Shown: positions 1 to 64,000 of the stretch, piece after piece
Numbering within the stretch: position 1 is the first letter of the stretch
Layout: every line of letters begins with the position of its first letter
Source: Clostridia bacterium
Lineage (GTDB): Bacteria; Bacillota; Clostridia; UBA1381; UBA9506
Assembly: GCA_017416855.1 (NCBI GenBank)
Contig: JAFQAZ010000021.1
Location: forward strand, 1-64,000
DNA: 64,000 nt
Direction: 5' to 3'
Translations under genes and position numbers: made by a program
The notes under the pieces: generated by a model
What the model saw: only the letters and a program-made list of their open reading frames with translations
Database searches by the model: none
What the model was told of the DNA's origin: nothing

Positions 1-156
1 CTGCCTGAAGGCGTTGAAATGTGCATGCCTGGCGATAACGTATCTATGGAAGTTGAACTGATCACTCCGATCGCTATCGAAGAAGGTCTGCGTTTCGCTA
101 TCCGTGAAGGTGGTAGAACCGTAGGTTCCGGCGTTGTTTCTGCTATCGTAAAATAA
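1..156 (+). CDS. tuf: Elongation factor Tu, C-terminal end (partial)
   Basis: The window opens inside this gene. Frame 1 reads 51 codons to a TAA at 154-156, ending in [14 protein letters not shown], the conserved C-terminus of bacterial EF-Tu (domain 3), the GTPase that delivers aminoacyl-tRNA to the ribosome. The segment [11 protein letters not shown] is also diagnostic. The 5' part lies outside the window. A strong terminator follows 21 bases downstream, so tuf is the last gene of its operon. Confidence 0.97.
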
Positions 157-177
157 TTAACCTTTTAGGTTAGTAAA

Positions 178-209
178 ACACCTCACACAACTGTGTGGGG
201 TGTTTTTTT
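178..209 (+). terminator. Intrinsic terminator of tuf
   Basis: An 11-bp stem (178-188 with 193-203, one G-T pair) closes a 4-base loop and is followed by seven T residues (203-209). It is a textbook Rho-independent terminator 21 bases after the tuf stop codon. Confidence 0.93.
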
Positions 210-271
210 CGTATAACTAAAAAGCAGTCATTCACATTTTGAATGACTGCTTTTCATTTTTATATTATTTC

Positions 272-2071
272 CTAGTTAAACTGTGAATTATAGAGACTGC
301 TGTAAAATCCGCCTTTTGTCATGAGTTCTTCATGATTTCCCGCTTCTGTTATCCTCCCATCCTGAATCACCAGAATCTTATCTGCATTCTGAATAGTCGA
401 TAACCTGTGTGCAATCACAAAGCAGGTTCTATCCTTCATCAGTTCAGCCATAGCCTCCTGAATTTTAATTTCGGTACGGGAGTCAACATTGGATGTTGCT
501 TCGTCCAGAATCAGCATTTGTGAATTAGAAATCATCGCCCGGGCAATGGTGATTAACTGCCTCTGCCCTTTTGAAATGTTCACACCATCATCTGTCAGCA
601 CCGTATCGTAACCTTCGGGCAGACTTTCAATAAAGCTGTCAATTCTGGCGGCTTTGGCGGCTGCTTTAACCTCCTCTAAGGTTGCATTCTCTCGTCCGTA
701 GGCAATGTTTTCGTAAATGGTTCCGCAAAACAGCCAGGTGTCCTGCAAAACCATCGTGTATGCCTTTCGAAGTGACTCTCTAGTAATTTCTCTTGTTTCA
801 ATACCATCCACGGTGATTTCCCCTGAATTGACATCATAAAACCGCATGAGCAAACTAATGATGGTGGTCTTCCCTGCTCCCGTCGGACCCACAACCGCAA
901 TGGTTTTGCCGGGTTCTGCAGTAAAAGACACATTGTGCAGAATTGTTTTATCCTCTGTATAGCCAAAAACCACATCCTTAAACAGCACCTCACCGGTTAT
1001 ATTCTCTAATATGTGGGCACCCTCTTTGTCCTTTGCCTCCGGCTCTTCATCGATGATACGAAACACACGCTCAGCAGCCGACATAGATGACTGAAATTCA
1101 CTTAAAATATTCGCAAATTCATTGATAGGTCCAGCAAACTTGCGGGAATACTGAACAAACTGTGCCAAGCCTCCCAAGGTGATAAAGAACATTGTGCCTT
1201 CTGCTACGGTGCCATTCTGTGAATACAAATACAAAATACCGCCCAGCATCATCACAAGAGAGATGGAAAGGTTGTTAATAAACATCATGGAGGGTCCCAT
1301 AGCGCAGGCATGATAATCTGCCTCATAATATGTATCCATTGCATCTTTGTTCCGTTCATTGAAGCGTCGGCTGATTTCCTCTTCCCTTTCATAGGCCTGA
1401 ATGGTACGGCAACCGGACAGCATCTCTTCAGCATATCCGTTCAGTTCACCCAGCTTTTTGGAGCGTTTGCGGAACATAGGCCGCACCTTATGAGTCCGGT
1501 AACGTGTGAACAGAATTGCCACTGGCACTGTGATGCCAAAAACTGCAATGAGGGGTTTAGATATGTTCCACATAAAGATTAATGAACCAAACACCGTGTA
1601 AATGCTGGTCATAATCTGTACCAAACCATGGGACAGCGTACTGTTCACCGTGTCAATATCATACGAAATATGACTGATAATATCCCCCGTAGTGTGTGTA
1701 TCAAAATATCCCACCGGTAGCGTCGTCAGTTTTTCAAACAATTCTTTTCTCATAGTATACACAATTTTTTGACTAATCTGAATCATCAGCACCGCCAAAA
1801 GATAAGATGTAACAGCAGCAAAAACATAGCAGACCAGCATACGAATAACACTCACTTGAACAATCCCAAAGTTTACTCCATCAGGACTTGCTATTGCATC
1901 AATAGCCTCGCCGGAATACTTGGGACCTAAAAGAGAAAGCTGGTTGGAAAAAAGAGTTAGCAGCACTGCTACCGCAAACAAATGCCAATACTTAAGAACA
2001 TACCGAAGCAGACGACGGAGCAAGCCTTTTGTTGTTTTTTCTTTCGGCTGTTTATTTACTTTACTCAACAA
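272..2071 (-). CDS. ABC exporter half-transporter, subunit with canonical Walker B
   Basis: Type IV ABC exporter half-transporter: a six-helix membrane domain (first about 330 residues) and a C-terminal ATPase domain. The ATPase has Walker A GPTGAGKTT, Walker B LILDEATS with the catalytic Glu, and H-loop AHR, so these are complete. Its signature is ISKGQ instead of SGGQ. Together with the next gene this is the pattern of a heterodimeric exporter (BmrCD and TM287/288 type) with one degenerate ATP site. The longest reading frame starts at 2152, deep inside the upstream gene. A TTG at 2071-2069 or 2068-2066, just after the G-run at 2077-2082, fits translational coupling to the stop at 2061 better. 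Substrate unknown; multidrug or peptide export is typical. Confidence 0.9.
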   Translation of the reverse strand: MLSKVNKQPKEKTTKGLLRRLLRYVLKYWHLFAVAVLLTLFSNQLSLLGPKYSGEAIDAIASPDGVNFGIVQVSVIRMLVCYVFAAVTSYLLAVLMIQISQKIVYTMRKELFEKLTTLPVGYFDTHTTGDIISHISYDIDTVNSTLSHGLVQIMTSIYTVFGSLIFMWNISKPLIAVFGITVPVAILFTRYRTHKVRPMFRKRSKKLGELNGYAEEMLSGCRTIQAYEREEEISRRFNERNKDAMDTYYEADYHACAMGPSMMFINNLSISLVMMLGGILYLYSQNGTVAEGTMFFITLGGLAQFVQYSRKFAGPINEFANILSEFQSSMSAAERVFRIIDEEPEAKDKEGAHILENITGEVLFKDVVFGYTEDKTILHNVSFTAEPGKTIAVVGPTGAGKTTIISLLMRFYDVNSGEITVDGIETREITRESLRKAYTMVLQDTWLFCGTIYENIAYGRENATLEEVKAAAKAARIDSFIESLPEGYDTVLTDDGVNISKGQRQLITIARAMISNSQMLILDEATSNVDSRTEIKIQEAMAELMKDRTCFVIAHRLSTIQNADKILVIQDGRITEAGNHEELMTKGGFYSSLYNSQFN

Positions 2072-3782
2072 AGGCACCCCCCATCTGAGAATCGCTGATT
2101 TCTTTATATGCATCACAAGAAGAAAGCAGTTCTTCATGGGTACCCATACCAATCACTTCACCATCTTCTAAAACTATAATCAATCCGCAATCTTTAACAG
2201 AGCTGACGCGTTGTGCCACTGTAACTACGGTACAATCCTTTAAACTCTCTTTCAATGCCTGCCGCAAAGCTGCGTCCGTTTTGTAATCAAGGGCTGATGA
2301 GCTGTCATCCAACACCAGAATTTCCGGCTTCGCCGCCAGGGCCCTGGAGATTAACACACGTTGTTTCTGCCCGCCGGAAATGTTGGTGCCGTGTGGAGAG
2401 AGCATGTGCTTGTACCCATCTTTAAACTCAGTGATGAACTGATGCGCCTGAGCAATTTTAGCCGCTTCTTCCACTGCTTCATCGGTTATGTTACGGCCGA
2501 ATTTAATATTTTCTGCAATGGTATCGGCATATAAAAAGTCAAACTGCAAAGCTGTTCCAAACATGGCATAGAGTTTGTCTTTTTCTATCGTGCGAATGTC
2601 TTCTCCGTTTAAGAAGATGCCACCCTGATTCACATCGTAAAACCGCAATAGCAGCTTTACAAGTGTCGACTTCCCTGATCCCGTGGCACCAATAATGCCC
2701 AAGGTTCCCCCTTTTGGAATTGAGAAACTAAGATTTTTCAGGTTATCCCGCTTGCCGTTATAAGAAAAGCTTACATTGTCAAACACAATACGTGCATCGG
2801 TTTCTTTGTCTTTATATTCCTCTTTAGAATATACCGAAATGTCTTCTTCTGTCTGTAACACTTCTTCAATACGCTTTGCTGACGCTGCACTTTTTGTGTA
2901 CATCATAAACATATTACTAACCGTCATCATAGACATAGAAATCATCGTAAAATACTGCATAAAGGCAATGATGGTTTCCGGCTGGGAAAGACCTTGAGAA
3001 ACCCGGTTGCCGCTCAGGGCAATAACCGCCACACTGCCCATATTCATAAACATAACCATAATGGGATTCACGCTACTCATAATCCGACCGGCTCGTTTTT
3101 CATCAGACACTAACGTCTGATTCACATTGTCATACCGCCGATGCTCGTGATCAACCTTCGAAAGTGCCTTAATCACGCGGATGCCCTGGACATCCTCGCG
3201 GACGACCCGTACCATATTATCCACCGACCTTTGTATTTTTGCATACAAAGGCACGCCTTTTCGGGAAATACAGAACACGGTTATAAAAATGAAGGGTAAA
3301 ATGGCAATCATGGTTAGTGATAAAGCCGCATCCATCAGCAGGGTAATGGTGATGCCGCCAATTAAAATAATGGGGGCACGCACACCAATCCGTTGCATCA
3401 TATTCACAAAATGATGCACATTATATGTATCCGTCGTAATACGAGATTCCAAGGAGGGAATGGTGAACTTATCCGTTTGTGCAGCCGAAAGATGCAGAAT
3501 TTTAGCAAACAGGTTTTTACGCATTGTTTCTGCAAAATTTCTGGAGACACGGGCCGCCATCCGGTTGGCGGTTAAGTTTAAAACGCAGCCCAGACCAGCG
3601 CACAGTAACATTAAGCCGCCCCAAAAAAGAATGTCCTGCACATCTCTCTTAACCACATTTTCCAAAATATGACTCAGAATAAAGGGTAGCAGCAGCTCGC
3701 TGCATACCCCGGCTAATTTAATCAAAAAGCCAAATGCCATACGGCCATAATAGCCTTTTAAATATGCAAAAACTGTTTTCAC
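2061..3782 (-). CDS. ABC exporter half-transporter, subunit with degenerate Walker B and H-loop
   Basis: Partner half-transporter of 573 residues: N-terminal six-helix membrane domain, then an ATPase with Walker A GATGSGKST and signature ISGGQ. Walker B reads LVLDDSSSALD, with Asp in place of the catalytic Glu, and the H-loop is AQR in place of AHR. These changes would fall in the same composite ATP site as the ISKGQ signature of the partner, giving one active and one degenerate site. The start is GTG (3782-3780) and overlaps the stop of the MarR gene by four bases (GTGA), so the three genes form one operon. Confidence 0.92.
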   Translation of the reverse strand: MKTVFAYLKGYYGRMAFGFLIKLAGVCSELLLPFILSHILENVVKRDVQDILFWGGLMLLCAGLGCVLNLTANRMAARVSRNFAETMRKNLFAKILHLSAAQTDKFTIPSLESRITTDTYNVHHFVNMMQRIGVRAPIILIGGITITLLMDAALSLTMIAILPFIFITVFCISRKGVPLYAKIQRSVDNMVRVVREDVQGIRVIKALSKVDHEHRRYDNVNQTLVSDEKRAGRIMSSVNPIMVMFMNMGSVAVIALSGNRVSQGLSQPETIIAFMQYFTMISMSMMTVSNMFMMYTKSAASAKRIEEVLQTEEDISVYSKEEYKDKETDARIVFDNVSFSYNGKRDNLKNLSFSIPKGGTLGIIGATGSGKSTLVKLLLRFYDVNQGGIFLNGEDIRTIEKDKLYAMFGTALQFDFLYADTIAENIKFGRNITDEAVEEAAKIAQAHQFITEFKDGYKHMLSPHGTNISGGQKQRVLISRALAAKPEILVLDDSSSALDYKTDAALRQALKESLKDCTVVTVAQRVSSVKDCGLIIVLEDGEVIGMGTHEELLSSCDAYKEISDSQMGGAFVE

Positions 3783-4216
3783 GGCCGTTCCTCCTCTATG
3801 CGCAGAATACTTTGGGATGTTTCTGTCATTTTCTCCAAAATTCTATGAAACAGCGCCAATTCCTCTTCTGAAATTCCCTCTGTCAGGCGAGTATTCCATT
3901 CTTTGGTAATAGACACTACCAAAGGATGAATATCCAGCATTTTCTCTGTGGGAAACACCAGAAGTTCCCGTTTATCTTCTGGACTGGTTTCCCTATGAAT
4001 ATAGCCTTCATTTTCCAAAAAGGATAAATGTCGTGCCACACTGCTTTTATTCATACATAAATGCTTAGCCAGAAAATCCTGAGAATTTCCCGGCTGATGG
4101 CAAATTGCCAGGACATAGCTGTGGTAAAGTCCCGGTAAATTTACCGTTTTTTGTGCCGTGCGATACAAAGATTCGCAACGGCTGATCATATTCATTTTGC
4201 GCATAATTGTTGCCAT
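3779..4216 (-). CDS. MarR-family transcriptional regulator
   Basis: About 145-residue winged-helix regulator. The segment QPGNSQDFLAKHLCMNKSSVARHL is the helix-turn-helix, followed by the wing (FLENEGYIHRETSPEDKR), as in MarR proteins that control drug exporters. The reading frame can be extended to a TTG at 4264, but that codon lies inside the -10/operator region; the ATG at 4216, preceded by GGTGGTG, is preferred. First gene of the operon with the two ABC subunits, and probably an autorepressor acting at the palindrome 4231-4271. Confidence 0.9.
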   Translation of the reverse strand: MATIMRKMNMISRCESLYRTAQKTVNLPGLYHSYVLAICHQPGNSQDFLAKHLCMNKSSVARHLSFLENEGYIHRETSPEDKRELLVFPTEKMLDIHPLVVSITKEWNTRLTEGISEEELALFHRILEKMTETSQSILRIEEERP

Positions 4217-4230
4217 ACAAACACCACCAA

Positions 4231-4271
4231 AAAATAGTTGCAAGTGAAACTGTTTCACCTGCAACTATTTT
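4231..4271. promoter_or_regulatory. 41-bp palindromic operator of the MarR/ABC operon
   Basis: The two 20-base arms are complementary except at one position (4243/4259) around the centre at 4251; the inner part is GTGAAAC-T-GTTTCAC and the outer part AATAGTTGCA/TGCAACTATT. It overlaps the -10 box (4267-4272) and the expected transcription start, so a bound MarR dimer would block RNA polymerase. That MarR itself is the ligand-binding repressor here is inferred from position. Confidence 0.8.
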
Positions 4272-4295
4272 ACCATGTTTATGTATCATTGTCAA
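4267..4295 (-). promoter_or_regulatory. SigA promoter of the MarR/ABC operon
   Basis: Minus strand: -35 TTGACA (4290-4295), 17-base spacer, -10 TAAAAT (4267-4272). It lies 50 bases upstream of the chosen MarR start and overlaps the palindromic operator. Confidence 0.85.
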
Positions 4296-4296
4296 A

Positions 4297-5001
4297 TTAA
4301 TTGATTAAATCCATCACATCACCTTCAAATTCTTCGCCCATACGGTCTATGTTCACATAATTTTCCGGAATTTTTCCAACAATAATTGTCTGCACCACCG
4401 GTAATTCTGTTATAATTTCTGCCTTCGTTCGCCCCGTGGGCATAATAATTCCCACATTGCTTTTTGCCATTAAGCTAATTTCCAAATGAGTCTGGTTAAT
4501 CCCCGCCTCAGTAAATTCACTTTTAAAATCCACCTTTGTTCTGCCGTAAGGAACTAAGCTAACAGGCAAATCAGGACCCATGCCAGCAAACAAAACACTG
4601 CCCGTTACACTGCCTAAAGGAATACAGATTTCTGTTTCATCCACCTCGCTGATTGCATTCTGAATCGCTGCTGATGTTTCTGCCTTCAGCCGGTTAACCT
4701 GCATCATATCGGATTCTAAGGCGCTGATGGTGCCATCCTCTAAGCGGGAAAGCTTAATAAAATCGGTATAGCTTGCCTCCTCGAACAATTCACCCACGGC
4801 CTTTTGGACGGCCTGCTCCGCAATCACTTTCGTCTGATTTCTTGCCATCTCCAATAACAACGGCTGTACCGATTTTAAAAAATAAACGACCATTGTCACT
4901 GTCATCGTAACAAATAACAGTATAATCAAAAAACCGGATACCTTATGACGGTTAATCCGGTTACTTTTGATACATATATGTTTTTTATCGCCCAGACGCA
5001 T
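4297..5001 (-). CDS. yunB: Sporulation protein YunB
   Basis: The 234-residue protein has a basic N-terminus, one membrane segment (about residues 22-42, LIILLFVTMTVTMVVYFL) and a soluble domain with the YunB pattern (IPLGSVTGSVLFAGMGP near the middle, PVSLVPYGRTKVDFKSEF, then MAKSNVGIIMPTG). In Bacillus subtilis yunB is mother-cell expressed and needed for normal spore formation; its molecular role is unknown. Start ATG at 5001, preceded by GGGTGGTG. A monocistronic sporulation gene with a candidate late-sporulation promoter, inserted between two unrelated operons. Confidence 0.88.
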   Translation of the reverse strand: MRLGDKKHICIKSNRINRHKVSGFLIILLFVTMTVTMVVYFLKSVQPLLLEMARNQTKVIAEQAVQKAVGELFEEASYTDFIKLSRLEDGTISALESDMMQVNRLKAETSAAIQNAISEVDETEICIPLGSVTGSVLFAGMGPDLPVSLVPYGRTKVDFKSEFTEAGINQTHLEISLMAKSNVGIIMPTGRTKAEIITELPVVQTIIVGKIPENYVNIDRMGEEFEGDVMDLIN

Positions 5002-5035
5002 ATCGGCACCACCCGTTCTGCTAACCTTTATTACC

Positions 5036-5063
5036 TATTCTATGCATCATGGGTGGTTTTTGT
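5036..5063 (-). promoter_or_regulatory. Candidate SigK/SigE-type promoter of yunB
   Basis: Minus strand CATAGAATA (5036-5044) fits the SigK -10 pattern CATAnnnTA; an AC dinucleotide (5062-5063) lies 17 bases upstream as a minimal -35. The predicted start would leave a leader of about 28 bases before yunB. The motif is short, so this is suggestive only. Confidence 0.4.
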
Positions 5064-5069
5064 GACTCT

Positions 5070-6911
5070 TTATTTTTGCAGGCACACACAGCCGTAAGGC
5101 AAGAGTGATATGCTGTGTTCATCTGTCAGGGTATTCGCGCTGAAAAGAACTTTTTCACCGGATAACGGCACGGAATAAGGCGACTCTGCCGTGTTGGCAA
5201 TACAAAGCACCTTTTCTTCGCCATATATACGGTAAAAGGCAAAAACACCTTTTCCGGAAAATGCAGGCTCTACGCAGCCCTGTTGTAATGGTTTATATTG
5301 ATTCTTGATAGCTGATAATTTCTCATAACAGCTAAAAATGTCACTATCGCCTTTTGCATTACCCATATACCCTCTGTTAAACGGGTCTTCAAAGCCTTCC
5401 AGACCGATTTCATCCCCATAGTAAACATCCGGGCAGCCCGGCAGCAAAAACTGCAAAAAAGAGGCCAAAATGAGCCTGTTCTTTGCCAACTCCCGTTGTT
5501 TTTCTGTTAAACGGTATGCCGCACGTTCTTCGCGGCTCTGAGGAACATTGTCAATCCCCAATACTGTCAGAATTCTCGGTGTATCGTGAGTGGATAGAAT
5601 GTTCATCATAGAATGAAGTGCCGCTTTCGGATAATGCTCACATAAAGTCATAACACTCTCACAAAAATCTTCTGCACTCATTTCGCGGCGGGCAAAACGG
5701 ATAATAGCATCCCGCCACACATAGTTCATCACGCCGTCTAAGCAACCACCCTGCAGATAGTGACGACGGTTACCGTAGCTGATTTTATTGGAAGCATCCT
5801 CCCAAACCTCACCTATTACAATGCTATCCGGCTTTTCTTCCTTCACCGTCTGATACAGCTTATATAAAAAACCATCCGGCAGTTCATCGGCTACATCCAG
5901 CCGCCAACCGTCTGCCCCCTGACGAAGCCAGTAACGGATAACGCTGTTTTCGTCTTCAATGATATATTGCTGATACGATGCATTGTTTTCATCCACGCAA
6001 GGCAGAGTTTTAATCCCCCACCAGCTGGTGTATTTATAAGGATATTCCTCAAACTGATACCATTCTCTATAGGGCGAATTCCAGTCGTGATAGGCTCCGC
6101 CCCCAAAACGGTTATATTCATCAAAATACAAGCTGTCGCTGCCTGTATGAGAGAAAACACCGTCTAAAATCACCCGCATCCCCAGCTTATGGGCTTCATC
6201 GCAGAAGATTTTAAAATCCTCATTGGTGCCCAACAAAGGGTCGACCTGCATATAATCTGCCGTATCATACCGATGGTTGGAATAGGCCTTGAAAATAGGA
6301 TTTAAATAGATTATATTCACGCCCAAAGATTGCAGATACGGCAGTTTTTCTATGATACCGGCAAAATTGCCGCCATAAAAATCGTTGTTCCAAATGGTCC
6401 CTTCACTATCCGGCAAAAAGACCGGCGTATCGTTCAGATTTTCGTGAATATAAAAGGGCGTGAGCTTGTCCTTGGTATCGCACAGGCCTTTGCGGTTAAA
6501 GCGGTCGGGGAATATCTGATACATCACCCCGCCATAAAAGCTTTCAGGAGACTCGTAGACTTCACTGTAACAAGTGAGCTGCCACCTTCTGCCCTCATCA
6601 AACACCGGTTGGTTATAGGCATCACGGTAAACAAGCTGCTCACCGTTTTCCCACAGAATTTTAAAGCAATAAAAATACAAACCGGCATCTCCTATGACTA
6701 CGCCGGCAGAATACACGTCATAACCGTTTACTTCACCGGTTTTTTCCATAGCATACGGTACTGTATCCTCTCCGTCTTTTTCCAGCAGGAAAAGGACGCC
6801 GGTTTCCCCGGCGTCCTTAATATACAGGTTGACGGTTACAGTATCCTTTTGAACCAGACAACCGAAAGGCTTTTTAAACTGTTCATTTCTGCTGTCAAAC
6901 AGAATGTTCAT
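5070..6911 (-). CDS. Glycoside hydrolase family 13 (alpha-amylase/neopullulanase-like)
   Basis: 613 residues with no signal peptide, so cytoplasmic. An N-terminal beta-sandwich (about residues 1-115) precedes the GH13 barrel beginning at MYQIFPDRFN. The four conserved regions are visible: DGVFSH, GWRLDVADE (nucleophile Asp), IGEVWED (acid/base Glu) and LSTHD. These match intracellular alpha-glucan hydrolases that act on maltodextrins. Last gene of the glycogen operon; its ATG shares one base with the stop of glgP (TGATG), so translation is coupled. The likely role is trimming of limit dextrins left by the phosphorylase; exact bond specificity cannot be read from sequence. Confidence 0.9.
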   Translation of the reverse strand: MNILFDSRNEQFKKPFGCLVQKDTVTVNLYIKDAGETGVLFLLEKDGEDTVPYAMEKTGEVNGYDVYSAGVVIGDAGLYFYCFKILWENGEQLVYRDAYNQPVFDEGRRWQLTCYSEVYESPESFYGGVMYQIFPDRFNRKGLCDTKDKLTPFYIHENLNDTPVFLPDSEGTIWNNDFYGGNFAGIIEKLPYLQSLGVNIIYLNPIFKAYSNHRYDTADYMQVDPLLGTNEDFKIFCDEAHKLGMRVILDGVFSHTGSDSLYFDEYNRFGGGAYHDWNSPYREWYQFEEYPYKYTSWWGIKTLPCVDENNASYQQYIIEDENSVIRYWLRQGADGWRLDVADELPDGFLYKLYQTVKEEKPDSIVIGEVWEDASNKISYGNRRHYLQGGCLDGVMNYVWRDAIIRFARREMSAEDFCESVMTLCEHYPKAALHSMMNILSTHDTPRILTVLGIDNVPQSREERAAYRLTEKQRELAKNRLILASFLQFLLPGCPDVYYGDEIGLEGFEDPFNRGYMGNAKGDSDIFSCYEKLSAIKNQYKPLQQGCVEPAFSGKGVFAFYRIYGEEKVLCIANTAESPYSVPLSGEKVLFSANTLTDEHSISLLPYGCVCLQK

Positions 6912-9337
6912 CAGCCCTTCGCTCCTTTTTTAACGGGTTTTGCATTCCAGATGTTGTTGCAGTATTCCATAACACTGCGGTCAGATGAGAAAATACCTGC
7001 ACCGGCAATGTTATAAAGGGACATACGGTTAAATTTCGTGCGGTCAAAGTAGGTATCCTGAACCTGTCTCTGCGCACGGCAATAATCGGAAAAGTCTGCC
7101 AATGTCATATAGGTATCCTGGCCGCGGCCGGTTAATGACCAGATGAGGTCAGAGAAATCAGCGCCGCCAATACCCTGCTGTAAATATTCAATAGCACGAC
7201 GCACCTGCGGATCACTTTCAATCATACGGCTGGGGTCATAGCCTTCTCTCTGACGAGCCTGCACTTCAGGTGTGGTCATACCAAAGAGGAAAATGTTATC
7301 ATCGCCCACAGCCTGATGAATTTCTACATTGGCGCCATCTAAGGTACCTAACGTAATGGCACCATTAATCATCAGTTTCATATTACCCGTACCGGAAGCT
7401 TCTTTACCGGCAACAGAAATCTGCTCGGAAATTTCAGCTGCAGGAATGATTAACTCTGCCAAAGATACACGGTAATCTTCAATGAAAATAACCTTCAGTT
7501 TATCCCTTGTAATGGGGTTAGAGTTCACTTCTTTTGCAATGCAGTTAATCAGACGGATAATCTGTTTTGCCATCACATAGCCGGCAGAAGCCTTGGCACC
7601 AAAAATAAAGGTGCGGGGCTGGAATTCCTGACCGGGATCTTCCAGCAGGCTATGGTACAGGGATAAAATATGCAAAGCATTTAAAAGCTGACGCTTATAC
7701 TCGTGCAAACGTTTTACCTGCACATCAAATAAAGAAGCAGGGTCAACGTGCACACCGTTGTGCTCTTCAATATAAGACACAAGCCGCAGTTTATTCTTCA
7801 GTTTGATTTTCTGCAGTTCATCTAAAACAGTCTGGTCATTAGCAAAGGCCTTTAGTTTTTCCAGTTCTTCAGCATTTTTTAAGAATCCGTCGCCAATCAG
7901 CTCACAAAGGAAGGAGGTAAGCTCAGGGTTAGACTGGCAAAGCCAGCGACGGTAAGCAATACCGTTGGTTACATTGATAAACTTACCGGGCATTACCTGA
8001 TGAAAATCACGGAAGACATCTTCTTTTAAAATGTCTGTATGCAAAGCGGATACACCGTTGACCTTATGACAACAAGCCAGACACAGATTTGCCATTTTCA
8101 CACGGTCGTTTTCCAGAATTTTCATATAATTGATTTTGCCTGTATCACCGCCATATTTTTCGTTTAAGAACACCAAGAAACGTCTGTCAATTTCGCAGAC
8201 AATCTGATAAATACGAGGCAGCAAAGTCGAGAACAGAGACACCGGCCAGACCTCTAAAGCTTCACTCATAATGGTGTGGTTGGTGTAGCTTAAGGTTTTG
8301 GTACAGATATCCCAGGCTTCGTCCCAGGAAAGACCATGTTCATCCAACAAAATGCGCATCAGTTCCGGCACGCACATAGATGGATGGGTATCGTTAATAT
8401 GAATGGCTACCTTCTCAGGCAATAGACGAATATCGTCATTTTCTTTTAAGAAATCACGAAGGATGGTCTGCACAGAAGCGCTGACTAACAGATATTGCTG
8501 TTTTAAGCGCAGTTCCTTGCCCTTGTAGTGGTCATCTGCCGGATAGAGCACCTTGGAAATGGCCTCTGCCATTGAATTCTGCTCCATAGCTTTGGCATAT
8601 TCCCCGCGGGAGAATAAATCCATATCCAAACTGTCAGGAGATTTGGCGCTCCACAACACCAGCTTATTGATAGCTCCTGAATCGTAGCCGGAAATCAACA
8701 TATCATAAGGCACCGCAATAACTGTGCTGGTATCCTGATAGCTGACTACATTTTTACCATCCTGCCAGCTTTCCATTACGCGGCCACCAAAGTGCACTTT
8801 AATTTCATCCTCTTTGCGGGGAATAAGCCACACATCGCCGCGCTCTAACCAGTTATCGGGGAATTCCATCTGCCAGCCATCGACGATTTTCTGTTTGAAA
8901 ATACCAAATTCATAGCGGATAGAAAATCCGGTACAAGGCACTTCCTTGGTGGTTAAGGCATCTAAATAGCAGGATGCCAAACGGCCCAGACCACCGTTGC
9001 CAAGGCCCGCATCGGGTTCCATTTCGCATAAGCCGGCAAAGGACTGATTATATTCAGAAAGCACCTCGGTAAGTGCTTCAGTTACGCCTAAATGGTAGGC
9101 GTGGTTTTTAAGGGAAGGACCCGTTAAAAACTCCATAGACATATAATAAACCTGTTTGGCTTTTTGTTTTTTTCTGTTGGCAGAAAAGGCACTCCGCTTA
9201 TCTGACAGCATTTCTCTTAAAATTTCGCAAACAGCTTTATAGAACTGTATTTGTGTTGCCTCCTCCGGTGCACAGCCGAAACGACGCATAATTTTTTCTT
9301 CAATTTGTTTTTTTAATTGTTTTTTATTTACTTCCAC
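6911..9337 (-). CDS. glgP: Glycogen/starch/alpha-glucan phosphorylase
   Basis: 808 residues, the usual length of GT35 phosphorylases, which release glucose-1-phosphate from alpha-1,4-glucan ends using phosphate. The pyridoxal-phosphate site EASGTGNMK, followed by NGAITLGTLDGANVEI, is fully conserved near residue 650, and EPDAGLGNGGLGRLA is present near residue 105. Start is GTG (9337-9335) behind GAGAGGAG. It lies 23 bases after glgA in the operon and provides the degradative arm next to the synthetic genes. Confidence 0.97.
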   Translation of the reverse strand: MEVNKKQLKKQIEEKIMRRFGCAPEEATQIQFYKAVCEILREMLSDKRSAFSANRKKQKAKQVYYMSMEFLTGPSLKNHAYHLGVTEALTEVLSEYNQSFAGLCEMEPDAGLGNGGLGRLASCYLDALTTKEVPCTGFSIRYEFGIFKQKIVDGWQMEFPDNWLERGDVWLIPRKEDEIKVHFGGRVMESWQDGKNVVSYQDTSTVIAVPYDMLISGYDSGAINKLVLWSAKSPDSLDMDLFSRGEYAKAMEQNSMAEAISKVLYPADDHYKGKELRLKQQYLLVSASVQTILRDFLKENDDIRLLPEKVAIHINDTHPSMCVPELMRILLDEHGLSWDEAWDICTKTLSYTNHTIMSEALEVWPVSLFSTLLPRIYQIVCEIDRRFLVFLNEKYGGDTGKINYMKILENDRVKMANLCLACCHKVNGVSALHTDILKEDVFRDFHQVMPGKFINVTNGIAYRRWLCQSNPELTSFLCELIGDGFLKNAEELEKLKAFANDQTVLDELQKIKLKNKLRLVSYIEEHNGVHVDPASLFDVQVKRLHEYKRQLLNALHILSLYHSLLEDPGQEFQPRTFIFGAKASAGYVMAKQIIRLINCIAKEVNSNPITRDKLKVIFIEDYRVSLAELIIPAAEISEQISVAGKEASGTGNMKLMINGAITLGTLDGANVEIHQAVGDDNIFLFGMTTPEVQARQREGYDPSRMIESDPQVRRAIEYLQQGIGGADFSDLIWSLTGRGQDTYMTLADFSDYCRAQRQVQDTYFDRTKFNRMSLYNIAGAGIFSSDRSVMEYCNNIWNAKPVKKGAKG

Positions 9338-9360
9338 TAAAATGTTCTCCTCTCTGCCGG

Positions 9361-10782
9361 TTACATTGATTGATAAATGGCTAAATATTGCATCGCGGCA
9401 TTTTGCCAGCTGAAGTCTGTTTCCATATTATTTCGAATCACTTTTTTCAGTTCCGGTTTTTTCTCATAGTAAAAATATAAGGCTCTGTCAACAGCATCCA
9501 GCATGTCATGAGCATTATAGCTTTTAAAGGTAAAGCCTCTGCCCTCGCCTGTTTCAGGATTAATGGGCCATACCGTATCTTTCAAGCCACCGGTTTCCCG
9601 CACAATGGGAATGGTGCCGTATCGCATGGCAATCATTTGGGAAAGACCGCACGGCTCGCTCTTTGAAGGCATTAAAAACAGGTCTGCCCCTGCATAAATC
9701 TTGCTGGCGAGTTCAGAATTAAAGCAAATATTGGCACTCACCCTACCGGGATATTGAGCTGCAAGGCCACGGAACAGATTTTCATATTCTGCATCTCCTG
9801 TGCCAAGCACCACCAGTTGCATTCTCCGCTCCATCATTTCGTGACAAACATACTGCACCAAATCAAGGCCTTTATGCCCTACCAAACGGCTGATCATAGC
9901 CACAATAGGGGCTTCTTCATCTTGTTCTAAGCCTAACTGCTCGCGCAGTTTGCGCTTGCTGATTTTCTTGCCGCCCATTGCTTTAATGCTGTATTTATGA
10001 AACAGATGTACATCCTTTTGCGGGTTAAACAAATCTGCATCAATGCCGTTGGTGATACCGCAGAATTTATACGAAACACCTGACAGAACACTACTCATTT
10101 CCTTACCGTAATACGGTGTTTTCAGTTCTTCAGCATAGCTTTGCGAAACTGTTGTCACCTTATCGGCAAGACAAATAGCCGAAAACATAAAATTCAGGCA
10201 ACCATCATAGGCCACATCAGCCAGTTGGCTTTCTGAAATGCCCAACACCTCTCCTGCAAAGGAAAAAGGTGCCTGCCCCTGATATTCTATGTTATGTATG
10301 GTAAACATAGTCTTCAGGGAACCATAAGCCGGAATCTGCCGATAAAAATGTTTTAAAAACAAGGGAATGAGTGCACATTGCCAGTCATTGGCATGGATGA
10401 CATCCGGCATAAAATCAATATGCTGGAGCATTTCCAGAACTGCCTTGGAAAAATAAGCATAGCGTTCCCCGTCATCATAATGGCCGTACACCGAATCTCT
10501 GAAAAAGTAGTATTCGTTATCAATGAAATAATAGGTCACTTCGCCGCACTTTTGCCGGAATACGCCGGCATACACCTGACGCCAGGCAAGAGGCACCGAA
10601 AAATCGAAAAGGAACTCCATTTCGGTTACATATTTTTCTTTAATACTTTTATAAAGTGGCAGAACAACGGCCACTTCTTCACCTTTAGCCGCCAGTTCCT
10701 TTGGCAGGGCATAAGCCACATCGCCCAGACCGCCAATTTTAATATAGGGTGCGGCCTCCGCCGCTGCGAACAAAATTTTCAA
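9361..10782 (-). CDS. glgA: Glycogen synthase (ADP-glucose type)
   Basis: 473 residues, a GT5 glycosyltransferase with the N-terminal ADP-glucose-binding motif KIGGLGDV and the C-terminal segment MPSKSEPCGLSQMIAMRYG. It transfers glucose from ADP-glucose to the growing alpha-1,4-glucan. The start is TTG (10782-10780), preceded by a strong GGAGG (10793-10797). The substrate is supplied by the products of glgC and glgD just upstream. Confidence 0.96.
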   Translation of the reverse strand: MKILFAAAEAAPYIKIGGLGDVAYALPKELAAKGEEVAVVLPLYKSIKEKYVTEMEFLFDFSVPLAWRQVYAGVFRQKCGEVTYYFIDNEYYFFRDSVYGHYDDGERYAYFSKAVLEMLQHIDFMPDVIHANDWQCALIPLFLKHFYRQIPAYGSLKTMFTIHNIEYQGQAPFSFAGEVLGISESQLADVAYDGCLNFMFSAICLADKVTTVSQSYAEELKTPYYGKEMSSVLSGVSYKFCGITNGIDADLFNPQKDVHLFHKYSIKAMGGKKISKRKLREQLGLEQDEEAPIVAMISRLVGHKGLDLVQYVCHEMMERRMQLVVLGTGDAEYENLFRGLAAQYPGRVSANICFNSELASKIYAGADLFLMPSKSEPCGLSQMIAMRYGTIPIVRETGGLKDTVWPINPETGEGRGFTFKSYNAHDMLDAVDRALYFYYEKKPELKKVIRNNMETDFSWQNAAMQYLAIYQSM

Positions 10783-10803
10783 ATTTGGTTTCCTCCTTCA
10801 GTA

Positions 10804-11916
10804 TTACACAACCTTACCTTTGCCGATGATAATCTGATGCGCCGGAGCGCCCATCATAACACGGCCGCTTTGTATGGTAACATCCTTATCACAAATGGTA
10901 TAATCCAGTTCTACATTGTCTTCAATAATGGTATCCTGCATTAAAATGCAGTTTCTGATTTTAGCACCCTTGCCCACCTTTACACCACGGAACAAAATAG
11001 AATTTTCTACTTCGCCTTCAATTTCGCAGCCGTCGGCAATCAGGCTGTTTTTCAAACAGCAGCCCTGCGTATAACGGGTGGGAACCTCGTCACGGATTTT
11101 AGTGTAAATCGGCCCGCAGCGGAAGAACATTTCCTCACGAACAGACTTATCAAGCAATGCCATATTGGCCTCAAAGTAACGAGCCACGTTATCAATCCGC
11201 AAAATGTTCCCCTGAAACTCTAAGTTATGAATATTTAACAGATTGCATTTTGCCTGCAGAATTTCCCGTTCAAAGTCCACTAAATTATAGGAATTGGCTT
11301 CGTGTAGAAGTTCCAGCAAAAACTCGCGTTTTAAAATATACATACCAATGCCGCAGTTTTCCACGCCGGGGATACCGTAATGCATCAGCACATCTACCAC
11401 ACGACCGTCAAAGTCAGACCGAACCACCATATCCTTCACATCATCGTGACCGGTGATTTTTTCTTTTTTGGTAATCATACTGATCTGTGCGCCGGATTTA
11501 ACGTGGAGCTTTAACAGATGCCGGTAATCAATGTTACAGATGATGTTGGAATCAGCAAGCAACACATATTCCTCATTAGAACGCTCTAAGAACCGTCTTG
11601 CGCCCCACAGTGCTTCGATTTTGCCACGATATACGCTTTTTTGTCCAGTGCCGAAGGGCGGCAGGATAAATAAACCGTCTACCTTTCTGTCCAAATCCCA
11701 TTCTTTACCGCTTCCCAAGTGGTCCATTAAGGATTGGTAATTCTGCTTGGTAATCACACCGACATTGGAAATGCCGGAATTCACCATATTGGAAAGCACA
11801 AAGTCAATCAGGCGATAGCGGCCACCGTAGGGAATTGATGCTAACGTTCTGTGGCTTGAAATATCGCCTAAACGATCATCATATATATTCGAAAAAATAA
11901 TACCCATCATTTTCAT
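10804..11916 (-). CDS. glgD: Glucose-1-phosphate adenylyltransferase, GlgD subunit
   Basis: About 370 residues, homologous to GlgC, but the N-terminal nucleotide-binding loop is replaced (IIFSNIYDDRLGD in place of [10 protein letters not shown]), as expected of the modulatory GlgD subunit. A left-handed beta-helix follows near the C-terminus (hexapeptide-like SILFRGVKVGKGAKIRNC). In Bacillus and relatives GlgC and GlgD form a heterotetramer more active than GlgC alone. Start ATG 11916 follows GGAGG with normal spacing; the upstream extension to 11940 has no comparable site. It lies 16 bases after glgC. Confidence 0.93.
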   Translation of the reverse strand: MKMMGIIFSNIYDDRLGDISSHRTLASIPYGGRYRLIDFVLSNMVNSGISNVGVITKQNYQSLMDHLGSGKEWDLDRKVDGLFILPPFGTGQKSVYRGKIEALWGARRFLERSNEEYVLLADSNIICNIDYRHLLKLHVKSGAQISMITKKEKITGHDDVKDMVVRSDFDGRVVDVLMHYGIPGVENCGIGMYILKREFLLELLHEANSYNLVDFEREILQAKCNLLNIHNLEFQGNILRIDNVARYFEANMALLDKSVREEMFFRCGPIYTKIRDEVPTRYTQGCCLKNSLIADGCEIEGEVENSILFRGVKVGKGAKIRNCILMQDTIIEDNVELDYTICDKDVTIQSGRVMMGAPAHQIIIGKGKVV

Positions 11917-11932
11917 AAGTGCCGCCTCCTTC

Positions 11933-13090
11933 CTACACAACCGTACCGGTTATTTTTTTATGTTCGGGAATAACCGTAATTTCAAGGCTTTCATCCGGGG
12001 AAGGTTTTTTCCCTACCATAGCGCCTTCTTCAATCACGGCTCCCTGCCCCACAATGGCATATTGCACTGTGGCGCCTTTTTTCACTGTTACACCGGGAAG
12101 CAAAACAGAGGATATAACCTGTGCACCGGCTTCAATCACACAATCGCTGGAAACAACAGAAGAATGTACATATCCTGCCACATTGCATCCCTTGGTGATA
12201 ATGGATTCCGAAAGCTCTGCCCCCTCTGCTACATAGGTCGGCGGACCTTCATAGTTACGGGCATAGATACGTAAATCGTCATCATCAGAATACAGGCCAC
12301 AGGCAGGATTCAGCATATCCATATTGGCTTCCCACAAGCTCTCGGTGGTACCAACATCCTTCCAGTAACCGGAAAACTCCCAGGCATACAGCCGTTTGTT
12401 ATCCTTCAGCATAGCCGGAATGACATTTTTCCCAAAATCGTGAGCTGATTTTTCTGACTTATCGTCTTCTGTTAAGTATTTCTTCAACACGTCCCAGCTA
12501 AAGACATAAACACCCATTGAGGCCTTTGTGCTCTTTGGCTTTTTGGGTTTTTCTTCAAACTCGGTAATCCTGCCTTCGGCATCTGTGCTTAAAATGCCGA
12601 AACGAGTTGCTTCCTCCCAGGATACATCAATCACCGCAATGGTACAATCGGCTTCATGTTCTTCGTGGAAGTTCACCAGCTTGCTGTAATCCATTTTATA
12701 AATGTGGTCACCGGATAAAATCACAACATAACCGGGATTATACCGTTCAATGAATTTAATGTTCTGAAAAATGGCATTGGCAGTACCTTCATACCAGGAC
12801 TTGGAATTAATCTTGGTGTAAGGCTGCAGAATGTGGACACCACCACGGTTTCTGTCTAAGCCCCAGGGCTGTCCGTTCCCAATATAGTCATTGAGCTCCA
12901 ATGGCTTATACTGAGTTAACACACCCACCGTATCAATGCCGGAATTCACACAGTTAGACAAGGTAAAATCGATGATTCTGTACTTTCCGCCAAAGGGTAC
13001 TGCAGGTTTTGCAATATGCCGGGTAAGTGAGCCTAAGCGGCTTCCCTGACCGCCGGCCAAGAGCATGGCTATGCTTTTCTTTCTGCTCAT
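11933..13090 (-). CDS. glgC: Glucose-1-phosphate adenylyltransferase (ADP-glucose pyrophosphorylase)
   Basis: 385 residues, with the pyrophosphorylase loop [10 protein letters not shown] near residue 12, [15 protein letters not shown], the substrate motif [15 protein letters not shown], and a C-terminal beta-helix. It makes ADP-glucose from glucose-1-phosphate and ATP, the committed step of bacterial glycogen synthesis. Its ATG overlaps the glgB stop by four bases (ATGA), with AAGGAG inside the end of glgB. Confidence 0.97.
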
Positions 13091-15024
13091 AATTTCTCCT
13101 TTAGCTCCTTTCTCTTAACTCTCATATTTTTAATCTCATAAAATGCGGCAGACATGGGGGCCACCGTAATGGCAACACTCTGATCATAATTATGAAACGG
13201 AATCATCTCCGTTGCCACCTGCTTTTGTTTAATGCCCTCGCCACCGTATTTTTTATCATCGGTAAATAACAATCGCCGCAAACGGGATGGTTTTGGTAAT
13301 CCTATACGGTATTCCTCCCGACAGACAGGCGAAAAATTGAACACACACAAAATTTCGTGACCTTTTTTATCCCGACGGATAAAGGCCAGAACGTTCTGCT
13401 GGTAATCATCTGTTACCAGCCACAAGAATCCGTCCCAACCGCTATCAATTTCCCAGAAGGGCGGATTGTTTATATATAAATGATTCATATCCCGGATACA
13501 ATCCCGGAATTTCTGATGATATTCATAATCCAAAAGCACCCAATCCAACTCTTTTTGATAATTCCATTCAATGAACTGGGCAAACTCATCTCCCATAAAC
13601 AGCAGTTTTTTGCCGGGGTGCGCCATCTGATATGCCAAAAAGGCACGCAAATTAGCAAATTTCTGTTCATAAGGTCCCGGCATTTTGTTAATAAGAGAGC
13701 ATTTGCCGTGAACCGTTTCATCATGGGATAAAGGCAGAATATAATTCTCCGAAAAGGCATAGGTCATGGAAAACGTCAGCTGATGATGTACACCGCTCCT
13801 GAAAAATGGGTCTTTGGACATATAGGACAAAGCATCATTCATCCAACCCATATTCCACTTGAACAAAAAGCCCAGACCGCCATCTTCTATCGGTTTGGTC
13901 ACCATGGGCCAGGCGGTAGACTCCTCTGCTATCATCAAAACCGAAGGAAACGCACCAAAGGCCGCTTTGTTCAGCTTTTGCAAAAAGGCAACCGCGCCCA
14001 GGTTTTCGCGACCCCCATATTGATTCGGGCGCCAGGCACCGTCACGACGGCCATAATCCAGATATAACATAGAAGCCACCGCATCCACGCGAATGCCGTC
14101 GATATGGTACTGCTCTAAGAAAAACAGGGCATTGGAAATTAAAAAGGATTGTACTTCGCCCCGTTCATAATCAAAAATGCGGGTTCCCCAATCAGGATGC
14201 TCATTTTTAAGGGGATCGGCATATTCATAGCAACAGCTGCCGTCGAATTCATAAAGTCCCATTTCATCCTTGGGAAAATGCGCCGCCACCCAATCGATAA
14301 TCACGCCAATACCGGCCTTGTGACATTCATTCACAAAATGCATAAAATCGTGAGGCGTGCCATACCTGGCTGTAGGTGCGTAATAACCTGTGACCTGATA
14401 TCCCCAGGAGCCGTCATAAGGATATTCACTAACAGGCAAAAGCTCAATATGGGTATAGCCCATATCCAATACATAAGGAATCAGTTCTTCTGCCAGTTTT
14501 CGATAATTAAAAAAGGCACCGTCAGCAAACCGTCGCCATGAGCCGGCGTGAACTTCATACACGTTCATGGGGCTCTCCAGAATGTTCTGACTGCCTCGTT
14601 TTTGCAAATAACGATCATCTGACCAAGTAAAACCGGAAAGTTCATACAGCTTTGTAGCTGTACCGGGACGGGTTTCAAAGTGAAAACCGTACGGGTCTGC
14701 CTTCAGGTGAATATTACCGGCCTGGGTTTCCACAGAAAATTTATATAAATCAAAAGTTGAAAGACCTTCGGCCACCACTTCCCAAATGCCACCATAGGAC
14801 ACTTTAGACATAGGATGAGCATCTCTGTCCCAGTCATTGAAATCACCAACAACCGAAACACTTTTGGCACATGGTGCCCACACTCTGAACACATAACGGC
14901 CATCACCAAGACAATGTGCACCCATAAATCGATACGCGTGGAAATTCTCGCCACGGTGAAACAAATCGAATTCTTCGGTTGTGGATAATGCATGTTCTGT
15001 AACTACTGCTTGTTGTTTTGTCAT
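13087..15024 (-). CDS. glgB: 1,4-alpha-glucan branching enzyme
   Basis: About 645 residues: N-terminal CBM48-type domain ([22 protein letters not shown]), then a GH13 barrel with [23 protein letters not shown] (nucleophile Asp), AEESTAWP (acid/base Glu) and LSHDE. It introduces alpha-1,6 branches into glycogen. The ATG at 15024 with AAAGGAC upstream is preferred over the ATG at 15048, which has no ribosome binding site. First gene of the glgBCDAP-GH13 operon. Confidence 0.96.
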
Positions 15025-15145
15025 ATCACATCGTCCTTTATCTTTCATGAAAAGCGCACAAATATATATGTATGCAAAAACATCTTTAATTATACCTAAA
15101 TGCCTTTTAAAACGAGAAAATCTCTACATTATATACTCATTTATA

Positions 15146-15174
15146 ATGTTATCACAAATCCTGTTCCATGTCAA
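15146..15174 (-). promoter_or_regulatory. SigA promoter of the glycogen operon
   Basis: Minus strand: -35 TTGACA (15169-15174), 17-base spacer, -10 TAACAT (15146-15151). The leader to glgB would be about 115 bases; no obvious attenuator or riboswitch is visible in it. Confidence 0.8.
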
Positions 15175-15238
15175 CGGAAAGGCTTTGAAATAAAAACCAA
15201 AAAAAGGCTATAGTTTTTGTATATATTTTATAAATATT

Positions 15239-16318
15239 TTAATTTTTATTATTATTTTTTGAGCTTGATGCACAAAAAACACAAGAAAAAATAACCAAAA
15301 TACAGCCCAAACAGGATATCCCCTCTAAAACCGGCTGCCAAGGCTGAATTTCATCCATAACGGCAAAAACGGAAATGGTTTCCAAAAAAACATAAGGATA
15401 AGCAAAAAAGGCAATTAAAGCTGAAAAAACACCGTGGAGTACCTTTCCCCTGATATACGTTTTAAAACATATATCTGTTCCCTGCAACATCCCTTTGGCC
15501 TGCATCATAACGCACAAACCGCCAAAACCAAGCAAGCCGGCAACCATGCTCACCATAAGCCGCGCTGGAAAGCCGGACCGAACCAACCCAAAGCAACCGG
15601 AAGTCACCTCCGTAATTCCCCGGATAACGAGTAGCCATTCCTGCGGCAAAAAAGCTTCTGCAAAAGGCAATAAACACGCCATGATGGCAGAAAACAGCAA
15701 AATGTAGCCACACACCATAAGCACGCTGTCTATCCCTGCCGCTACGACTGCCGCAAAGCTCTTTTCAGCTGTGGTCTGCCTACTGACAACACTGCCCGTC
15801 ATCCGTTGAGATTGCCCACCGTAAAACCGAAAACAAATGCCCACCAACAAGGCGCAAATGGCATGAACAACGTAAAGAAACATACCCACTTTTCCATTAC
15901 CAAACATCCCTGCTCCAACCGCACCAATAACAAATAATGGCCCAGAATTATTGCAAAAGGGAAGCAAGCGCTCTGCCTCAGTTTTGCTGATATTCCCGTT
16001 TTTATACAGCTCTGCTGTCACTTTCGCTCCCATAGGATAGCCGCTGATTAGACCAATGACCAAGCTCAGCGCCCCGGCTCCACCAACATTAAACAACGGT
16101 TTCATTATGACAGAAAGCCACCCGGCACATCGTTCGGCAAAACCACCGGAAAGAAGCAGACCGGATAAAACAAAGAAAGGAAATAGCGATGGAATAACCG
16201 TTCTGTAACAAAGCACCATTGCCTCTCCCACCGCCGGCAACACCCGTTCGGACTGAACCGCCAGCAAGCAAAGAAGCAGTAAAACCGTTATGCTCCATAT
16301 TTTTTTCCTCAACCACAT
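15239..16318 (-). CDS. ylbJ: Sporulation integral membrane protein YlbJ
   Basis: About 359 residues, strongly hydrophobic with roughly eight membrane segments and Gate/nucleoside-recognition-type motifs: VIPSLFPFFVLSGLL near residue 42, SGYPMGAKVTAEL near 95, and LLPFCNNSGPLFVIG near 118, all typical of YlbJ and SpmA/SpmB relatives. In Bacillus subtilis YlbJ is mother-cell specific and needed for heat-resistant spores. The frame opens GTG-ATG at 16321; the ATG at 16318 was taken. Head to head with yqfC, leaving about 70 bases for two promoters. Confidence 0.88.
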   Translation of the reverse strand: MWLRKKIWSITVLLLLCLLAVQSERVLPAVGEAMVLCYRTVIPSLFPFFVLSGLLLSGGFAERCAGWLSVIMKPLFNVGGAGALSLVIGLISGYPMGAKVTAELYKNGNISKTEAERLLPFCNNSGPLFVIGAVGAGMFGNGKVGMFLYVVHAICALLVGICFRFYGGQSQRMTGSVVSRQTTAEKSFAAVVAAGIDSVLMVCGYILLFSAIMACLLPFAEAFLPQEWLLVIRGITEVTSGCFGLVRSGFPARLMVSMVAGLLGFGGLCVMMQAKGMLQGTDICFKTYIRGKVLHGVFSALIAFFAYPYVFLETISVFAVMDEIQPWQPVLEGISCLGCILVIFSCVFCASSSKNNNKN

Positions 16319-16391
16319 CACATTCTTTCTAAACTGTCTTTAGTAATGAATATGTGAAAAAGAGCATAAAAATAACATACGAGGTGATTAT

Positions 16392-16664
16392 GTGAAACAT
16401 AAAAAGAACCGCGCACAGCAAGTGGCCAATCTGCTGGACCTTCCTCTTGATATGGTTGCCGATGTGCCTCGGATGATTATGAATGACAACAAAGAACTGA
16501 CCATAGAAAACTATAAATATATTGAGGGATATGAACCGGAGGAAATCCGTTTGAGGAGCAAACAACACCGCATAACGGTTTCCGGCCAGGAACTGCAGAT
16601 TGTTGCCATTACCAACGAAGAAATTTTAATCCGCGGTATCATCAACAGCTTGTCCATCATCTGA
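16392..16664 (+). CDS. yqfC: Sporulation protein YqfC
   Basis: 90 residues in the YqfC pattern: VANLLDLPLDMVADVPRM at the N-terminus and a small beta-rich domain (ENYKYIEGYEPEEIRLRSKQHRITVSGQ). In Bacillus it is a SigE-dependent, poorly understood sporulation protein. GTG start at 16392 with GAGGTG just upstream. It lies 13 bases before yqfD, the conserved order in spore formers. Confidence 0.92.
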   Translation: MKHKKNRAQQVANLLDLPLDMVADVPRMIMNDNKELTIENYKYIEGYEPEEIRLRSKQHRITVSGQELQIVAITNEEILIRGIINSLSII

Positions 16665-16677
16665 AAGGAGTTACCAT

Positions 16678-17871
16678 ATGCAGTTGACGCGTTTGTTTTA
16701 TTTCCTTCGCGGTTATCTGGTTATTACCGTCAGCGGTCAGTACCCCGAACGGTTTTTAAATGTCTGCGCAGGTCGGCGCATTTTTATCTGGAATGTTTTT
16801 TCACACTCTGATCGGTTGCTCAGATGTTGTATCAGTATTCGTGGCTTTCGTTTATTGCCGCCCATTGTCAAAAAAACCGGCGTACAGATTAAAATTATAG
16901 AAAAACGCGGTTTTCCCATTTGGATCAAACGTGCCAGAAAAAGAAAATGGTTTGCTGCAGGGCTTCTGCTCTGTGTGTTATGTACCATTTGTATCAATCA
17001 ATTTGTGTGGAAAATAGAAATACAAGGCTGTAACAGCGTATCCACCGCTTACATCAAAGAAAATCTGGCAGAATGCGGATTAAAGGTAGGCTCCTTCCGC
17101 CCCTTTTTAGACGAGAAAAGAATTCAGACAAAAATGCTCCTGGCCGTACCGGAGCTTTCCTGGTTGTGGGTGGATAAACACGGTTCAAAAGTAAATGTGG
17201 AGATTAAAGAGCGTGTTTTGCCGCCGGATATGGTAGACCCCAATGACTTTTGCCATCTGATTGCATCAAAGGACGGTGTGATTGATTCAATGGTCATTAC
17301 AAGCGGAGAGCCCGTCGTTGCACCGGGCGATACGGTTCGCAAGGGTGACCTTTTGGTCAGCGGACTTCTGCTCAGCGAAAAAGATGTAGAGCCAAGGCAG
17401 GTTCCGTCAGAAGGCACCGTATATGCCCGGGTATGGTACGAACAGACCAAAGCCTATTCCCTTTGGGTGCCAAATACTTCTGAAACCGGACAAAGAGTAA
17501 AAAAAACAACTCTCCGTCTGTTTGGTTTAAACATTCCCTTATATCGCAATGCTATGCCAAATTTCAACGAATACAGTACTCTCACAAAAGACCATAAACT
17601 GAATCTTTTTGGTTTTCAGCCGGGAATCGGTCTTTCCACCGTAACCTATACGGAGCTGCATACCGCTTACGAAAAATCTACGGTGGAAAGCGTGGTGCAA
17701 AGTAGCGGAAGAGAATTACTCTCTGCCATTGACGAAATGGCCTCTCCGGACTCCTCCTGCACCGAAAGCCGTACAGACTATGTCATCATAGATGAAGACA
17801 CCATAGAAGTTACCGTAATTGCCGAATATCTTGAAAACATTGCAGAAAAAGTCAGAGTTGCAAAAGAATAG
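16678..17871 (+). CDS. yqfD: Sporulation protein YqfD
   Basis: 397 residues: an N-terminal cytoplasmic region (RGYLVITVSGQYPERFLN), one membrane helix near residues 90-108 (WFAAGLLLCVLCTICINQF), then an extracytoplasmic part with ELSWLWVDKHGSKVNVEIKER and a KGDLLVSG lipoyl-like turn, as in YqfD/SpoIV-associated proteins. It is required for sporulation; the homologue is made in the mother cell and works with YqfC in an unknown way. Start ATG 16678 follows AAAGGAG. It is normally followed by phoH (ybeZ), which is absent here. Confidence 0.92.
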   Translation: MQLTRLFYFLRGYLVITVSGQYPERFLNVCAGRRIFIWNVFSHSDRLLRCCISIRGFRLLPPIVKKTGVQIKIIEKRGFPIWIKRARKRKWFAAGLLLCVLCTICINQFVWKIEIQGCNSVSTAYIKENLAECGLKVGSFRPFLDEKRIQTKMLLAVPELSWLWVDKHGSKVNVEIKERVLPPDMVDPNDFCHLIASKDGVIDSMVITSGEPVVAPGDTVRKGDLLVSGLLLSEKDVEPRQVPSEGTVYARVWYEQTKAYSLWVPNTSETGQRVKKTTLRLFGLNIPLYRNAMPNFNEYSTLTKDHKLNLFGFQPGIGLSTVTYTELHTAYEKSTVESVVQSSGRELLSAIDEMASPDSSCTESRTDYVIIDEDTIEVTVIAEYLENIAEKVRVAKE

Positions 17872-18066
17872 TCAGCATTTCTCCTGATGTTTATCACTAT
17901 GGCAGCTTTCTTTCTCAAAAGAGAACGCATCCAAAGAAAAACAAGATTCTTTTTTCTCGCAGTGACAATTGTTTTCCTTGCTTTTCCTTCTGCCGCACAA
18001 ACAATGAAGTTCTGTTTCCATAGCATCAAGACTTTTCAAAAAAGAGCACCAGATTCCTTTCAACAT
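17872..18066 (-). CDS. Possible small cysteine-rich protein (64 residues)
   Basis: The minus strand has an ATG at 18066 behind GAGGGG and runs 64 codons to TGA, with eight Cys and four His, including HCLC (21-24) and CHC (34-36). Codon choice looks like that of the neighbouring genes. Against it: the ribosome binding site lies in the terminator stem after the SGNH gene, no family is recognised, and the region also has an open frame on the other strand. If real, a metal-binding or disulfide-rich microprotein. Treat as tentative. Confidence 0.35.
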   Translation of the reverse strand: MLKGIWCSFLKSLDAMETELHCLCGRRKSKENNCHCEKKESCFSLDAFSFEKESCHSDKHQEKC

Positions 18067-18067
18067 A

Positions 18068-18118
18068 AAAACCCCTCACAGAACAGTTCTTACTTCATAC
18101 TATTCTGTAAGGGGTTTA
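18068..18118. terminator. Terminator downstream of the SGNH hydrolase pair
   Basis: An imperfect stem pairs 18069-18086 with 18100-18117 (AAACCCCT/AGGGGTTT outer, ACAGAA/TTCTGT inner) around a 13-base loop. It lies directly after the minus-strand SGNH gene, whose stop is at 18122, and can also stop plus-strand transcripts from yqfD. Confidence 0.7.
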
Positions 18119-18121
18119 TTG

Positions 18122-19189
18122 TTACAGTTTAAGTGCTTCTCGCAAAGCAGGCTCAATGGCTTTTGTCATTAAGTAAAAGCCTAAATCTGTAGGATGGGTG
18201 CGGTCAGCCGTTGGATATTCATAGCCCACTTCTTTGAAAAATTCCATACCGTCTACAAAATAAACATTTTTATCGCCCTGAGCCCGAGCGTTTAAATAGG
18301 TTTGCTTCACCATATCGCGACGCTCGATATCCAGATCATAATTCTCAATTTTTCCAAAGGGTTTGCTGATGATAATCACCGGCAAATCAGGATGTTGTTC
18401 GCGGATAATTTTAAAAAATGGTTCGTGAGTTTTGCGCAGATGTTCAATGTTGGGTGCATTGTGGTCGTAGTCCATCACAAAGCAGGATAAATCCAGCTTA
18501 GCAATCCACTCTGCCCACTCCGGCTCACCCAAAGCATTGCCAGAAAAGCCTAAGTTAATCAGTTCTGCATCGGCAATAGCTGCAAGCAACGGTGCATGAC
18601 CATTAGACGGACGAGATGCACAGGCCCCCTGAGTAACGGAAGAACCGTAAAATAAAATGGGTTTTTCTGTTTTGTGAGCCGGTGCTTTTTCCACCTTTGA
18701 GCCTTTCACCAAGCCAATTTCAAGCCATTCAATGCCCGCATAGGTGGGCATATAAATTCTGTATTCATGCATACCATCGCGCAGGTAGCAGGAATATTCA
18801 AAATCAAATTTTTCTGCACAAGCATCTGCCGCACTCTTCTGGAAATTCATCACCAGAACGTTTTTGCTGTTCTCCCACATCATCACATCAAAACCGCTTT
18901 GACCGGATGGCGGTGTGCGGGGTGAGGGCACAAAAGGAATATAACGCCCTTTAAGCATAATGGCTTCACTATCAGTACAGAAACGGATGACACCGCCGGA
19001 AGAATGCTTCAAAAGACGTGCCACCTCCGGACTGACCTCAAGTTCATCCGGCAACCTTCGATAGGGCTTTTCGTTGATGTCTTCCCAGGGAAAGCCTTCC
19101 AAAGTCAACTCTTGTGGCGTGAACATCAGAAACTCAACGCCTTCAACTTTTGTTACAGCAAAGTTTTTATCTAATGTTGCTAAATCCAT
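18122..19189 (-). CDS. SGNH/GDSL-type hydrolase with N-terminal beta-domain (copy 2)
   Basis: 355 residues, no signal peptide. The N-terminal half looks like a beta-sandwich; the C-terminal half is an SGNH hydrolase: FYGSSVTQG (about residue 180) carries the nucleophile Ser, LGFSGNALG gives the Gly block, and DRTHPTDLGFYLM near the C-terminus gives the Asp/His pair. Such enzymes deacylate carbohydrates or act as esterases; the substrate is unknown. It lies 23 bases after a paralogue of nearly equal length and is followed by a terminator. Confidence 0.85.
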   Translation of the reverse strand: MDLATLDKNFAVTKVEGVEFLMFTPQELTLEGFPWEDINEKPYRRLPDELEVSPEVARLLKHSSGGVIRFCTDSEAIMLKGRYIPFVPSPRTPPSGQSGFDVMMWENSKNVLVMNFQKSAADACAEKFDFEYSCYLRDGMHEYRIYMPTYAGIEWLEIGLVKGSKVEKAPAHKTEKPILFYGSSVTQGACASRPSNGHAPLLAAIADAELINLGFSGNALGEPEWAEWIAKLDLSCFVMDYDHNAPNIEHLRKTHEPFFKIIREQHPDLPVIIISKPFGKIENYDLDIERRDMVKQTYLNARAQGDKNVYFVDGMEFFKEVGYEYPTADRTHPTDLGFYLMTKAIEPALREALKL

Positions 19190-19212
19190 GTGTACTCATC
19201 CTTTTCTGTCAA

Positions 19213-20286
19213 TTATAATCCCAGCGCCTGCTTAAGGGTTGGCAAAATTCGTTTCGTCATCAGATAAAAACCTAAATCCGTGGGATGGCATCTGTCAACC
19301 GTAGGCCACTCAATGGCTTCTTGGGCAAAGGTTTCCAGCCCATCCACAAAGTAAACATGTGCATCTCCCTGCGTACGAGCGTTTAAATAGGTTTGCATAA
19401 TGATATTCCGGCGTTTGGTCGTATCCTCCAGGTTATCCGGATTGGTAAAACAGCGACTGATCATAACCACCGGCAAATCAGGATGCTTTTCACGAATAAT
19501 CTTAAAAAACGGTTCGTGGGTATTCTGCAGATGTTCCGGAGTGGGCGCATTATAATCATAATCCATTACAAAACAGGATAAATCCAAAGAGGCAATGAGC
19601 TCTGCCATTTCCTTTTCACCTTTGGCATTGCCGGAAAAGCCTAAATTTATCTGTTCTGCATCCACCGCCTGAGAAAGCAATGCAGCGTGGCAGTTTGAGG
19701 GTCTGGATGCGCATCCGCCCTGGGTAATGGAAGAGCCGTAAAATAAAATAGGTTTCTCCACTTTATGTATCGGTGCTTTTTCAATGGTCGCTCCTTCAGA
19801 CAAACCAATCTGCAAACTTTCAATTCCGGAATACAATGGCATAAAAATTCTGTATTCATGCATACCCTCCGGCAAGGCCCGAGAAAATTCAAAGGAAAAG
19901 TTTTTCTCTGCCACAGGGATGGAATCAATCTGCAAATTGCCCAGAAAAATGCCGCGGCCGTTTTCCCACTGCACAATATCAAATCCCGCCTGACCGGTGA
20001 TGGCCATATGGGGCATAATCCAAAACGGATAATAATTTCCTTTTAATAAAATAGCCTTACTATCTGTCCGGAAGCGGATAACACCACCGGCTGTATGTTT
20101 GGCCAGATTCTGCAAGTTTTCATTTAAATCAGGCAATACTCTTTCCGGCAAGCGAGTAAAAATATGTTCATTCTCTTTATGCCAGGGAAACCCTTCTAAA
20201 CCCAATTCTTCCGGATTATACATGGTAAAATTCACGCCATTGACCGAGCAGGTGGCAAAATTCGTATCAATTTTCTTTAAATCCAT
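19213..20286 (-). CDS. SGNH/GDSL-type hydrolase with N-terminal beta-domain (copy 1)
   Basis: 357 residues, collinear with the downstream gene over the whole length and roughly half identical by eye. Same catalytic blocks: FYGSSITQG (Ser), LGFSGNAKG, and DRCHPTDLGFYLM (Asp/His). N-terminal beta-domain of about 170 residues, no secretion signal. A tandem duplication retained with both active sites intact suggests related but different substrates. Confidence 0.85.
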   Translation of the reverse strand: MDLKKIDTNFATCSVNGVNFTMYNPEELGLEGFPWHKENEHIFTRLPERVLPDLNENLQNLAKHTAGGVIRFRTDSKAILLKGNYYPFWIMPHMAITGQAGFDIVQWENGRGIFLGNLQIDSIPVAEKNFSFEFSRALPEGMHEYRIFMPLYSGIESLQIGLSEGATIEKAPIHKVEKPILFYGSSITQGGCASRPSNCHAALLSQAVDAEQINLGFSGNAKGEKEMAELIASLDLSCFVMDYDYNAPTPEHLQNTHEPFFKIIREKHPDLPVVMISRCFTNPDNLEDTTKRRNIIMQTYLNARTQGDAHVYFVDGLETFAQEAIEWPTVDRCHPTDLGFYLMTKRILPTLKQALGL

Positions 20287-20303
20287 GGTCTGTCATCCTC
20301 TCA

Positions 20304-21191
20304 CTATAATGGTTTAACTTGTACTGCATTAAACTTTTCTAAAAGATAAGCCGGGCGATAGGCAAGCTTTGTCTGTCTGAGTCCGGGAAGACCCATATCT
20401 TCTTCACGATTGACATATTTGAAGTTTGTCCATTCGTGAGCACAAAATTCGCTATTAATTACATTGAACAGTCCACGGTAATCCAATGCAAACTCTACGT
20501 GGATTAAAGCCGTATCCTCTGAAACCGGTTCTCCGATGGAAAAGGCTGAAAGCTTTCCATCCAGATAAATGCCGCCACCACGAACAGGCAAGTCATCAAA
20601 ATGCTCTAAAAGCTTGACGGCAGCATTGCGGGACGCCGTCATATCCTCTTCCCCTCCCTTTTCTGCCACCCAGGCATCGAACAGGGACATACAAGCCGGC
20701 ATATCGGCCTGTGTTAACGTTTTATATTCATAGGAATAATTATTTTTAAAATAGTTAAAATGATTCCGTTTGGCATGGAGTTTTTTGCCTGAAAGGGTAA
20801 TCATTTTCTCAGTTTCATAAATGTAGTCTGCCGTGTTTCTGTCTTCTACAAATTCAAAGCAGCCCGGGAACATTACTTCCAATTCTTGTACCATATAATC
20901 GGACAGATTGCGGAACACCGGCCGAAAGCCCTGTTTCTCCAAGAAAGAAGATACGCTAAGAACAGCCGCCCGTTTATCCCCTTTTCCCACAGGGTAAGAG
21001 GCCGATAAGGGTTGCTTTTTCCCCTGAAAGAACAGAACAAGACAACCCTCTGTCAGTCCGTAGGTAATAAACCCGTCTCCTGCCCAGATGAACATATTGG
21101 TAAAATTATAAGTTGAATTGTTTTCATTCTGAATGTACTGTTCAAACACCTGTTGATCAGATAATTCAATTCTCTTCCGTTTCACTGCCAA
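20304..21191 (-). CDS. DUF2156 (phosphatidylglycerol lysyltransferase-like, GNAT fold) protein
   Basis: About 295 residues. Matches the stand-alone DUF2156 proteins: SDQQVFEQYIQNENNSTYNFTNMFIW at the N-terminus, KKLHAKRNHFNYF in the middle, and FKYVNREEDMGLPGLRQTKLAYRP near the C-terminus. This is the acyltransferase-like domain also found at the C-terminus of MprF; stand-alone members lack the flippase part and their substrate is unknown. The open frame reaches a GTG at 21245, but homologues begin near KRKRIELSD; a TTG at 21191 with GGAG five bases upstream is chosen. Probably transcribed with the two SGNH genes. Confidence 0.82.
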   Translation of the reverse strand: MAVKRKRIELSDQQVFEQYIQNENNSTYNFTNMFIWAGDGFITYGLTEGCLVLFFQGKKQPLSASYPVGKGDKRAAVLSVSSFLEKQGFRPVFRNLSDYMVQELEVMFPGCFEFVEDRNTADYIYETEKMITLSGKKLHAKRNHFNYFKNNYSYEYKTLTQADMPACMSLFDAWVAEKGGEEDMTASRNAAVKLLEHFDDLPVRGGGIYLDGKLSAFSIGEPVSEDTALIHVEFALDYRGLFNVINSEFCAHEWTNFKYVNREEDMGLPGLRQTKLAYRPAYLLEKFNAVQVKPL

Positions 21192-21284
21192 TCGTACTCC
21201 ATTTCTCAAATACACTGTTGCAAAAACCTTCTCAAAGCTTTGCACCGGTTGCGCTCATAGTTTTCCCGTTTTTAAGTTTTTTAC

Positions 21285-21890
21285 TTATTTTACATTTTTA
21301 TCTTTCACCGGTTTAATAAAGCTGATGATTTTACCCACCATAAAAATAATAGAGTTGCAATTTGATATAGCAATACCTTTACCAATGGCTTTACCACCCA
21401 CCGTTAATGCCGCTACAAGCCCCGCCAACACAATTGATAAAATGAACTCATGATTTCCTGTACTGAAACTGTTCAGCATCACAACAATAGCCGTGGTAGC
21501 ACTACCGGAAACAATACCGGCAATGTCACCAATGACATCGTTACAAAAATTACCAACCTTATCTGCATTGCGGATTAGCACAATGGCTTCTTTCGCGCCA
21601 CGCACGCGGTGGGATGCCAAAGAATGAAAGGGAACTTCACTGGTTGCCGTAACTGACACACCTATAATATCAAAAATAATACCGATGAAAATAAAAGAAA
21701 ACAGCAATAAACAAGCAACGAGCAGCGTTACCCGGCTCATCAATCCGGCCTGAATCATTTGCATAAAAGACGAAATGAAAAAGGTCCAGATGATGCTGGT
21801 AACTACCCATTTATAGCTTATCTTTCTGTTTCCCACATTGTTTCTTCTAATTTTAATTTTCTTCTTTTTACTGCAACTGTCTTCTGTCAA
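21285..21890 (-). CDS. oapA: OLE-associated membrane protein OapA (DUF21-like)
   Basis: About 201 residues with a basic N-terminus and four hydrophobic segments (about residues 20-40, 50-75, 120-140, 150-175). The core GIIFDIIGVSVTATSEVPFH and RNADKVGNFCNDVIGDIAGIVSG resembles the DUF21 domain of CorB/CNNM magnesium proteins without the CBS part. OapA binds OLE RNA and tethers it to the membrane in Bacillus halodurans. The TTG at 21890 is chosen because AAAAGGTGG ends five bases upstream. It lies directly after the noncoding block assigned to OLE RNA, the expected arrangement. Confidence 0.85.
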   Translation of the reverse strand: MTEDSCSKKKKIKIRRNNVGNRKISYKWVVTSIIWTFFISSFMQMIQAGLMSRVTLLVACLLLFSFIFIGIIFDIIGVSVTATSEVPFHSLASHRVRGAKEAIVLIRNADKVGNFCNDVIGDIAGIVSGSATTAIVVMLNSFSTGNHEFILSIVLAGLVAALTVGGKAIGKGIAISNCNSIIFMVGKIISFIKPVKDKNVK

Positions 21891-21939
21891 GATAACCACC
21901 TTTTCAGTTATTAAAAATTAAAAGAGTGGTAATGAATGA

Positions 21940-22552
21940 AGTAAATTTTGCGGTTTAGGTCCGGTAGGTTTTCCCAAAGAGCAACTGAAATGTCGCCAAA
22001 TCAGCAGTTTCCTTTTCATGCTCTCTCTGCGGGGTTACCCGTCGCAGCACCAGATCGCCACTTAAGTCCGCACTGCAATCCTTCATCCACCTCAAAATGA
22101 ACAGTCTAGAGGTTTTCCCAAACAGTCTTACTCATTCTTAGCCTCTTTTGCAATAGAGGTTTCAAGCAGCAATAACTCAATGTTTTTGGCCGAAAACAAA
22201 GAGTTTGATCCGCTATCCACCAATACCACTCAAGGCAGGCTACACTGCCCACAGCACTTCATCACCAAAAAGCAAATCCGCACCGCCTGGCAGGTTTAAT
22301 CCTGCTTCGTACCTCATAAACGTCCACGCAGCAAGCTGCGCCGGAGCATCTGATGGCACAAGAACAGGTCTCCACGGCAGAGGGGTCGGGGTCCACATGC
22401 CATTGCAGGCCGCCCCTAAGCCTTAACTCCCAGCACCAACCCCCGACTGGGCGTCGAAAGCAAGCACCAGAAACTTCATCGATGTGCCCTTCAACGGATT
22501 TTTAGGCCCGTCTTGGGAATGAGCAGAACTGACTAGAATACTGCACCACTCT
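21940..22552 (-). ncRNA. ole: OLE RNA (ornate large extremophilic RNA)
   Basis: About 610 nt between a DUF212 gene and oapA lack a credible reading frame, are richer in G+C than neighbouring spacers, and contain many short hairpins (for example CGCAGC-aa-GCTGCG at 22327-22340, GCAGG/CCTGC near 22290-22304, CCTCT/AGAGG near 22142-22158). A minus-strand promoter begins the block at about 22552. Size, strand, adjacency to oapA and the upstream ispA-xseB operon all match OLE RNA loci of anaerobic and extremophilic Firmicutes. OLE and OapA form a membrane ribonucleoprotein complex linked to magnesium and alcohol stress. Identification rests on context and size; ends are estimated. A covariance-model search would settle it. 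Confidence 0.85.
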
Positions 22553-22558
22553 GCATAT

Positions 22559-22567
22559 ATTATATCA
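22559..22567 (-). promoter_or_regulatory. Extended -10 promoter of OLE RNA
   Basis: Minus strand TGATATAAT (TGn at 22565-22567, TATAAT at 22559-22564), perfect extended -10. No good -35 at 17 bases (TTTTAC). Predicted start near 22552, which gives an RNA of the expected length up to the oapA leader. Confidence 0.7.
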
Positions 22568-22686
22568 TATTTTTTCAAAAAGTAAAATAGCAAAATTCAA
22601 AGAGAATTCTTTAATTTTATTATTTTAACTTCAAATCTCTGTTTTTTCTCCGCAAGCCGTGTTTAATCTTTTGTTTTTGCCTTTTA

Positions 22687-23154
22687 TTACACGCAAAGAT
22701 ACATAAACAAGCCAATCAGAACGCCTAAAACAGCCCCCACAAACACTTCGACGGGCGTATGTCCGATTAGTTCTTTTAAACGTTTTCCTACTGTCTCCGG
22801 GCTGTCCTGCCCGAAATTTTCAATGATATCATTTAAAATTTCCGCCTGTCGACCGGTTTCCCTGCGCACACCGGTGGCGTCATACATCACCACAAAGGCA
22901 AGCACTGCTGCAATGGCAAACTCCGGAGAATCCGTTCCGCAGGCAAAACCCAAAGCCGTTAACAGCGACATCACAAAAGATGCATGGGAACTGGGCATAC
23001 CGCCTGATCCGATCCAACGGCGGATATCAAACCGCTTTTCTTTAATCAAAACAAAAACGACCTTAAGAGTTTGTGCAATTAACCATCCTAAGAGAGCTGT
23101 TAATAACACTTTGTTAGAAAAAAGCTGTTTCAAAAAAACCAACTTCATCACCAT
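22687..23154 (-). CDS. Divergent PAP2/DUF212 family membrane protein (YuiD-like)
   Basis: 155 residues with four hydrophobic segments and the motif pattern of the divergent PAP2 family: GSGGMPSSHASFVMSLLTALG near residue 50, VMYDATGVRRETGRQAEILN near 90, and GHTPVEVFVGAVLGVLIG at the C-terminus. These are phosphatase-like motifs; the substrate is unproven, but linkage to ispA suggests a lipid or polyprenyl phosphate. Start ATG 23154 or 23148. It lies 32 bases after ispA. Confidence 0.9.
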   Translation of the reverse strand: MVMKLVFLKQLFSNKVLLTALLGWLIAQTLKVVFVLIKEKRFDIRRWIGSGGMPSSHASFVMSLLTALGFACGTDSPEFAIAAVLAFVVMYDATGVRRETGRQAEILNDIIENFGQDSPETVGKRLKELIGHTPVEVFVGAVLGVLIGLFMYLCV

Positions 23155-23186
23155 TTCTTAACGCATTACGCGTATTTTTCTACCGT

Positions 23187-24065
23187 TTACCGGTCTCTTC
23201 GCAGCAAAAATAAAGACAACTCCTTTAAAAAGGCGCCACGTTCGCCATATACTTCCAGCGTATCAATGGCGTTTTGCGTATAATCCTCCAGCATTTTTTT
23301 GGATTGTTCCAGACCATATAGCGTCACAAAGGTGGTTTTTTCATTGGCGCTGTCGCTGCCGATGGTTTTACCTAAAACCTCTGTACTGCTCTCCACATCT
23401 AAAATATCGTCTTTAATCTGGAAAGCTACACCTAAATACCGGGCGAAATTTTCCATATTCAAAACATCTTCTTTGCTGGCACCGGCAGCCAAAGCACCTG
23501 CTTTGGCAGAAGCCATCATAAGGGCGCCGGTCTTATGTACATGCATAGCCATTAAGGTTACCGAATCCACACTCTTACCCTCAGATTCCAAGTCAATCAC
23601 CTGTCCACCGATCATACCCTCTGTGCCGGATAATTCAGCCATAACCTTAAGAGTTTCCAGCGTAACAGCCGGATTAACCTTAGAATGGTTCAGAACCGTT
23701 TCAAAGGCTGCATTTAAAAGCGCATCGCCGGCCAAAACAGCCATAGCTTCACCGAACACAATGTGATTGGTGGGCTTGCCGCGACGCAAGTCGTCATCAT
23801 CCATACAGGGCAAATCATCGTGAATCAGAGAATAGGTATGTATCATTTCCATTGCACAAGCAAAAGGCAGTGCATCTTCTGCATTACCAAACAGCTCTGC
23901 GCAGGCAAGACAAAGCACAGGACGAATCCGCTTGCCACCGGCAAACAGACTGTATTCCATTGCTTCATACACCGACATCTGATGATTTTCTTTCTTTACA
24001 AAGTAGGTTTGCAAGCCCTGATTTGCCATATTGATTTTTGCTTCAAATTCCGTTAAAAAATCCAT
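23187..24065 (-). CDS. ispA: Polyprenyl synthetase (farnesyl/geranylgeranyl diphosphate synthase)
   Basis: 292 residues. First Asp-rich motif DDLPCMDDDDLRRG (about residues 80-93), GDALL after it, and second motif KDDILDV (about 220) are intact. The enzyme condenses isopentenyl diphosphate with allylic diphosphates to make C15 or C20 prenyl diphosphate. Start ATG 24065 follows AGGAGG. It is between xseB and the DUF212 gene, the order usual for clostridial isoprenoid operons near OLE RNA. Confidence 0.94.
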   Translation of the reverse strand: MDFLTEFEAKINMANQGLQTYFVKKENHQMSVYEAMEYSLFAGGKRIRPVLCLACAELFGNAEDALPFACAMEMIHTYSLIHDDLPCMDDDDLRRGKPTNHIVFGEAMAVLAGDALLNAAFETVLNHSKVNPAVTLETLKVMAELSGTEGMIGGQVIDLESEGKSVDSVTLMAMHVHKTGALMMASAKAGALAAGASKEDVLNMENFARYLGVAFQIKDDILDVESSTEVLGKTIGSDSANEKTTFVTLYGLEQSKKMLEDYTQNAIDTLEVYGERGAFLKELSLFLLRRDR

Positions 24066-24088
24066 TCTAACCTCCTATGGAGCTTTAT

Positions 24089-24319
24089 TTATTCAAAGGA
24101 ATATTCCTTAATTTCACCGTTTTCCTCTTGGGTTAAACGGGTGACCTTCTGTTCTGCCTGGTCTAAAAACTTCTGACTGGCCCGGGATAGCTTAATGCCC
24201 TTTTCAAAAAGTGCCAATGCCTGATCAAGCTCTACCTGACCATTTTCTAAGGTCTCTACTATTTCTTCTAATTCCTGCATGGTTTGTTCAAAGCTTTTCG
24301 TGCTTTTTTTCTCTGCCAT
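24089..24319 (-). CDS. xseB: Exodeoxyribonuclease VII small subunit
   Basis: About 76 residues, alpha-helical, with the family pattern FEQTMQELEEIVETLENGQVELDQALALFEKGIKL. It joins XseA to form exonuclease VII, which degrades single-stranded DNA. ATG 24319 is preferred over an upstream ATG at 24340 because AAAGGAG is 8 bases before it. xseA, usually immediately upstream, is not here; trmL takes its place. Confidence 0.95.
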   Translation of the reverse strand: MAEKKSTKSFEQTMQELEEIVETLENGQVELDQALALFEKGIKLSRASQKFLDQAEQKVTRLTQEENGEIKEYSFE

Positions 24320-24339
24320 GTTCGGTTCTCCTTTTTTCA

Positions 24340-24834
24340 TTAATCTTCAGGATATTGAGTTAAATGCCCGATGCTTTCCATGGAATCATAATCAAGCTGA
24401 CGAAGAGCTTCATACAGCACAATCGCAACAGCATTGGACAGATTTAAAGACCGTATATCCGGCAGCATAGGGATCCGTACACAGGACTCATAGTGTTCAT
24501 GCAATAAATCCTCCGGCAATCCTTTGGTTTCTTTACCGAACACCAAATAGTCCCCATCCTGATATACCGCATCAGAATGTCTTTTTTGTGCCTTGGTAGA
24601 ACAAAAATAATAGGTTCCCTTGCACTTTTCAAAAAAGTCATCCAAATTTTCGTAATAACGGATATCCAGCTCGTGCCAATAATCAAGCCCTGCCCGCTTC
24701 AGCTTTTTATCGTCAATTGTAAAGCCCATGGGTTTAACAATATGAAGCACACTGCCGGTGGCACGGCAGGTTCGGGCAATATTACCGGTATTCTGGGGAA
24801 TTTCCGGTTCCACCAGCACTATATTCATAGCCAT
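24340..24834 (-). CDS. trmL: tRNA (cytidine(34)-2'-O)-methyltransferase
   Basis: 164 residues, a SPOUT methyltransferase: NIVLVEPEIPQNTGNIARTCRATG at the N-terminus, FGKETKGLPEDLL near 100, and IRSLNLSNAVAIVLYEALRQL forming the C-terminal knot. It methylates the wobble ribose of tRNA-Leu isoacceptors with S-adenosylmethionine. Start ATG 24834 or 24828. One base separates it from the aminotransferase gene, so the two are probably co-transcribed. Confidence 0.93.
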   Translation of the reverse strand: MAMNIVLVEPEIPQNTGNIARTCRATGSVLHIVKPMGFTIDDKKLKRAGLDYWHELDIRYYENLDDFFEKCKGTYYFCSTKAQKRHSDAVYQDGDYLVFGKETKGLPEDLLHEHYESCVRIPMLPDIRSLNLSNAVAIVLYEALRQLDYDSMESIGHLTQYPED

Positions 24835-24835
24835 T

Positions 24836-26008
24836 TTATTCCGCCCCTTTCCCGTTCACAAAACGGTCAATTCGCTCTAAGGCTTCATTGATATTGGCTA
24901 TGCTGTAAGCATAAGAACAACGGATAAACCCTTCACCGCTATCACCAAAGGCCGTGCCGGGTACCACGGCAATTTTTTGGCTTCGCAGCAGTTTTTCAGC
25001 AAATTCATCCGATGTAAGGCCTGTAGACTGGATCGAAGGGAACACATAAAACGCACCCTCCGGCTCAAAACAGGAAAGGCCCATTTTGTTAAAGCCGTCT
25101 ACAATAACTTTTCGTCTGTAATTATATTGTTCGCGCATCCGCGCAATGTCTTCATCCCCGTTTTTCACTGCCTCAATAGCCGCATACTGGCTGGCTGTGG
25201 GAGCGCACATAATAGCATACTGATGAATTTTCACCATTTGCTGCATCACTTCCTTAGGCGCCGCCGCCCATCCCAAACGCCAACCGGTCATGGCATAGCT
25301 TTTGGAAAAACCATTGACTAAAACAGTCCGTTCCCGCATTCCGGGCAGGGATGCAATGGAAATATGTTCTCTGCCATAGGTGAGTTCGCCATAAATCTCA
25401 TCTGACAGCACAAAAATATCCTTATCACGAAGAACAGAGGCAATGTCCTCCAGGTCCTCCTTCGTCATAATGCCGCCGGTGGGATTGTTGGGGTAAGGAA
25501 GCACCAACAGCTTTGTTTTGGGCGTAATAGCCGCCAACAATTCTTCTTTTGTAAGTTTAAACTTATTTTCATTTTTAGTAACCAAAGGCACCGCTTTGGC
25601 ACCAGCCATAATAGCACAAGGTTTATAGCACACAAAGCTGGGTTCCGGTACCAGCACCTCATCGCCGGGATTCACCAGAGCACGAATGCACAAATCAATG
25701 GCTTCACTGCCACCTACAGTGACAATAACTTCATTTGCCGGATCGTAGGAAACATTAATTCTCCGCTCCATATAAAGAGCAATTTCCCGACGCAGTTCCA
25801 AAAGACCTGAATTAGAGGTATAATATGTTCTTCCTTTTTCTAAAGAATAAATAGCTTCGTTACGGATGTGCCAGGGGGTTACAAAGTCGGGCTCACCCAC
25901 ACCTAAAGAGATGGCATCCTTCATCTCGCTGACAATATCGAAGAATTTACGGATCCCTGAGGGCGGAATCCCCTGCACTTTCTGAGATAATAAAGATTCG
26001 TAGTTCAC
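24836..26008 (-). CDS. Pyridoxal-phosphate aminotransferase, class I/II
   Basis: 390 residues, fold-type I aminotransferase: NPTGGIM, DEIYGELTYG, and the Lys-bearing motif GFSKSYAMTGWRLGW (about residues 234-248), as in PatA/AspC-like enzymes of Firmicutes. Substrate cannot be fixed; aromatic or aspartate/alanine transamination are common. GTG start at 26008 overlaps the stop of the Lrp gene by four bases, a pairing suggesting amino-acid-responsive control. Confidence 0.93.
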   Translation of the reverse strand: MNYESLLSQKVQGIPPSGIRKFFDIVSEMKDAISLGVGEPDFVTPWHIRNEAIYSLEKGRTYYTSNSGLLELRREIALYMERRINVSYDPANEVIVTVGGSEAIDLCIRALVNPGDEVLVPEPSFVCYKPCAIMAGAKAVPLVTKNENKFKLTKEELLAAITPKTKLLVLPYPNNPTGGIMTKEDLEDIASVLRDKDIFVLSDEIYGELTYGREHISIASLPGMRERTVLVNGFSKSYAMTGWRLGWAAAPKEVMQQMVKIHQYAIMCAPTASQYAAIEAVKNGDEDIARMREQYNYRRKVIVDGFNKMGLSCFEPEGAFYVFPSIQSTGLTSDEFAEKLLRSQKIAVVPGTAFGDSGEGFIRCSYAYSIANINEALERIDRFVNGKGAE

Positions 26009-26484
26009 AGCGTTATCACCTCACGGGTATCCTTCGGCTTATCACTGACGATGTTGCCGTCTACTTTATATTTTTTCAGCACAAAATGAGTGGCTGTACT
26101 GATAACCTGCTCCATCGGGGCCAGCTTTTCAGCCACAAACAGAGCCACTTCCTTCATGGTTTTACCTTCCAGAATAACAGCCAGATCAAAACCTCCGGAC
26201 ATCAGATAAACTGTTGCCACTTCATCATACTGATAAATACGCTTAGCCACCTCGTCAAAGCCTTCGCCGCGCTGAGGGGTTACCTTCAACTCGATGATAG
26301 CTGAAACGGGTTCATTTTCTGTCTTTTCCCAGTTGATAATGGTTTTATAGCCAACAATAATGTTCTTCTTTTCACATTCTGCAATTTGTTCTTTTACTTC
26401 CGCCGGATCTCTGTCCAGCATAATCGCTATCTGTTCCGCCGTTAAACTGGCATCCCTTTCCAATAATTCTAAAATCTTTTTCAT
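26005..26484 (-). CDS. Lrp/AsnC-family transcriptional regulator
   Basis: About 159 residues: N-terminal helix-turn-helix (LLERDASLTAEQIAIMLDRDPAEVKEQI) and a C-terminal RAM domain (FDEVAKRIYQYDEVATVYLMSGGFDLAVILEG) that binds amino acids and forms multimers. ATG 26484 lies 8 bases after AGGAG; the GTG at 26493 is inside that spacing. Couples directly to the aminotransferase gene. Confidence 0.92.
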   Translation of the reverse strand: MKKILELLERDASLTAEQIAIMLDRDPAEVKEQIAECEKKNIIVGYKTIINWEKTENEPVSAIIELKVTPQRGEGFDEVAKRIYQYDEVATVYLMSGGFDLAVILEGKTMKEVALFVAEKLAPMEQVISTATHFVLKKYKVDGNIVSDKPKDTREVITL

Positions 26485-26508
26485 ATCGGTCACTCCTGTC
26501 TATAATTT

Positions 26509-27261
26509 TTATTCCATAATATTGGTTAAGGTACCAATTTTATCAATAATTACACTAACCTCATCCCCCGACTCCATAGGGCCAATACCCGAAGGGGTGC
26601 CGGTGGTAATAATATCGCCGGGTAATAAGGTCATAATACCGGATACAAAGCTCACAAGTTTTTGTGGTGAAAACATCATCATATCCGTGTTGCCCTGCTG
26701 CTTCACTTCTCCGTTTATTTCCAAACGGATGGAAAGATTTTTTGTATCAAGCTCTGTTTCAATCCACGGCCCCACCGGTGCAAAGGTATCAAAACCTTTG
26801 GCTCTTGTCCACTGCCCGTCTTGTTTCTGTAAATCGCGGGCTGTTACATCATTTAAGCAGGTATATCCTAAAATAAATTCCTCTGCTTCTTCTGCGGAAA
26901 TGTTCTTACAGGTTTTGCCAATAACAACCGCCAGCTCTGCTTCATAGTCAATTCGCTGACTGACCGCCGGACGGCAGATTGTTCCACCGTGAGGCAGGAG
27001 CGCTGTTGTGGGCTTTGTAAATAAAACCGGGTCCTTCAGTTGTTCTTCCTGCATTTCTTTGGCATGTTCGCTGTAATTCAAGCCCACCGCTATGATTTTG
27101 GTAGGCTCACAAGGCACCAGCAAGCTTGCCTCTTTAAAAGGGATTCTGTTTTCTGACAAAGTAAAATCTGAAAAAATATCACCTATAATGGGGTGGATGT
27201 CCTCTCCCTGCAACACGCCGTAACCGCAAGCATCCTTATATGTATACCGCAGTATTTTCAT
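26509..27261 (-). CDS. Fumarylacetoacetate hydrolase-family protein
   Basis: 250 residues with the FAH-fold metal and active-site segments: AVGLNYSEHAKEM, DYEAELAVVIGKTC, YTCLNDVTARDLQ, RAKGFDTFAPVGPWI, and a C-terminal TLLPGDIITTGTPSGIGPM. Members hydrolyse or decarboxylate acylpyruvates or 2-keto acids with a divalent metal; oxaloacetate decarboxylase and acylpyruvase activities are known. Start ATG 27261 with GAGGAGG inside the end of engB, so the genes are coupled. Confidence 0.9.
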   Translation of the reverse strand: MKILRYTYKDACGYGVLQGEDIHPIIGDIFSDFTLSENRIPFKEASLLVPCEPTKIIAVGLNYSEHAKEMQEEQLKDPVLFTKPTTALLPHGGTICRPAVSQRIDYEAELAVVIGKTCKNISAEEAEEFILGYTCLNDVTARDLQKQDGQWTRAKGFDTFAPVGPWIETELDTKNLSIRLEINGEVKQQGNTDMMMFSPQKLVSFVSGIMTLLPGDIITTGTPSGIGPMESGDEVSVIIDKIGTLTNIME

Positions 27262-27266
27262 AGGCT

Positions 27267-27872
27267 TTATTCCTCCTCTTCGACCAGCACACAGCCATCC
27301 ACATATTCCCAGAAGTTTTCCACACTTTCGTTATCCTTAACGGAAAAGGGGATTAAAATATCCCCATCCCGCAGATTTAAAGTTTCAGCAATCATTTCCA
27401 GATTGTTATTAAGCTGTGTTTTGCTGAGTTTATCGCTTTTGGTGGCAAACACCACAGAATAGGCACAGTATTCCTGAATCCATTCCTGCATAGCAATATC
27501 CTCACGGCTGGGCTTATGGCGGGAATCCACCAACTGCACCACCTGGCAAAGCTGGGGACGACCTTCTAAATAGTCATTAATCATACTGCCCCAGGCTTCC
27601 ACCTCTTTTTTAGAGCGCTGAGCATAGCCATAGCCCGGCAGGTCCACCAGCATCAACTGATTGTCTACATTATAAAAATTAATGGTAATGGTTTTACCCG
27701 GCGTACCGCTGACACGAGCCAGACTCTTTCGATTTAAAACCTTGTTAATCATAGATGATTTTCCCACATTAGAACGGCCGGCCAATGCAATTTCCGGCAT
27801 ATTGGTGTTAGGATATTGCATCTTTTTAACTGCAGAAATCACAAGATTCACGTTGTTTGTGTTTACTTTCAT
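27267..27872 (-). CDS. engB: Ribosome biogenesis GTPase EngB/YsxC
   Basis: About 201 residues, TRAFAC GTPase: P-loop GRSNVGKSS, G2 loop TPGKT, G3 DLPGYG, G4 TKSDKL. EngB assists late assembly of the large ribosomal subunit and is essential in Bacillus. ATG 27872 with GAGGA is chosen over a TTG at 27884. Starts 13 bases after the lon stop, a conserved lon-engB arrangement. Confidence 0.95.
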   Translation of the reverse strand: MKVNTNNVNLVISAVKKMQYPNTNMPEIALAGRSNVGKSSMINKVLNRKSLARVSGTPGKTITINFYNVDNQLMLVDLPGYGYAQRSKKEVEAWGSMINDYLEGRPQLCQVVQLVDSRHKPSREDIAMQEWIQEYCAYSVVFATKSDKLSKTQLNNNLEMIAETLNLRDGDILIPFSVKDNESVENFWEYVDGCVLVEEEE

Positions 27873-27885
27873 AGCTGTCCTCAAT

Positions 27886-30219
27886 TCATTTTAAAAGGGC
27901 GATGCCCAGAACCTCGTCCATATTGCGAACGGGAATAATTTGCAGATGTTCTTTTACAACACCCTCCAGTTCATCCATATCCTTTTCATTTTCTGCCGGA
28001 ATCACAACGGTTTCAATACCGGCACGATAAGCCGCCAGGGTTTTTTCCTTCAATCCGCCAATGGGAAGCACTCTGCCTCGCAGGGTAATTTCTCCGGTCA
28101 TAGCTACCTTACGGCTGGCAGGACGTCCGGATAATGCAGAAGTCAGCGCCGTTGCAATGGTAATACCAGCAGAAGGACCGTCCTTCGGGGTGGCACCCTC
28201 AGGTACATGGATATGAATATCCTTTGTTTCATAAAAATCGCCTTCAATGCCCAACTGCTCTGCATTGGCACGGACATAGCTGACGGCAGCCTTAGCCGAT
28301 TCCTTCATTACATCGCCAAGCTGTCCGGTGAGCTCTGTTTTACCGCTGCCGGGCATAACATTCACCTCAACGGATAAGGTGTCACCACCCACCTGCGTCC
28401 AGGCGAGACCGGTTACAACACCAACTTCATCTTTTTTGCCAACAGTTTCAAAAGAATACTTCCGTTTGCCTAAATAATCTGCTATATTCTTGTCTGTTAC
28501 ACGAACAATCTGCTCTGCATCTTTTGCAATGGCAAGGTCTGCTTTGCGGCAAAGCTTGGCAATGGTGCGTTCTAAACCACGAACGCCGGATTCACGGGTG
28601 TAGTACTCAATCATTTCACGGATAGCACCGGCAGAAACCTTTAGGTTCTCAGCAGATAATCCGTGCTTTTCTCTTTGTTTCGGCAACAAATGCCGTTTGG
28701 CTATCTGGAACTTTTCTTCCGAGGTATAACCGGACAGTTCAATAATTTCCATACGGTCAAGTAGCGGTCTCGGCACCGTTTCCAAGGTGTTGGCCGTGGC
28801 AATGAACAGGACATCAGACAGGTCAAAATCAATTTCTAAATAATGATCTCTGAATTTGCTGTTCTGCTCACTGTCCAACACTTCTAACAATGCTGCTGCC
28901 GGATCACCCCGGTAGTCACTGGCCATTTTGTCAATTTCATCAAAGAGCATTAGGGGATTTTTGCTTTCTGCCTGCTTCATCGCCTGCATAATACGACCGG
29001 GCATAGCACCGATATAGGTTTTGCGATGGCCACGGATATCCGCCTCATCACGGATGCCGCCCAGCGAAATGCGGACATAATTGCGGCCTAAGCTTTCAGC
29101 CACACTACGGGCAATGGAGGTTTTACCAACCCCCGGCGGTCCCACCAGACACAAAATTGGGCCTGCCATGGTGCCAGTAACTTTCTTCACCGCTAAATAT
29201 TCTAAAATTCTTTCTTTTACCTTCTGCAAACCAAAATGGTCACGGTCTAAAATTTTGGCCGCACGGTCTAAATCAATATTCTCTGTTGTTTCTTTATTCC
29301 AGGGCAGGTCGCAAATCCAGCTGACATAGTTGCGGATTACGTTAGCCTCCGGATTGCCGAACTGCATTTTAGACAGTCGGTCAAGCTCGGTTTCGCATTT
29401 ATTGTAAACCTCTTCCGGTACATTGAGTTCAGCAAGCTTTTGTTTAAATTCACGGATTTCAAGGCCTACACCGTCTTTATCACCCAACTCTTCCTGAATA
29501 GCCTTCATCTGCTCTCGCAGCATATATTCCTTTTGGTTCGCATCTATCTGCCGTTTCACACGGCGGCTGATTTCCTGATCAATGGTGATAATTTCTGTCT
29601 CCTGCATTAAAATGGCAATGAGTCTTTCCATACGTTCTGCCACGCTGACAGCAGATAAAAGAGCCTGTTTATCAGTCGTTTTCAGTTGCATGTTAGAAGC
29701 AATAGTATCGGTAAGCTCCGCCGGATTTTCCATATCTTCTAAAGCCGCTATGGCCTCTGGTGTCATTTTGCGGCTGGCAGAACCAAAGTTCTGAAATTCT
29801 GCAATTAAACGACGGCGCAAAGCCTCAAACTGCACCGCCGGCACATCATCATCCTCAGGACAGGTCAGCTCTTCTACCAGCACCGAATGGAAAGGAGTAT
29901 CACTGATAAAATCTGTAATCTGCGCACGACCAACGCCTTCCACCAATACGCGCACCATCTCATTAGGCATTTTAACAACCTGCTTCACACGACAAATGGT
30001 GCCCACTCTTTCGATGGCATCTTTTGTGGGATCTTCTTCTAAAATATCTTTTTGCATCGCCAAAAAGACCATCTGATCATCTCTCATGGCCTGTTCCAGC
30101 GCTTTAATTGACTTGTCTCTCACCATATCAAAATGGGTCAGAGTCTTGGGGAAAATCACCAAGCCGCGGGTTACAATCATTGGCAGACTGATGATTTTCT
30201 TAATGGTTAACTGATCCAT
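27886..30219 (-). CDS. lon: ATP-dependent protease La (Lon)
   Basis: About 777 residues: N-terminal substrate-binding domain (about 1-200), coiled coil, AAA+ module with GPPGVGKTS and LFDEIDKM, and C-terminal Ser-Lys protease domain with [10 protein letters not shown] (Ser) and [14 protein letters not shown] (Lys). It degrades damaged and regulatory proteins. ATG 30219 follows GGAGG; the longer frame to 30237 is not needed. Own promoter at 30268-30296. Confidence 0.97.
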
Positions 30220-30267
30220 ATATACCTCCGGGTTCACTGGGTAACACTATAAAAACAATATTTTATT

Positions 30268-30296
30268 ATTATATCAAAAATTCAGAAAAAATACAA
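30268..30296 (-). promoter_or_regulatory. SigA promoter of lon
   Basis: Minus strand: -35 TTGTAT (30291-30296), 17-base spacer, -10 TATAAT with TG extension (30268-30273). No CIRCE-type heat-shock repeat is visible around it. Confidence 0.75.
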
Positions 30297-30309
30297 TTAT
30301 TTTTCCGGA

Positions 30310-31572
30310 CTACGCTTGCTGTAATGCCTGTTCAATATCCTCTAAAATGTCTTCCACATTTTCAAGGCCTACTGAGAAACGAACCATACCACCGTTGATA
30401 CCGGCAGCCGCCAACTGTTCCTCTGTTAACTGACGGTGGGTTTCACTGGCAGGATGCAGTACACAGGTACGGATATCAGCCACGTGCACTTCGTTGGAGG
30501 CCAGTTTCAAAGAATCCATAAACCGCATAGCATTTTCCTTGCCACCCTTGATAACAAAGGAAATAACGCCGCTGCAGCCCTTTAGGTATTTCTGTGCTAA
30601 AGCATAGTTTTCATCTGTCTCCAGACCGGGATAAGTAATGCTTTCAATTTTTTCATGATTCTGCAGATATTTTGCAACAATCATAGCATTTTCATGATAC
30701 TGTTTCATACGAACATGGAGAGTTTCCAAGCCTAAGTTCAAAAGGAATGCAGAATGTGCTGCAGGATATACACCAAAGTCACGCATGAGCTGCATTCTGG
30801 CTTTGATAATGTAAGCTGCTTTACCATAGGTTTCGGTATAAGAAATGCCGTGATAGGATTCATCAGGCTCTGTCAGTTCGGGGAAGTTGCCGTTTGTCCA
30901 GTCAAAGTTACCACTATCTACAATCACACCGCCAACCTGCACAGCGTGACCATCCATATATTTGGTAGTAGAATGAATAACAATATCAGCGCCAAATTCA
31001 ATCGGCTTACAGAAAATAGGTGTTGCAAAGGTGTTATCCACAATGAGAGGTACACCGTGCTCATGGGCCAGTCTTGCAAAACGCTCAATATCTAAAACAG
31101 ACAAGGCTGGGTTTGCAATGGTTTCACCAAACACAGCTTTTGTGTTAGGCTTAAAGGCCTTGGAAATTTCTTCATCACTGGCATTTTTATCTACAAAAAT
31201 ACACTCAATACCCAACTTTTTAAAGGTGAAAGCAAACAGATTCACCGTTCCGCCATAAATTTCGCCCAGGCTGATGATGCTGTCTCCTGCCTGTGCAATG
31301 TTTAAAACAGAAAGCAGGCTGGCCGCCTGACCGGAGGTGGTGCACATTGCACCAACACCACCTTCAAGTTCCGCAATTTTTTGCTCTACTGCCATTACCG
31401 TAGGATTGGCAAAGCGGGAATAAATTAAAGATTTGGTGGGTTCATCAAAAACCGATGCCACTTCTTCAGTAGAATCATATACATAAGTTGTGCTCTGCAC
31501 AATGGGAACCACACGAGGCTCGGTATTTTTCGGGGTGTACCCTGCATGTAAGCATTTAGTTTCGTCTCTCAT
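30310..31572 (-). CDS. metY: O-acetylhomoserine sulfhydrylase / aminocarboxypropyltransferase
   Basis: 420 residues, PLP enzyme of the Cys/Met metabolism family: TKCLHAGYTP at the N-terminus, SRFANPTVMAVEQKIAELEGG, and the Lys-bearing STTKYMDGH (about residue 207). Length and the HAGYTP start favour MetY (homocysteine from O-acetylhomoserine and sulfide) over the shorter cystathionine synthases. Start ATG 31572 behind AAAGGAGA, 30 bases after the YhaN-like gene. No S-box is visible, as the spacer is too short. Confidence 0.93.
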   Translation of the reverse strand: MRDETKCLHAGYTPKNTEPRVVPIVQSTTYVYDSTEEVASVFDEPTKSLIYSRFANPTVMAVEQKIAELEGGVGAMCTTSGQAASLLSVLNIAQAGDSIISLGEIYGGTVNLFAFTFKKLGIECIFVDKNASDEEISKAFKPNTKAVFGETIANPALSVLDIERFARLAHEHGVPLIVDNTFATPIFCKPIEFGADIVIHSTTKYMDGHAVQVGGVIVDSGNFDWTNGNFPELTEPDESYHGISYTETYGKAAYIIKARMQLMRDFGVYPAAHSAFLLNLGLETLHVRMKQYHENAMIVAKYLQNHEKIESITYPGLETDENYALAQKYLKGCSGVISFVIKGGKENAMRFMDSLKLASNEVHVADIRTCVLHPASETHRQLTEEQLAAAGINGGMVRFSVGLENVEDILEDIEQALQQA

Positions 31573-31602
31573 TTGTAATGTCTCCTTTTACAATAATTTA
31601 TA

Positions 31603-33747
31603 TTAGTTATTTGATATTGTTTGTACCTTAATATTTAAATCCTGTGCCGGCTCGTGGCAGGAAAAATATAAAATCTGCTCCGCCGGATTTTCTTTTAACA
31701 GGTTAAATGCCGCTTGTTGCCGCTCTTTATCAAGCTGCAGAAACGTATCATCCATTACCAATAATGGCACCGACTCATACAAGGTCTGCAAAACAGCCAA
31801 TCGCAAAGCAAAATATAGCAAATCGCAGGTGCCGGCGCTCATATAGTCAGACTCTTTGATGTCTGTTCCCGTTGGTGTTTTCAGCATCATAGTGTATTCC
31901 TCTGTAACCTTTACCTCACGATACCTTCCATTGGTGAGTCGTTCAATCAAAGCCGCCGATTTTTCATTCAGCACCGGAGCAAAATTACTTTTTAACTCTT
32001 CAGCGCATTGCAACATCGTTTCTTTTGCCAGGCAAACAGCCTCATACCGTGCAGTCAGCTCTGCCTTTTGTTCCTGCATAGCCGCCAGCTCGCTTTCAAT
32101 CACGCTGACGCCTCTGGTTCCGGAAAAGCCTTCCGTAGCACGGGCATTCAACTGAGCCAGCTTCCGTTCTCTTGCCAGTTGTTCATTCTGAAGCTGTTGT
32201 AATTTCTCTTCCAGTACTTCTGCCGCTGGACCTTCATATTGTACCGGATTTTCTTCCGTCATCTCCGGCATTGCCTGCAAGGAAGCCTCCAGTTGTGCAA
32301 TACTTTCTGTCAGACGTTGTTTTTCCTTTTCCAACGATTCTTCTTTATGTTCAAGCAAACGCACCATTTCAATTTTTTCAGCCAGACCGGTTAAACTGTC
32401 TGCTCCCGCCTGACGAAAAACAAATTCCAGTTCGCTGCGATACTGTTTCAATTGCTGACTGATATTTTCCGTTTGCAACTCTGCTTCTTCTGCCTTCTTT
32501 GCTGCTATTTTAGCGCCAAGAACCGCCATATCTTCCTTTGCCTTCTTTGTTTCCTTGCTATCGGCAAAGGAGATGATTCCTACTATAAGTCCACTAACCG
32601 AGACAGCATAAACACCGGAAAGCAGGAAAAACCCCAATAGGGCACCCGCAAGCAAAAGCACAATTGCAATGACCAAAAGAGGTATATTCACTTTCTTCCG
32701 GGTTCTGGCTTCTGCTTCTGCCAGATTCTCTTCCAATTTGTTTATCTCTGCAGAAAGTTCTGTAAGCTTTGCCTCTTTTTCAGAAAGGATCTTGCAGGCA
32801 GATTCTTTTTCAGCCAATTGCAAAACCACGTCGGTTTCTAACGCCGCCACCGCCGCATACGTCACCAGACTTCCTTTCACTTCGGCCAGTTCTTGCTCGG
32901 CCTTTGCATAGGCACTGCGTTCTTTTGTCAGTTGTTCCGCTACATCCTGCCGCCGTTTTCTTTGTTCCTTCCGGGCCACAAACTGCTGATAGGCTATGGC
33001 CTGCTTCCGTTTTGTTTCCGTTTCTGAAAGCATTCTTGCGGCTTCGTCCCGTTCTTTCGTGACCTGTTTAATTTCTTCCAGCAGTTCACGGAAAGAAAGA
33101 TTTTTCTGCTGTGCCGCCATTCTTTCAGCCGTCAGTTTTTCAATTTCCTGCTCTATCTGCGTGATTGCACCGCTGCGACCAGACTTACTCACAAGTTCAT
33201 ATTCAGCTTCCGTCAATGCTTTAATGGCTTTCTGAACAGAAGCCTCCTCATCACCGGTATTTTCCAGATTAGAAAGCCGTTCTATGAGTTCATCTTCATT
33301 CCCTTTGGCAAAAACAGTTCCCAATTGGCTGATGAAAAGACTTTTTTTAAAGGCGTCCGCTCCCATACCAAAAAAGTGCTGACCCAGAGTCTTAACATCA
33401 ATGGGAATTTCTGTCCAGTCGGCACCGGAATGAAGCGTACAGCTATCACCTTTGGCAGTTTTGCCGAAACGGCGCTTTAATACATATTCTTTTCCTTCGT
33501 CCTGAAAATAAACGGTTCCGGCCATGTAGCTTTCGCCCCATGGCATATACAAAAGGCGTTTATCACCCCGTATGCCATCTTTACTCTTTTTGGCTGGCAT
33601 CCCATAAAACATAACAGATAAAAAAGAGCAGATGGTACTTTTCCCTGCTTCGTTATGACCGTAAAGATACTGAAAACCCGGTTTTAACTCAAGCGTATAA
33701 TTCTTTAAACCGGCAAACTGCTCAATTTCGATTTTCTGAAGGATCAC
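31603..33747 (-). CDS. YhaN-like (SbcC/Rad50-related) ATPase with internal membrane segment
   Basis: 714 residues. N-terminal ABC-type ATPase half with GHNEAGKST (about residue 30), long coiled coils (about 180-340 and 410-560), a hydrophobic hairpin between them (about residues 350-395, LLVIAIVLLLAGALLGFFLL and SVSGLIVGIISF), then the C-terminal half with SAGTCDLLYFALRLA signature and LLVMDDTFLQLD Walker B. The coiled-coil apex carries a membrane hairpin where Rad50 has its zinc hook. GTG start overlaps the YhaO-like gene by four bases. Probably a DNA-processing ATPase working with the phosphoesterase; function not well known. Confidence 0.85.
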   Translation of the reverse strand: MILQKIEIEQFAGLKNYTLELKPGFQYLYGHNEAGKSTICSFLSVMFYGMPAKKSKDGIRGDKRLLYMPWGESYMAGTVYFQDEGKEYVLKRRFGKTAKGDSCTLHSGADWTEIPIDVKTLGQHFFGMGADAFKKSLFISQLGTVFAKGNEDELIERLSNLENTGDEEASVQKAIKALTEAEYELVSKSGRSGAITQIEQEIEKLTAERMAAQQKNLSFRELLEEIKQVTKERDEAARMLSETETKRKQAIAYQQFVARKEQRKRRQDVAEQLTKERSAYAKAEQELAEVKGSLVTYAAVAALETDVVLQLAEKESACKILSEKEAKLTELSAEINKLEENLAEAEARTRKKVNIPLLVIAIVLLLAGALLGFFLLSGVYAVSVSGLIVGIISFADSKETKKAKEDMAVLGAKIAAKKAEEAELQTENISQQLKQYRSELEFVFRQAGADSLTGLAEKIEMVRLLEHKEESLEKEKQRLTESIAQLEASLQAMPEMTEENPVQYEGPAAEVLEEKLQQLQNEQLARERKLAQLNARATEGFSGTRGVSVIESELAAMQEQKAELTARYEAVCLAKETMLQCAEELKSNFAPVLNEKSAALIERLTNGRYREVKVTEEYTMMLKTPTGTDIKESDYMSAGTCDLLYFALRLAVLQTLYESVPLLVMDDTFLQLDKERQQAAFNLLKENPAEQILYFSCHEPAQDLNIKVQTISNN

Positions 33748-34808
33748 AGCACTTTCACCTTCTCTCCTTCAATAGCCTTAAGACCATATTCCAAGGCTTT
33801 TTCAAAAAGTTCGCGGTTATCACCTTCAAGTCCGGATAACATTTTCTGCGCGAACATTCCCTTAAGACCCGATTCAGAGATTAGCGCCTGCACATCTAAA
33901 GGCCGTTTGGTTTCGTCATAAACCTTCAGGAAAAAGCACTCGGGAAAACCGCCTGCCAGAACATTCACATCCGGCACCAGGTCGGTTTCACCTGTAAGAA
34001 TAATTTTATATAAATCTGTTTCATTTAAACCGGAGGCACGAATGGCGCCAATCATTTCCTCCTGAGTGGTTAATCCTGCTACGGAAACTTTCTGTTCCAC
34101 ATAGCGTCGCTGACAAATCGGTTCAAAGTGAAGGGAAACACCTTCTGATGTCACTTCACCCACAATCACACCTTTTTCACCCAATTCATCAAAGCCACGA
34201 CCTTCGGGGCAACCGGGATAGGCGCAAACTGTTTTGCCCAGCATTTCTTCTGCATAGCTGTGAACATGGCCCAGGGCTACATAGGAAAGGCCGGAAGCCG
34301 CTATCATATCTCTGTCAACAGGATTATAGGCACCACCGCCCAAGTCACCGTGCATCAGCAATACCGCAGGACGCTCCCCTTCTTTTCTGAAATTTTTCAA
34401 AAGAGCCTCTTCCTGCATCATCTGTCGGAACGAAATACCGTATACGTCACAATCTGCAACCGTAACACATTCCAGTTCCGTTCCAAAAACATGAACATTA
34501 TCAGAAAAATCCGCAATTTTGTAATAAGAATTTTCATTCAGCGAATCGTGGTTACCGGCAACAATGAACACCTGTGTGTGCTCAAGAGAGGCAAAACCAG
34601 CACGCAACACACGAATGGTTTCTGCCTCCACTGAATTCTGATCAAATAAATCACCGGCAATCAACAGCGTATCCGCTGTTTTGGCAAGATCTATGATAGA
34701 AAGAAAGGTCCGTCTGAGTTCCGCCTGACGAACTGCTGCTTTTTTTCCGTCTGTCAGGCCGGAAAATGCCGTATCCAGATGCAAATCTGCACAATGCACA
34801 AACTTCAA
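33744..34808 (-). CDS. YhaO/SbcD-like metallophosphoesterase (DNA repair exonuclease family)
   Basis: 354 residues. The calcineurin-like motifs are clear: HCADLHLDTAF (metal), IAGDLFDQNSVEAE, AGNHDSL, LLMHGDLGG and GHVHSY. The C-terminal third resembles the capping region of SbcD/Mre11. It should form a nuclease complex with the coiled-coil ATPase encoded next. Start ATG 34808. Own promoter at 34859-34887. Confidence 0.9.
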   Translation of the reverse strand: MKFVHCADLHLDTAFSGLTDGKKAAVRQAELRRTFLSIIDLAKTADTLLIAGDLFDQNSVEAETIRVLRAGFASLEHTQVFIVAGNHDSLNENSYYKIADFSDNVHVFGTELECVTVADCDVYGISFRQMMQEEALLKNFRKEGERPAVLLMHGDLGGGAYNPVDRDMIAASGLSYVALGHVHSYAEEMLGKTVCAYPGCPEGRGFDELGEKGVIVGEVTSEGVSLHFEPICQRRYVEQKVSVAGLTTQEEMIGAIRASGLNETDLYKIILTGETDLVPDVNVLAGGFPECFFLKVYDETKRPLDVQALISESGLKGMFAQKMLSGLEGDNRELFEKALEYGLKAIEGEKVKVL

Positions 34809-34858
34809 AGCTATCCTTCCTTTCTATAAATAACTATAATTATTACAATTATATCATA

Positions 34859-34887
34859 ATTATATCACATCTTTTTATAAATCTCAA
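34859..34887 (-). promoter_or_regulatory. SigA promoter of the yhaO-yhaN-like pair
   Basis: Minus strand: -35 TTGAGA (34882-34887), 17-base spacer, TG-extended -10 TATAAT (34859-34864). It leaves a leader of about 45 bases. Confidence 0.7.
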
Positions 34888-34966
34888 GTTTTTCTGTACG
34901 ATACTTAACAAAATATTAAATTTTTTCCATTTTTTTAAATTTACTATGGTAATTTTTAAATAAATA

Positions 34967-34975
34967 TGTTATACT
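34967..34975 (+). promoter_or_regulatory. Extended -10 promoter of the asp23-yloV-recG run
   Basis: TGTTATACT (TGn at 34967-34969, TATACT at 34970-34975) without a good -35 box, about 44 bases upstream of the Asp23-like gene. Confidence 0.55.
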
Positions 34976-35018
34976 ATAGTGTAGAATATGGAAAATGTAT
35001 GCATAAGGAGGTTATTAT

Positions 35019-35372
35019 ATGGCCATTAAAACAGAAAACGAACGCGGTGCTATCATTATGAGCAACACTGTTATTGCACACATCGCCGGTATGGTTGCCA
35101 CAGGTTGCTATGGCGTTGTTGGTATGGCTTATAAAAATGCAGGCGACAGCTTTGCCAGTTTGCTGAAATGGGATACAATTACAAAAGGCATCAAGGTTAC
35201 AACAGAAGATGATAAAATCAGCATTGATTTGCATATCATTGTTGAGTATGGCATAAACATTAAGGTCATTTCTGACAGTATTATCAGCAATGTCCGTTAC
35301 ACTGTTGAAAGTATGACCGGTTTTCGTGTTGGCCGCATAACTGTAAACGTGGAAGGAATCCGCGTGGATTAA
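35019..35372 (+). CDS. Asp23/Gls24-family envelope stress protein (YloU-like)
   Basis: 117 residues: MSNTVIAHIAGMVATGCYGVVGMA at the N-terminus and a C-terminal alpha/beta part (DLHIIVEYGINIKVISDSI) as in Asp23/YloU proteins. These are small cytosolic or membrane-associated proteins of uncertain function, nearly always upstream of yloV. Start ATG 35019 after AAGGAGG. Separated from yloV by 16 bases. Confidence 0.92.
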   Translation: MAIKTENERGAIIMSNTVIAHIAGMVATGCYGVVGMAYKNAGDSFASLLKWDTITKGIKVTTEDDKISIDLHIIVEYGINIKVISDSIISNVRYTVESMTGFRVGRITVNVEGIRVD

Positions 35373-35388
35373 CTCGGAGGTGTAAAAC

Positions 35389-37017
35389 TTGATTTATACA
35401 ATTGATGCTGCTGGGCTTTGCGAAGCATTTACCTCTGCAGCCAACAAGCTTGTCAATAATAAAAACATTTTGAATGATTTAAATGTCTTCCCCGTACCTG
35501 ATGGTGATACCGGTTCGAATATGTCTATGACCGTTTCTGCTGCTGTCAGCGAAATTATGGGCCGTGAATTCAAAACAGTTGGCGAAGTGATGAACACCAT
35601 CGCCGGTGCATCTCTCCGCGGTGCCCGCGGTAACTCCGGCGTCATTCTCTCTCAGCTGTTCCGCGGTATGTCCAAACGGCTAAAAGAATGTGAACTGGCC
35701 GATGCCAATGACATTGCCGAAGCATTCCGCGAAGGTGTTGCCACTGCTTACCGTGCTGTTATGAAGCCGGTTGAAGGCACGATGCTTTCCGTTTCCCGTG
35801 ATGGTGCTGAAGGCGGTATGGCTTACATTGCTGAAGACAATGAAATTATAGCTTTAGTTAAAGCTGTTGCAAAAGAAGCACAAAAAAGCCTTGACAGAAC
35901 ACCTGAAATTCTACCTCAGCTGAAAGCTGCCGGCGTTGTGGATTCCGGCGGACAGGGTATTGTTTACCTGCTGGAAGGTTTTCTTACTTATCTGGAGACC
36001 GGCGAAATCATTGAACGGGCAGATGGTGAAGTGATGCCTGCTCCTGTTGCTGCCGGTGCCAAAATCAGCGATGCAGACATTAAGTTTGCATACTGTACTG
36101 AATTCATCATTGAAAAGAACAGTCCCAATGCGTCCAGCAATCTGTTTGCCTCCAACATTCAGAAAAAAGGCGATTCTATGGTTGTTGTTGATGATGAATC
36201 CATCATCAAGGTGCACATTCACACCAATAACCCCGGTTATGTGATTGAAGAAGCTTTAAAATTAGGTGCGCTGATTAACATTAAAATTGACAATATGAAA
36301 TATCAGCACAATTCTCTGACCGAAAATGCACCTGCAGCAGCCGAACCCCAGGAACCGCCGAAGCCTTATGGCTTTGCCGCTGTTGCTGCTGGCGAAGGTA
36401 TGGAAACTCTCTTCCGTGATATGGGTGCTGACGAAATCATTTTAGGCGGTCAGACAATGAACCCCAGCACCGATGATATTTTAAGTGCTGTAAATAAAAT
36501 CAATGCTTCAACTGTTTTCATTCTGCCGAATAACAAGAATATTATTATGGCAGCTGAACAGGTTGTGAGCCTGACAGAAAAGAACATTTATGTCATCCCC
36601 ACAACATCCATTCCGGAAGGTTTATCCGCAATGCTGGCCTTCTCACCTGATGCTGCCGGCGAAGATAACGCTGAAGCTATGAAGGAAGCTGCTTCCTTTG
36701 TAAAAACCGGTAATGTTACCTTTGCTGTCCGTGACTTTGATTTAAACGGTGAAACAATGCCCAAGGGAAAAATTATTGGTTTAACCGGCAAAAAGATCAC
36801 TGCCGCCGGCGACGATCCTGCACAGGTTGCCAAAGACCTGCTGGCCGGCATGGTTGATGATGACAGCGCCGTAATTAATGTGTTCTATGGTGAAGATGTT
36901 GATGATGAAACCGCAGAAGGCTTACAGACTTACTTAGAAGAAACCTATAGTGCTTGTGATGTTCTGGTACACAGCGGCAAACAGCCTCTTTACTATTACA
37001 TCGTTTCTGTGGAGTAA
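35389..37017 (+). CDS. yloV: DAK2-domain protein YloV (FakA-like)
   Basis: 542 residues. N-terminal DhaL/DAK2 ATP-binding domain with NVFPVPDGDTGSNMSMT (Mg-binding Asp residues near 35-40) and GARGNSGVILSQLFRG; a central linker; C-terminal DegV-like DAK-associated domain (about 310-542). Homologues (FakA) phosphorylate fatty acids held by FakB; no fakB is near. Start is TTG (35389-35391) behind CGGAGG. Confidence 0.93.
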   Translation: MIYTIDAAGLCEAFTSAANKLVNNKNILNDLNVFPVPDGDTGSNMSMTVSAAVSEIMGREFKTVGEVMNTIAGASLRGARGNSGVILSQLFRGMSKRLKECELADANDIAEAFREGVATAYRAVMKPVEGTMLSVSRDGAEGGMAYIAEDNEIIALVKAVAKEAQKSLDRTPEILPQLKAAGVVDSGGQGIVYLLEGFLTYLETGEIIERADGEVMPAPVAAGAKISDADIKFAYCTEFIIEKNSPNASSNLFASNIQKKGDSMVVVDDESIIKVHIHTNNPGYVIEEALKLGALINIKIDNMKYQHNSLTENAPAAAEPQEPPKPYGFAAVAAGEGMETLFRDMGADEIILGGQTMNPSTDDILSAVNKINASTVFILPNNKNIIMAAEQVVSLTEKNIYVIPTTSIPEGLSAMLAFSPDAAGEDNAEAMKEAASFVKTGNVTFAVRDFDLNGETMPKGKIIGLTGKKITAAGDDPAQVAKDLLAGMVDDDSAVINVFYGEDVDDETAEGLQTYLEETYSACDVLVHSGKQPLYYYIVSVE

Positions 37018-37041
37018 ACACCCACAAAGGGGACTACTGTT

Positions 37042-39081
37042 ATGACCATTCATCCCTTACAGACACCGATTACCCAGTTACCCGGCATCGGCCCCAAACG
37101 GGCCGATGCTTTTGGTAGGCTGGGTATTTTTACGTTTAAAGACCTGCTTTTTCATTTTCCGCGAGCGCACGAAGACAGAACAGTATTTAAAAAAATCATT
37201 GAGCTTGCCCACGATGAAACCGTTTGCATTAAGGCCACCGTTGTGTCATCAATGCAAACCAATCTGATACGGAAAAATATGCGCATCAGTTCCCTACGGG
37301 TTTCTGATGGCACCGGTTTTTTGGAACTCATCTGGTTCAATAACCGTTTTTTAGATAACCGCTTCAAAAAAGGCGAAACCTATATTTTTTATGGCAAAGT
37401 ACGCTTAACCCCTAAAAAACAAATGGTCACTCCCATCTTTGAAACCCCAGGCAATCAAAAACAAACCGGTCGTATTGTGCCTTTATACCCCTTGACAGAA
37501 GGCCTGACCGAAAACATTGTAAGTGACTGCGTGCAGCAGGCCTTTGCCCGTTCCGGACAACTGAAGGATCCGTTGCCCGGCGCTCTTCGGTCTGCTTACC
37601 AATTATGCGAAATCAATTATGCTTTAACCAACATTCACTTTCCCACCGGACGGAAAGAATATGAAATTGCCCGCCGTCGTTTGGCTTTTGAGGAAATGTT
37701 TACCTTTCAAGTAGCTCTGTGTTCATTAAAAAAACGGCAGGCCAGCCGCCCGGGAGCCAGGCTGACCGTTTCTCCCGAACCCTTCCTTCAGTCTTTGCCC
37801 TTCGCACCTACCGGTGCCCAAAAACGGGTAATCGACGAAATCATTACCGATCTGGCCTCAGGTACCTCCATGAATCGTCTGGTTTGCGGTGATGTAGGGT
37901 CCGGTAAAACCGCCGTAGCAGCCGCCGCTATGTATACAACTGTTGAAAGCGGCTACCAGGCTGCCTTTATGGCACCTACTGAGATCCTTGCCATTCAGCA
38001 TTATGAGGGACTGCAAAAAATGTTCCGCAGCCATAACATAGAAATCGAATTGCTCTCCGGCTCTTTAACGGCTGCTCAGCGTCGAAGGGCGCTGGCTCGC
38101 ATTCAAGCCGGCGAGGTGCAGATTGTTGTAGGCACCCACGCACTACTGAGTGATGATGTGCATTTTAACCGTTTAGGATTAGCCATCACCGATGAACAGC
38201 ACCGCTTTGGTGTTAATCAACGGCGAGCATTATCAGAAAAAGGAGATAACACCCACATTTTAGTTATGAGCGCCACACCGATTCCCCGTACCCTGGCTTT
38301 CATCATTTACGGCGATCTGGATGTTTCCATTATTGACGAACTGCCTCCCGGACGTCAAAAGATTGATACCTTTGCTGTTGGGGAAAACTATCGCAAGCGT
38401 ATTTATGACTTTTTAGCCAAAGAGCTTTTGGCCGGAAGGCAGGCCTATATTGTCTGTCCTCTAGTAGAAGAATCCGACGTGTTAGAGCTGGAATCCGTTA
38501 CCGAATATGCTCAGAAATTGCAAAAATCATTCCCCGATACACCGATTGGTATTTTGCACGGTAAAATGAAACCGGCTGAAAAAGACGCCGTTATGTCTGC
38601 CTTTAAGCAGGGCGACCTTCGCATTTTAGTGGCTACCAGCGTGATTGAAGTGGGTGTAGATGTACCCAATGCCACCTTTATGCTCATTGAAAATGCTGAA
38701 CGGTACGGTCTTTCACAGCTTCATCAGTTGCGTGGCCGTGTGGGCCGTGGTACAGAAAAATCCTATTGTATTTTATTGTCACAAAGCAATCAGGAGACCG
38801 CCGTTAACCGCTTGCAGGTTATGAAAAACCAAAGCAACGGCTTTGCCATCGCTGAAGAAGACTTAAAGCAAAGAGGCCCCGGTGAATTTTTTGGTACCAG
38901 GCAACACGGCTTACCCGCTTTCAAGCTTGCCGGCGTATTTTCCGATATGGAACTGTTATCTAAAACCTCTCAGGCGGCTAAGGATTATGTAACCGGCAAA
39001 ATTCCGCTAACAGAAGAAGAAAAAAGTCTTCTTCAAGAAAAAATTAACGCTTTGTTTAACAATCATGTTACAATTAGTTAA
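37042..39081 (+). CDS. recG: ATP-dependent DNA helicase RecG
   Basis: 679 residues: N-terminal wedge/OB domain (about 1-200), helicase domain 1 with GDVGSGKTAVA (Walker A, about 285) and DEQHRFG (about 390), and domain 2 with ATSVIEVGVDVPNA and QLRGRVGRG. It remodels stalled replication forks and Holliday junctions. ATG 37042 follows AAAGGGG. It lies 24 bases after yloV, the usual order in Firmicutes. Confidence 0.97.
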   Translation: MTIHPLQTPITQLPGIGPKRADAFGRLGIFTFKDLLFHFPRAHEDRTVFKKIIELAHDETVCIKATVVSSMQTNLIRKNMRISSLRVSDGTGFLELIWFNNRFLDNRFKKGETYIFYGKVRLTPKKQMVTPIFETPGNQKQTGRIVPLYPLTEGLTENIVSDCVQQAFARSGQLKDPLPGALRSAYQLCEINYALTNIHFPTGRKEYEIARRRLAFEEMFTFQVALCSLKKRQASRPGARLTVSPEPFLQSLPFAPTGAQKRVIDEIITDLASGTSMNRLVCGDVGSGKTAVAAAAMYTTVESGYQAAFMAPTEILAIQHYEGLQKMFRSHNIEIELLSGSLTAAQRRRALARIQAGEVQIVVGTHALLSDDVHFNRLGLAITDEQHRFGVNQRRALSEKGDNTHILVMSATPIPRTLAFIIYGDLDVSIIDELPPGRQKIDTFAVGENYRKRIYDFLAKELLAGRQAYIVCPLVEESDVLELESVTEYAQKLQKSFPDTPIGILHGKMKPAEKDAVMSAFKQGDLRILVATSVIEVGVDVPNATFMLIENAERYGLSQLHQLRGRVGRGTEKSYCILLSQSNQETAVNRLQVMKNQSNGFAIAEEDLKQRGPGEFFGTRQHGLPAFKLAGVFSDMELLSKTSQAAKDYVTGKIPLTEEEKSLLQEKINALFNNHVTIS

Positions 39082-39098
39082 AAATTATATTAAATATC

Positions 39099-39126
39099 TT
39101 GACATTTATACAAAATAATATAAAAT
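39099..39126 (+). promoter_or_regulatory. SigA promoter of rsmD-coaD
   Basis: -35 TTGACA (39099-39104), 16-base spacer, -10 TAAAAT (39121-39126), 45 bases before the rsmD start. Confidence 0.65.
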
Positions 39127-39171
39127 ATTGTATGGATAATAGTATACTTTATAATTAAGGATGGTTGTCTT

Positions 39172-39717
39172 TTGAGAGTTATATCAGGTTCTGCCCGTGG
39201 AACAAAGTTACTTTGTCCCGAAGGGTTATCTGTCCGTCCAACTCACGACCGTGTAAAAGAATCGTTGTTCAGCATGCTTTCAGTAGCTGTAAGCGGTGCT
39301 TCTGTGTTGGATTTATTTGCCGGTACGGGTGCTTTGGGCATTGAAGCATTGAGTCGGGGTGCCGCCGGTGCTGTGTTTGTTGATGTTTCTCCCCGGTCTT
39401 TAAAAACTGTGGAAGAGAATCTGCAGAAAACACACCTGTCTTCTGCAGCACAGCTGATCAATCGTGATTACCTGTCTTTTTTAAGCTCAACCGATACTGT
39501 TTTTGATTTGATTTTTTTAGACCCGCCGTACAGGGAAGGTTTTCTTTTGCCGGCATTAAAAAAGATTGCCGAAAAAAGATTACTGAGTCCGGAAGGCATC
39601 ATCTACTGCGAAACTGAAGGTGAGCCTCCCGAAGAAATTTCTGATTTGTTTATGGTTTATCGTGATAAAAAATACGGCAGGGCCCGCATTCTGCTTTTGA
39701 AAGAGATGTCACTATGA
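39172..39717 (+). CDS. rsmD: 16S rRNA (guanine(966)-N(2))-methyltransferase
   Basis: 181 residues, Rossmann methyltransferase: RVISGSARGTKL at the N-terminus, PTHDRVKESLFSML, SAM motif LDLFAGTGALGIEALSRGA, and catalytic DPPY in DLIFLDPPY (about residue 120). It methylates G966 of 16S rRNA. TTG start (39172-39174) behind AAGGATGG; it overlaps coaD by four bases. Confidence 0.95.
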   Translation: MRVISGSARGTKLLCPEGLSVRPTHDRVKESLFSMLSVAVSGASVLDLFAGTGALGIEALSRGAAGAVFVDVSPRSLKTVEENLQKTHLSSAAQLINRDYLSFLSSTDTVFDLIFLDPPYREGFLLPALKKIAEKRLLSPEGIIYCETEGEPPEEISDLFMVYRDKKYGRARILLLKEMSL

Positions 39718-40202
39718 GTATTGCAGTTTATCCCGGCAGCTTTGATCCCATCACCTGTGGCCATTTAGATATCATCAAGCGTGGCAGTGCAATGTTCGAT
39801 GAGGTTATTATTGCTGTTTTGAACAATTCATCAAAGAAAACGCTTTTTTCCCCTCAAGAACGGGTGCAGTTAATCGAAAAATGCATCCGGGATTATCCCA
39901 ATTGCCGTGTTCTGTATTTTGACGGTCTGATGGTAGACTTTGTTAAAAAGCACGGTGCCAACGTAGTAATCAAAGGTCTTCGGGCCATTTCGGACTTTGA
40001 ATATGAATTTCAGATGGCGCAATTGAATAAGCAGCTTGATCCTGATATTGAAACCTTATTCATGGTAACCAATGTGAATTATTCATATATAAGTTCAAGT
40101 ATAGTAAAGGAAGTCGCAAATTTGGGCGGCGATTTCTCGAAGTTTTTGCCCAAAGAGATTTACGAGGACGTAAAACAAAAGATTGAAAAGGGGCGATCAT
40201 GA
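39714..40202 (+). CDS. coaD: Phosphopantetheine adenylyltransferase
   Basis: 162 residues. YPGSFDPITCGHLDII carries the nucleotidyltransferase (T/H)xGH motif, and YSYISSSIVKEVA the C-terminal ISSS motif. It makes dephospho-CoA from 4'-phosphopantetheine and ATP. Overlaps rsmD and the next gene by four bases each, so the three are translationally coupled. Confidence 0.97.
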   Translation: MSIAVYPGSFDPITCGHLDIIKRGSAMFDEVIIAVLNNSSKKTLFSPQERVQLIEKCIRDYPNCRVLYFDGLMVDFVKKHGANVVIKGLRAISDFEYEFQMAQLNKQLDPDIETLFMVTNVNYSYISSSIVKEVANLGGDFSKFLPKEIYEDVKQKIEKGRS

Positions 40203-40642
40203 TGGACATTTTAGAGATTATTGAAGCGCTCGAGGAAAAAATCGAGCATAGCTTCACCATTCCCTTCTGGGGACGCGGCATCGTTGATAAAGATGCTTTA
40301 CTGGATCTTCTGCAGGAAGCAAGAATTAAGTATCCTGAAGAAATGAAGCAGGCAAAATGGGTTAAAGACGAGCGTCAGCGTATTATTGCAGATGCACAGA
40401 AAGAAGCGGCTACCATTGTTAAGAACACAGAAGAAAAAGTGGCCGGTATGGTAAACGAACACGAAGTGACCAAGCAGGCATATGAAAATGCCAACCAAAT
40501 CGTTGAGAGTGCACAGGATCACGCTCGCGAAATCAGACTTGGTGCTAACCAGTATGCTGACAATGTGTTACATACCATTGAAGAAAGCTTAATCAACACT
40601 GTGGAAACCATCCGCGAAAACAGAAAAGATTTAAAACGCTAA
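40199..40642 (+). CDS. Coiled-coil protein downstream of coaD (ATP synthase subunit b-like)
   Basis: 147 residues, mostly charged alpha-helix: a short N-terminal part (IIEALEEKIEHSFTIPFWGRGIVDKDALLDLL) and a long coiled coil (about residues 50-147) resembling DivIVA or F0 subunit b stalks. Clostridia commonly carry this protein right after coaD, with no known function. ATG at 40199 (or 40202) overlaps the coaD stop. Last gene of the operon, before a strong terminator. Confidence 0.82.
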   Translation: MMDILEIIEALEEKIEHSFTIPFWGRGIVDKDALLDLLQEARIKYPEEMKQAKWVKDERQRIIADAQKEAATIVKNTEEKVAGMVNEHEVTKQAYENANQIVESAQDHAREIRLGANQYADNVLHTIEESLINTVETIRENRKDLKR

Positions 40643-40648
40643 AAAACA

Positions 40649-40682
40649 AAAATGGCTATCGCATAAGCGATAGCCATTTTTC
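40649..40682 (+). terminator. Terminator after the coaD operon
   Basis: Perfect stem (AAATGGCTATCGC with GCGATAGCCATTT, loop ATAA at 40663-40666) followed by T residues to 40682. It can serve both strands and also separates the minus-strand DUF4173 gene. Confidence 0.92.
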
Positions 40683-40703
40683 TATCCCCTTTTATGGAGA
40701 TGT

Positions 40704-42470
40704 TTATTCTATTTTTTCTAGTATCTCTTTCGCATTTTCAACTGAAAGATTAAATCTTTGCCATCTTTCAGGAATTTCAAATTTTGTTCCTTCTTCAACA
40801 AAATTCTTTACTTTCATCCGCAATGCCTCATCTTGGGTATTTTCAATCAGATACTCCATAGCAGGAGCTGCATCCGCCGACAAGGTGAATATATATTCTA
40901 GTTCTTCCCGCTGCTCTCTTACATATTGGTCAATTTGATTTTTCGCAATGATCCGATCACTCGGCACAACATTCAGTACCGTATAATACGAAAGAGCAAT
41001 CATCATATAAACAAATACTATGTTAAAATTCGGCTTTGCGATGTAAATGAATGTAATAATTAAACCAATGGCTTCAAATCCCAAAAAGCCCATAACAAAG
41101 AATCTTAGTCTTGTCAATCCATCATCATTTGTATAAAGTAACATTCTGTAAAAAGATGATACCAGTAAAACAATTGTTATCGCACAAAGATAGTGGCAAA
41201 GTATTTTTGTACATTGCAGCCACTTGCCGCTATATGCTTTCGTCAGTTTAATCACCGACAGTATGATGACGATATTCACGCCCGTTAATAACAGCAACTC
41301 GAAAAAGCCTTTCCGAGCGTATTCCGTATAGGTAAGACCATCGGGGAGAGTCGAGCCTGCAAACAGATATGTAAACTGTATAATAACAAACAATGTATAA
41401 ACAGCAAGAATGGTGACCAGCAGAATATTAATGATAATGAGATCACCGTTAAAAAACTTCGCTTCACCTGTCTCTTCATCCCCCTCTGTATAAGCGTTAT
41501 ACAATAACCCGAATAAAAACAAGCCAACAAAGATACCGCACATAATTTTAAATAAAGCATTTGGGTTGATAAAATCCGATACATACTCAATAACACTTTC
41601 TGTCTTTAACGAAAAGACCATATCAGCATTAGCCAACACAGTAATCAGAACGATTGCACTGGGAATAGCTATCACGAGCGCTATAGCAATTCGTTTCATA
41701 ACCGGTGCTTTATCGCTATTTAATTCAAACATCCATTTAAACGGAAGAAAAAAATGAGAAAAAGAAGTGATAAGCCTTATTAAGGTATTTGTAATAAAAG
41801 CAAAACTGTCTGTTTTGAAATTAAAATCAATAAACATACCACCATACAGTAAGATGCTTATGATAAAATTTGATACTCTCCAGATAGGATTAGCACTGGT
41901 AAAACAATTCACAGACATAATCAATATAGGAATAAACAGAAATAATCTCCTTTTATTCGGCACAGTAAACCATAAGCACACAAACTGCAGGACAGCAAAT
42001 ATCAACACACCGATTCCCGCATTCGCCGGCAACACAAGATAGGAAAAACCAATTGCAGAAATTAATGCATATAATATAAGTTTAATTTTTAATGTTTTAT
42101 TCATAAAGCCGCCTTCCTTTTTTATATAATCTGATATTTTTATATGTTTAACCGTCATAATGATTGCAATAACTATCGAGAAGCCTGATGCATGCAATCC
42201 AGCTAAATAAAAATCCAAACTACGAAGGGATAAAAATAAACGAGAAAAAATAAATATTTCACTAAAAAACATTGTAAACAGCCCTACAAAACCGCATACA
42301 AACAAATGCGAAATAGTATCTGACACCAAAAACGCTGTAATTACAATACCAAATATCATAGCCGAAAGAATCATCACAGGTGTATCGCAATGATAAAATA
42401 TATGATTACAAAATAAGTTTACGGCATTAAGTGAAACGCCTAAGCCAATACCTTTCAGAAAATATTTCAT
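40704..42470 (-). CDS. DUF4173-type integral membrane protein
   Basis: 588 residues with about twelve hydrophobic segments and a soluble C-terminal tail (about 510-588). The pattern GLTYTEYARKGFFELLLLTGVN near residue 380 is typical of DUF4173 (DUF4153-related) proteins, of unknown function. An internal ATG at residue 123 (42104) has GGAAGGCGG upstream, so a shorter product could also be made. It lies two bases after the XRE regulator and forms a cassette with the DUF2975 protein. Confidence 0.82.
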   Translation of the reverse strand: MKYFLKGIGLGVSLNAVNLFCNHIFYHCDTPVMILSAMIFGIVITAFLVSDTISHLFVCGFVGLFTMFFSEIFIFSRLFLSLRSLDFYLAGLHASGFSIVIAIIMTVKHIKISDYIKKEGGFMNKTLKIKLILYALISAIGFSYLVLPANAGIGVLIFAVLQFVCLWFTVPNKRRLFLFIPILIMSVNCFTSANPIWRVSNFIISILLYGGMFIDFNFKTDSFAFITNTLIRLITSFSHFFLPFKWMFELNSDKAPVMKRIAIALVIAIPSAIVLITVLANADMVFSLKTESVIEYVSDFINPNALFKIMCGIFVGLFLFGLLYNAYTEGDEETGEAKFFNGDLIIINILLVTILAVYTLFVIIQFTYLFAGSTLPDGLTYTEYARKGFFELLLLTGVNIVIILSVIKLTKAYSGKWLQCTKILCHYLCAITIVLLVSSFYRMLLYTNDDGLTRLRFFVMGFLGFEAIGLIITFIYIAKPNFNIVFVYMMIALSYYTVLNVVPSDRIIAKNQIDQYVREQREELEYIFTLSADAAPAMEYLIENTQDEALRMKVKNFVEEGTKFEIPERWQRFNLSVENAKEILEKIE

Positions 42471-42472
42471 AT

Positions 42473-42682
42473 TCAGTCTTCCTTTTGAAATTCCAAAATA
42501 TCTGCCGGCTGACAGTCCAAAGCCTTACAAATATCCTCAAGGGTTGAAAATCGTATCGCTTTCGCCTTATTGTTCTTCAATATAGAAAGGTTGGCAGGAG
42601 TTATATTAATTTTTTCTGCAAGCTCCATAAGACCGATTTTTCGTTTGGCCATCATAACATCTAAATTAACTATTATTGGCAT
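42473..42682 (-). CDS. XRE-family helix-turn-helix regulator (YozG-like)
   Basis: 69 residues, nearly all helix-turn-helix: LDVMMAKRKIGLMELAEKINITPANLSILKNNKAKAIRFSTLEDICKALDCQPADIL. Such small Cro/CI proteins accompany DUF2975 membrane proteins in many Firmicutes and probably control the cassette. ATG 42682 follows AGGAGGG. Confidence 0.92.
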   Translation of the reverse strand: MPIIVNLDVMMAKRKIGLMELAEKINITPANLSILKNNKAKAIRFSTLEDICKALDCQPADILEFQKED

Positions 42683-42694
42683 CCTGTTTCCCTC

Positions 42695-43150
42695 CTATAT
42701 GGTCAGGTCGTTTTCTGTTTTGTAGTTTATCGTTTGTTTAAACAGATCCTTAAGGGTTAAACAAAATAAACATCCCACAGCAAAAACAATAGCAATCACA
42801 ACAGTTGCATATGTAAACATAAAAAAACACTTAATCACATAAATTACCGCAATCACAATACAGGCAACTGCCATTTTTCGAAAATGACTCACATTTTTGT
42901 CAATAAAGGGGTTTCCTACCAACAAAGATGTATACATCTGTTTTAAATTAAATAAAATGTAACTGCAGCAAGCACCGGAAAGAAACACAATAACGGAAAA
43001 AACAGTAGACGAATTCACCTCAGAATAGCCTATGCAGTTAAACAATTCTTTTGATACAAAGGGTACAGCTACTGTGCAAAGCACACTTAAACAGAACAAA
43101 ATATCAATGATAATTTTCGATAGATAATGAGTCACACTTTTTTTATACAT
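42695..43150 (-). CDS. DUF2975 membrane protein
   Basis: 151 residues, four hydrophobic segments and the DUF2975 motif LLVGNPFIDKNVSHFRKMAVACI (about residues 77-99). Function unknown; the family is consistently paired with a small XRE regulator, as here. First gene of the cassette, behind a near-consensus promoter. Confidence 0.88.
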   Translation of the reverse strand: MYKKSVTHYLSKIIIDILFCLSVLCTVAVPFVSKELFNCIGYSEVNSSTVFSVIVFLSGACCSYILFNLKQMYTSLLVGNPFIDKNVSHFRKMAVACIVIAVIYVIKCFFMFTYATVVIAIVFAVGCLFCLTLKDLFKQTINYKTENDLTI

Positions 43151-43181
43151 AAAATATCCTTCCTCTCTTTAATGTAGTTTC

Positions 43182-43210
43182 AGTATATCACATCATTTTG
43201 TGATTGTCAA
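43182..43210 (-). promoter_or_regulatory. SigA promoter of the DUF2975-XRE-DUF4173 cassette, with spacer inverted repeat
   Basis: Minus strand: -35 TTGACA (43205-43210), 17-base spacer, TG-extended -10 TATACT (43182-43187). The spacer contains an inverted repeat, ATCACA (43187-43192) and TGTGAT (43199-43204), between the two boxes, well placed as an operator for the XRE protein; that is inference. Confidence 0.78.
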
Positions 43211-43252
43211 TATTAATTTATCGAAAAACAATAAAAATATATCGTTGAACAT

Positions 43253-43290
43253 AACAAAAGCGGCTATCAATCTTGATAGCCGCTTTTGTT
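43253..43290. terminator. Terminator of the mgtC operon
   Basis: Perfect 18-bp stem (43253-43270 with 43273-43290) flanked by A- and T-rich ends. It lies directly after the minus-strand mgtC gene and insulates it from the DUF2975 promoter. Confidence 0.92.
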
Positions 43291-43301
43291 TAAGCTTTTG
43301 T

Positions 43302-43973
43302 TTAATAATCCAGAGTCAACGTACAATCCCCTTCGAATTCATTAACAATGGCGGAAACAGGAACATCCTCAGGAATTTCCAGCAGCATACTGAATTCGAT
43401 CAGGTTATTTTTGGCATCTTTTTTCAGGCTGACATCGCTGACGGTGATTCCTTTCGCCTGCAACATCGCCGTGATTTTGGATTGTATACCTACCTCTTCC
43501 GGGCAACTGAAGGTCAGCCGCTTTAATTTGGACGGTTTGAACCAGTTGTTATCAGAATGCAAAACTGTTTGTACCAGCAGAATCAAAAGTGCCATAGCAA
43601 TGCCTACCATATACATGCCGGAGCCAATGGCCATCCCTACGCCGGCAGTTGCCCAAATACCGGCCGCTGTTGTTAAACCGGTGATATTTCTCTTATGTAC
43701 AAAAATCATGCCGGCTCCCAGAAAACCGATACCGCTCACCACGCTGGCCGCCACCTTAGATGGGTCAAGCCGTGAGCTATCGCTCAGCACATCCCCATAG
43801 GCATATTTAGACAGAACCATCATAAGTGCCGCAGCACAGGCCACCAGACAATGGGTTCTCACCCCGGCTTCTTTGGCTCTGTTTTTTCGTTCCATGCCAA
43901 TTAAAATGCCACAAATACTGGCAACCAGCAAACGAACAACCAGATATATATCATAATCATAAAACCAGTTCAT
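43302..43973 (-). CDS. MgtC/SapB-family membrane protein
   Basis: 223 residues: an N-terminal MgtC domain with five hydrophobic segments (RLLVASICGILIGMERK, RTHCLVACAAALMMVLSKYA, GIGFLGAGMIFVHK, GLTTAAGIWATAGVGMAIG) and a C-terminal ACT-like cytosolic domain of about 75 residues. Family members are associated with magnesium limitation and inhibition of the F-ATPase in pathogens; the role in free-living Clostridia is unclear. Terminal gene of a minus-strand run ending at the 43253-43290 terminator. Confidence 0.92.
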   Translation of the reverse strand: MNWFYDYDIYLVVRLLVASICGILIGMERKNRAKEAGVRTHCLVACAAALMMVLSKYAYGDVLSDSSRLDPSKVAASVVSGIGFLGAGMIFVHKRNITGLTTAAGIWATAGVGMAIGSGMYMVGIAMALLILLVQTVLHSDNNWFKPSKLKRLTFSCPEEVGIQSKITAMLQAKGITVSDVSLKKDAKNNLIEFSMLLEIPEDVPVSAIVNEFEGDCTLTLDY

Positions 43974-43982
43974 AAAAACCTC

Positions 43983-44537
43983 CTAGTCTACCAATCGATT
44001 GGATAATTCCCGCAGAGCCTGCAAAAATTCCTGTTCCACATCGCCGGCTTTTCTTTCAGAAAAATCATGACAAGCCTTTTTCTCAGGTAACTCCTTTGCA
44101 AAGCTTCTGACGTGAAGAGTTTCAAATTCATAAAAAAGCAGTATATCATCAATCATGGCTACCACTTTTTCTTCCTCTTCTGAGAGCTTTCCTACACCAT
44201 AGCGCTCATAGATCATCGTCTGAATATTATGTTCATAATCAATATAAGTCGGCAAATACTGTTTAACGGGGCGCGTAATATCCGAAATATATGCCTCGCT
44301 GGCATCGTGAATCAGTACAGCCAGCTGCAGGCGCTCTGTCAAGCCTCTTGCACGGGCTTCTTTCAGACAGTTAAGGCAATGCTGAGCGACAGAATAAAAA
44401 CGTGTGAAATGACCGTTTGCGCGGCACATTAAAGACAAAGCATGGGCTATGTCGGCATCTGCCACGTCCTCAGGTCTCGGATCTAAAATATAAAAGTCAA
44501 TGCCTGTATAGGTGGTAATGGGTTCTCCTTTTCTCAT
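43983..44537 (-). CDS. HD-domain phosphohydrolase (YfbR-like)
   Basis: 184 residues with the HD metal motif: H in YSVAQHCLNC (about residue 52), HD in LAVLIHDASEAYISD (about 77), and a distal Asp in VVAMIDDILL (about 130). Similar proteins are 5'-deoxynucleotidases or general HD hydrolases. Nine bases before mgtC, so probably co-transcribed. Confidence 0.87.
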   Translation of the reverse strand: MRKGEPITTYTGIDFYILDPRPEDVADADIAHALSLMCRANGHFTRFYSVAQHCLNCLKEARARGLTERLQLAVLIHDASEAYISDITRPVKQYLPTYIDYEHNIQTMIYERYGVGKLSEEEEKVVAMIDDILLFYEFETLHVRSFAKELPEKKACHDFSERKAGDVEQEFLQALRELSNRLVD

Positions 44538-44582
44538 ACCATATCCCTCTTCTTACTGAAAGTCTGTTTGCAAAAACTACTG

Positions 44583-45416
44583 TCAGTTCCATTTTCCTAA
44601 TGTTTCCGGTGTTTTGCCTGCAAACAATGCCTTTGCATTATCCACAATATCCTGAAACGTTAAATTCCGTGGGCGACTGATTGAATCCGGTGTTGCAAGC
44701 TCCAGTTCATACATAAATACGCCCTGATAGTTAACCTCTTTAAACGTATTCATCAGCATTGGCCAGTCAATCTCTCCCTCCCCGGGCAACCAATGCTTTT
44801 CATCCACAAAATCATAGTCTGAAATATGTACCGTCAAAAGTCTGTCTTTAACCGCTCGCAAAAAGTCGTTATTATCATCCTGTAGCAGGTGATTTGTATC
44901 AAAACAAACCTTCAGTTTATCATTGATGCTAATGAGCTGAAGCACTTCTTCTGTGGTGTTTCCCAGACAGCTTCGCGGCAGGTCTTCAACGGCAATTGCA
45001 CCACCGAGCTTATGGGCAATTTCTGCCATTTTATCAAAGGTTTCCATGGTGTTTTCCATCAGTTCCTGCCGTTCTTCAGGCAAACTTCCTTCCCCACCGG
45101 AATGCATCACAAATTTATCAATGCCGATATCTGATGCTTTTTTCATCAGTTCTGATAAATAGTCAATGGTTTTTTTACGCACAGAAATATCCCGTGAGCC
45201 GGGAAAAATTTCATGAAAGGGAGCAAAGGGTAAATGATATGACCAAAGCTCAATGTCATATCGCTTGGCCAGCGTGCTCAGATTTTTATAGTCGATGAAC
45301 TGATACTGAGAAGACCACATAGAAATTTCAATGGCTTCAATCTCCGTTTCTGCAAGAGCAGCAAAATATTCTTCTGTTAATGGAAAACCGCAAGTAGAAA
45401 TGCCAATTCTATTCAT
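44583..45416 (-). CDS. Sugar phosphate isomerase/epimerase family protein (TIM barrel)
   Basis: About 277 residues, AP-endonuclease-2/xylose-isomerase-like barrel. Metal ligands are visible: MHSGGE, EDLP (Glu), CFDTNHLLQD (Asp/His), VHISDYDF (His/Asp), and the GEGEIDW loop. Substrate unknown. ATG 45416 behind AGGAGAG is preferred over the extension to 45467, which runs into the ZIP gene. Confidence 0.88.
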   Translation of the reverse strand: MNRIGISTCGFPLTEEYFAALAETEIEAIEISMWSSQYQFIDYKNLSTLAKRYDIELWSYHLPFAPFHEIFPGSRDISVRKKTIDYLSELMKKASDIGIDKFVMHSGGEGSLPEERQELMENTMETFDKMAEIAHKLGGAIAVEDLPRSCLGNTTEEVLQLISINDKLKVCFDTNHLLQDDNNDFLRAVKDRLLTVHISDYDFVDEKHWLPGEGEIDWPMLMNTFKEVNYQGVFMYELELATPDSISRPRNLTFQDIVDNAKALFAGKTPETLGKWN

Positions 45417-45430
45417 ACGCTCTCTCCTGA

Positions 45431-46183
45431 TTATCCTAACAGTACATCGGTGATCAGCATCACGCAAAAGCCTACCAAAAGCGCATAGGTTGCACCGCGT
45501 TCACTACCGTGGGCATGGGTTTCGGGAATCATTTCATCGCTGATGACATAGAGCATAGTGCCACCGGCAAAGGCCAGGGCAAACGGCAGAATGGTAGAAG
45601 ACAGGCTAACCGCAAAGTAACCCAGCAGTGTGCCAATCACTTCCACAACACCCGTCAGCATAGCACAGACGAATGTTTTCTTAGGCGAAACCCCCGTGGA
45701 GAGCATCGGCGCAATAATGACCATCCCCTCCGGGATATTCTGCAGAGCAATACCGCCGGCAATCATCAGAGCCTGAGCATCGTTTCCTGAACCAAAGCCC
45801 ACACCGGCCGCAATACCTTCCGGAAAATTGTGTATGGCAATAGCCAGCACAAACAAAAGCACCTTACTAAGGCCTGCGTTGTCGTGACTCTCTGTATCCG
45901 TTCCCATCAGCTTATGCAAATGAGGTACCAGCTTATCAATAAAATTCAAACAAATCGCACCGACAAAAATACCTGCAATGGTGACAATCAAACCATATTT
46001 TCCGCCATATTCAAGGGAAGGCAGCACCAATCCCAGCACCGCCGCTGCTAACATAACGCCGGCTGCAAAGGAAAGGACAATATCAGAAAAGCGATGGGAC
46101 ATTTTTTTAAAAATAAAACCCACCAGCGAACCGATAATGGTTGCGCCGCCCACACCTAAGGCAGTCAACAATACTAAAGTCAT
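45431..46183 (-). CDS. ZIP-family metal transporter
   Basis: 250 residues, eight hydrophobic segments. The two metal-binding transmembrane motifs are complete: AIAIHNFPEGIAAGVGFG and GGIALQNIPEGMVI (about residues 115-160), plus a His-containing loop. This is the ZupT/GufA branch, importing zinc or other divalent metals. Position directly after the iron-dependent flavodiiron gene may be coincidental. Confidence 0.92.
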   Translation of the reverse strand: MTLVLLTALGVGGATIIGSLVGFIFKKMSHRFSDIVLSFAAGVMLAAAVLGLVLPSLEYGGKYGLIVTIAGIFVGAICLNFIDKLVPHLHKLMGTDTESHDNAGLSKVLLFVLAIAIHNFPEGIAAGVGFGSGNDAQALMIAGGIALQNIPEGMVIIAPMLSTGVSPKKTFVCAMLTGVVEVIGTLLGYFAVSLSSTILPFALAFAGGTMLYVISDEMIPETHAHGSERGATYALLVGFCVMLITDVLLG

Positions 46184-46217
46184 AAGCCATTCACACTTCT
46201 TTCAAACCAATCTACAG

Positions 46218-48005
46218 TTAAATTGCTTCAAAATCTGCCGCACCGTGTTTGCAAAGAGGACAGATGTAGTCTTCAGGCAGTTTATCACTCTCATGTATAT
46301 AACCGCAAATTTTGCAAACAAAGCCTTTTTTGCCCTCTGTTTGCGGCTTCGGCTTTACATTGTTCTGGTAATACGTATAAGTCATTGTTTCTGTCTGCGT
46401 AATCACGCGAGCCTCGGTTACCGAACAAATAAACATACCATGAGTGCCCAAATCCACATAATCCTCCACCTTCAAGGACATAAAGGAATTGATGTGCCTG
46501 GGCAGGAAAATCAATCCGTTATCTGAGCGAAGGGGCGTACATTCAGCAAACTTATCTACATTTCTGCCGCTCTGGAAGCCAAACTTTTCAAAAACAGAGG
46601 ACGGTGCATCGGTAGACAGACAGTTAATATTCATCTTGCCGGACTGTTTAATCACGTGATGAGAGTAGTTTTCTTTGTTAATGGTCACGGCAATACGATT
46701 GGGTGTATTGGTCACCTGGGTAACAGTATTCACGATTAAACCATTATCCTTTTTGCCGTCATTGGAGGTGATGACATATAAGCCGTAGCCAATGTTAAAC
46801 AAGGCATTTAAATCGTTTTTATTGGCTGTAGCATCCTGCTGTGCCAGATAATCACTGCAGAGCTCTTCTGCCAAGGCTTCCAGCTGTTGGGAGCTTTCTT
46901 CATTCAAGGCAGAAAGAATGCGCACTTCATTTTCTGCAAAGGTCAGGTTTTTAGACTTTGCAAAAGCCTCCTTCATTACCTTAGCCGCCATAGGTGCCCA
47001 GCTTCCGTTTTCAATAAATGCAACGGTACGGTTGCTGAAATTTCGTTCCGTTAAATGGTTGATGAATTCACGCATAAAGGGGAAAATTTCAGCGTTATAG
47101 GTAGTGGTTGCCAGAACAATTTTGTTGTAACGGAAGGCATCTTCAACGGCTTCTGCCATGTCACATCTTGCCAGGTCGTTCACAACCACCTTGGGGCAAC
47201 CTTTAGCTTTCAGTTTTTCTTCTAGCTGAAGCACGGCTTTTTTGGTATTGCCATATACAGAAGTGTAGGCAATCATAATGCCTTCTTCCTCCGGCTGATA
47301 GCTTGACCAAATGTTATAAAGATTCAGATAATAGCCTAAATTTTCGTTCAAAACCGGACCGTGCAGAGGGCAAATGGTTGCAATGTCAAGACCAGCTGCT
47401 TTTTTAAGCAGATTCTGTACCTGGGCGCCATATTTACCTACAATGCCGATGTAATAACGTCTTGCTTCGCAAGCCCAGTCTTCTTCCACATCGAGCGCTC
47501 CGAATTTACCGAAGCCATCTGCCGAAAACAACACCTTATCCGTGCTGTCATAGGTCACAATAACCTCCGGCCAATGAACCATAGGAGCAGTCACAAAGGT
47601 CAGATTGTGTTTGCCCAGGGAAAGGGTATCCCCTTCGCCCACAACTACCTGTTTATCAGCAAAATCATCACCAAAAAAGTTTTTAATCATCACAAAAGCT
47701 TTTGCAGAAGAAACAATTTTGGCTTCGGGATAAGTTTTAACAAAATTTAAGATATTGGCAGAATGATCCGGCTCCATATGCTGAACAATCAGATAATCCG
47801 GCTGTCTATTGCCCAAAGTATTCTGAATGTTATCCAGCCATTCGTGGGTAAAGGCCGCATCCACCGTATCCATAATGGCGATTTTTTCATCTATAATTGC
47901 ATAAGAATTATAAGAAATGCCATTAGGAACAACATATTGGCCTTCGAATAAATCAATGGCGTGGTCGTTCACGCCGATATATTTAATATCGTTTGTAATG
48001 TTCAT
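46218..48005 (-). CDS. Flavodiiron protein with flavin reductase and rubredoxin domains
   Basis: 595 residues in four parts: metallo-beta-lactamase domain with diiron ligands HMEPDH (about 81-86) and further His/Asp (about 1-250); flavodoxin domain (about 255-395, IAYTSVYGNTKKAV); flavin reductase-type FMN domain (about 400-540, NRIAVTINKENYSHHVI); C-terminal rubredoxin with CKIC and CPLC (about 548-590). It reduces oxygen to water, and in some family members nitric oxide, using NAD(P)H electrons passed through the fused domains. Marks an anaerobe. Own promoter upstream. Confidence 0.94.
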   Translation of the reverse strand: MNITNDIKYIGVNDHAIDLFEGQYVVPNGISYNSYAIIDEKIAIMDTVDAAFTHEWLDNIQNTLGNRQPDYLIVQHMEPDHSANILNFVKTYPEAKIVSSAKAFVMIKNFFGDDFADKQVVVGEGDTLSLGKHNLTFVTAPMVHWPEVIVTYDSTDKVLFSADGFGKFGALDVEEDWACEARRYYIGIVGKYGAQVQNLLKKAAGLDIATICPLHGPVLNENLGYYLNLYNIWSSYQPEEEGIMIAYTSVYGNTKKAVLQLEEKLKAKGCPKVVVNDLARCDMAEAVEDAFRYNKIVLATTTYNAEIFPFMREFINHLTERNFSNRTVAFIENGSWAPMAAKVMKEAFAKSKNLTFAENEVRILSALNEESSQQLEALAEELCSDYLAQQDATANKNDLNALFNIGYGLYVITSNDGKKDNGLIVNTVTQVTNTPNRIAVTINKENYSHHVIKQSGKMNINCLSTDAPSSVFEKFGFQSGRNVDKFAECTPLRSDNGLIFLPRHINSFMSLKVEDYVDLGTHGMFICSVTEARVITQTETMTYTYYQNNVKPKPQTEGKKGFVCKICGYIHESDKLPEDYICPLCKHGAADFEAI

Positions 48006-48051
48006 ACAAATTTCTCTCCTTATAAATCAAGTCCGTTTTTCTAATAACTAT

Positions 48052-48080
48052 ACTATAACACATTTTTTATGATTATACAA
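48052..48080 (-). promoter_or_regulatory. SigA promoter of the flavodiiron gene
   Basis: Minus strand: -35 TTGTAT (48075-48080), 17-base spacer, TG-extended -10 TATAGT (48052-48057), about 47 bases before the start codon. Confidence 0.7.
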
Positions 48081-48083
48081 CAA

Positions 48084-48689
48084 TTACAATCCTATTTTTT
48101 GACGCAAAGCATTGACATCGCCATTAAACAGATAGCCGTTGATGCCCAAGACTTCAGCCCCTTTTATGTTGCTTTCTCTGTCATCAATAAACAAGCACTC
48201 TTCCGCCTGCAGAGAATAAGTTTTTAACAGATATTCAAAAATCTTTCTGTCCGGCTTGGTGATACCCAGATTACCGGAAAACACACAACCGCAGAATCCT
48301 GTCAGCACATCACGAATCCACGGCACATTTTGGTGACCGTTGGCAAATCCTATGCTGATGTTGGATAGCAAATAAAGGTTCATCCCGGCTTTTTTCATAT
48401 CTTCTATAAGTTCAGGCATTCCTTCTACCGGGGTTAACGTGGCAATCCAGTTGTCATATACCCGGCAACCCAATTCACCCCATTCTTCCGGCAGTTTATG
48501 ACAGATTTCTGCTTTTAAGGCTTCGTCGGTTATCCGGCCGGCATCTAAGGGATCCCACAAAGCACGATCAAAAACCACATCGCTGATGGTCCGCAGAAGG
48601 GCTTCATCCTGCACAAAGGGAGCCGTTAACCAATCAGGATAAAAATTGCCTAACACATTACCGAAATCAAAAATATAGTTCTTTATCAT
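48084..48689 (-). CDS. HAD-family hydrolase (YihX-like)
   Basis: About 201 residues. Motif I is FDFGNVLG, with the DxGNV variant seen in YihX-type phosphatases; motif II LLSNIS, motif III Lys in GITKPD, motif IV FIDDRESNIKGAE. Probably a sugar or small phosphate phosphatase. ATG 48689 behind GGGAGG; the longer frame to 48710 is rejected. Confidence 0.9.
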   Translation of the reverse strand: MIKNYIFDFGNVLGNFYPDWLTAPFVQDEALLRTISDVVFDRALWDPLDAGRITDEALKAEICHKLPEEWGELGCRVYDNWIATLTPVEGMPELIEDMKKAGMNLYLLSNISIGFANGHQNVPWIRDVLTGFCGCVFSGNLGITKPDRKIFEYLLKTYSLQAEECLFIDDRESNIKGAEVLGINGYLFNGDVNALRQKIGL

Positions 48690-48729
48690 CTTTTCGCCTC
48701 CCCACCGCATATGCTACATTCAAAGCACC

Positions 48730-48767
48730 AAAAGCCTGCGGCATCATGGAGCCGCAGGCTTTTTCTT
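48730..48767. terminator. Terminator between the HAD and discoidin-like genes
   Basis: Stem AAAAGCCTGCGGC (48730-48742) with GCCGCAGGCTTTT (48751-48763), loop of 8. It lies directly after the minus-strand stop at 48771. The T-run is short (TTTT) on that strand and longer on the other. Confidence 0.75.
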
Positions 48768-48770
48768 GTT

Positions 48771-49562
48771 TTATGCTTCCTTTCCGTAAACCTCCCACTG
48801 GCTTAGTGCCGGGAAGGGAGATGGGTCATTCTCATCTTTAATCAGTTGATTAAGTTTAATCCATTCTACTTTTTTCTTTTCTTCTAAAGGAATGTAATGA
48901 GGCTCACAGGATTTTTCCATATTGTGCACTAAGGTTGTGCCGTCGGAGAAGGTAAAGGTTACCTGCTTCCAGTAGTTATCGTGCGGGAAATCGGCACGGG
49001 TTACCAGCACCATACTGTCGATTTCAACAGTTCTGCCAAAATCCAGTACAATTTCTGCATCATCCTGACGGTTAATGCCCCAGGATTCATAAGGCCAGGC
49101 ACCGTGGCTTGCATTGCAGATATTGCCGTTAATAGCATTTCTGGCTGCAAAAACGGATTCTCCACGGGTTTCAACATTGGCATAAGCATGGGGGAAGCAA
49201 CCTGGGTCGCCGTGCTGATCATAAGCATTTTTTGCCAGATTTTTATGCATAGCAATTTCTGCTTCCGTTGCCTTTCTCACAGACAACACATGTTTATTGC
49301 CATAAAAGGTTTTGGGAGAATAAGAAATTCTCTTTTCACCAAAGGGAATCACGAATACAAGCTCTGGCGTTTTCTGATATACAAAAGCTTCTCCCATGGC
49401 ATCATCCAGCTGCATCACTAAAAACACATTGGTTTCGGTGGTGCGCATTACCAGCGTATCACCTTCCTGATACTCCTTGTTGTAAGCCAGCACACAACGG
49501 CTTTCATTACTTGCCTGTGCCAGCACCTCGCCATTCTGACTGATAACTGCTAACTCTAACAT
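48771..49562 (-). CDS. Cytosolic discoidin-like (F5/8 type C) carbohydrate-binding protein
   Basis: 263 residues, no signal peptide or membrane segment. The C-terminal half is a galactose-binding-like sandwich (about 110-260): NAINGNICNASHGAWPYESWGINRQDDAEIVLDFGRTVEIDSMVLVTRADFPHDNYWKQ. The N-terminal part (about 1-95) is a separate beta-rich domain. Discoidin-type domains are usually extracellular, so a cytosolic one is unusual. Start ATG 49562 behind AAAGGAG. Preceded by a structured leader of about 228 bases. Confidence 0.78.
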   Translation of the reverse strand: MLELAVISQNGEVLAQASNESRCVLAYNKEYQEGDTLVMRTTETNVFLVMQLDDAMGEAFVYQKTPELVFVIPFGEKRISYSPKTFYGNKHVLSVRKATEAEIAMHKNLAKNAYDQHGDPGCFPHAYANVETRGESVFAARNAINGNICNASHGAWPYESWGINRQDDAEIVLDFGRTVEIDSMVLVTRADFPHDNYWKQVTFTFSDGTTLVHNMEKSCEPHYIPLEEKKKVEWIKLNQLIKDENDPSPFPALSQWEVYGKEA

Positions 49563-49790
49563 TATTCATTCTCCTTTATATTAATCTAAGATATGTAACT
49601 TTATGAAATGAACTCCCGTATGCATCAATTATATATTTAGTTAACAAGAAGGATGCAATCCAATTCTACTAGGAGCAAAAATGTTTGCTCGCAAGGACAT
49701 TTTTGCGACGCCGTCAATTGGCATACGCAGACTGAAAGACTGCAAGCGAGTTGCAAACTCGCAGGAGTTTTGCAAAGCAAAAATCCGTAT
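49563..49790 (-). promoter_or_regulatory. Long structured 5' leader of the discoidin-like gene (candidate cis-regulatory RNA)
   Basis: The predicted transcript start (about 49790) opens an RNA with TTGGCATA, which can pair with TATGCCAA about 80 bases later. Between them lies GCGAGTT-TGC-AACTCGC. Downstream, GCAAAAATGT pairs perfectly with ACATTTTTGC around a 12-base loop, and a competing hairpin GAGCAAA/TTTGCTC uses part of the same bases. No known riboswitch consensus was recognised. The element may instead be a small inverted-repeat (MITE-like) insertion, since its ends AATTGGCATA/TATGCCAATT resemble terminal inverted repeats. No gene seen in the spacer. Confidence 0.5.
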
Positions 49791-49796
49791 ATGCCA

Positions 49797-49825
49797 ATTA
49801 TATCACAAATTCTCCCATTGGTCAA
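49797..49825 (-). promoter_or_regulatory. SigA promoter of the discoidin-like gene
   Basis: Minus strand: -35 TTGACC (49820-49825), 17-base spacer, TG-extended -10 TATAAT (49797-49802). Near consensus. Places the start about 228 bases upstream of the start codon. Confidence 0.8.
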
Positions 49826-49875
49826 TTTATGAGCGAATAATTTTACAAATGATAGGTTCCTCACCTTCTCAGCAT

Positions 49876-50427
49876 CTATGCAACCATATGGCAAATTCTT
49901 TCATAAATTTCTTTCCAGGAATAAACCCTTGTAATGTCGTGTTCCTTTTCATTAAAGCCTGAATTGTTTGGCTGATGATATAAAAACTTGATGTAAGCAC
50001 CGTTGATAAGGTTATGGACGCCGTCATCAATTAAAATATCACCCTTTACCGATTGTTTGTTATTTTCCCGGATAATCTGTTCCTTTGTCAAAAAAGGAAA
50101 CAGCTCTAACAATTTTTCGGTTTTAGCCTCAAAGGTTTCGGGATTACTGGCTGTAACAATCAAAAGCTTATGGCCGTCATCTACCAGTTTTTTCAGGTAA
50201 TAAGGACTTCCCTCAACAGAGGTTGTCCTGTCCCAGAATTCATCGCGGTATAAGGGCTCTAAAACCTCTTCAGGAGTTAAACCGGGAAAGGCCTTTGTTA
50301 CATCCCAGGATGTAATATCCTCTTTTTTAACGTGATAATTATGTTTACAGTTCAGTTCTGAAAGCCAATGTTCCGTCAGTTCCTGAATGGTATCATCAGC
50401 ATCGCATAAAATAGTTAATCGTTTCAT
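49876..50427 (-). CDS. 5'(3')-deoxyribonucleotidase-like protein (NT5C family)
   Basis: 183 residues. HAD motif I CDADDTI (DxDxT), motif II LLIVTASNPET, a Lys in NNKQSVKGD and motif IV ILIDDGVHNL are present, with the short cap of NT5C nucleotidases (YorS-like). Dephosphorylates pyrimidine deoxynucleotides in characterised members. Start ATG 50427 behind AAAGGAG. Confidence 0.87.
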   Translation of the reverse strand: MKRLTILCDADDTIQELTEHWLSELNCKHNYHVKKEDITSWDVTKAFPGLTPEEVLEPLYRDEFWDRTTSVEGSPYYLKKLVDDGHKLLIVTASNPETFEAKTEKLLELFPFLTKEQIIRENNKQSVKGDILIDDGVHNLINGAYIKFLYHQPNNSGFNEKEHDITRVYSWKEIYERICHMVA

Positions 50428-50498
50428 ACACCCAACTCCTTTCGGTTGATGATAGTATCATATCATTCTCTATGTACCAAAAAGAGCCCATCTTCTGT

Positions 50499-51515
50499 TT
50501 AATTATATTTTTCGCACATCTTTTTCACCGCTTCTGCTATCCGTTCTCTCATATCCAAAGGCTCCAGCAGTTCTATGTGAGGCCCATATTGCAACGCCCA
50601 GTAAAAAAAAGCCTCTTTATTTACCATAACCTCTGTTATGCACTCATCCTCACCGGTTTGTAGTATGTTGATATCTTTTCCGTACCAGTCAATAATCTGA
50701 TCCACAAGATACGTTTTGGCTCTGAATTTGACCCGGATGCTCTCTCCTGCAAACATATAAAGATGCTCTGCCATATGCTTCGGCAAATCCAGTTCACCAC
50801 CGGCAACCTGCTCTATGGGTTTTCTGTTTTCCTCCAACATCCTGATGCCGGTTATGCGGTCCACCCTGTAATTGGCAAGCTCATCATATTTATCATAGTT
50901 GCAAATCAGATAATACCGCCCATTTGTGGCCACCATCTGATACGGATTGACGATATATTCTTTTTCCCGTTTCGGATGCAGTTTTTTATCAATCCCATAA
51001 CTGTTATAAACAAAAGCCACTTTCTTGTTGTTGGTTATAGCTTCATCCAACACATCAATTGTGTAAAACAGTTCTTTGTTTTCCGGAACATTTTCCGGCA
51101 AATTACAAATGTGTCTTACCTTTTTATCAAAATATATGTTGGAAAGTCCCTTCAGCTTTTTAATCAGGGTTTTGCATTGAGAATGGGGAATGTGTTTGGA
51201 AAAAAGCAAACTGTCAATGAGAAGGCGAAGCTCAGAATCATCAAATTCTCTGACCATGTACCAATCCGTACAAATGGAATTCTCATTCCCGTTCTCGTCT
51301 TTTCTTTCAATTTCGGTATAGTCAATACCGCAATCCAAATCTAAAAGACTCATCAGATTCCGCTTAACAGTTTTCCGGTCAACATCCATATGATATTCCT
51401 TTTTTAGTAAATCCATAATGTCATGCTGCGTCAGCCTGTGATCCGTATCAGAATACTTTTTTAAAATATTTAAAATGTTTATGGTAACCATTTTCTTGGG
51501 TGGAATTGTATACAT
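50499..51515 (-). CDS. WYL-domain transcriptional regulator (DeoR-like HTH)
   Basis: 338 residues: N-terminal winged helix (DHRLTQHDIMDLLKKEYHMDVDRKTVKRNL, about 20-50), a WYL domain (about 145-230, NNKKVAFVYNSYG, PYQMVATNGRYYLICNYDKY), and a C-terminal WCX extension. WYL proteins sense small ligands or nucleic acids and control stress, DNA repair or defence. No target operon is obvious; a symmetric motif on its own promoter suggests autoregulation. Confidence 0.92.
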   Translation of the reverse strand: MYTIPPKKMVTINILNILKKYSDTDHRLTQHDIMDLLKKEYHMDVDRKTVKRNLMSLLDLDCGIDYTEIERKDENGNENSICTDWYMVREFDDSELRLLIDSLLFSKHIPHSQCKTLIKKLKGLSNIYFDKKVRHICNLPENVPENKELFYTIDVLDEAITNNKKVAFVYNSYGIDKKLHPKREKEYIVNPYQMVATNGRYYLICNYDKYDELANYRVDRITGIRMLEENRKPIEQVAGGELDLPKHMAEHLYMFAGESIRVKFRAKTYLVDQIIDWYGKDINILQTGEDECITEVMVNKEAFFYWALQYGPHIELLEPLDMRERIAEAVKKMCEKYN

Positions 51516-51549
51516 AAGTGCTTCACTCCATTATGTTTAAAGAAAATAT

Positions 51550-51589
51550 GTGATATCTGTATCATATCACACTTTATCACAGTATACAA
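51550..51589 (-). promoter_or_regulatory. Promoter and putative operator of the WYL regulator
   Basis: Minus strand: -35 TTGTAT (51584-51589), 17-base spacer, TG-extended -10 TATGAT (51561-51566). An inverted repeat GTGATAT (51564-51570) and ATATCAC (51550-51556) overlaps the -10, and another GTGATA copy lies in the spacer. Confidence 0.65.
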
Positions 51590-51628
51590 CAGCTAATGGG
51601 ATTTTTTTGGTGCATCTCCGCAATTAAG

Positions 51629-51657
51629 AAGCGCAACCCTAAGCAGGTTGCGCTTTT
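51629..51657. terminator. Hairpin after the S-layer/YcdB gene
   Basis: Stem AAGCGCAACC (51629-51638) with GGTTGCGCTT (51646-51655), 7-base loop, 20 bases after the minus-strand stop at 51677. T-run is weak on that strand, TTTT on the other. Confidence 0.6.
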
Positions 51658-51676
51658 AAGATATTCTCTGTATGTT

Positions 51677-53737
51677 TTAGCGTGCCATATAATTATATAT
51701 AATAATCATAGCATCGGCTCTTCTCAGTTCATTTTCAGGATAAAACTGTCCGTTGTCTCCACTGACTAACCCCAAGCCACCGGCTACCGCCGCCACACCT
51801 TCCTGCTCGGCAGGAACATCGCGGAAGGGGCACCGGAAAATACCGGGGATTTTCACAAATTCGCCATAACCCAGTGCGCGGAGCAACCAGGTAATGCCAT
51901 CGATACGACTAACCTTAGCCTCCGGCGCCACTTCTTCCTGCAGGAGCACTCCCTGACGCACCAGATTGCGATACATAACCTCTGCATCAGTTTCATAACC
52001 GCGTTTCCAGATAACCTTATCCAGAAGCAGGAGAAAATCAAGCTGCGAAATGGCCTCTGCCGGTCGCAGCGCGCCTTTATCATTGGGCGCAAGATAGATT
52101 TCATTAGACAGAAGCTTGTTAATTTTTTCTTCTGCATAATGTCCGGCAATATCCGTATACACAGGAATTTCCTTCTCCACCTTAGGACGAAGGGCATAAT
52201 CCAGTGCTTCCAACGTTTCAGCCGACAAAATCACACATTCCTGCAAAGAATAAACCGGGCAGGCTGTAACGGTTTTATCTTCATTGGCCACCGGCATATA
52301 CCGCAGACGGAATTCACCCAGCTTCATAGCCTGTTCATTGGCTTCTTCTCTGGTTTTTGCTACGTCTGCAGACGGGAATTCTGTCTCTGCCCACTGCAGA
52401 TTAAATGAGGTCAATTCGCCGGTTTTCACATCAAATCGCAGGCTGGCACCATGATTATATACACGAATGTCATCAACCAGCCGCTGATATTCAAAACTGC
52501 CCTTTCGATGGTTGAAAAACTCTTTTTCCGTCATTTGGGCAAGTTCTTCACTATAGTATTTCTCTAAAAAGTTCTTGGCCTTTTTCTGCAAAGTTTCATC
52601 GGATAAATCCGGCTTAACCGACTGATTTTTGTCATAAGGCACATACCTGCTGGAAGAATAGCCTACCACCTGGCCGGTTTCTGCCAGAAGGGTTACATGC
52701 TTATAAGCTGTTTCCCCATCTTTTTCCTTGCTTTCCTTGCGGTAAGCTAAGGATATAACGTATTCTCCTGTCTGTCTGCGGGATACGCTGTAATTCTCAA
52801 TACTAAAGCTCCGGTCAATGCCGAATTCCGTTATCTTTCTGGCAATGGAATCAGCCTTTTCTTTAGAAAGCATAGATAGAATTTTGTCTACCAGTTCTTT
52901 TTCGATAGCCGAGAGCGTAACCGATGAACCACCTGCACTGTCTGCCGCGCTTTCCATCATCAATTTATCATTCGTAGCATATTCATACAGTTTATCAAAG
53001 GTGATGGGCTGACCGGTTTCGGCATCTATCATCACATTTTCATCATAACGGTTGCGATAAATCAGATGGGCTGTGTTTTCATATTCTTTGCTCGTAACCT
53101 GATAAAACAACTCATAACCCATATTGTCTGTAAAGGCTTTCCGGGCTTCTTCTGCCGTAATGAAGTTCGCTTCTTTAAAGGTCATTTTCTGCCAACCGGC
53201 AGAATAACCCGTAACCTTCAAGCTTTCACCATCAATGGTCAGATGCAATTGATTGTTTGCCACCGGAATATCATTATGCACCCGATTAAAGGAAACTGCA
53301 TATGCCCCATCATAGCTCCGGCTCACGGCACCTTCATCAATATTGGCGAGCTTTGCTGCATCAATCTTCTCAATAAAGTCTTTGGCAACAGATAACGCCT
53401 CTTCTTTTGTATGCTTGGCAAAAGACGGTTTTTCTTCTGCCTTATTCTCATAATCATAAAAATTTGTGATGATACCATCTGACCCAATGGTAACGCTGAT
53501 ATCTCTATAAACAGCCTCATCCTTACTTGTCCAGTACAAATTATAATTCTTACCGTTTTCCGTTTCGTTGTAATGGTAATTTCTGAATTCTACCAGACTG
53601 TCATCAATAGAAAGTTTTTCTTTGGCAATCAAAATCAGCCGTTCCATTTCGGCACTTTCTGCCTCTGCAGCAGTCACCGGCAACACTAAACCAAGGCACA
53701 GCATCAAACTCATCATTAAACACAACATTTTTTTCAT
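51677..53737 (-). CDS. Secreted YcdB/PepSY-like protein with C-terminal S-layer homology region
   Basis: About 686 residues. Signal peptide MKKMLCLMMSLMLCLGLVLPVTAAEA; two YcdB-type repeats (about 25-290 and 290-520), each with PepSY-like stretches (TKEEALSVAKDFIEK, TREEANEQAMKLGEF); and C-terminal SLH-like sequence (YTDIAGHYAEEKINKLLSNEIYL, FYPENELRRADAMIIIYNYMA). It should be anchored to secondary wall polymer; PepSY modules often inhibit or fold peptidases. Only two SLH-like stretches are evident, fewer than the usual three. ATG 53737 fits AAAGGAG eight bases upstream better than 53755 or 53743. Confidence 0.87.
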   Translation of the reverse strand: MKKMLCLMMSLMLCLGLVLPVTAAEAESAEMERLILIAKEKLSIDDSLVEFRNYHYNETENGKNYNLYWTSKDEAVYRDISVTIGSDGIITNFYDYENKAEEKPSFAKHTKEEALSVAKDFIEKIDAAKLANIDEGAVSRSYDGAYAVSFNRVHNDIPVANNQLHLTIDGESLKVTGYSAGWQKMTFKEANFITAEEARKAFTDNMGYELFYQVTSKEYENTAHLIYRNRYDENVMIDAETGQPITFDKLYEYATNDKLMMESAADSAGGSSVTLSAIEKELVDKILSMLSKEKADSIARKITEFGIDRSFSIENYSVSRRQTGEYVISLAYRKESKEKDGETAYKHVTLLAETGQVVGYSSSRYVPYDKNQSVKPDLSDETLQKKAKNFLEKYYSEELAQMTEKEFFNHRKGSFEYQRLVDDIRVYNHGASLRFDVKTGELTSFNLQWAETEFPSADVAKTREEANEQAMKLGEFRLRYMPVANEDKTVTACPVYSLQECVILSAETLEALDYALRPKVEKEIPVYTDIAGHYAEEKINKLLSNEIYLAPNDKGALRPAEAISQLDFLLLLDKVIWKRGYETDAEVMYRNLVRQGVLLQEEVAPEAKVSRIDGITWLLRALGYGEFVKIPGIFRCPFRDVPAEQEGVAAVAGGLGLVSGDNGQFYPENELRRADAMIIIYNYMAR

Positions 53738-53776
53738 TTTCATTGCTCCTTTCATTTGAAAAATTTTCCTATTGTT

Positions 53777-53806
53777 TTAGACGAAAACGAAAAATAAAAA
53801 GTTCCC
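53777..53806 (-). promoter_or_regulatory. ECF-sigma-type promoter of the YcdB/SLH gene
   Basis: Minus strand: GGGAAC (53801-53806) followed after 17 bases by CGTCTAA (53777-53783), the GGAAC...CGTC pattern of extracytoplasmic-function sigma factors. It lies 40 bases before the start codon. No SigA-like pair is convincing at this place. Confidence 0.55.
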
Positions 53807-53851
53807 ATATTTTCTTATATTTTACAAAGGGGATAGGAAAAATACTTTAGA

Positions 53852-53910
53852 ATGAGCAAACTGAATCCCGAAGCTGTACAGAGGTACAGCGAGAGGTGAA
53901 GGTTGTTCAT
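53852..53910 (+). other. Unexplained 59-base inverted-repeat element
   Basis: Outer arms ATGAGCAAACT and AGGTTGTTCAT pair at 10 of 11 positions on the plus strand (one G-U), and an inner perfect hairpin GCTGTAC-AGAG-GTACAGC (53873-53890) lies between two internal loops. The same bases contain a 15-codon frame (53852-53899) without a ribosome binding site. No known RNA class was recognised. The rest of the 53738-54052 spacer holds only the ECF promoter and the rny terminator. Confidence 0.4.
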
Positions 53911-53928
53911 AGCAAAAAGATTATAAAC

Positions 53929-53966
53929 GCAGAAAAATCTCACTTTCGTGAGATTTTTCTGCATTT
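53929..53966. terminator. Terminator of rny
   Basis: Perfect 15-bp stem (53929-53943 with 53948-53962), 4-base loop, about 86 bases after the rny stop on the minus strand. Confidence 0.8.
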
Positions 53967-54052
53967 TATAACAAAACTTTAGTTCAAGAAGATATCAAAT
54001 ATTCATCAAACGCTATCTTTTTGCGTTCTGGAGTATTTAAACATCCACTCTA

Positions 54053-55609
54053 TTATTTTGCGTATTCAATGGCTCTTGTTTCTCTGATAACGTTAACTTT
54101 GATCTGACCGGGATATTCCAGTTCACTCTCAATTTTCTTAACGATATCTCTGGCAACCATTGTAATACCATCATCCTTAACATCCTCGGGCTTAACCATA
54201 ATTCTGATTTCACGACCGGCCTGAATAGCAAAAGAACGTTCAACACCTTCAAAGGAGTTTGCGATTTCTTCCAGCTTTTCAAGACGTTTGATGTAGGATT
54301 CAATATTTTCGCGACGGGCGCCGGGACGAGCTGCTGAAATAGCATCTGCAGCCTGTACAATAACAGCCACCAGAGTGTTTGCTTCCACATCACCGTGGTG
54401 AGCCATAATCGCATTAACGATATCCTGACTTTCTTTGTATTTCTTAGCCAAATCGGCACCAATCATAACGTGAGAGCCTTCCATTTCGTGGTCAACGGCT
54501 TTGCCCAGGTCGTGGAGCAAGCCGGCACGCTTAGCCATGGTGATATCAACACCCAGTTCGCCTGCAATCAGGCCGGACAGATGAGAAACCTCAATGGAGT
54601 GCTTCAGCACATTCTGGCCGTAACTTGTCCTGTACTTCAGCTTACCTAACAGACGGACAATTTCGGGATGCAGGCCGTGAACGCCGGTTTCAAATACGGC
54701 ATTTTCACCTTCCTGCTTAATTTCAGCTTCAACCTCTTTCTTAGCCTTTTCATACATTTCTTCAATGCGGGCGGGATGAATTCTGCCGTCCACAATGAGT
54801 TTTTCCAAAGACAAGCGGGCAATTTCTCTTCTCACGGGATCAAAACCGGATAAAATAACTGCTTCCGGTGTGTCATCGATAATCAGGTCAATACCCGTTA
54901 AGGTTTCCAAGGTTCTGATATTACGGCCTTCTCGACCGATGATGCGACCCTTCATTTCATCATTGGGCAGATTGACAACACTAACCGTTGTTTCTGCAAC
55001 ATGGTCTGCCGCACATTTCTGAATTGCACCGGCAATAATGTTTTTCGCACTTTTTTCTGCGTTTTCTTTTGCCTGTGTTTCAATTTCCTTCACCATAAGG
55101 GCTGCCTCGTGGCGAACTTCACTTTCAATGCTCTTTAAAAGGAATTGTTTAGCATCTTCAACAGAGAGGCCGGAAACCTGTTCTAACACAACCAGTTCCT
55201 TCTTCTTAACCTCTTCAATTTCACCCTTGAGTACTTCCAGTTCTTTTTCGCGAGCAGTAAGCTTTTCTTCTTTCTGTTCAATTGCTTCTGTTTTCTTGTC
55301 TAAGTTTTCTTCTTTTTGCTGAATACGACGTTCCTGTCTGGAAATATCGCTTCTGCGTTCCTTAATTTCTTTGTCAAATTCCTGCCGTTGCTTATGATTT
55401 TCTTCTTTAGCTTCTAACAGCAATTCACGTTTTTTGCTTTCGCCTTCTTTTTTAGCACGCTGTATGATTTCCTTAGCTTCTGCTTCAGCACTACCGAACT
55501 CTGCTTCAGCTACCTTTTTTCTATGGGAAACACCCAGGCGGAATGCAATGAGAGACGCCAGGGCGATTAAAATCAATGCAATCACAGCGATTATTATGTA
55601 GATGATCAT
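54053..55609 (-). CDS. rny: Ribonuclease Y
   Basis: 518 residues: N-terminal membrane anchor ([22 protein letters not shown]), long coiled coil (about 30-200), KH domain ([15 protein letters not shown], about 225), and HD domain with [13 protein letters not shown] (about 360). It initiates mRNA decay at the membrane in Firmicutes. Start ATG 55609. Monocistronic, with divergent cca upstream. Confidence 0.97.
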
Positions 55610-55860
55610 ATCTGTTTTCGGTACCCCCTTTTCTTAAAATTTTATGTCATAATCAGTTACCATATAAAGATAAACAACTACACATTTTATTGTACCTTTT
55701 TTTTGTCTTTCTGTCAATGCCAAATTGGCGTTTTTTTATAAAAAATCTTCTTTTTTATTAAACTTTTAATGCAATAAAAACCATTGCTATGTACCTGTAC
55801 AAAATATTTCCTTGCTTTTTGTTAAAAAACAACAGACTTTTTCAAAATCCTTGCGAAGTA

Positions 55861-55889
55861 TTGACAGATTTAGTGAAAAAAACTATAAT
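55861..55889 (+). promoter_or_regulatory. Consensus SigA promoter of cca
   Basis: TTGACA (55861-55866), 17-base spacer, TATAAT (55884-55889): both boxes match consensus exactly. The start lies near 55896, only about 15 bases before the start codon, which rules out the reading-frame extension to 55812. Confidence 0.9.
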
Positions 55890-55910
55890 GAATTTAAAGA
55901 GGAGAATACA

Positions 55911-57242
55911 ATGAAAATACAATTACCGCAAGACGTTTTACACATTTTGAATACATTTTCAAAAGCCGGTTTTTCCGCCTTTGCCGTTGGGGGTTGCATT
56001 CGTGACAGTCTGCGTGGCAAAACACCGGCTGATTGGGATATCACCACCGCCGCCACCCCGGAACAGACAATGGCTTTATTCCCAAAAACTGTTCCCACAG
56101 GCATTGCTCACGGCACGGTTACGGTGCTCATAGGTAAAACCGGTTATGAGGTGACAACCTTTCGTAAAGACGGGGTCTACGAAAACCACCGAAGTCCCGA
56201 AAGCGTAACCTTTACTGACGATATCACCCAGGATTTATCCCGCCGTGATTTTACTATGAATGCTATGGCTTATCATCCCGAAACAGGGTTGGTTGACCCT
56301 TTCGGTGGTCAGGAGGATATTAAAAAACAGCTTATTCGTTGCGTGGGCAACCCGAAGATTCGTTTTGATGAGGATGCTCTGCGGATGCTCCGTGCCATTC
56401 GCTTTGCTTCCCAGACAGGATTCACCATTTGTGAAGATATTCTTTCTGCCATTAAAAGTCTGGCACCGTTTATTTGTGCCATCAGTGCAGAACGAATCCG
56501 GGATGAATTGTTGAAAACCCTATTGTCTGACCATCTCGAGCAAATGATCACCCTGCGTGAAACCGGCCTTTTAAAGCTGATTCTGCCGGAGGTTGACCGT
56601 TGTTTTGACACGCCGCAGCACTCTAAATATCATTGCCACGATGTTGGGCACCACACGCTGGAGGTTTTAAAAAACACACCTCCACAACCTGCCTTGCGGT
56701 TGGCTGCGCTGCTTCACGATATCGGCAAACCCATCAAAAAAACAAGAGGAGCCGACGGGTTTGACCATTTTATCGGTCACGATGCTGTCAGCTGTGTTTT
56801 AGCTGAGGACATCATAACCCGACTACGATTTGACAATAAAACAAAGAATGAGGTCCTGCATTTAATCCGCTATCACGACAGACGGATGGCCGCCACAAAA
56901 ACCTCTGTCCGCAAGGCTGTTTCCGCGATCGGAAAGGATGCTTTTCCATCTCTTCTGCAGTTGATGCGCGCCGATTCCAAAGGACAGCATCCTGATTATC
57001 TGACAGAGCGGCTTGCTCATTACGATGCGGTTGAAGCCATATATCGGGAGATTGTCGCTGAAGGGGATGCTTTATCGGTCGCCGACCTTTCTGTTGGCGG
57101 TAACGATTTGATTGCTTTAGGCTACAAGGGCAAAGAAATAGGACAACTCTTGCAGAAAATTTTAGCTTTTGTGCTGGAACATCCCGAAGAAAATCAAAAA
57201 GAATTACTTTTAGAAAAAATTAAATTGAATTTTTTTGCATAA
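55911..57242 (+). CDS. cca: CCA tRNA nucleotidyltransferase / poly(A) polymerase family with HD domain
   Basis: About 443 residues. Class II nucleotidyltransferase head: VGGCIRDSLRGKTPADWDITTAA (GG and DxD motifs), RRDFTMNAMAY, DEDALRMLRAIRFASQTGF; C-terminal HD region with LAALLHDIGKP (about 265). It adds or repairs the CCA 3' end of tRNAs. ATG 55911 follows AGAGGAG. Confidence 0.93.
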   Translation: MKIQLPQDVLHILNTFSKAGFSAFAVGGCIRDSLRGKTPADWDITTAATPEQTMALFPKTVPTGIAHGTVTVLIGKTGYEVTTFRKDGVYENHRSPESVTFTDDITQDLSRRDFTMNAMAYHPETGLVDPFGGQEDIKKQLIRCVGNPKIRFDEDALRMLRAIRFASQTGFTICEDILSAIKSLAPFICAISAERIRDELLKTLLSDHLEQMITLRETGLLKLILPEVDRCFDTPQHSKYHCHDVGHHTLEVLKNTPPQPALRLAALLHDIGKPIKKTRGADGFDHFIGHDAVSCVLAEDIITRLRFDNKTKNEVLHLIRYHDRRMAATKTSVRKAVSAIGKDAFPSLLQLMRADSKGQHPDYLTERLAHYDAVEAIYREIVAEGDALSVADLSVGGNDLIALGYKGKEIGQLLQKILAFVLEHPEENQKELLLEKIKLNFFA

Positions 57243-57375
57243 ACTGATTAAAAAGGAAAATTAGGTGGTATATATACAAAAAGACTGTAAATAATACACG
57301 ATTCGACAACTGCATAACACGGGCTTTAAGACTCTTCCCCACCGGTGATCCGGCTTCTCAAATTTCAGGTATTAC

Positions 57376-57405
57376 TTGTTAATTTATTAATTAGCATTCT
57401 ATACA
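57376..57405 (+). promoter_or_regulatory. Candidate promoter of the EF-G-like gene
   Basis: TTGTTA (57376-57381), 18-base spacer, TATACA (57400-57405); a second -10-like TATATT is at 57408-57413. The rest of the 57243-57455 spacer holds a short G+C-rich stretch (57312-57358) of unknown meaning. Confidence 0.4.
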
Positions 57406-57455
57406 ACTATATTATGTGCATCTATTTTTTGCATGAGAACATGGAGGGAAATCGA

Positions 57456-59516
57456 ATGAAAGACTATCCGGTAGCAAAACTCAGAAACATTGTACTGTTA
57501 GGACACGGCCGTGCAGGCAAAACTTCTTTGAGCGAAGCTTTGCTTTACTGTTCCGGTGCCACTGACCGCCTGGGTAACATTGCCGCAGGCAACACCGTCA
57601 GTGACTATGACCCCGAAGAAGCAAAGCGCCTTTGTTCTATCAGTGCTTCTACACTGCCTTTAGAATGGCGTGACGGGAAAATCAATTTAATTGATACCCC
57701 GGGATATTTTGATTTCATCGGCGAACAGGCAGAAGCAGTAGCTGCTGCAGACTGTGCCGTTCTGGTTGTCAGCGGAAAGTCCGGCGTTAGCGTTGGTGCT
57801 GAAAAAGCGTGGACTCTTTGCGAAAATCAGGATATGCCCCTGATTATATTTATCAATAAATTAGACGACGAAAAAGCCGATTATCAGAAGGTGTTAAACG
57901 AACTGAAAGACCGGTTCGGCAAGCGCATTGCTCCTTGTCTGGTACCCATTAAAAACGGCGATAAAATTGATGGTTTTGTTAATGTTGTGGATATGACCTC
58001 CCGCCGCTGGGAAGGCGATAAGAAAATTGACGGTCCCATTCCCGCCGGTATGGAGGACGAAATCGCGCCTGTGCGTGATATGATTTTAGAAGCCGTTGCT
58101 GAAACCGACGACGATTTGATGAATAAATACTTCGAAGGCGAAGAATTTACTCCCGAAGAAATTTATGAAGGCTTAAAGAAGGGTACCGGCAAGCGTGAAA
58201 TTATTCCCGTAATGTGCGGTAGTGCCGTTAAAAATCAGGGCACACAGTTCCTGCTGGATGCCATCATTAAATATATGCCCGGCCCTGACCACTTCCCGAA
58301 ATTGGCTGAAGATGCCGATGGTGACCCCATCGAAGTGGAAGCAGATGTTGCCGGTCCGCTGGCTGCACAGTGCTTTAAAACCATTGCCGATCCCTTTATT
58401 GGTCGTTTGTCCTTCTTCCGTGTATACCGCGGAACCTTAAAGAAGGATTCAACAGTGTATAACGCCAACAAAAAAGCCGAAGAAAAAATCGGCCGTATTT
58501 ATATGATGTGTGGCAAAAAACAAACAGAGATCGATGCCATTACCGCCGGCGACATTGGTGCCGTGCCTAAACTGACCATCACCTCCACCGGTGATTCTCT
58601 CTGCGATAAAGCAACCTTTGTTAAGTTTGAAGATATTGAATTCCCTGCTCCTGTTACCAGTATGGCGATTATGCCCAAGGCAAAGGGCGATGAGGAAAAA
58701 ATCAGCGCTGGTCTCCAGAAGATGATGGAAGAAGATAAAACCATTACCCTCGTAAACAACGCCGAAACCAAACAACAGGTTCTGTCCGGCATTGGCGACC
58801 AGCATATTGAAGTGGTTGTAAGCAAATTAAAGACTAAATACAGCGTGGATGTTACATTGGCAGAGCCTAAGGTTCCCTATCGTGAAACCATCCGTAAGAC
58901 TGTTAAAGCTGAAGGCAAACACAAAAAACAGTCCGGCGGTCACGGCCAGTACGGTCATGTATGGATTGAATTTGAGCCTGCTGATACAGATGAACTGATC
59001 TTTGAAGAAAAGGTATTCGGCGGTGCCGTACCGAAAAACTTCTTCCCGGCTGTTGAAAAAGGTCTGCGCGACAGTATGGCACACGGTGTGTTGGCCGGCT
59101 ACCCTGTTGTGGGCCTAAAAGCCACCTTGTATGACGGTTCTTATCACAGTGTTGACTCTTCTGAAATGGCCTTTAAAACTGCTGCAAACCTGGCCTTTAA
59201 AGCAGGCTTGGCACAAGCCGCTCCTGTACTGTTAGAGCCCATTGGCACGTTAACCGTTAACGTTCCCAACACCAACATGGGTGACGTAATGGGTGATGTG
59301 AACAAACGCCGCGGCCGTGTTTTAGGTAGTGAACCACAAGACGACGGTACTGTTACCATCACGGCAGATGTTCCCATGGCTGAAATGACAAAATTTGCAA
59401 CTGACCTGCGGTCTATGACCCAGGGTCGAGGCAGTTTTGCCTTTAGCTTCCGCGGATACGAACAGGCGCCGGATCACATTGCTAAAAAGATTATTGAAGA
59501 AAGCGCTAAGGAATAA
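57456..59516 (+). CDS. Elongation factor G-like GTPase (EF-G paralogue)
   Basis: About 686 residues with the full EF-G order: GTPase domain, domain II, III, IV (HGQYGHVWIEFEP, NVPNTNMGDVMGDVNKRRGRV) and V (GRGSFAFSFRGYEQAP). The P-loop is GHGRAGKTSL rather than AHIDAGKTT, G3 DTPGYFDF and G4 NKLD are intact, and the switch I segment RGITI is replaced by RLCSISAS. This marks the EF-G-like paralogue rather than canonical FusA; its role is unclear. ATG 57456 behind GGAGGG; the 37-residue upstream extension covers the promoter region. Confidence 0.9.
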   Translation: MKDYPVAKLRNIVLLGHGRAGKTSLSEALLYCSGATDRLGNIAAGNTVSDYDPEEAKRLCSISASTLPLEWRDGKINLIDTPGYFDFIGEQAEAVAAADCAVLVVSGKSGVSVGAEKAWTLCENQDMPLIIFINKLDDEKADYQKVLNELKDRFGKRIAPCLVPIKNGDKIDGFVNVVDMTSRRWEGDKKIDGPIPAGMEDEIAPVRDMILEAVAETDDDLMNKYFEGEEFTPEEIYEGLKKGTGKREIIPVMCGSAVKNQGTQFLLDAIIKYMPGPDHFPKLAEDADGDPIEVEADVAGPLAAQCFKTIADPFIGRLSFFRVYRGTLKKDSTVYNANKKAEEKIGRIYMMCGKKQTEIDAITAGDIGAVPKLTITSTGDSLCDKATFVKFEDIEFPAPVTSMAIMPKAKGDEEKISAGLQKMMEEDKTITLVNNAETKQQVLSGIGDQHIEVVVSKLKTKYSVDVTLAEPKVPYRETIRKTVKAEGKHKKQSGGHGQYGHVWIEFEPADTDELIFEEKVFGGAVPKNFFPAVEKGLRDSMAHGVLAGYPVVGLKATLYDGSYHSVDSSEMAFKTAANLAFKAGLAQAAPVLLEPIGTLTVNVPNTNMGDVMGDVNKRRGRVLGSEPQDDGTVTITADVPMAEMTKFATDLRSMTQGRGSFAFSFRGYEQAPDHIAKKIIEESAKE

Positions 59517-59528
59517 GTTATCTTACAT

Positions 59529-59565
59529 AACCGCAGGAGCGCCCGGTGTGTTCCTGCGGTTTTTA
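59529..59565 (+). terminator. Terminator of the EF-G-like gene
   Basis: Stem AACCGCAGGA (59529-59538) with TCCTGCGGTT (59552-59561), 13-base loop, T-run TTTTT at the end; 12 bases after the stop codon. Confidence 0.9.
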
Positions 59566-59597
59566 CTACACTAAACGTTCAACCCTTGGGAGGCATT

Positions 59598-61283
59598 ATG
59601 AAAAAGAAGCAGCTTGTTATGACAATTCTGGCAATTGCATTATTGAGTATTGGTATTGTACTGGGAATGCACTTCAGAACAGAAACTACCTCCAGCATCA
59701 CCGAACCCTTCTCTCCTTTTGTCCGTTTTTACAAAGATGGTATGGAGGTAAGTGAGAAAGAGATAACCGATTTTACAAATGCCGATATAAAAGAACTGCA
59801 TTATTTCATTGATAAAGTCACTTACATCAGCCATCCCCACGGGTTTCAGGTGGATTTGCCACCCGATGCAGAGCCGGATTTTTCTATTGCCGGCCAGGTT
59901 GTTCGTTTTAAAAGTGAACTGGCAGATATCAACATCAGCCAGGAACAAATTCCTGAAGGCTATGACCCGCAGACATATATCCGTGAATATATGCACCGGT
60001 ATCTTTTAGAACCTTCCTATTTAGAGCGCAATCGCATTACACTTCACAAAAATGCGATTGAAAAAGTGCGGAATATGACGGTGCAAATTGTGGCTCTGGA
60101 ACGAATTCCCGCACCGGGGTCAGAAGTCACCAAAAACACCTATGTACATTGTTATCTGCATCCTGACCACTCGACATTTTACCGGATTTTGTTTAAAGCT
60201 GAGGACTATGATGACGCATTAATTGCACAGATTTATAAAACACTGTATTCATTTAATGATGCCCTTGAAAAGAAAGGAACGCCTAAAACAAGCACCGATT
60301 TTCACCCCGTGTTACCTGACAACTGGTCCAAAGAAACCCGGGATGTATATCACAATATCGCCGCATCGGATACGGTTGCCTGGGGTGCCTTTATTCCCGG
60401 TGTCATTCGCGACCGGAATCTATCGGCCTTACACGAGTTAGAAGAAAAAATTGACTATTCATTCGATGTTTTATTGGAATATATAAACCATAACGATCCC
60501 TTCCCGAAGGACAATATGGAACTGGCATATGAACAAGGCAAAATCGTTGAGCTGACTATGCAGGTCTCCAGCATAATGAACAGCAACCTTGCCGGATTTA
60601 ATCCGGTTTTCGAAGTCATCGACGGGGTCCTCGAGGAAACCTTCCGAAAGCTGGCCCGGGATGCTAAAGCGTTTGGCAAACCCTTTTTATTCCGCTTAAA
60701 TAACGAAATGAATTCCGACTGGGTGAGTTATGGTGCAACAGCCACATTGAACGATCCGGATATTTACATCCATCTCTGGCGCTATATTTACCGGATTTTC
60801 GAAGAAGAAGGGGTCAACAATGCCATCTGGATTTTTAACCCTAACAACAACTCCTTCCCCCCGCAAAACTATAATCATATGCTGGCATATTACCCCGGCA
60901 ATGAATATGTGCATATGTTTGGTATCACCGGATATAACACCGGTACATACTATAAAAAAGAGAATAACGAAAAATGGTTCAGCTTTGAGGAACTATATGA
61001 TAATATTCAGGCTACATCGGAACCCTATTTCAAGGAATTTCCATGGATCATAACCGAATTTGGTTCCAGTTCTTTTGGCGGCAATAAACCCTTGTGGATT
61101 ACCGATATGTTTGCTGCCATTTCCAAATATAAAAATATTAAAATAGCTGTCTGGTTTAACGCTGACGATTTAGACCCCCGACCGGAAAAGAACAATCAAG
61201 TGGCACGTCCTTACCGTTTGGACGAAACCAAACAAACAACAGAAGCATTTAAACGAGGCATTGCCGCCTTTAAAAAACAATAG
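59598..61283 (+). CDS. Membrane-anchored GH26-like glycoside hydrolase
   Basis: About 561 residues. N-terminal signal anchor (KKKQLVMTILAIALLSIGIVLG); an unassigned alpha/beta domain (about 45-230); then a TIM-barrel region (about 255-561) with RLNNEMNSDW (acid/base Glu) and PWIITEFGSSSF (nucleophile Glu), the arrangement of family 26 beta-mannanase-like enzymes. It acts outside the membrane, probably on mannan or a cell-wall glucan; specificity is not readable. ATG 59598 lies behind GGGAGG; a TTG at 59586 is within that site. Confidence 0.8.
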   Translation: MKKKQLVMTILAIALLSIGIVLGMHFRTETTSSITEPFSPFVRFYKDGMEVSEKEITDFTNADIKELHYFIDKVTYISHPHGFQVDLPPDAEPDFSIAGQVVRFKSELADINISQEQIPEGYDPQTYIREYMHRYLLEPSYLERNRITLHKNAIEKVRNMTVQIVALERIPAPGSEVTKNTYVHCYLHPDHSTFYRILFKAEDYDDALIAQIYKTLYSFNDALEKKGTPKTSTDFHPVLPDNWSKETRDVYHNIAASDTVAWGAFIPGVIRDRNLSALHELEEKIDYSFDVLLEYINHNDPFPKDNMELAYEQGKIVELTMQVSSIMNSNLAGFNPVFEVIDGVLEETFRKLARDAKAFGKPFLFRLNNEMNSDWVSYGATATLNDPDIYIHLWRYIYRIFEEEGVNNAIWIFNPNNNSFPPQNYNHMLAYYPGNEYVHMFGITGYNTGTYYKKENNEKWFSFEELYDNIQATSEPYFKEFPWIITEFGSSSFGGNKPLWITDMFAAISKYKNIKIAVWFNADDLDPRPEKNNQVARPYRLDETKQTTEAFKRGIAAFKKQ

Positions 61284-61297
61284 AATGGAGTTTTTTT

Positions 61298-62428
61298 GTG
61301 TTTAAAATTTTAACCACCGAAAACAAGGCCCGCCTGGGTACTTTTCATACTGTCCACGGCGAAATTCAAACCCCTGTGTTTATGAATGTAGCCACTGCCG
61401 CTGCCATTAAAGGTGCCCTGTCGGCTGAAGATTTAAAAACCATCGGCTGTCAGGTGGCGCTGTCTAACACCTATCACCTGCATCTTCGCCCCGGTGATGA
61501 TGTAGTGTATCAGATGGGCGGTCTGCACAAATTTATGAACTGGGACCGTCCCATACTGACAGACAGCGGCGGTTTTCAGGTTTTTTCTCTGGCCGCTATT
61601 AACAAAGTAAAAGAAGAAGGGGTTACCTTTAATTCTCATATTGACGGACGACGGATTTTTATGGGGCCGGAAGAGAGTATGACCATCCAATCCCATTTAG
61701 GGTCCACCATCGCTATGGCTTTTGACCAATGTATCAATTCCAGAACCGGTCACAAAGAAACGCTTGAAAGCTCACAAATGACCACCCGTTGGCTCCAGCG
61801 ATGCAAAGAAAAATTAGATGCTTTAAATAAAGCGGAAGGTACCGTGAACCCCCATCAGCTACTCTTTGGTATTAATCAGGGCGGTATTCACGATGATATC
61901 CGCGTGGCACATATGCAGGAGATTGCAAAGCTTGATTTGCCAGGCTATGCCATTGGCGACTTAGCCGTAGGTGAAACTCACGAAGAAATGTACCATGTGC
62001 TGGATGTGGTTCTCCCTCACGCACCGGAGAATAAGCCCCGCTATCTGATGGGCGTGGGTACACCGGCAAACATTATTGAAGGTGTTTATCGTGGTATTGA
62101 CTTCTTTGACTGCGTGCTTCCTGCCCGTAACGCCCGACACGGCCACCTGTTTACCCGTCACGGTGTGATGAACATAATGAACAAAAAATATGAAACCGAT
62201 GCTCTTCCCATCGATCCGGATTGTAACTGCCCCACTTGTCAAAAATACAGCCGTGCCTACGTTCGCCACTTAATGAAAGCAGGTGAAATGCTGGGGATGC
62301 GTTTGGCGGTGCTCCATAATTTATACTTCTATAACAACCTGATGACAGAAATCCGCGAGGCTTTAGCCGAAGGCCGTTTTGAGCAGTACCGGGCAGAAAA
62401 TGCAGAACGAATGGCAAAGAGAATATAA
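61298..62428 (+). CDS. tgt: Queuine/preQ1 tRNA-ribosyltransferase
   Basis: 376 residues. TPVFMNVATAAAIK, SNTYHLHLRPGDD, ILTDSGGFQVFSLA (Asp), GINQGG, and the zinc site CNCPTCQKYSR...H (about residues 308-340) are present, and DCVLPARNARHG carries the nucleophile Asp. It exchanges guanine-34 of GUN tRNAs for preQ1. GTG start at 61298 behind ATGGAG, 14 bases after the GH26-like gene. Confidence 0.96.
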   Translation: MFKILTTENKARLGTFHTVHGEIQTPVFMNVATAAAIKGALSAEDLKTIGCQVALSNTYHLHLRPGDDVVYQMGGLHKFMNWDRPILTDSGGFQVFSLAAINKVKEEGVTFNSHIDGRRIFMGPEESMTIQSHLGSTIAMAFDQCINSRTGHKETLESSQMTTRWLQRCKEKLDALNKAEGTVNPHQLLFGINQGGIHDDIRVAHMQEIAKLDLPGYAIGDLAVGETHEEMYHVLDVVLPHAPENKPRYLMGVGTPANIIEGVYRGIDFFDCVLPARNARHGHLFTRHGVMNIMNKKYETDALPIDPDCNCPTCQKYSRAYVRHLMKAGEMLGMRLAVLHNLYFYNNLMTEIREALAEGRFEQYRAENAERMAKRI

Positions 62429-62438
62429 ACAAGACAAA

Positions 62439-62472
62439 AAATACCGTAGTGTTTTCACACTACGGTATTTAT
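62439..62472. terminator. Bidirectional terminator between tgt and fba
   Basis: Stem AAATACCGTAGTG (62439-62451) with CACTACGGTATTT (62458-62470). It serves both convergent genes, with A-rich and T-rich flanks on either side. Confidence 0.9.
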
Positions 62473-62495
62473 TTACACTTTTTATTCGGTTAAAC

Positions 62496-63431
62496 TCACG
62501 CTTTGCCGTCGCAACCCAGAACGTTAACCAGTTTTTTCTTAACCAGGTCTTTAATAGCAGCACGAGCAGGAGACAGATACTGTCTGGGGTCAAAGTGTGC
62601 CGGATTTTCAGCCATGTACTTACGGATAGAACCGGTCATAGCCAGACGCAGGTCAGAGTCAATATTAATCTTACATACAGCAGATTTAGCAGCTTCACGC
62701 AGCATTTCTTCGGGGATACCGATAGCATCGGGCATGTTACCACCGTTAGCGTTAATCATTTCAACGAATTCGGGGATAACGCTGCTGGCACCGTGCAGAA
62801 CGATGGGGAAATTCGGCAGACGCTTTTCAACTTCTTTTAAGATATCAAAACGCAGCTGGGGTTTCTGACCGGGTTTGAATTTGTATGCACCATGGCTGGT
62901 ACCGATAGCAATTGCTAAAGAGTCAACACCGGTACGGGTAACGAATTCTTCAACTTCAGAAGGACGGGTGTAAGAAGCGTCTTCTTCAGAAACGTTAACA
63001 TCATCTTCAATACCTGCCAGACGACCTAATTCACCTTCAACAACAACACCGCGTTCGTGAGCATATTCAACAACCTTCTTGGTCAGTTCAATGTTGTCTT
63101 CGAAAGAATGATGAGAACCATCGATCATAACGGAGGTGAAACCACCGTCGATACAGGACTTACACAGTTCGAAGCTGTCACCATGGTCTAAGTGCAGACA
63201 GATAGGCAGATCAGTTTCGATTAAAGCAGCTTCAACCAGTTTTACCAAGTAGGTGTGGTTAGCATACTTTCTTGCGCCTGCAGAAACCTGCAGAATCAGG
63301 GGAGCATTTACTTCTTTAGCAGCTTCAGTGATACCCTGAATGATTTCCATGTTGTTTACGTTAAAAGCACCGATAGCATAGCCACCGTCATATGCTTTCT
63401 GGAACATTTCCTTAGATGTTACTAATGCCAT
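62496..63431 (-). CDS. fba: Fructose-1,6-bisphosphate aldolase, class II
   Basis: 311 residues. Zinc-dependent aldolase: ICLHLDHGDSFE (catalytic Asp and zinc His, about 80-90), VMIDGSHHSFEDNI, VEGELGRLAG, GTSHGAYKF, and VLHGASSV are in place. It splits fructose-1,6-bisphosphate in glycolysis. Start ATG 63431 behind AAGGAGT. Own promoter. Confidence 0.96.
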   Translation of the reverse strand: MALVTSKEMFQKAYDGGYAIGAFNVNNMEIIQGITEAAKEVNAPLILQVSAGARKYANHTYLVKLVEAALIETDLPICLHLDHGDSFELCKSCIDGGFTSVMIDGSHHSFEDNIELTKKVVEYAHERGVVVEGELGRLAGIEDDVNVSEEDASYTRPSEVEEFVTRTGVDSLAIAIGTSHGAYKFKPGQKPQLRFDILKEVEKRLPNFPIVLHGASSVIPEFVEMINANGGNMPDAIGIPEEMLREAAKSAVCKINIDSDLRLAMTGSIRKYMAENPAHFDPRQYLSPARAAIKDLVKKKLVNVLGCDGKA

Positions 63432-63465
63432 TTATTACAACTCCTTATAATTTTTTTCGAATACT

Positions 63466-63494
63466 ATTGTACCAAAATTAAACGCTAAAATCAA
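63466..63494 (-). promoter_or_regulatory. SigA promoter of fba
   Basis: Minus strand: -35 TTGATT (63489-63494), 17-base spacer, TG-extended -10 TACAAT (63466-63471), about 35 bases before the start codon. Confidence 0.72.
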
Positions 63495-63565
63495 TAGGAA
63501 AATTGAATAAACTGACATTTTTTTCACAAGTTTTTTCAAGCAAAGTAACATGAGGAGCATTTTTT

Positions 63566-64000
63566 TCAAAAAACCTCTTTGAACTCCTCCGGTTTAACAG
63601 AAAAAAGCAATCCCAGAGTAACAAATCCCAGCGCCTCACAAATATCAAGTTCTCCTGCAGGAACACTCACAGAAAATTCCTGTGGATCTAAAAGATTTCC
63701 TTTAAGCGTGACAATAGACCGTTGTAAGCAGCAAAAAAATGAGGTTTCCTCTTCTTCTGTGCAGATACTGGAAGCCGTTACTGTGGAAAGCGGATTCAGA
63801 CCATAAGTAATCAACAGAGAATGATGTGGCCAACTGGAAAACCGTTTATCGGCATTTAAAACTGTTACACACTCCCCTGCACAAGGGGGAGAAACAGGTT
63901 GATCTAACAGCACAACATCCCGCCTTTTCATCTCATTTAAAGGCAAAAACAAATACTCACTCTCTGCTTTTGGAAAACCTTCTGAAAAACTTATCCCTTT
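63566..64000 (-). CDS. Unidentified protein, 5' end outside the window (partial)
   Basis: The frame is open from the window edge (64000) to a stop at 63566, at least 144 codons; internal TTG and ATG codons near 63952 and 63930 are not convincing starts because the upstream part reads on in frame (EGFPKAESEY). No family is recognised. The stretch HSLLITYGLNPLSTVTASSI looks like a structured alpha/beta segment and would be the best query. No signal peptide or membrane segment is seen in the visible part. Confidence 0.7.
   Translation of the reverse strand, partial: KGISFSEGFPKAESEYLFLPLNEMKRRDVVLLDQPVSPPCAGECVTVLNADKRFSSWPHHSLLITYGLNPLSTVTASSICTEEEETSFFCCLQRSIVTLKGNLLDPQEFSVSVPAGELDICEALGFVTLGLLFSVKPEEFKEVF

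Follow-up and report, generated by a model that had tools for sequence, protein, structure and literature searches.

The window (the whole 64,000-nt stretch of DNA analysed here) carries on its minus strand a complete OLE RNA gene followed directly by oapA, the gene for the membrane partner of this RNA. When the whole window was compared with Rfam using cmscan, the OLE family (RF01071) matched at 21910 to 22565 (−) with 513.9 bits and an E value of 7.8e-148, the gathering score being 50 bits, and the match spanned model positions 1 to 616 of 616 without truncation. No other Rfam family scored above its gathering score anywhere in the window. The sequence-only reading had named OLE here, to be given up if a covariance match and a similarity of the 201-residue protein to OapA were both absent, and the full-length match bears the identification out. 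With the same Rfam search, no second copy of OLE was found anywhere in the genome (2.37 Mb in size, 97% complete), and there were 0 matches in 14 control genomes.

The OLE gene, its promoter and its neighbours

The minus-strand noncoding stretch between a DUF212 gene and a membrane-protein ORF, as described earlier from the sequence, was found to be real, with no minus-strand ORF of at least 60 codons inside it. The size then given was about 610 nt; the covariance match is 656 nt long. Because the first matched positions overlap the −10 hexamer, the RNA more likely starts near 22552 than at the edge of the match; with the 3′ end placed near 21926, just past the 3′ strand of P1 (ACCACU), the mature RNA would be about 627 nt, compared to ~630 nt for the OLE of H. 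halodurans.

A sigma-70 type promoter lies at 22559 to 22586 (−), with TTTACT and TATAAT separated by 16 nt and the extended −10 element TGATATAAT at 22567 to 22559; it agrees with the consensus at 10 of 12 positions and has TG before the second hexamer. The region held 6 promoter-like sites, compared to 2.8 ± 1.6 in shuffled sequences, and this one extended −10 site in AT-rich DNA is, taken alone, weak evidence for a promoter. However, among 30 OLE loci (the window locus and those of related genomes), TGnTAnnnT was present at most 45 nt upstream of the conserved GGUGCAGUAU in 21, compared to 3.9 expected from dinucleotide shuffles, which argues that the promoter is a conserved feature and that the extended −10 proposed earlier at this position had been read correctly. 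A separate promoter for OLE is not new, since the OLE RNA of H. halodurans was already known to have its own promoter and to lie within an operon as well (PMC9723947). By the mechanism we propose, transcription of OLE would start at its own promoter, possibly with further transcripts coming from the xseB-ispA-DUF212 operon; oapA comes next, with no visible terminator between.

Upstream of OLE on the same strand are the DUF212 (divergent PAP2) gene (22687 to 23154; PF02681, E 1.1e-50), ispA for farnesyl diphosphate synthase (23187 to 24065; NF045485, 355 bits against a cut-off of 275) and xseB for the small subunit of exodeoxyribonuclease VII (24089 to 24340; PF02609, E 1.1e-20, and TIGR01280), in agreement with the isoprenoid context recognised before; Pfam and NCBIfam searches also showed a TrmL gene upstream of OLE. 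The oapA gene occupies 21285 to 21890 (−) and most plausibly starts with the TTG at 21890, judging from the putative RBS AAAGGTGG just upstream, and the 201-codon ORF of the sequence-only reading is right if this is the start. Downstream of oapA lies a gene for an LPG_synthase_C (DUF2156-type) protein (20304 to 21245 (−); PF09924, E 3e-46), which shares the interval 18122 to 21245 with genes for two tandem, related GxDLY/SGNH esterases of 357 and 355 aa. The locus is thus a typical and complete OLE-oapA locus, a further member of a known RNA family rather than a new principle, and its own promoter, the oapA neighbour and the isoprenoid operon have all been published for OLE before.

Conserved elements of the RNA and genes for its partners

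RNAalifold applied to an alignment of 30 OLE sequences gave a consensus fold of 170 pairs, 96 of which showed compensatory changes on both sides. The P4 hairpin with its conserved A-rich loop was located at 22493 to 22512 (−), and the A's of the loop, a dimer contact in the cryo-EM structure (PMC12265935), were invariant in all 30 sequences. P6/P6.1 lies at 22375 to 22420 (−), where the P6.1 loop UGGC can kiss the P5.1 loop GCCCA, and the long P9 with its palindromic GGCC loop, a self-kissing dimer contact, at 22174 to 22206 (−). All four loops (P4 A-rich, P5.1 GCCCA, P6.1 UGGC and P9 GGCC) are intact in the window RNA, and they are the dimer contacts of the cryo-EM structure (PMC12265935; an OLE dimer was also described in PMC12286853). 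Once folded, the RNA would dimerise through the P4, P5.1/P6.1 and P9 loops.

The region comprising J4a/5, P5/P5.1 and J5/6 (22421 to 22489 (−)) corresponds to the k-turn region to which OapC binds in H. halodurans, in which U84 and C85 are critical (PMC9723947). It includes AUCGAUGAAG with the equivalents of these two nucleotides, an equivalence drawn from what PMC9723947 and PMC12054373 give in their text and primer sequences. Both the U and the C were invariant across the 30-sequence alignment, and the OapC k-turn nucleotides AUCGAUGAAG and GGAGUUAAGG are intact in the window RNA. P6/P6.1 is the bS21 site of H. halodurans OLE, where CCUCCU mimics the anti-SD sequence (PMC12054373). In the window RNA this mimic is imperfect (CCCCUCUG, with ACCCCUCUGCC as the 3′ side of P6); a perfect CCUCCU mimic is a description from one species and is no requirement for membership in the OLE family. 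In the 3′ domain, hairpins with GGUAAC and GGCGAC loops (21981 to 22050 (−)) mark the region of the OapB site, probably P12.2/P13 as far as the exact stems can be assigned. The GGUAAC hairpin near this site is reduced or lost in several order-level relatives (L047 and L049 to L052), the remaining OLE being intact.

P7 and P8 (22240 to 22369 (−)) are both present, which makes this a full-length OLE and not variant 2, the published form without P7 and P8 (PMC11332333). The two stems are apically extended, including GCGCAG-CUUG-CUGCGU on P7, and the extensions, about 40 nt over the model, appear as insertions relative to the covariance model and within the alignment. Longer P8 (and P7) insertions were seen in three loci of sister genera (L041, L043 and L045), with OLE RNAs of 705 to 723 nt, some 90 to 110 nt over the 616-position model.

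Genes for the three published protein partners were found elsewhere in the genome, and the search for oapB and oapC homologues suggested by the sequence-only reading thereby succeeded for both. OapB is a 91-aa ORF in the gap between map and infA (L055, 1192 to 1467; E 8e-12 to the PDB entry 7k9b), OapC/YbxF an 80-aa ORF between rpoC and rpsL (L023, 1504 to 1746, minus strand; E 1e-11 to YbxF, 4lck), and the bS21 gene was recognised at E 1e-22. Going by these matches, the genome holds the complete published OLE RNP gene set; OapB and OapC genes are common in OLE-bearing species, though not universal. OapB, OapC/YbxF and bS21 would each bind their own site on the RNA.

The closest known systems are the full-length OLE and OapA of H. 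halodurans, Clostridium acetobutylicum and C. botulinum, which share with the window the whole structure model, the own promoter and the isoprenoid-gene neighbourhood. The H. halodurans and Clostridium systems likewise have oapA immediately downstream, genes for OapB, OapC and bS21, a P3/P3.1 of about 12 pairs, and the dimer loops of P4, P5.1/P6.1 and P9. The window RNA differs from them in the extended P7 and P8 and in the imperfect bS21 anti-SD mimic. The host differs as well, being no extremophile but a member of an uncultured gut Clostridia lineage, probably of gut-type anaerobes, since its nearest contigs are from metagenome-assembled Oscillospiraceae and other Clostridia, some of them from water-buffalo colon; the locus adds a well-supported, complete OLE instance in a gut anaerobe. 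GOLLD, ROOL and the raiA motif belong, like OLE, to the large structured RNAs of bacteria whose biochemical function is unclear, but the window RNA had no Rfam match to these at the gathering score, and it has the gene neighbours and partners of OLE. That the match could be a decayed, non-functional remnant of OLE is scarcely credible: with the host known from no more than a draft assembly such decay is conceivable, but the match takes in all 616 model positions at a high score, the conserved loops are intact, oapA is open and keeps its conserved residues, and no partner gene is missing.

OapA and its CNNM-like fold

A gene of the OapA family directly follows OLE in 28 of the 29 readable related loci, the exception being L032; of the loci that needed a closer reading, L042 ends at a contig edge, and L043 is one residue off in the search motif and encodes the same protein. 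Across 41 OapA sequences, D118, G121 and D122 were invariant, and the spacing of D118 and D122 is that of D100 and D104 of H. halodurans OapA, the pair mutated in its PM1 form (PMC9723947), the likeness being one of spacing.

Direct searches with the window protein gave little, with no Pfam or NCBIfam match at E 1e-3, an E value of 0.68 against Pfam CNNM, and no convincing match in a sequence search of the PDB. Comparison at the level of the family and of the fold was therefore needed. At the family level, Pfam CNNM was matched at E ≤ 1 by 36 of the 41 OapA family members, the best at 3.7e-9. The structure model (mean pLDDT 81.6) has long helices at residues 26 to 53, 56 to 82, 109 to 142 and 148 to 176, and a protein with four long predicted helices encoded directly 3′ of OLE fits the description of OapA as a four-TM protein of ~20 kDa. 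The best solved structural neighbours of the model were the TM domains of CNNM/CorB/CorC proteins (Foldseek, E 1.6e-3). In VIA-align, the CorB/CorC TM domains gave Z 12.0 to 10.3 over 124 to 131 residues, with MtCorB at 12.0 and the next unrelated rows at 7.6; a Z of 12 for a modelled helical bundle is, by itself, not decisive as proof of a CNNM fold.

By adjacency, conserved family and fold, the 201-residue protein is OapA, as the sequence-only reading had supposed; its earlier description as "DUF21-like" stands at the level of family and fold and fails for the window protein taken alone. A relation between OapA and MpfA has been published (PMC11332333), and the CNNM fold seen here agrees with it. 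MpfA, CorC and CorB are Mg2+ transporters of CNNM-CBS-CorC_HlyC architecture that have the CNNM TM fold in common with OapA; the distribution of OapA anticorrelates with that of MpfA. In contrast to these transporters, OapA lacks the CBS and CorC domains, has about half their length and works as the partner of a large RNA. The possibility that OapA is itself a full MpfA was rejected, as its 201 residues hold a CNNM-like fold only.

OLE and OapA versus MpfA in related genomes

The comparison set comprised 101 genomes, namely this genome and 100 relatives. OLE was found in 51 and OapA in 50, with both together in 49 and neither in 49. OLE occurred without OapA in G016 and G019 only, where OLE lies near a contig end in assemblies of low completeness, and OapA without OLE in G099 only. 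The latter genome (0.9 Mb) encodes a divergent OapA (E 5.5e-50; L082, 2826 to 3467, G099:C2) and had no RF01071 match at E ≤ 1; this may be an orphan OapA, or its OLE may be a shortened variant missed by the model.

No CNNM/MpfA protein was found in the genome of the window. Proteins of CNNM-CBS size were present in 7 of the 51 OLE genomes compared to 45 of the 50 others (Fisher p 1.5e-15, a statistic that ignores shared ancestry), while a test of independent pairs for the OLE/MpfA exchange within the family had 2 supported pairs, too few to reach significance. The replacement is not strict, given the 7 genomes in which OLE and a CNNM-CBS protein occur together. Within the genus of the window, seven genomes have OLE and OapA and lack MpfA, and three (G001, G006 and G008) show the reverse. 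The three form one clade (99/98) and hence represent one exchange, not three.

The sites concerned were read in these OLE-lacking sisters (L071 for G001, L068 for G006, L069 for G008, and L083 to L085), with aroE and glyS named from reading the translations. At the OLE site of G001 and G006, the ORF right after DUF212 is shikimate-dehydrogenase-like (aroE), the gene found behind oapA in G003, G007 and other sisters; in G008, ispA is followed by an LPG_synthase gene. No OLE remnant was detected in any of the three at E 0.1. Their MpfA has a CNNM domain, a CBS pair and CorC_HlyC (the G001 copy being truncated by the contig end), and its gene adjoins glyS in all three, lying between rnpB and glyS in G006 and G008. 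In this genome (G000; L092) and in G007, rnpB and glyS are direct neighbours with no MpfA between them; the gap was read in these two, and the OLE-bearing G003, G005 and G009 were left out.

The anticorrelation of OLE and MpfA has been published at the phylum level (PMC11332333), and the contrast between sister species is a species-level, two-locus version of it; in a limited search of the literature, we found no two-locus exchange within a genus. These same-genus sisters with an MpfA gene in place of OLE and oapA are the most useful new detail and lie outside the window. Tentatively, and with a little less than even confidence, we suggest that within this one genus the OLE RNP and MpfA are interchangeable devices, one kept and the other cleanly absent at two unlinked sites (DUF212/aroE and rnpB/glyS). 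If so, an RNA of ~630 nt and a bare CNNM TM protein would fill the role of a CNNM-CBS-CorC metal transporter made of protein alone. Few bacterial RNAs whose biochemical role is unknown are as large as OLE; a leading idea is that together with OapA it does what the Mg2+ transporter MpfA does, and cross-rescue has been mentioned as unpublished (PMC12265935). Close relatives that differ in exactly this exchange make the idea testable with little other divergence.

Overall, the locus is best explained, with good probability, as encoding a full-length OLE RNP that sits at the membrane with OapA and adjusts divalent-metal handling. To the RNA, promoter, OapA, partner genes and sister MpfA genes observed here, published work on H. 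halodurans and Clostridium would add, by analogy, the membrane location, protein binding, dimerisation and stress phenotypes. OapA, a TM protein with a CNNM fold and no CBS or CorC domains, would hold OLE at the membrane, and the complex would adjust divalent-metal handling and stress responses, with OLE doing the regulatory work of the CBS-CorC part of MpfA/CorC transporters. Since the biochemical activity of OLE is unsettled (PMC11332333, PMC12265935), we infer the ion-handling step, in which OapA would move ions and OLE would stand in for the cytosolic domains of MpfA. We consider it rather unlikely that OLE acts mainly as a ribozyme or as a general hub of stress responses (the Breaker group's "bTOR" idea), with OapA as no more than a membrane anchor that moves no ions. 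Such roles would fit so large and conserved an RNA, the range of phenotypes and partners described for H. halodurans (PMC12265935, PMC10898510) and the missing regulatory domains of OapA. Against them stand the transporter-type fold of OapA, whose helical core carries invariant acidic residues, and the alternation of OLE/OapA with MpfA, which is seen even among species of a single genus.

The membrane RNP reading also treats OLE as an RNA in its own right. One could suppose that OLE acts in cis, as a long leader of 600 nt controlling oapA, as it stands directly upstream of oapA in most loci, including this one, and no terminator-like site was seen between them. This is very improbable and nearly refuted, because in the sister species G009 a complete OLE (L032, G009:C6; E 1.8e-145) occupies the usual site by DUF212 with a glycosyltransferase gene after it, and the only oapA of G009 lies on another contig (L081, 2995 to 3630, G009:C21) with no OLE beside it; moreover, the OLE of H. 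halodurans is an abundant separate RNA of ~630 nt (PMC9723947). With OLE and oapA unlinked in G009, a pure cis-leader role was rejected, and the RNA must be more than a leader of oapA. The oapA of G009 adjoins an LPG_synthase-like gene (L081, 3713 to 4648), so that a gene of this kind follows the relocated oapA in G009 and ispA in G008, as it follows oapA in the window.
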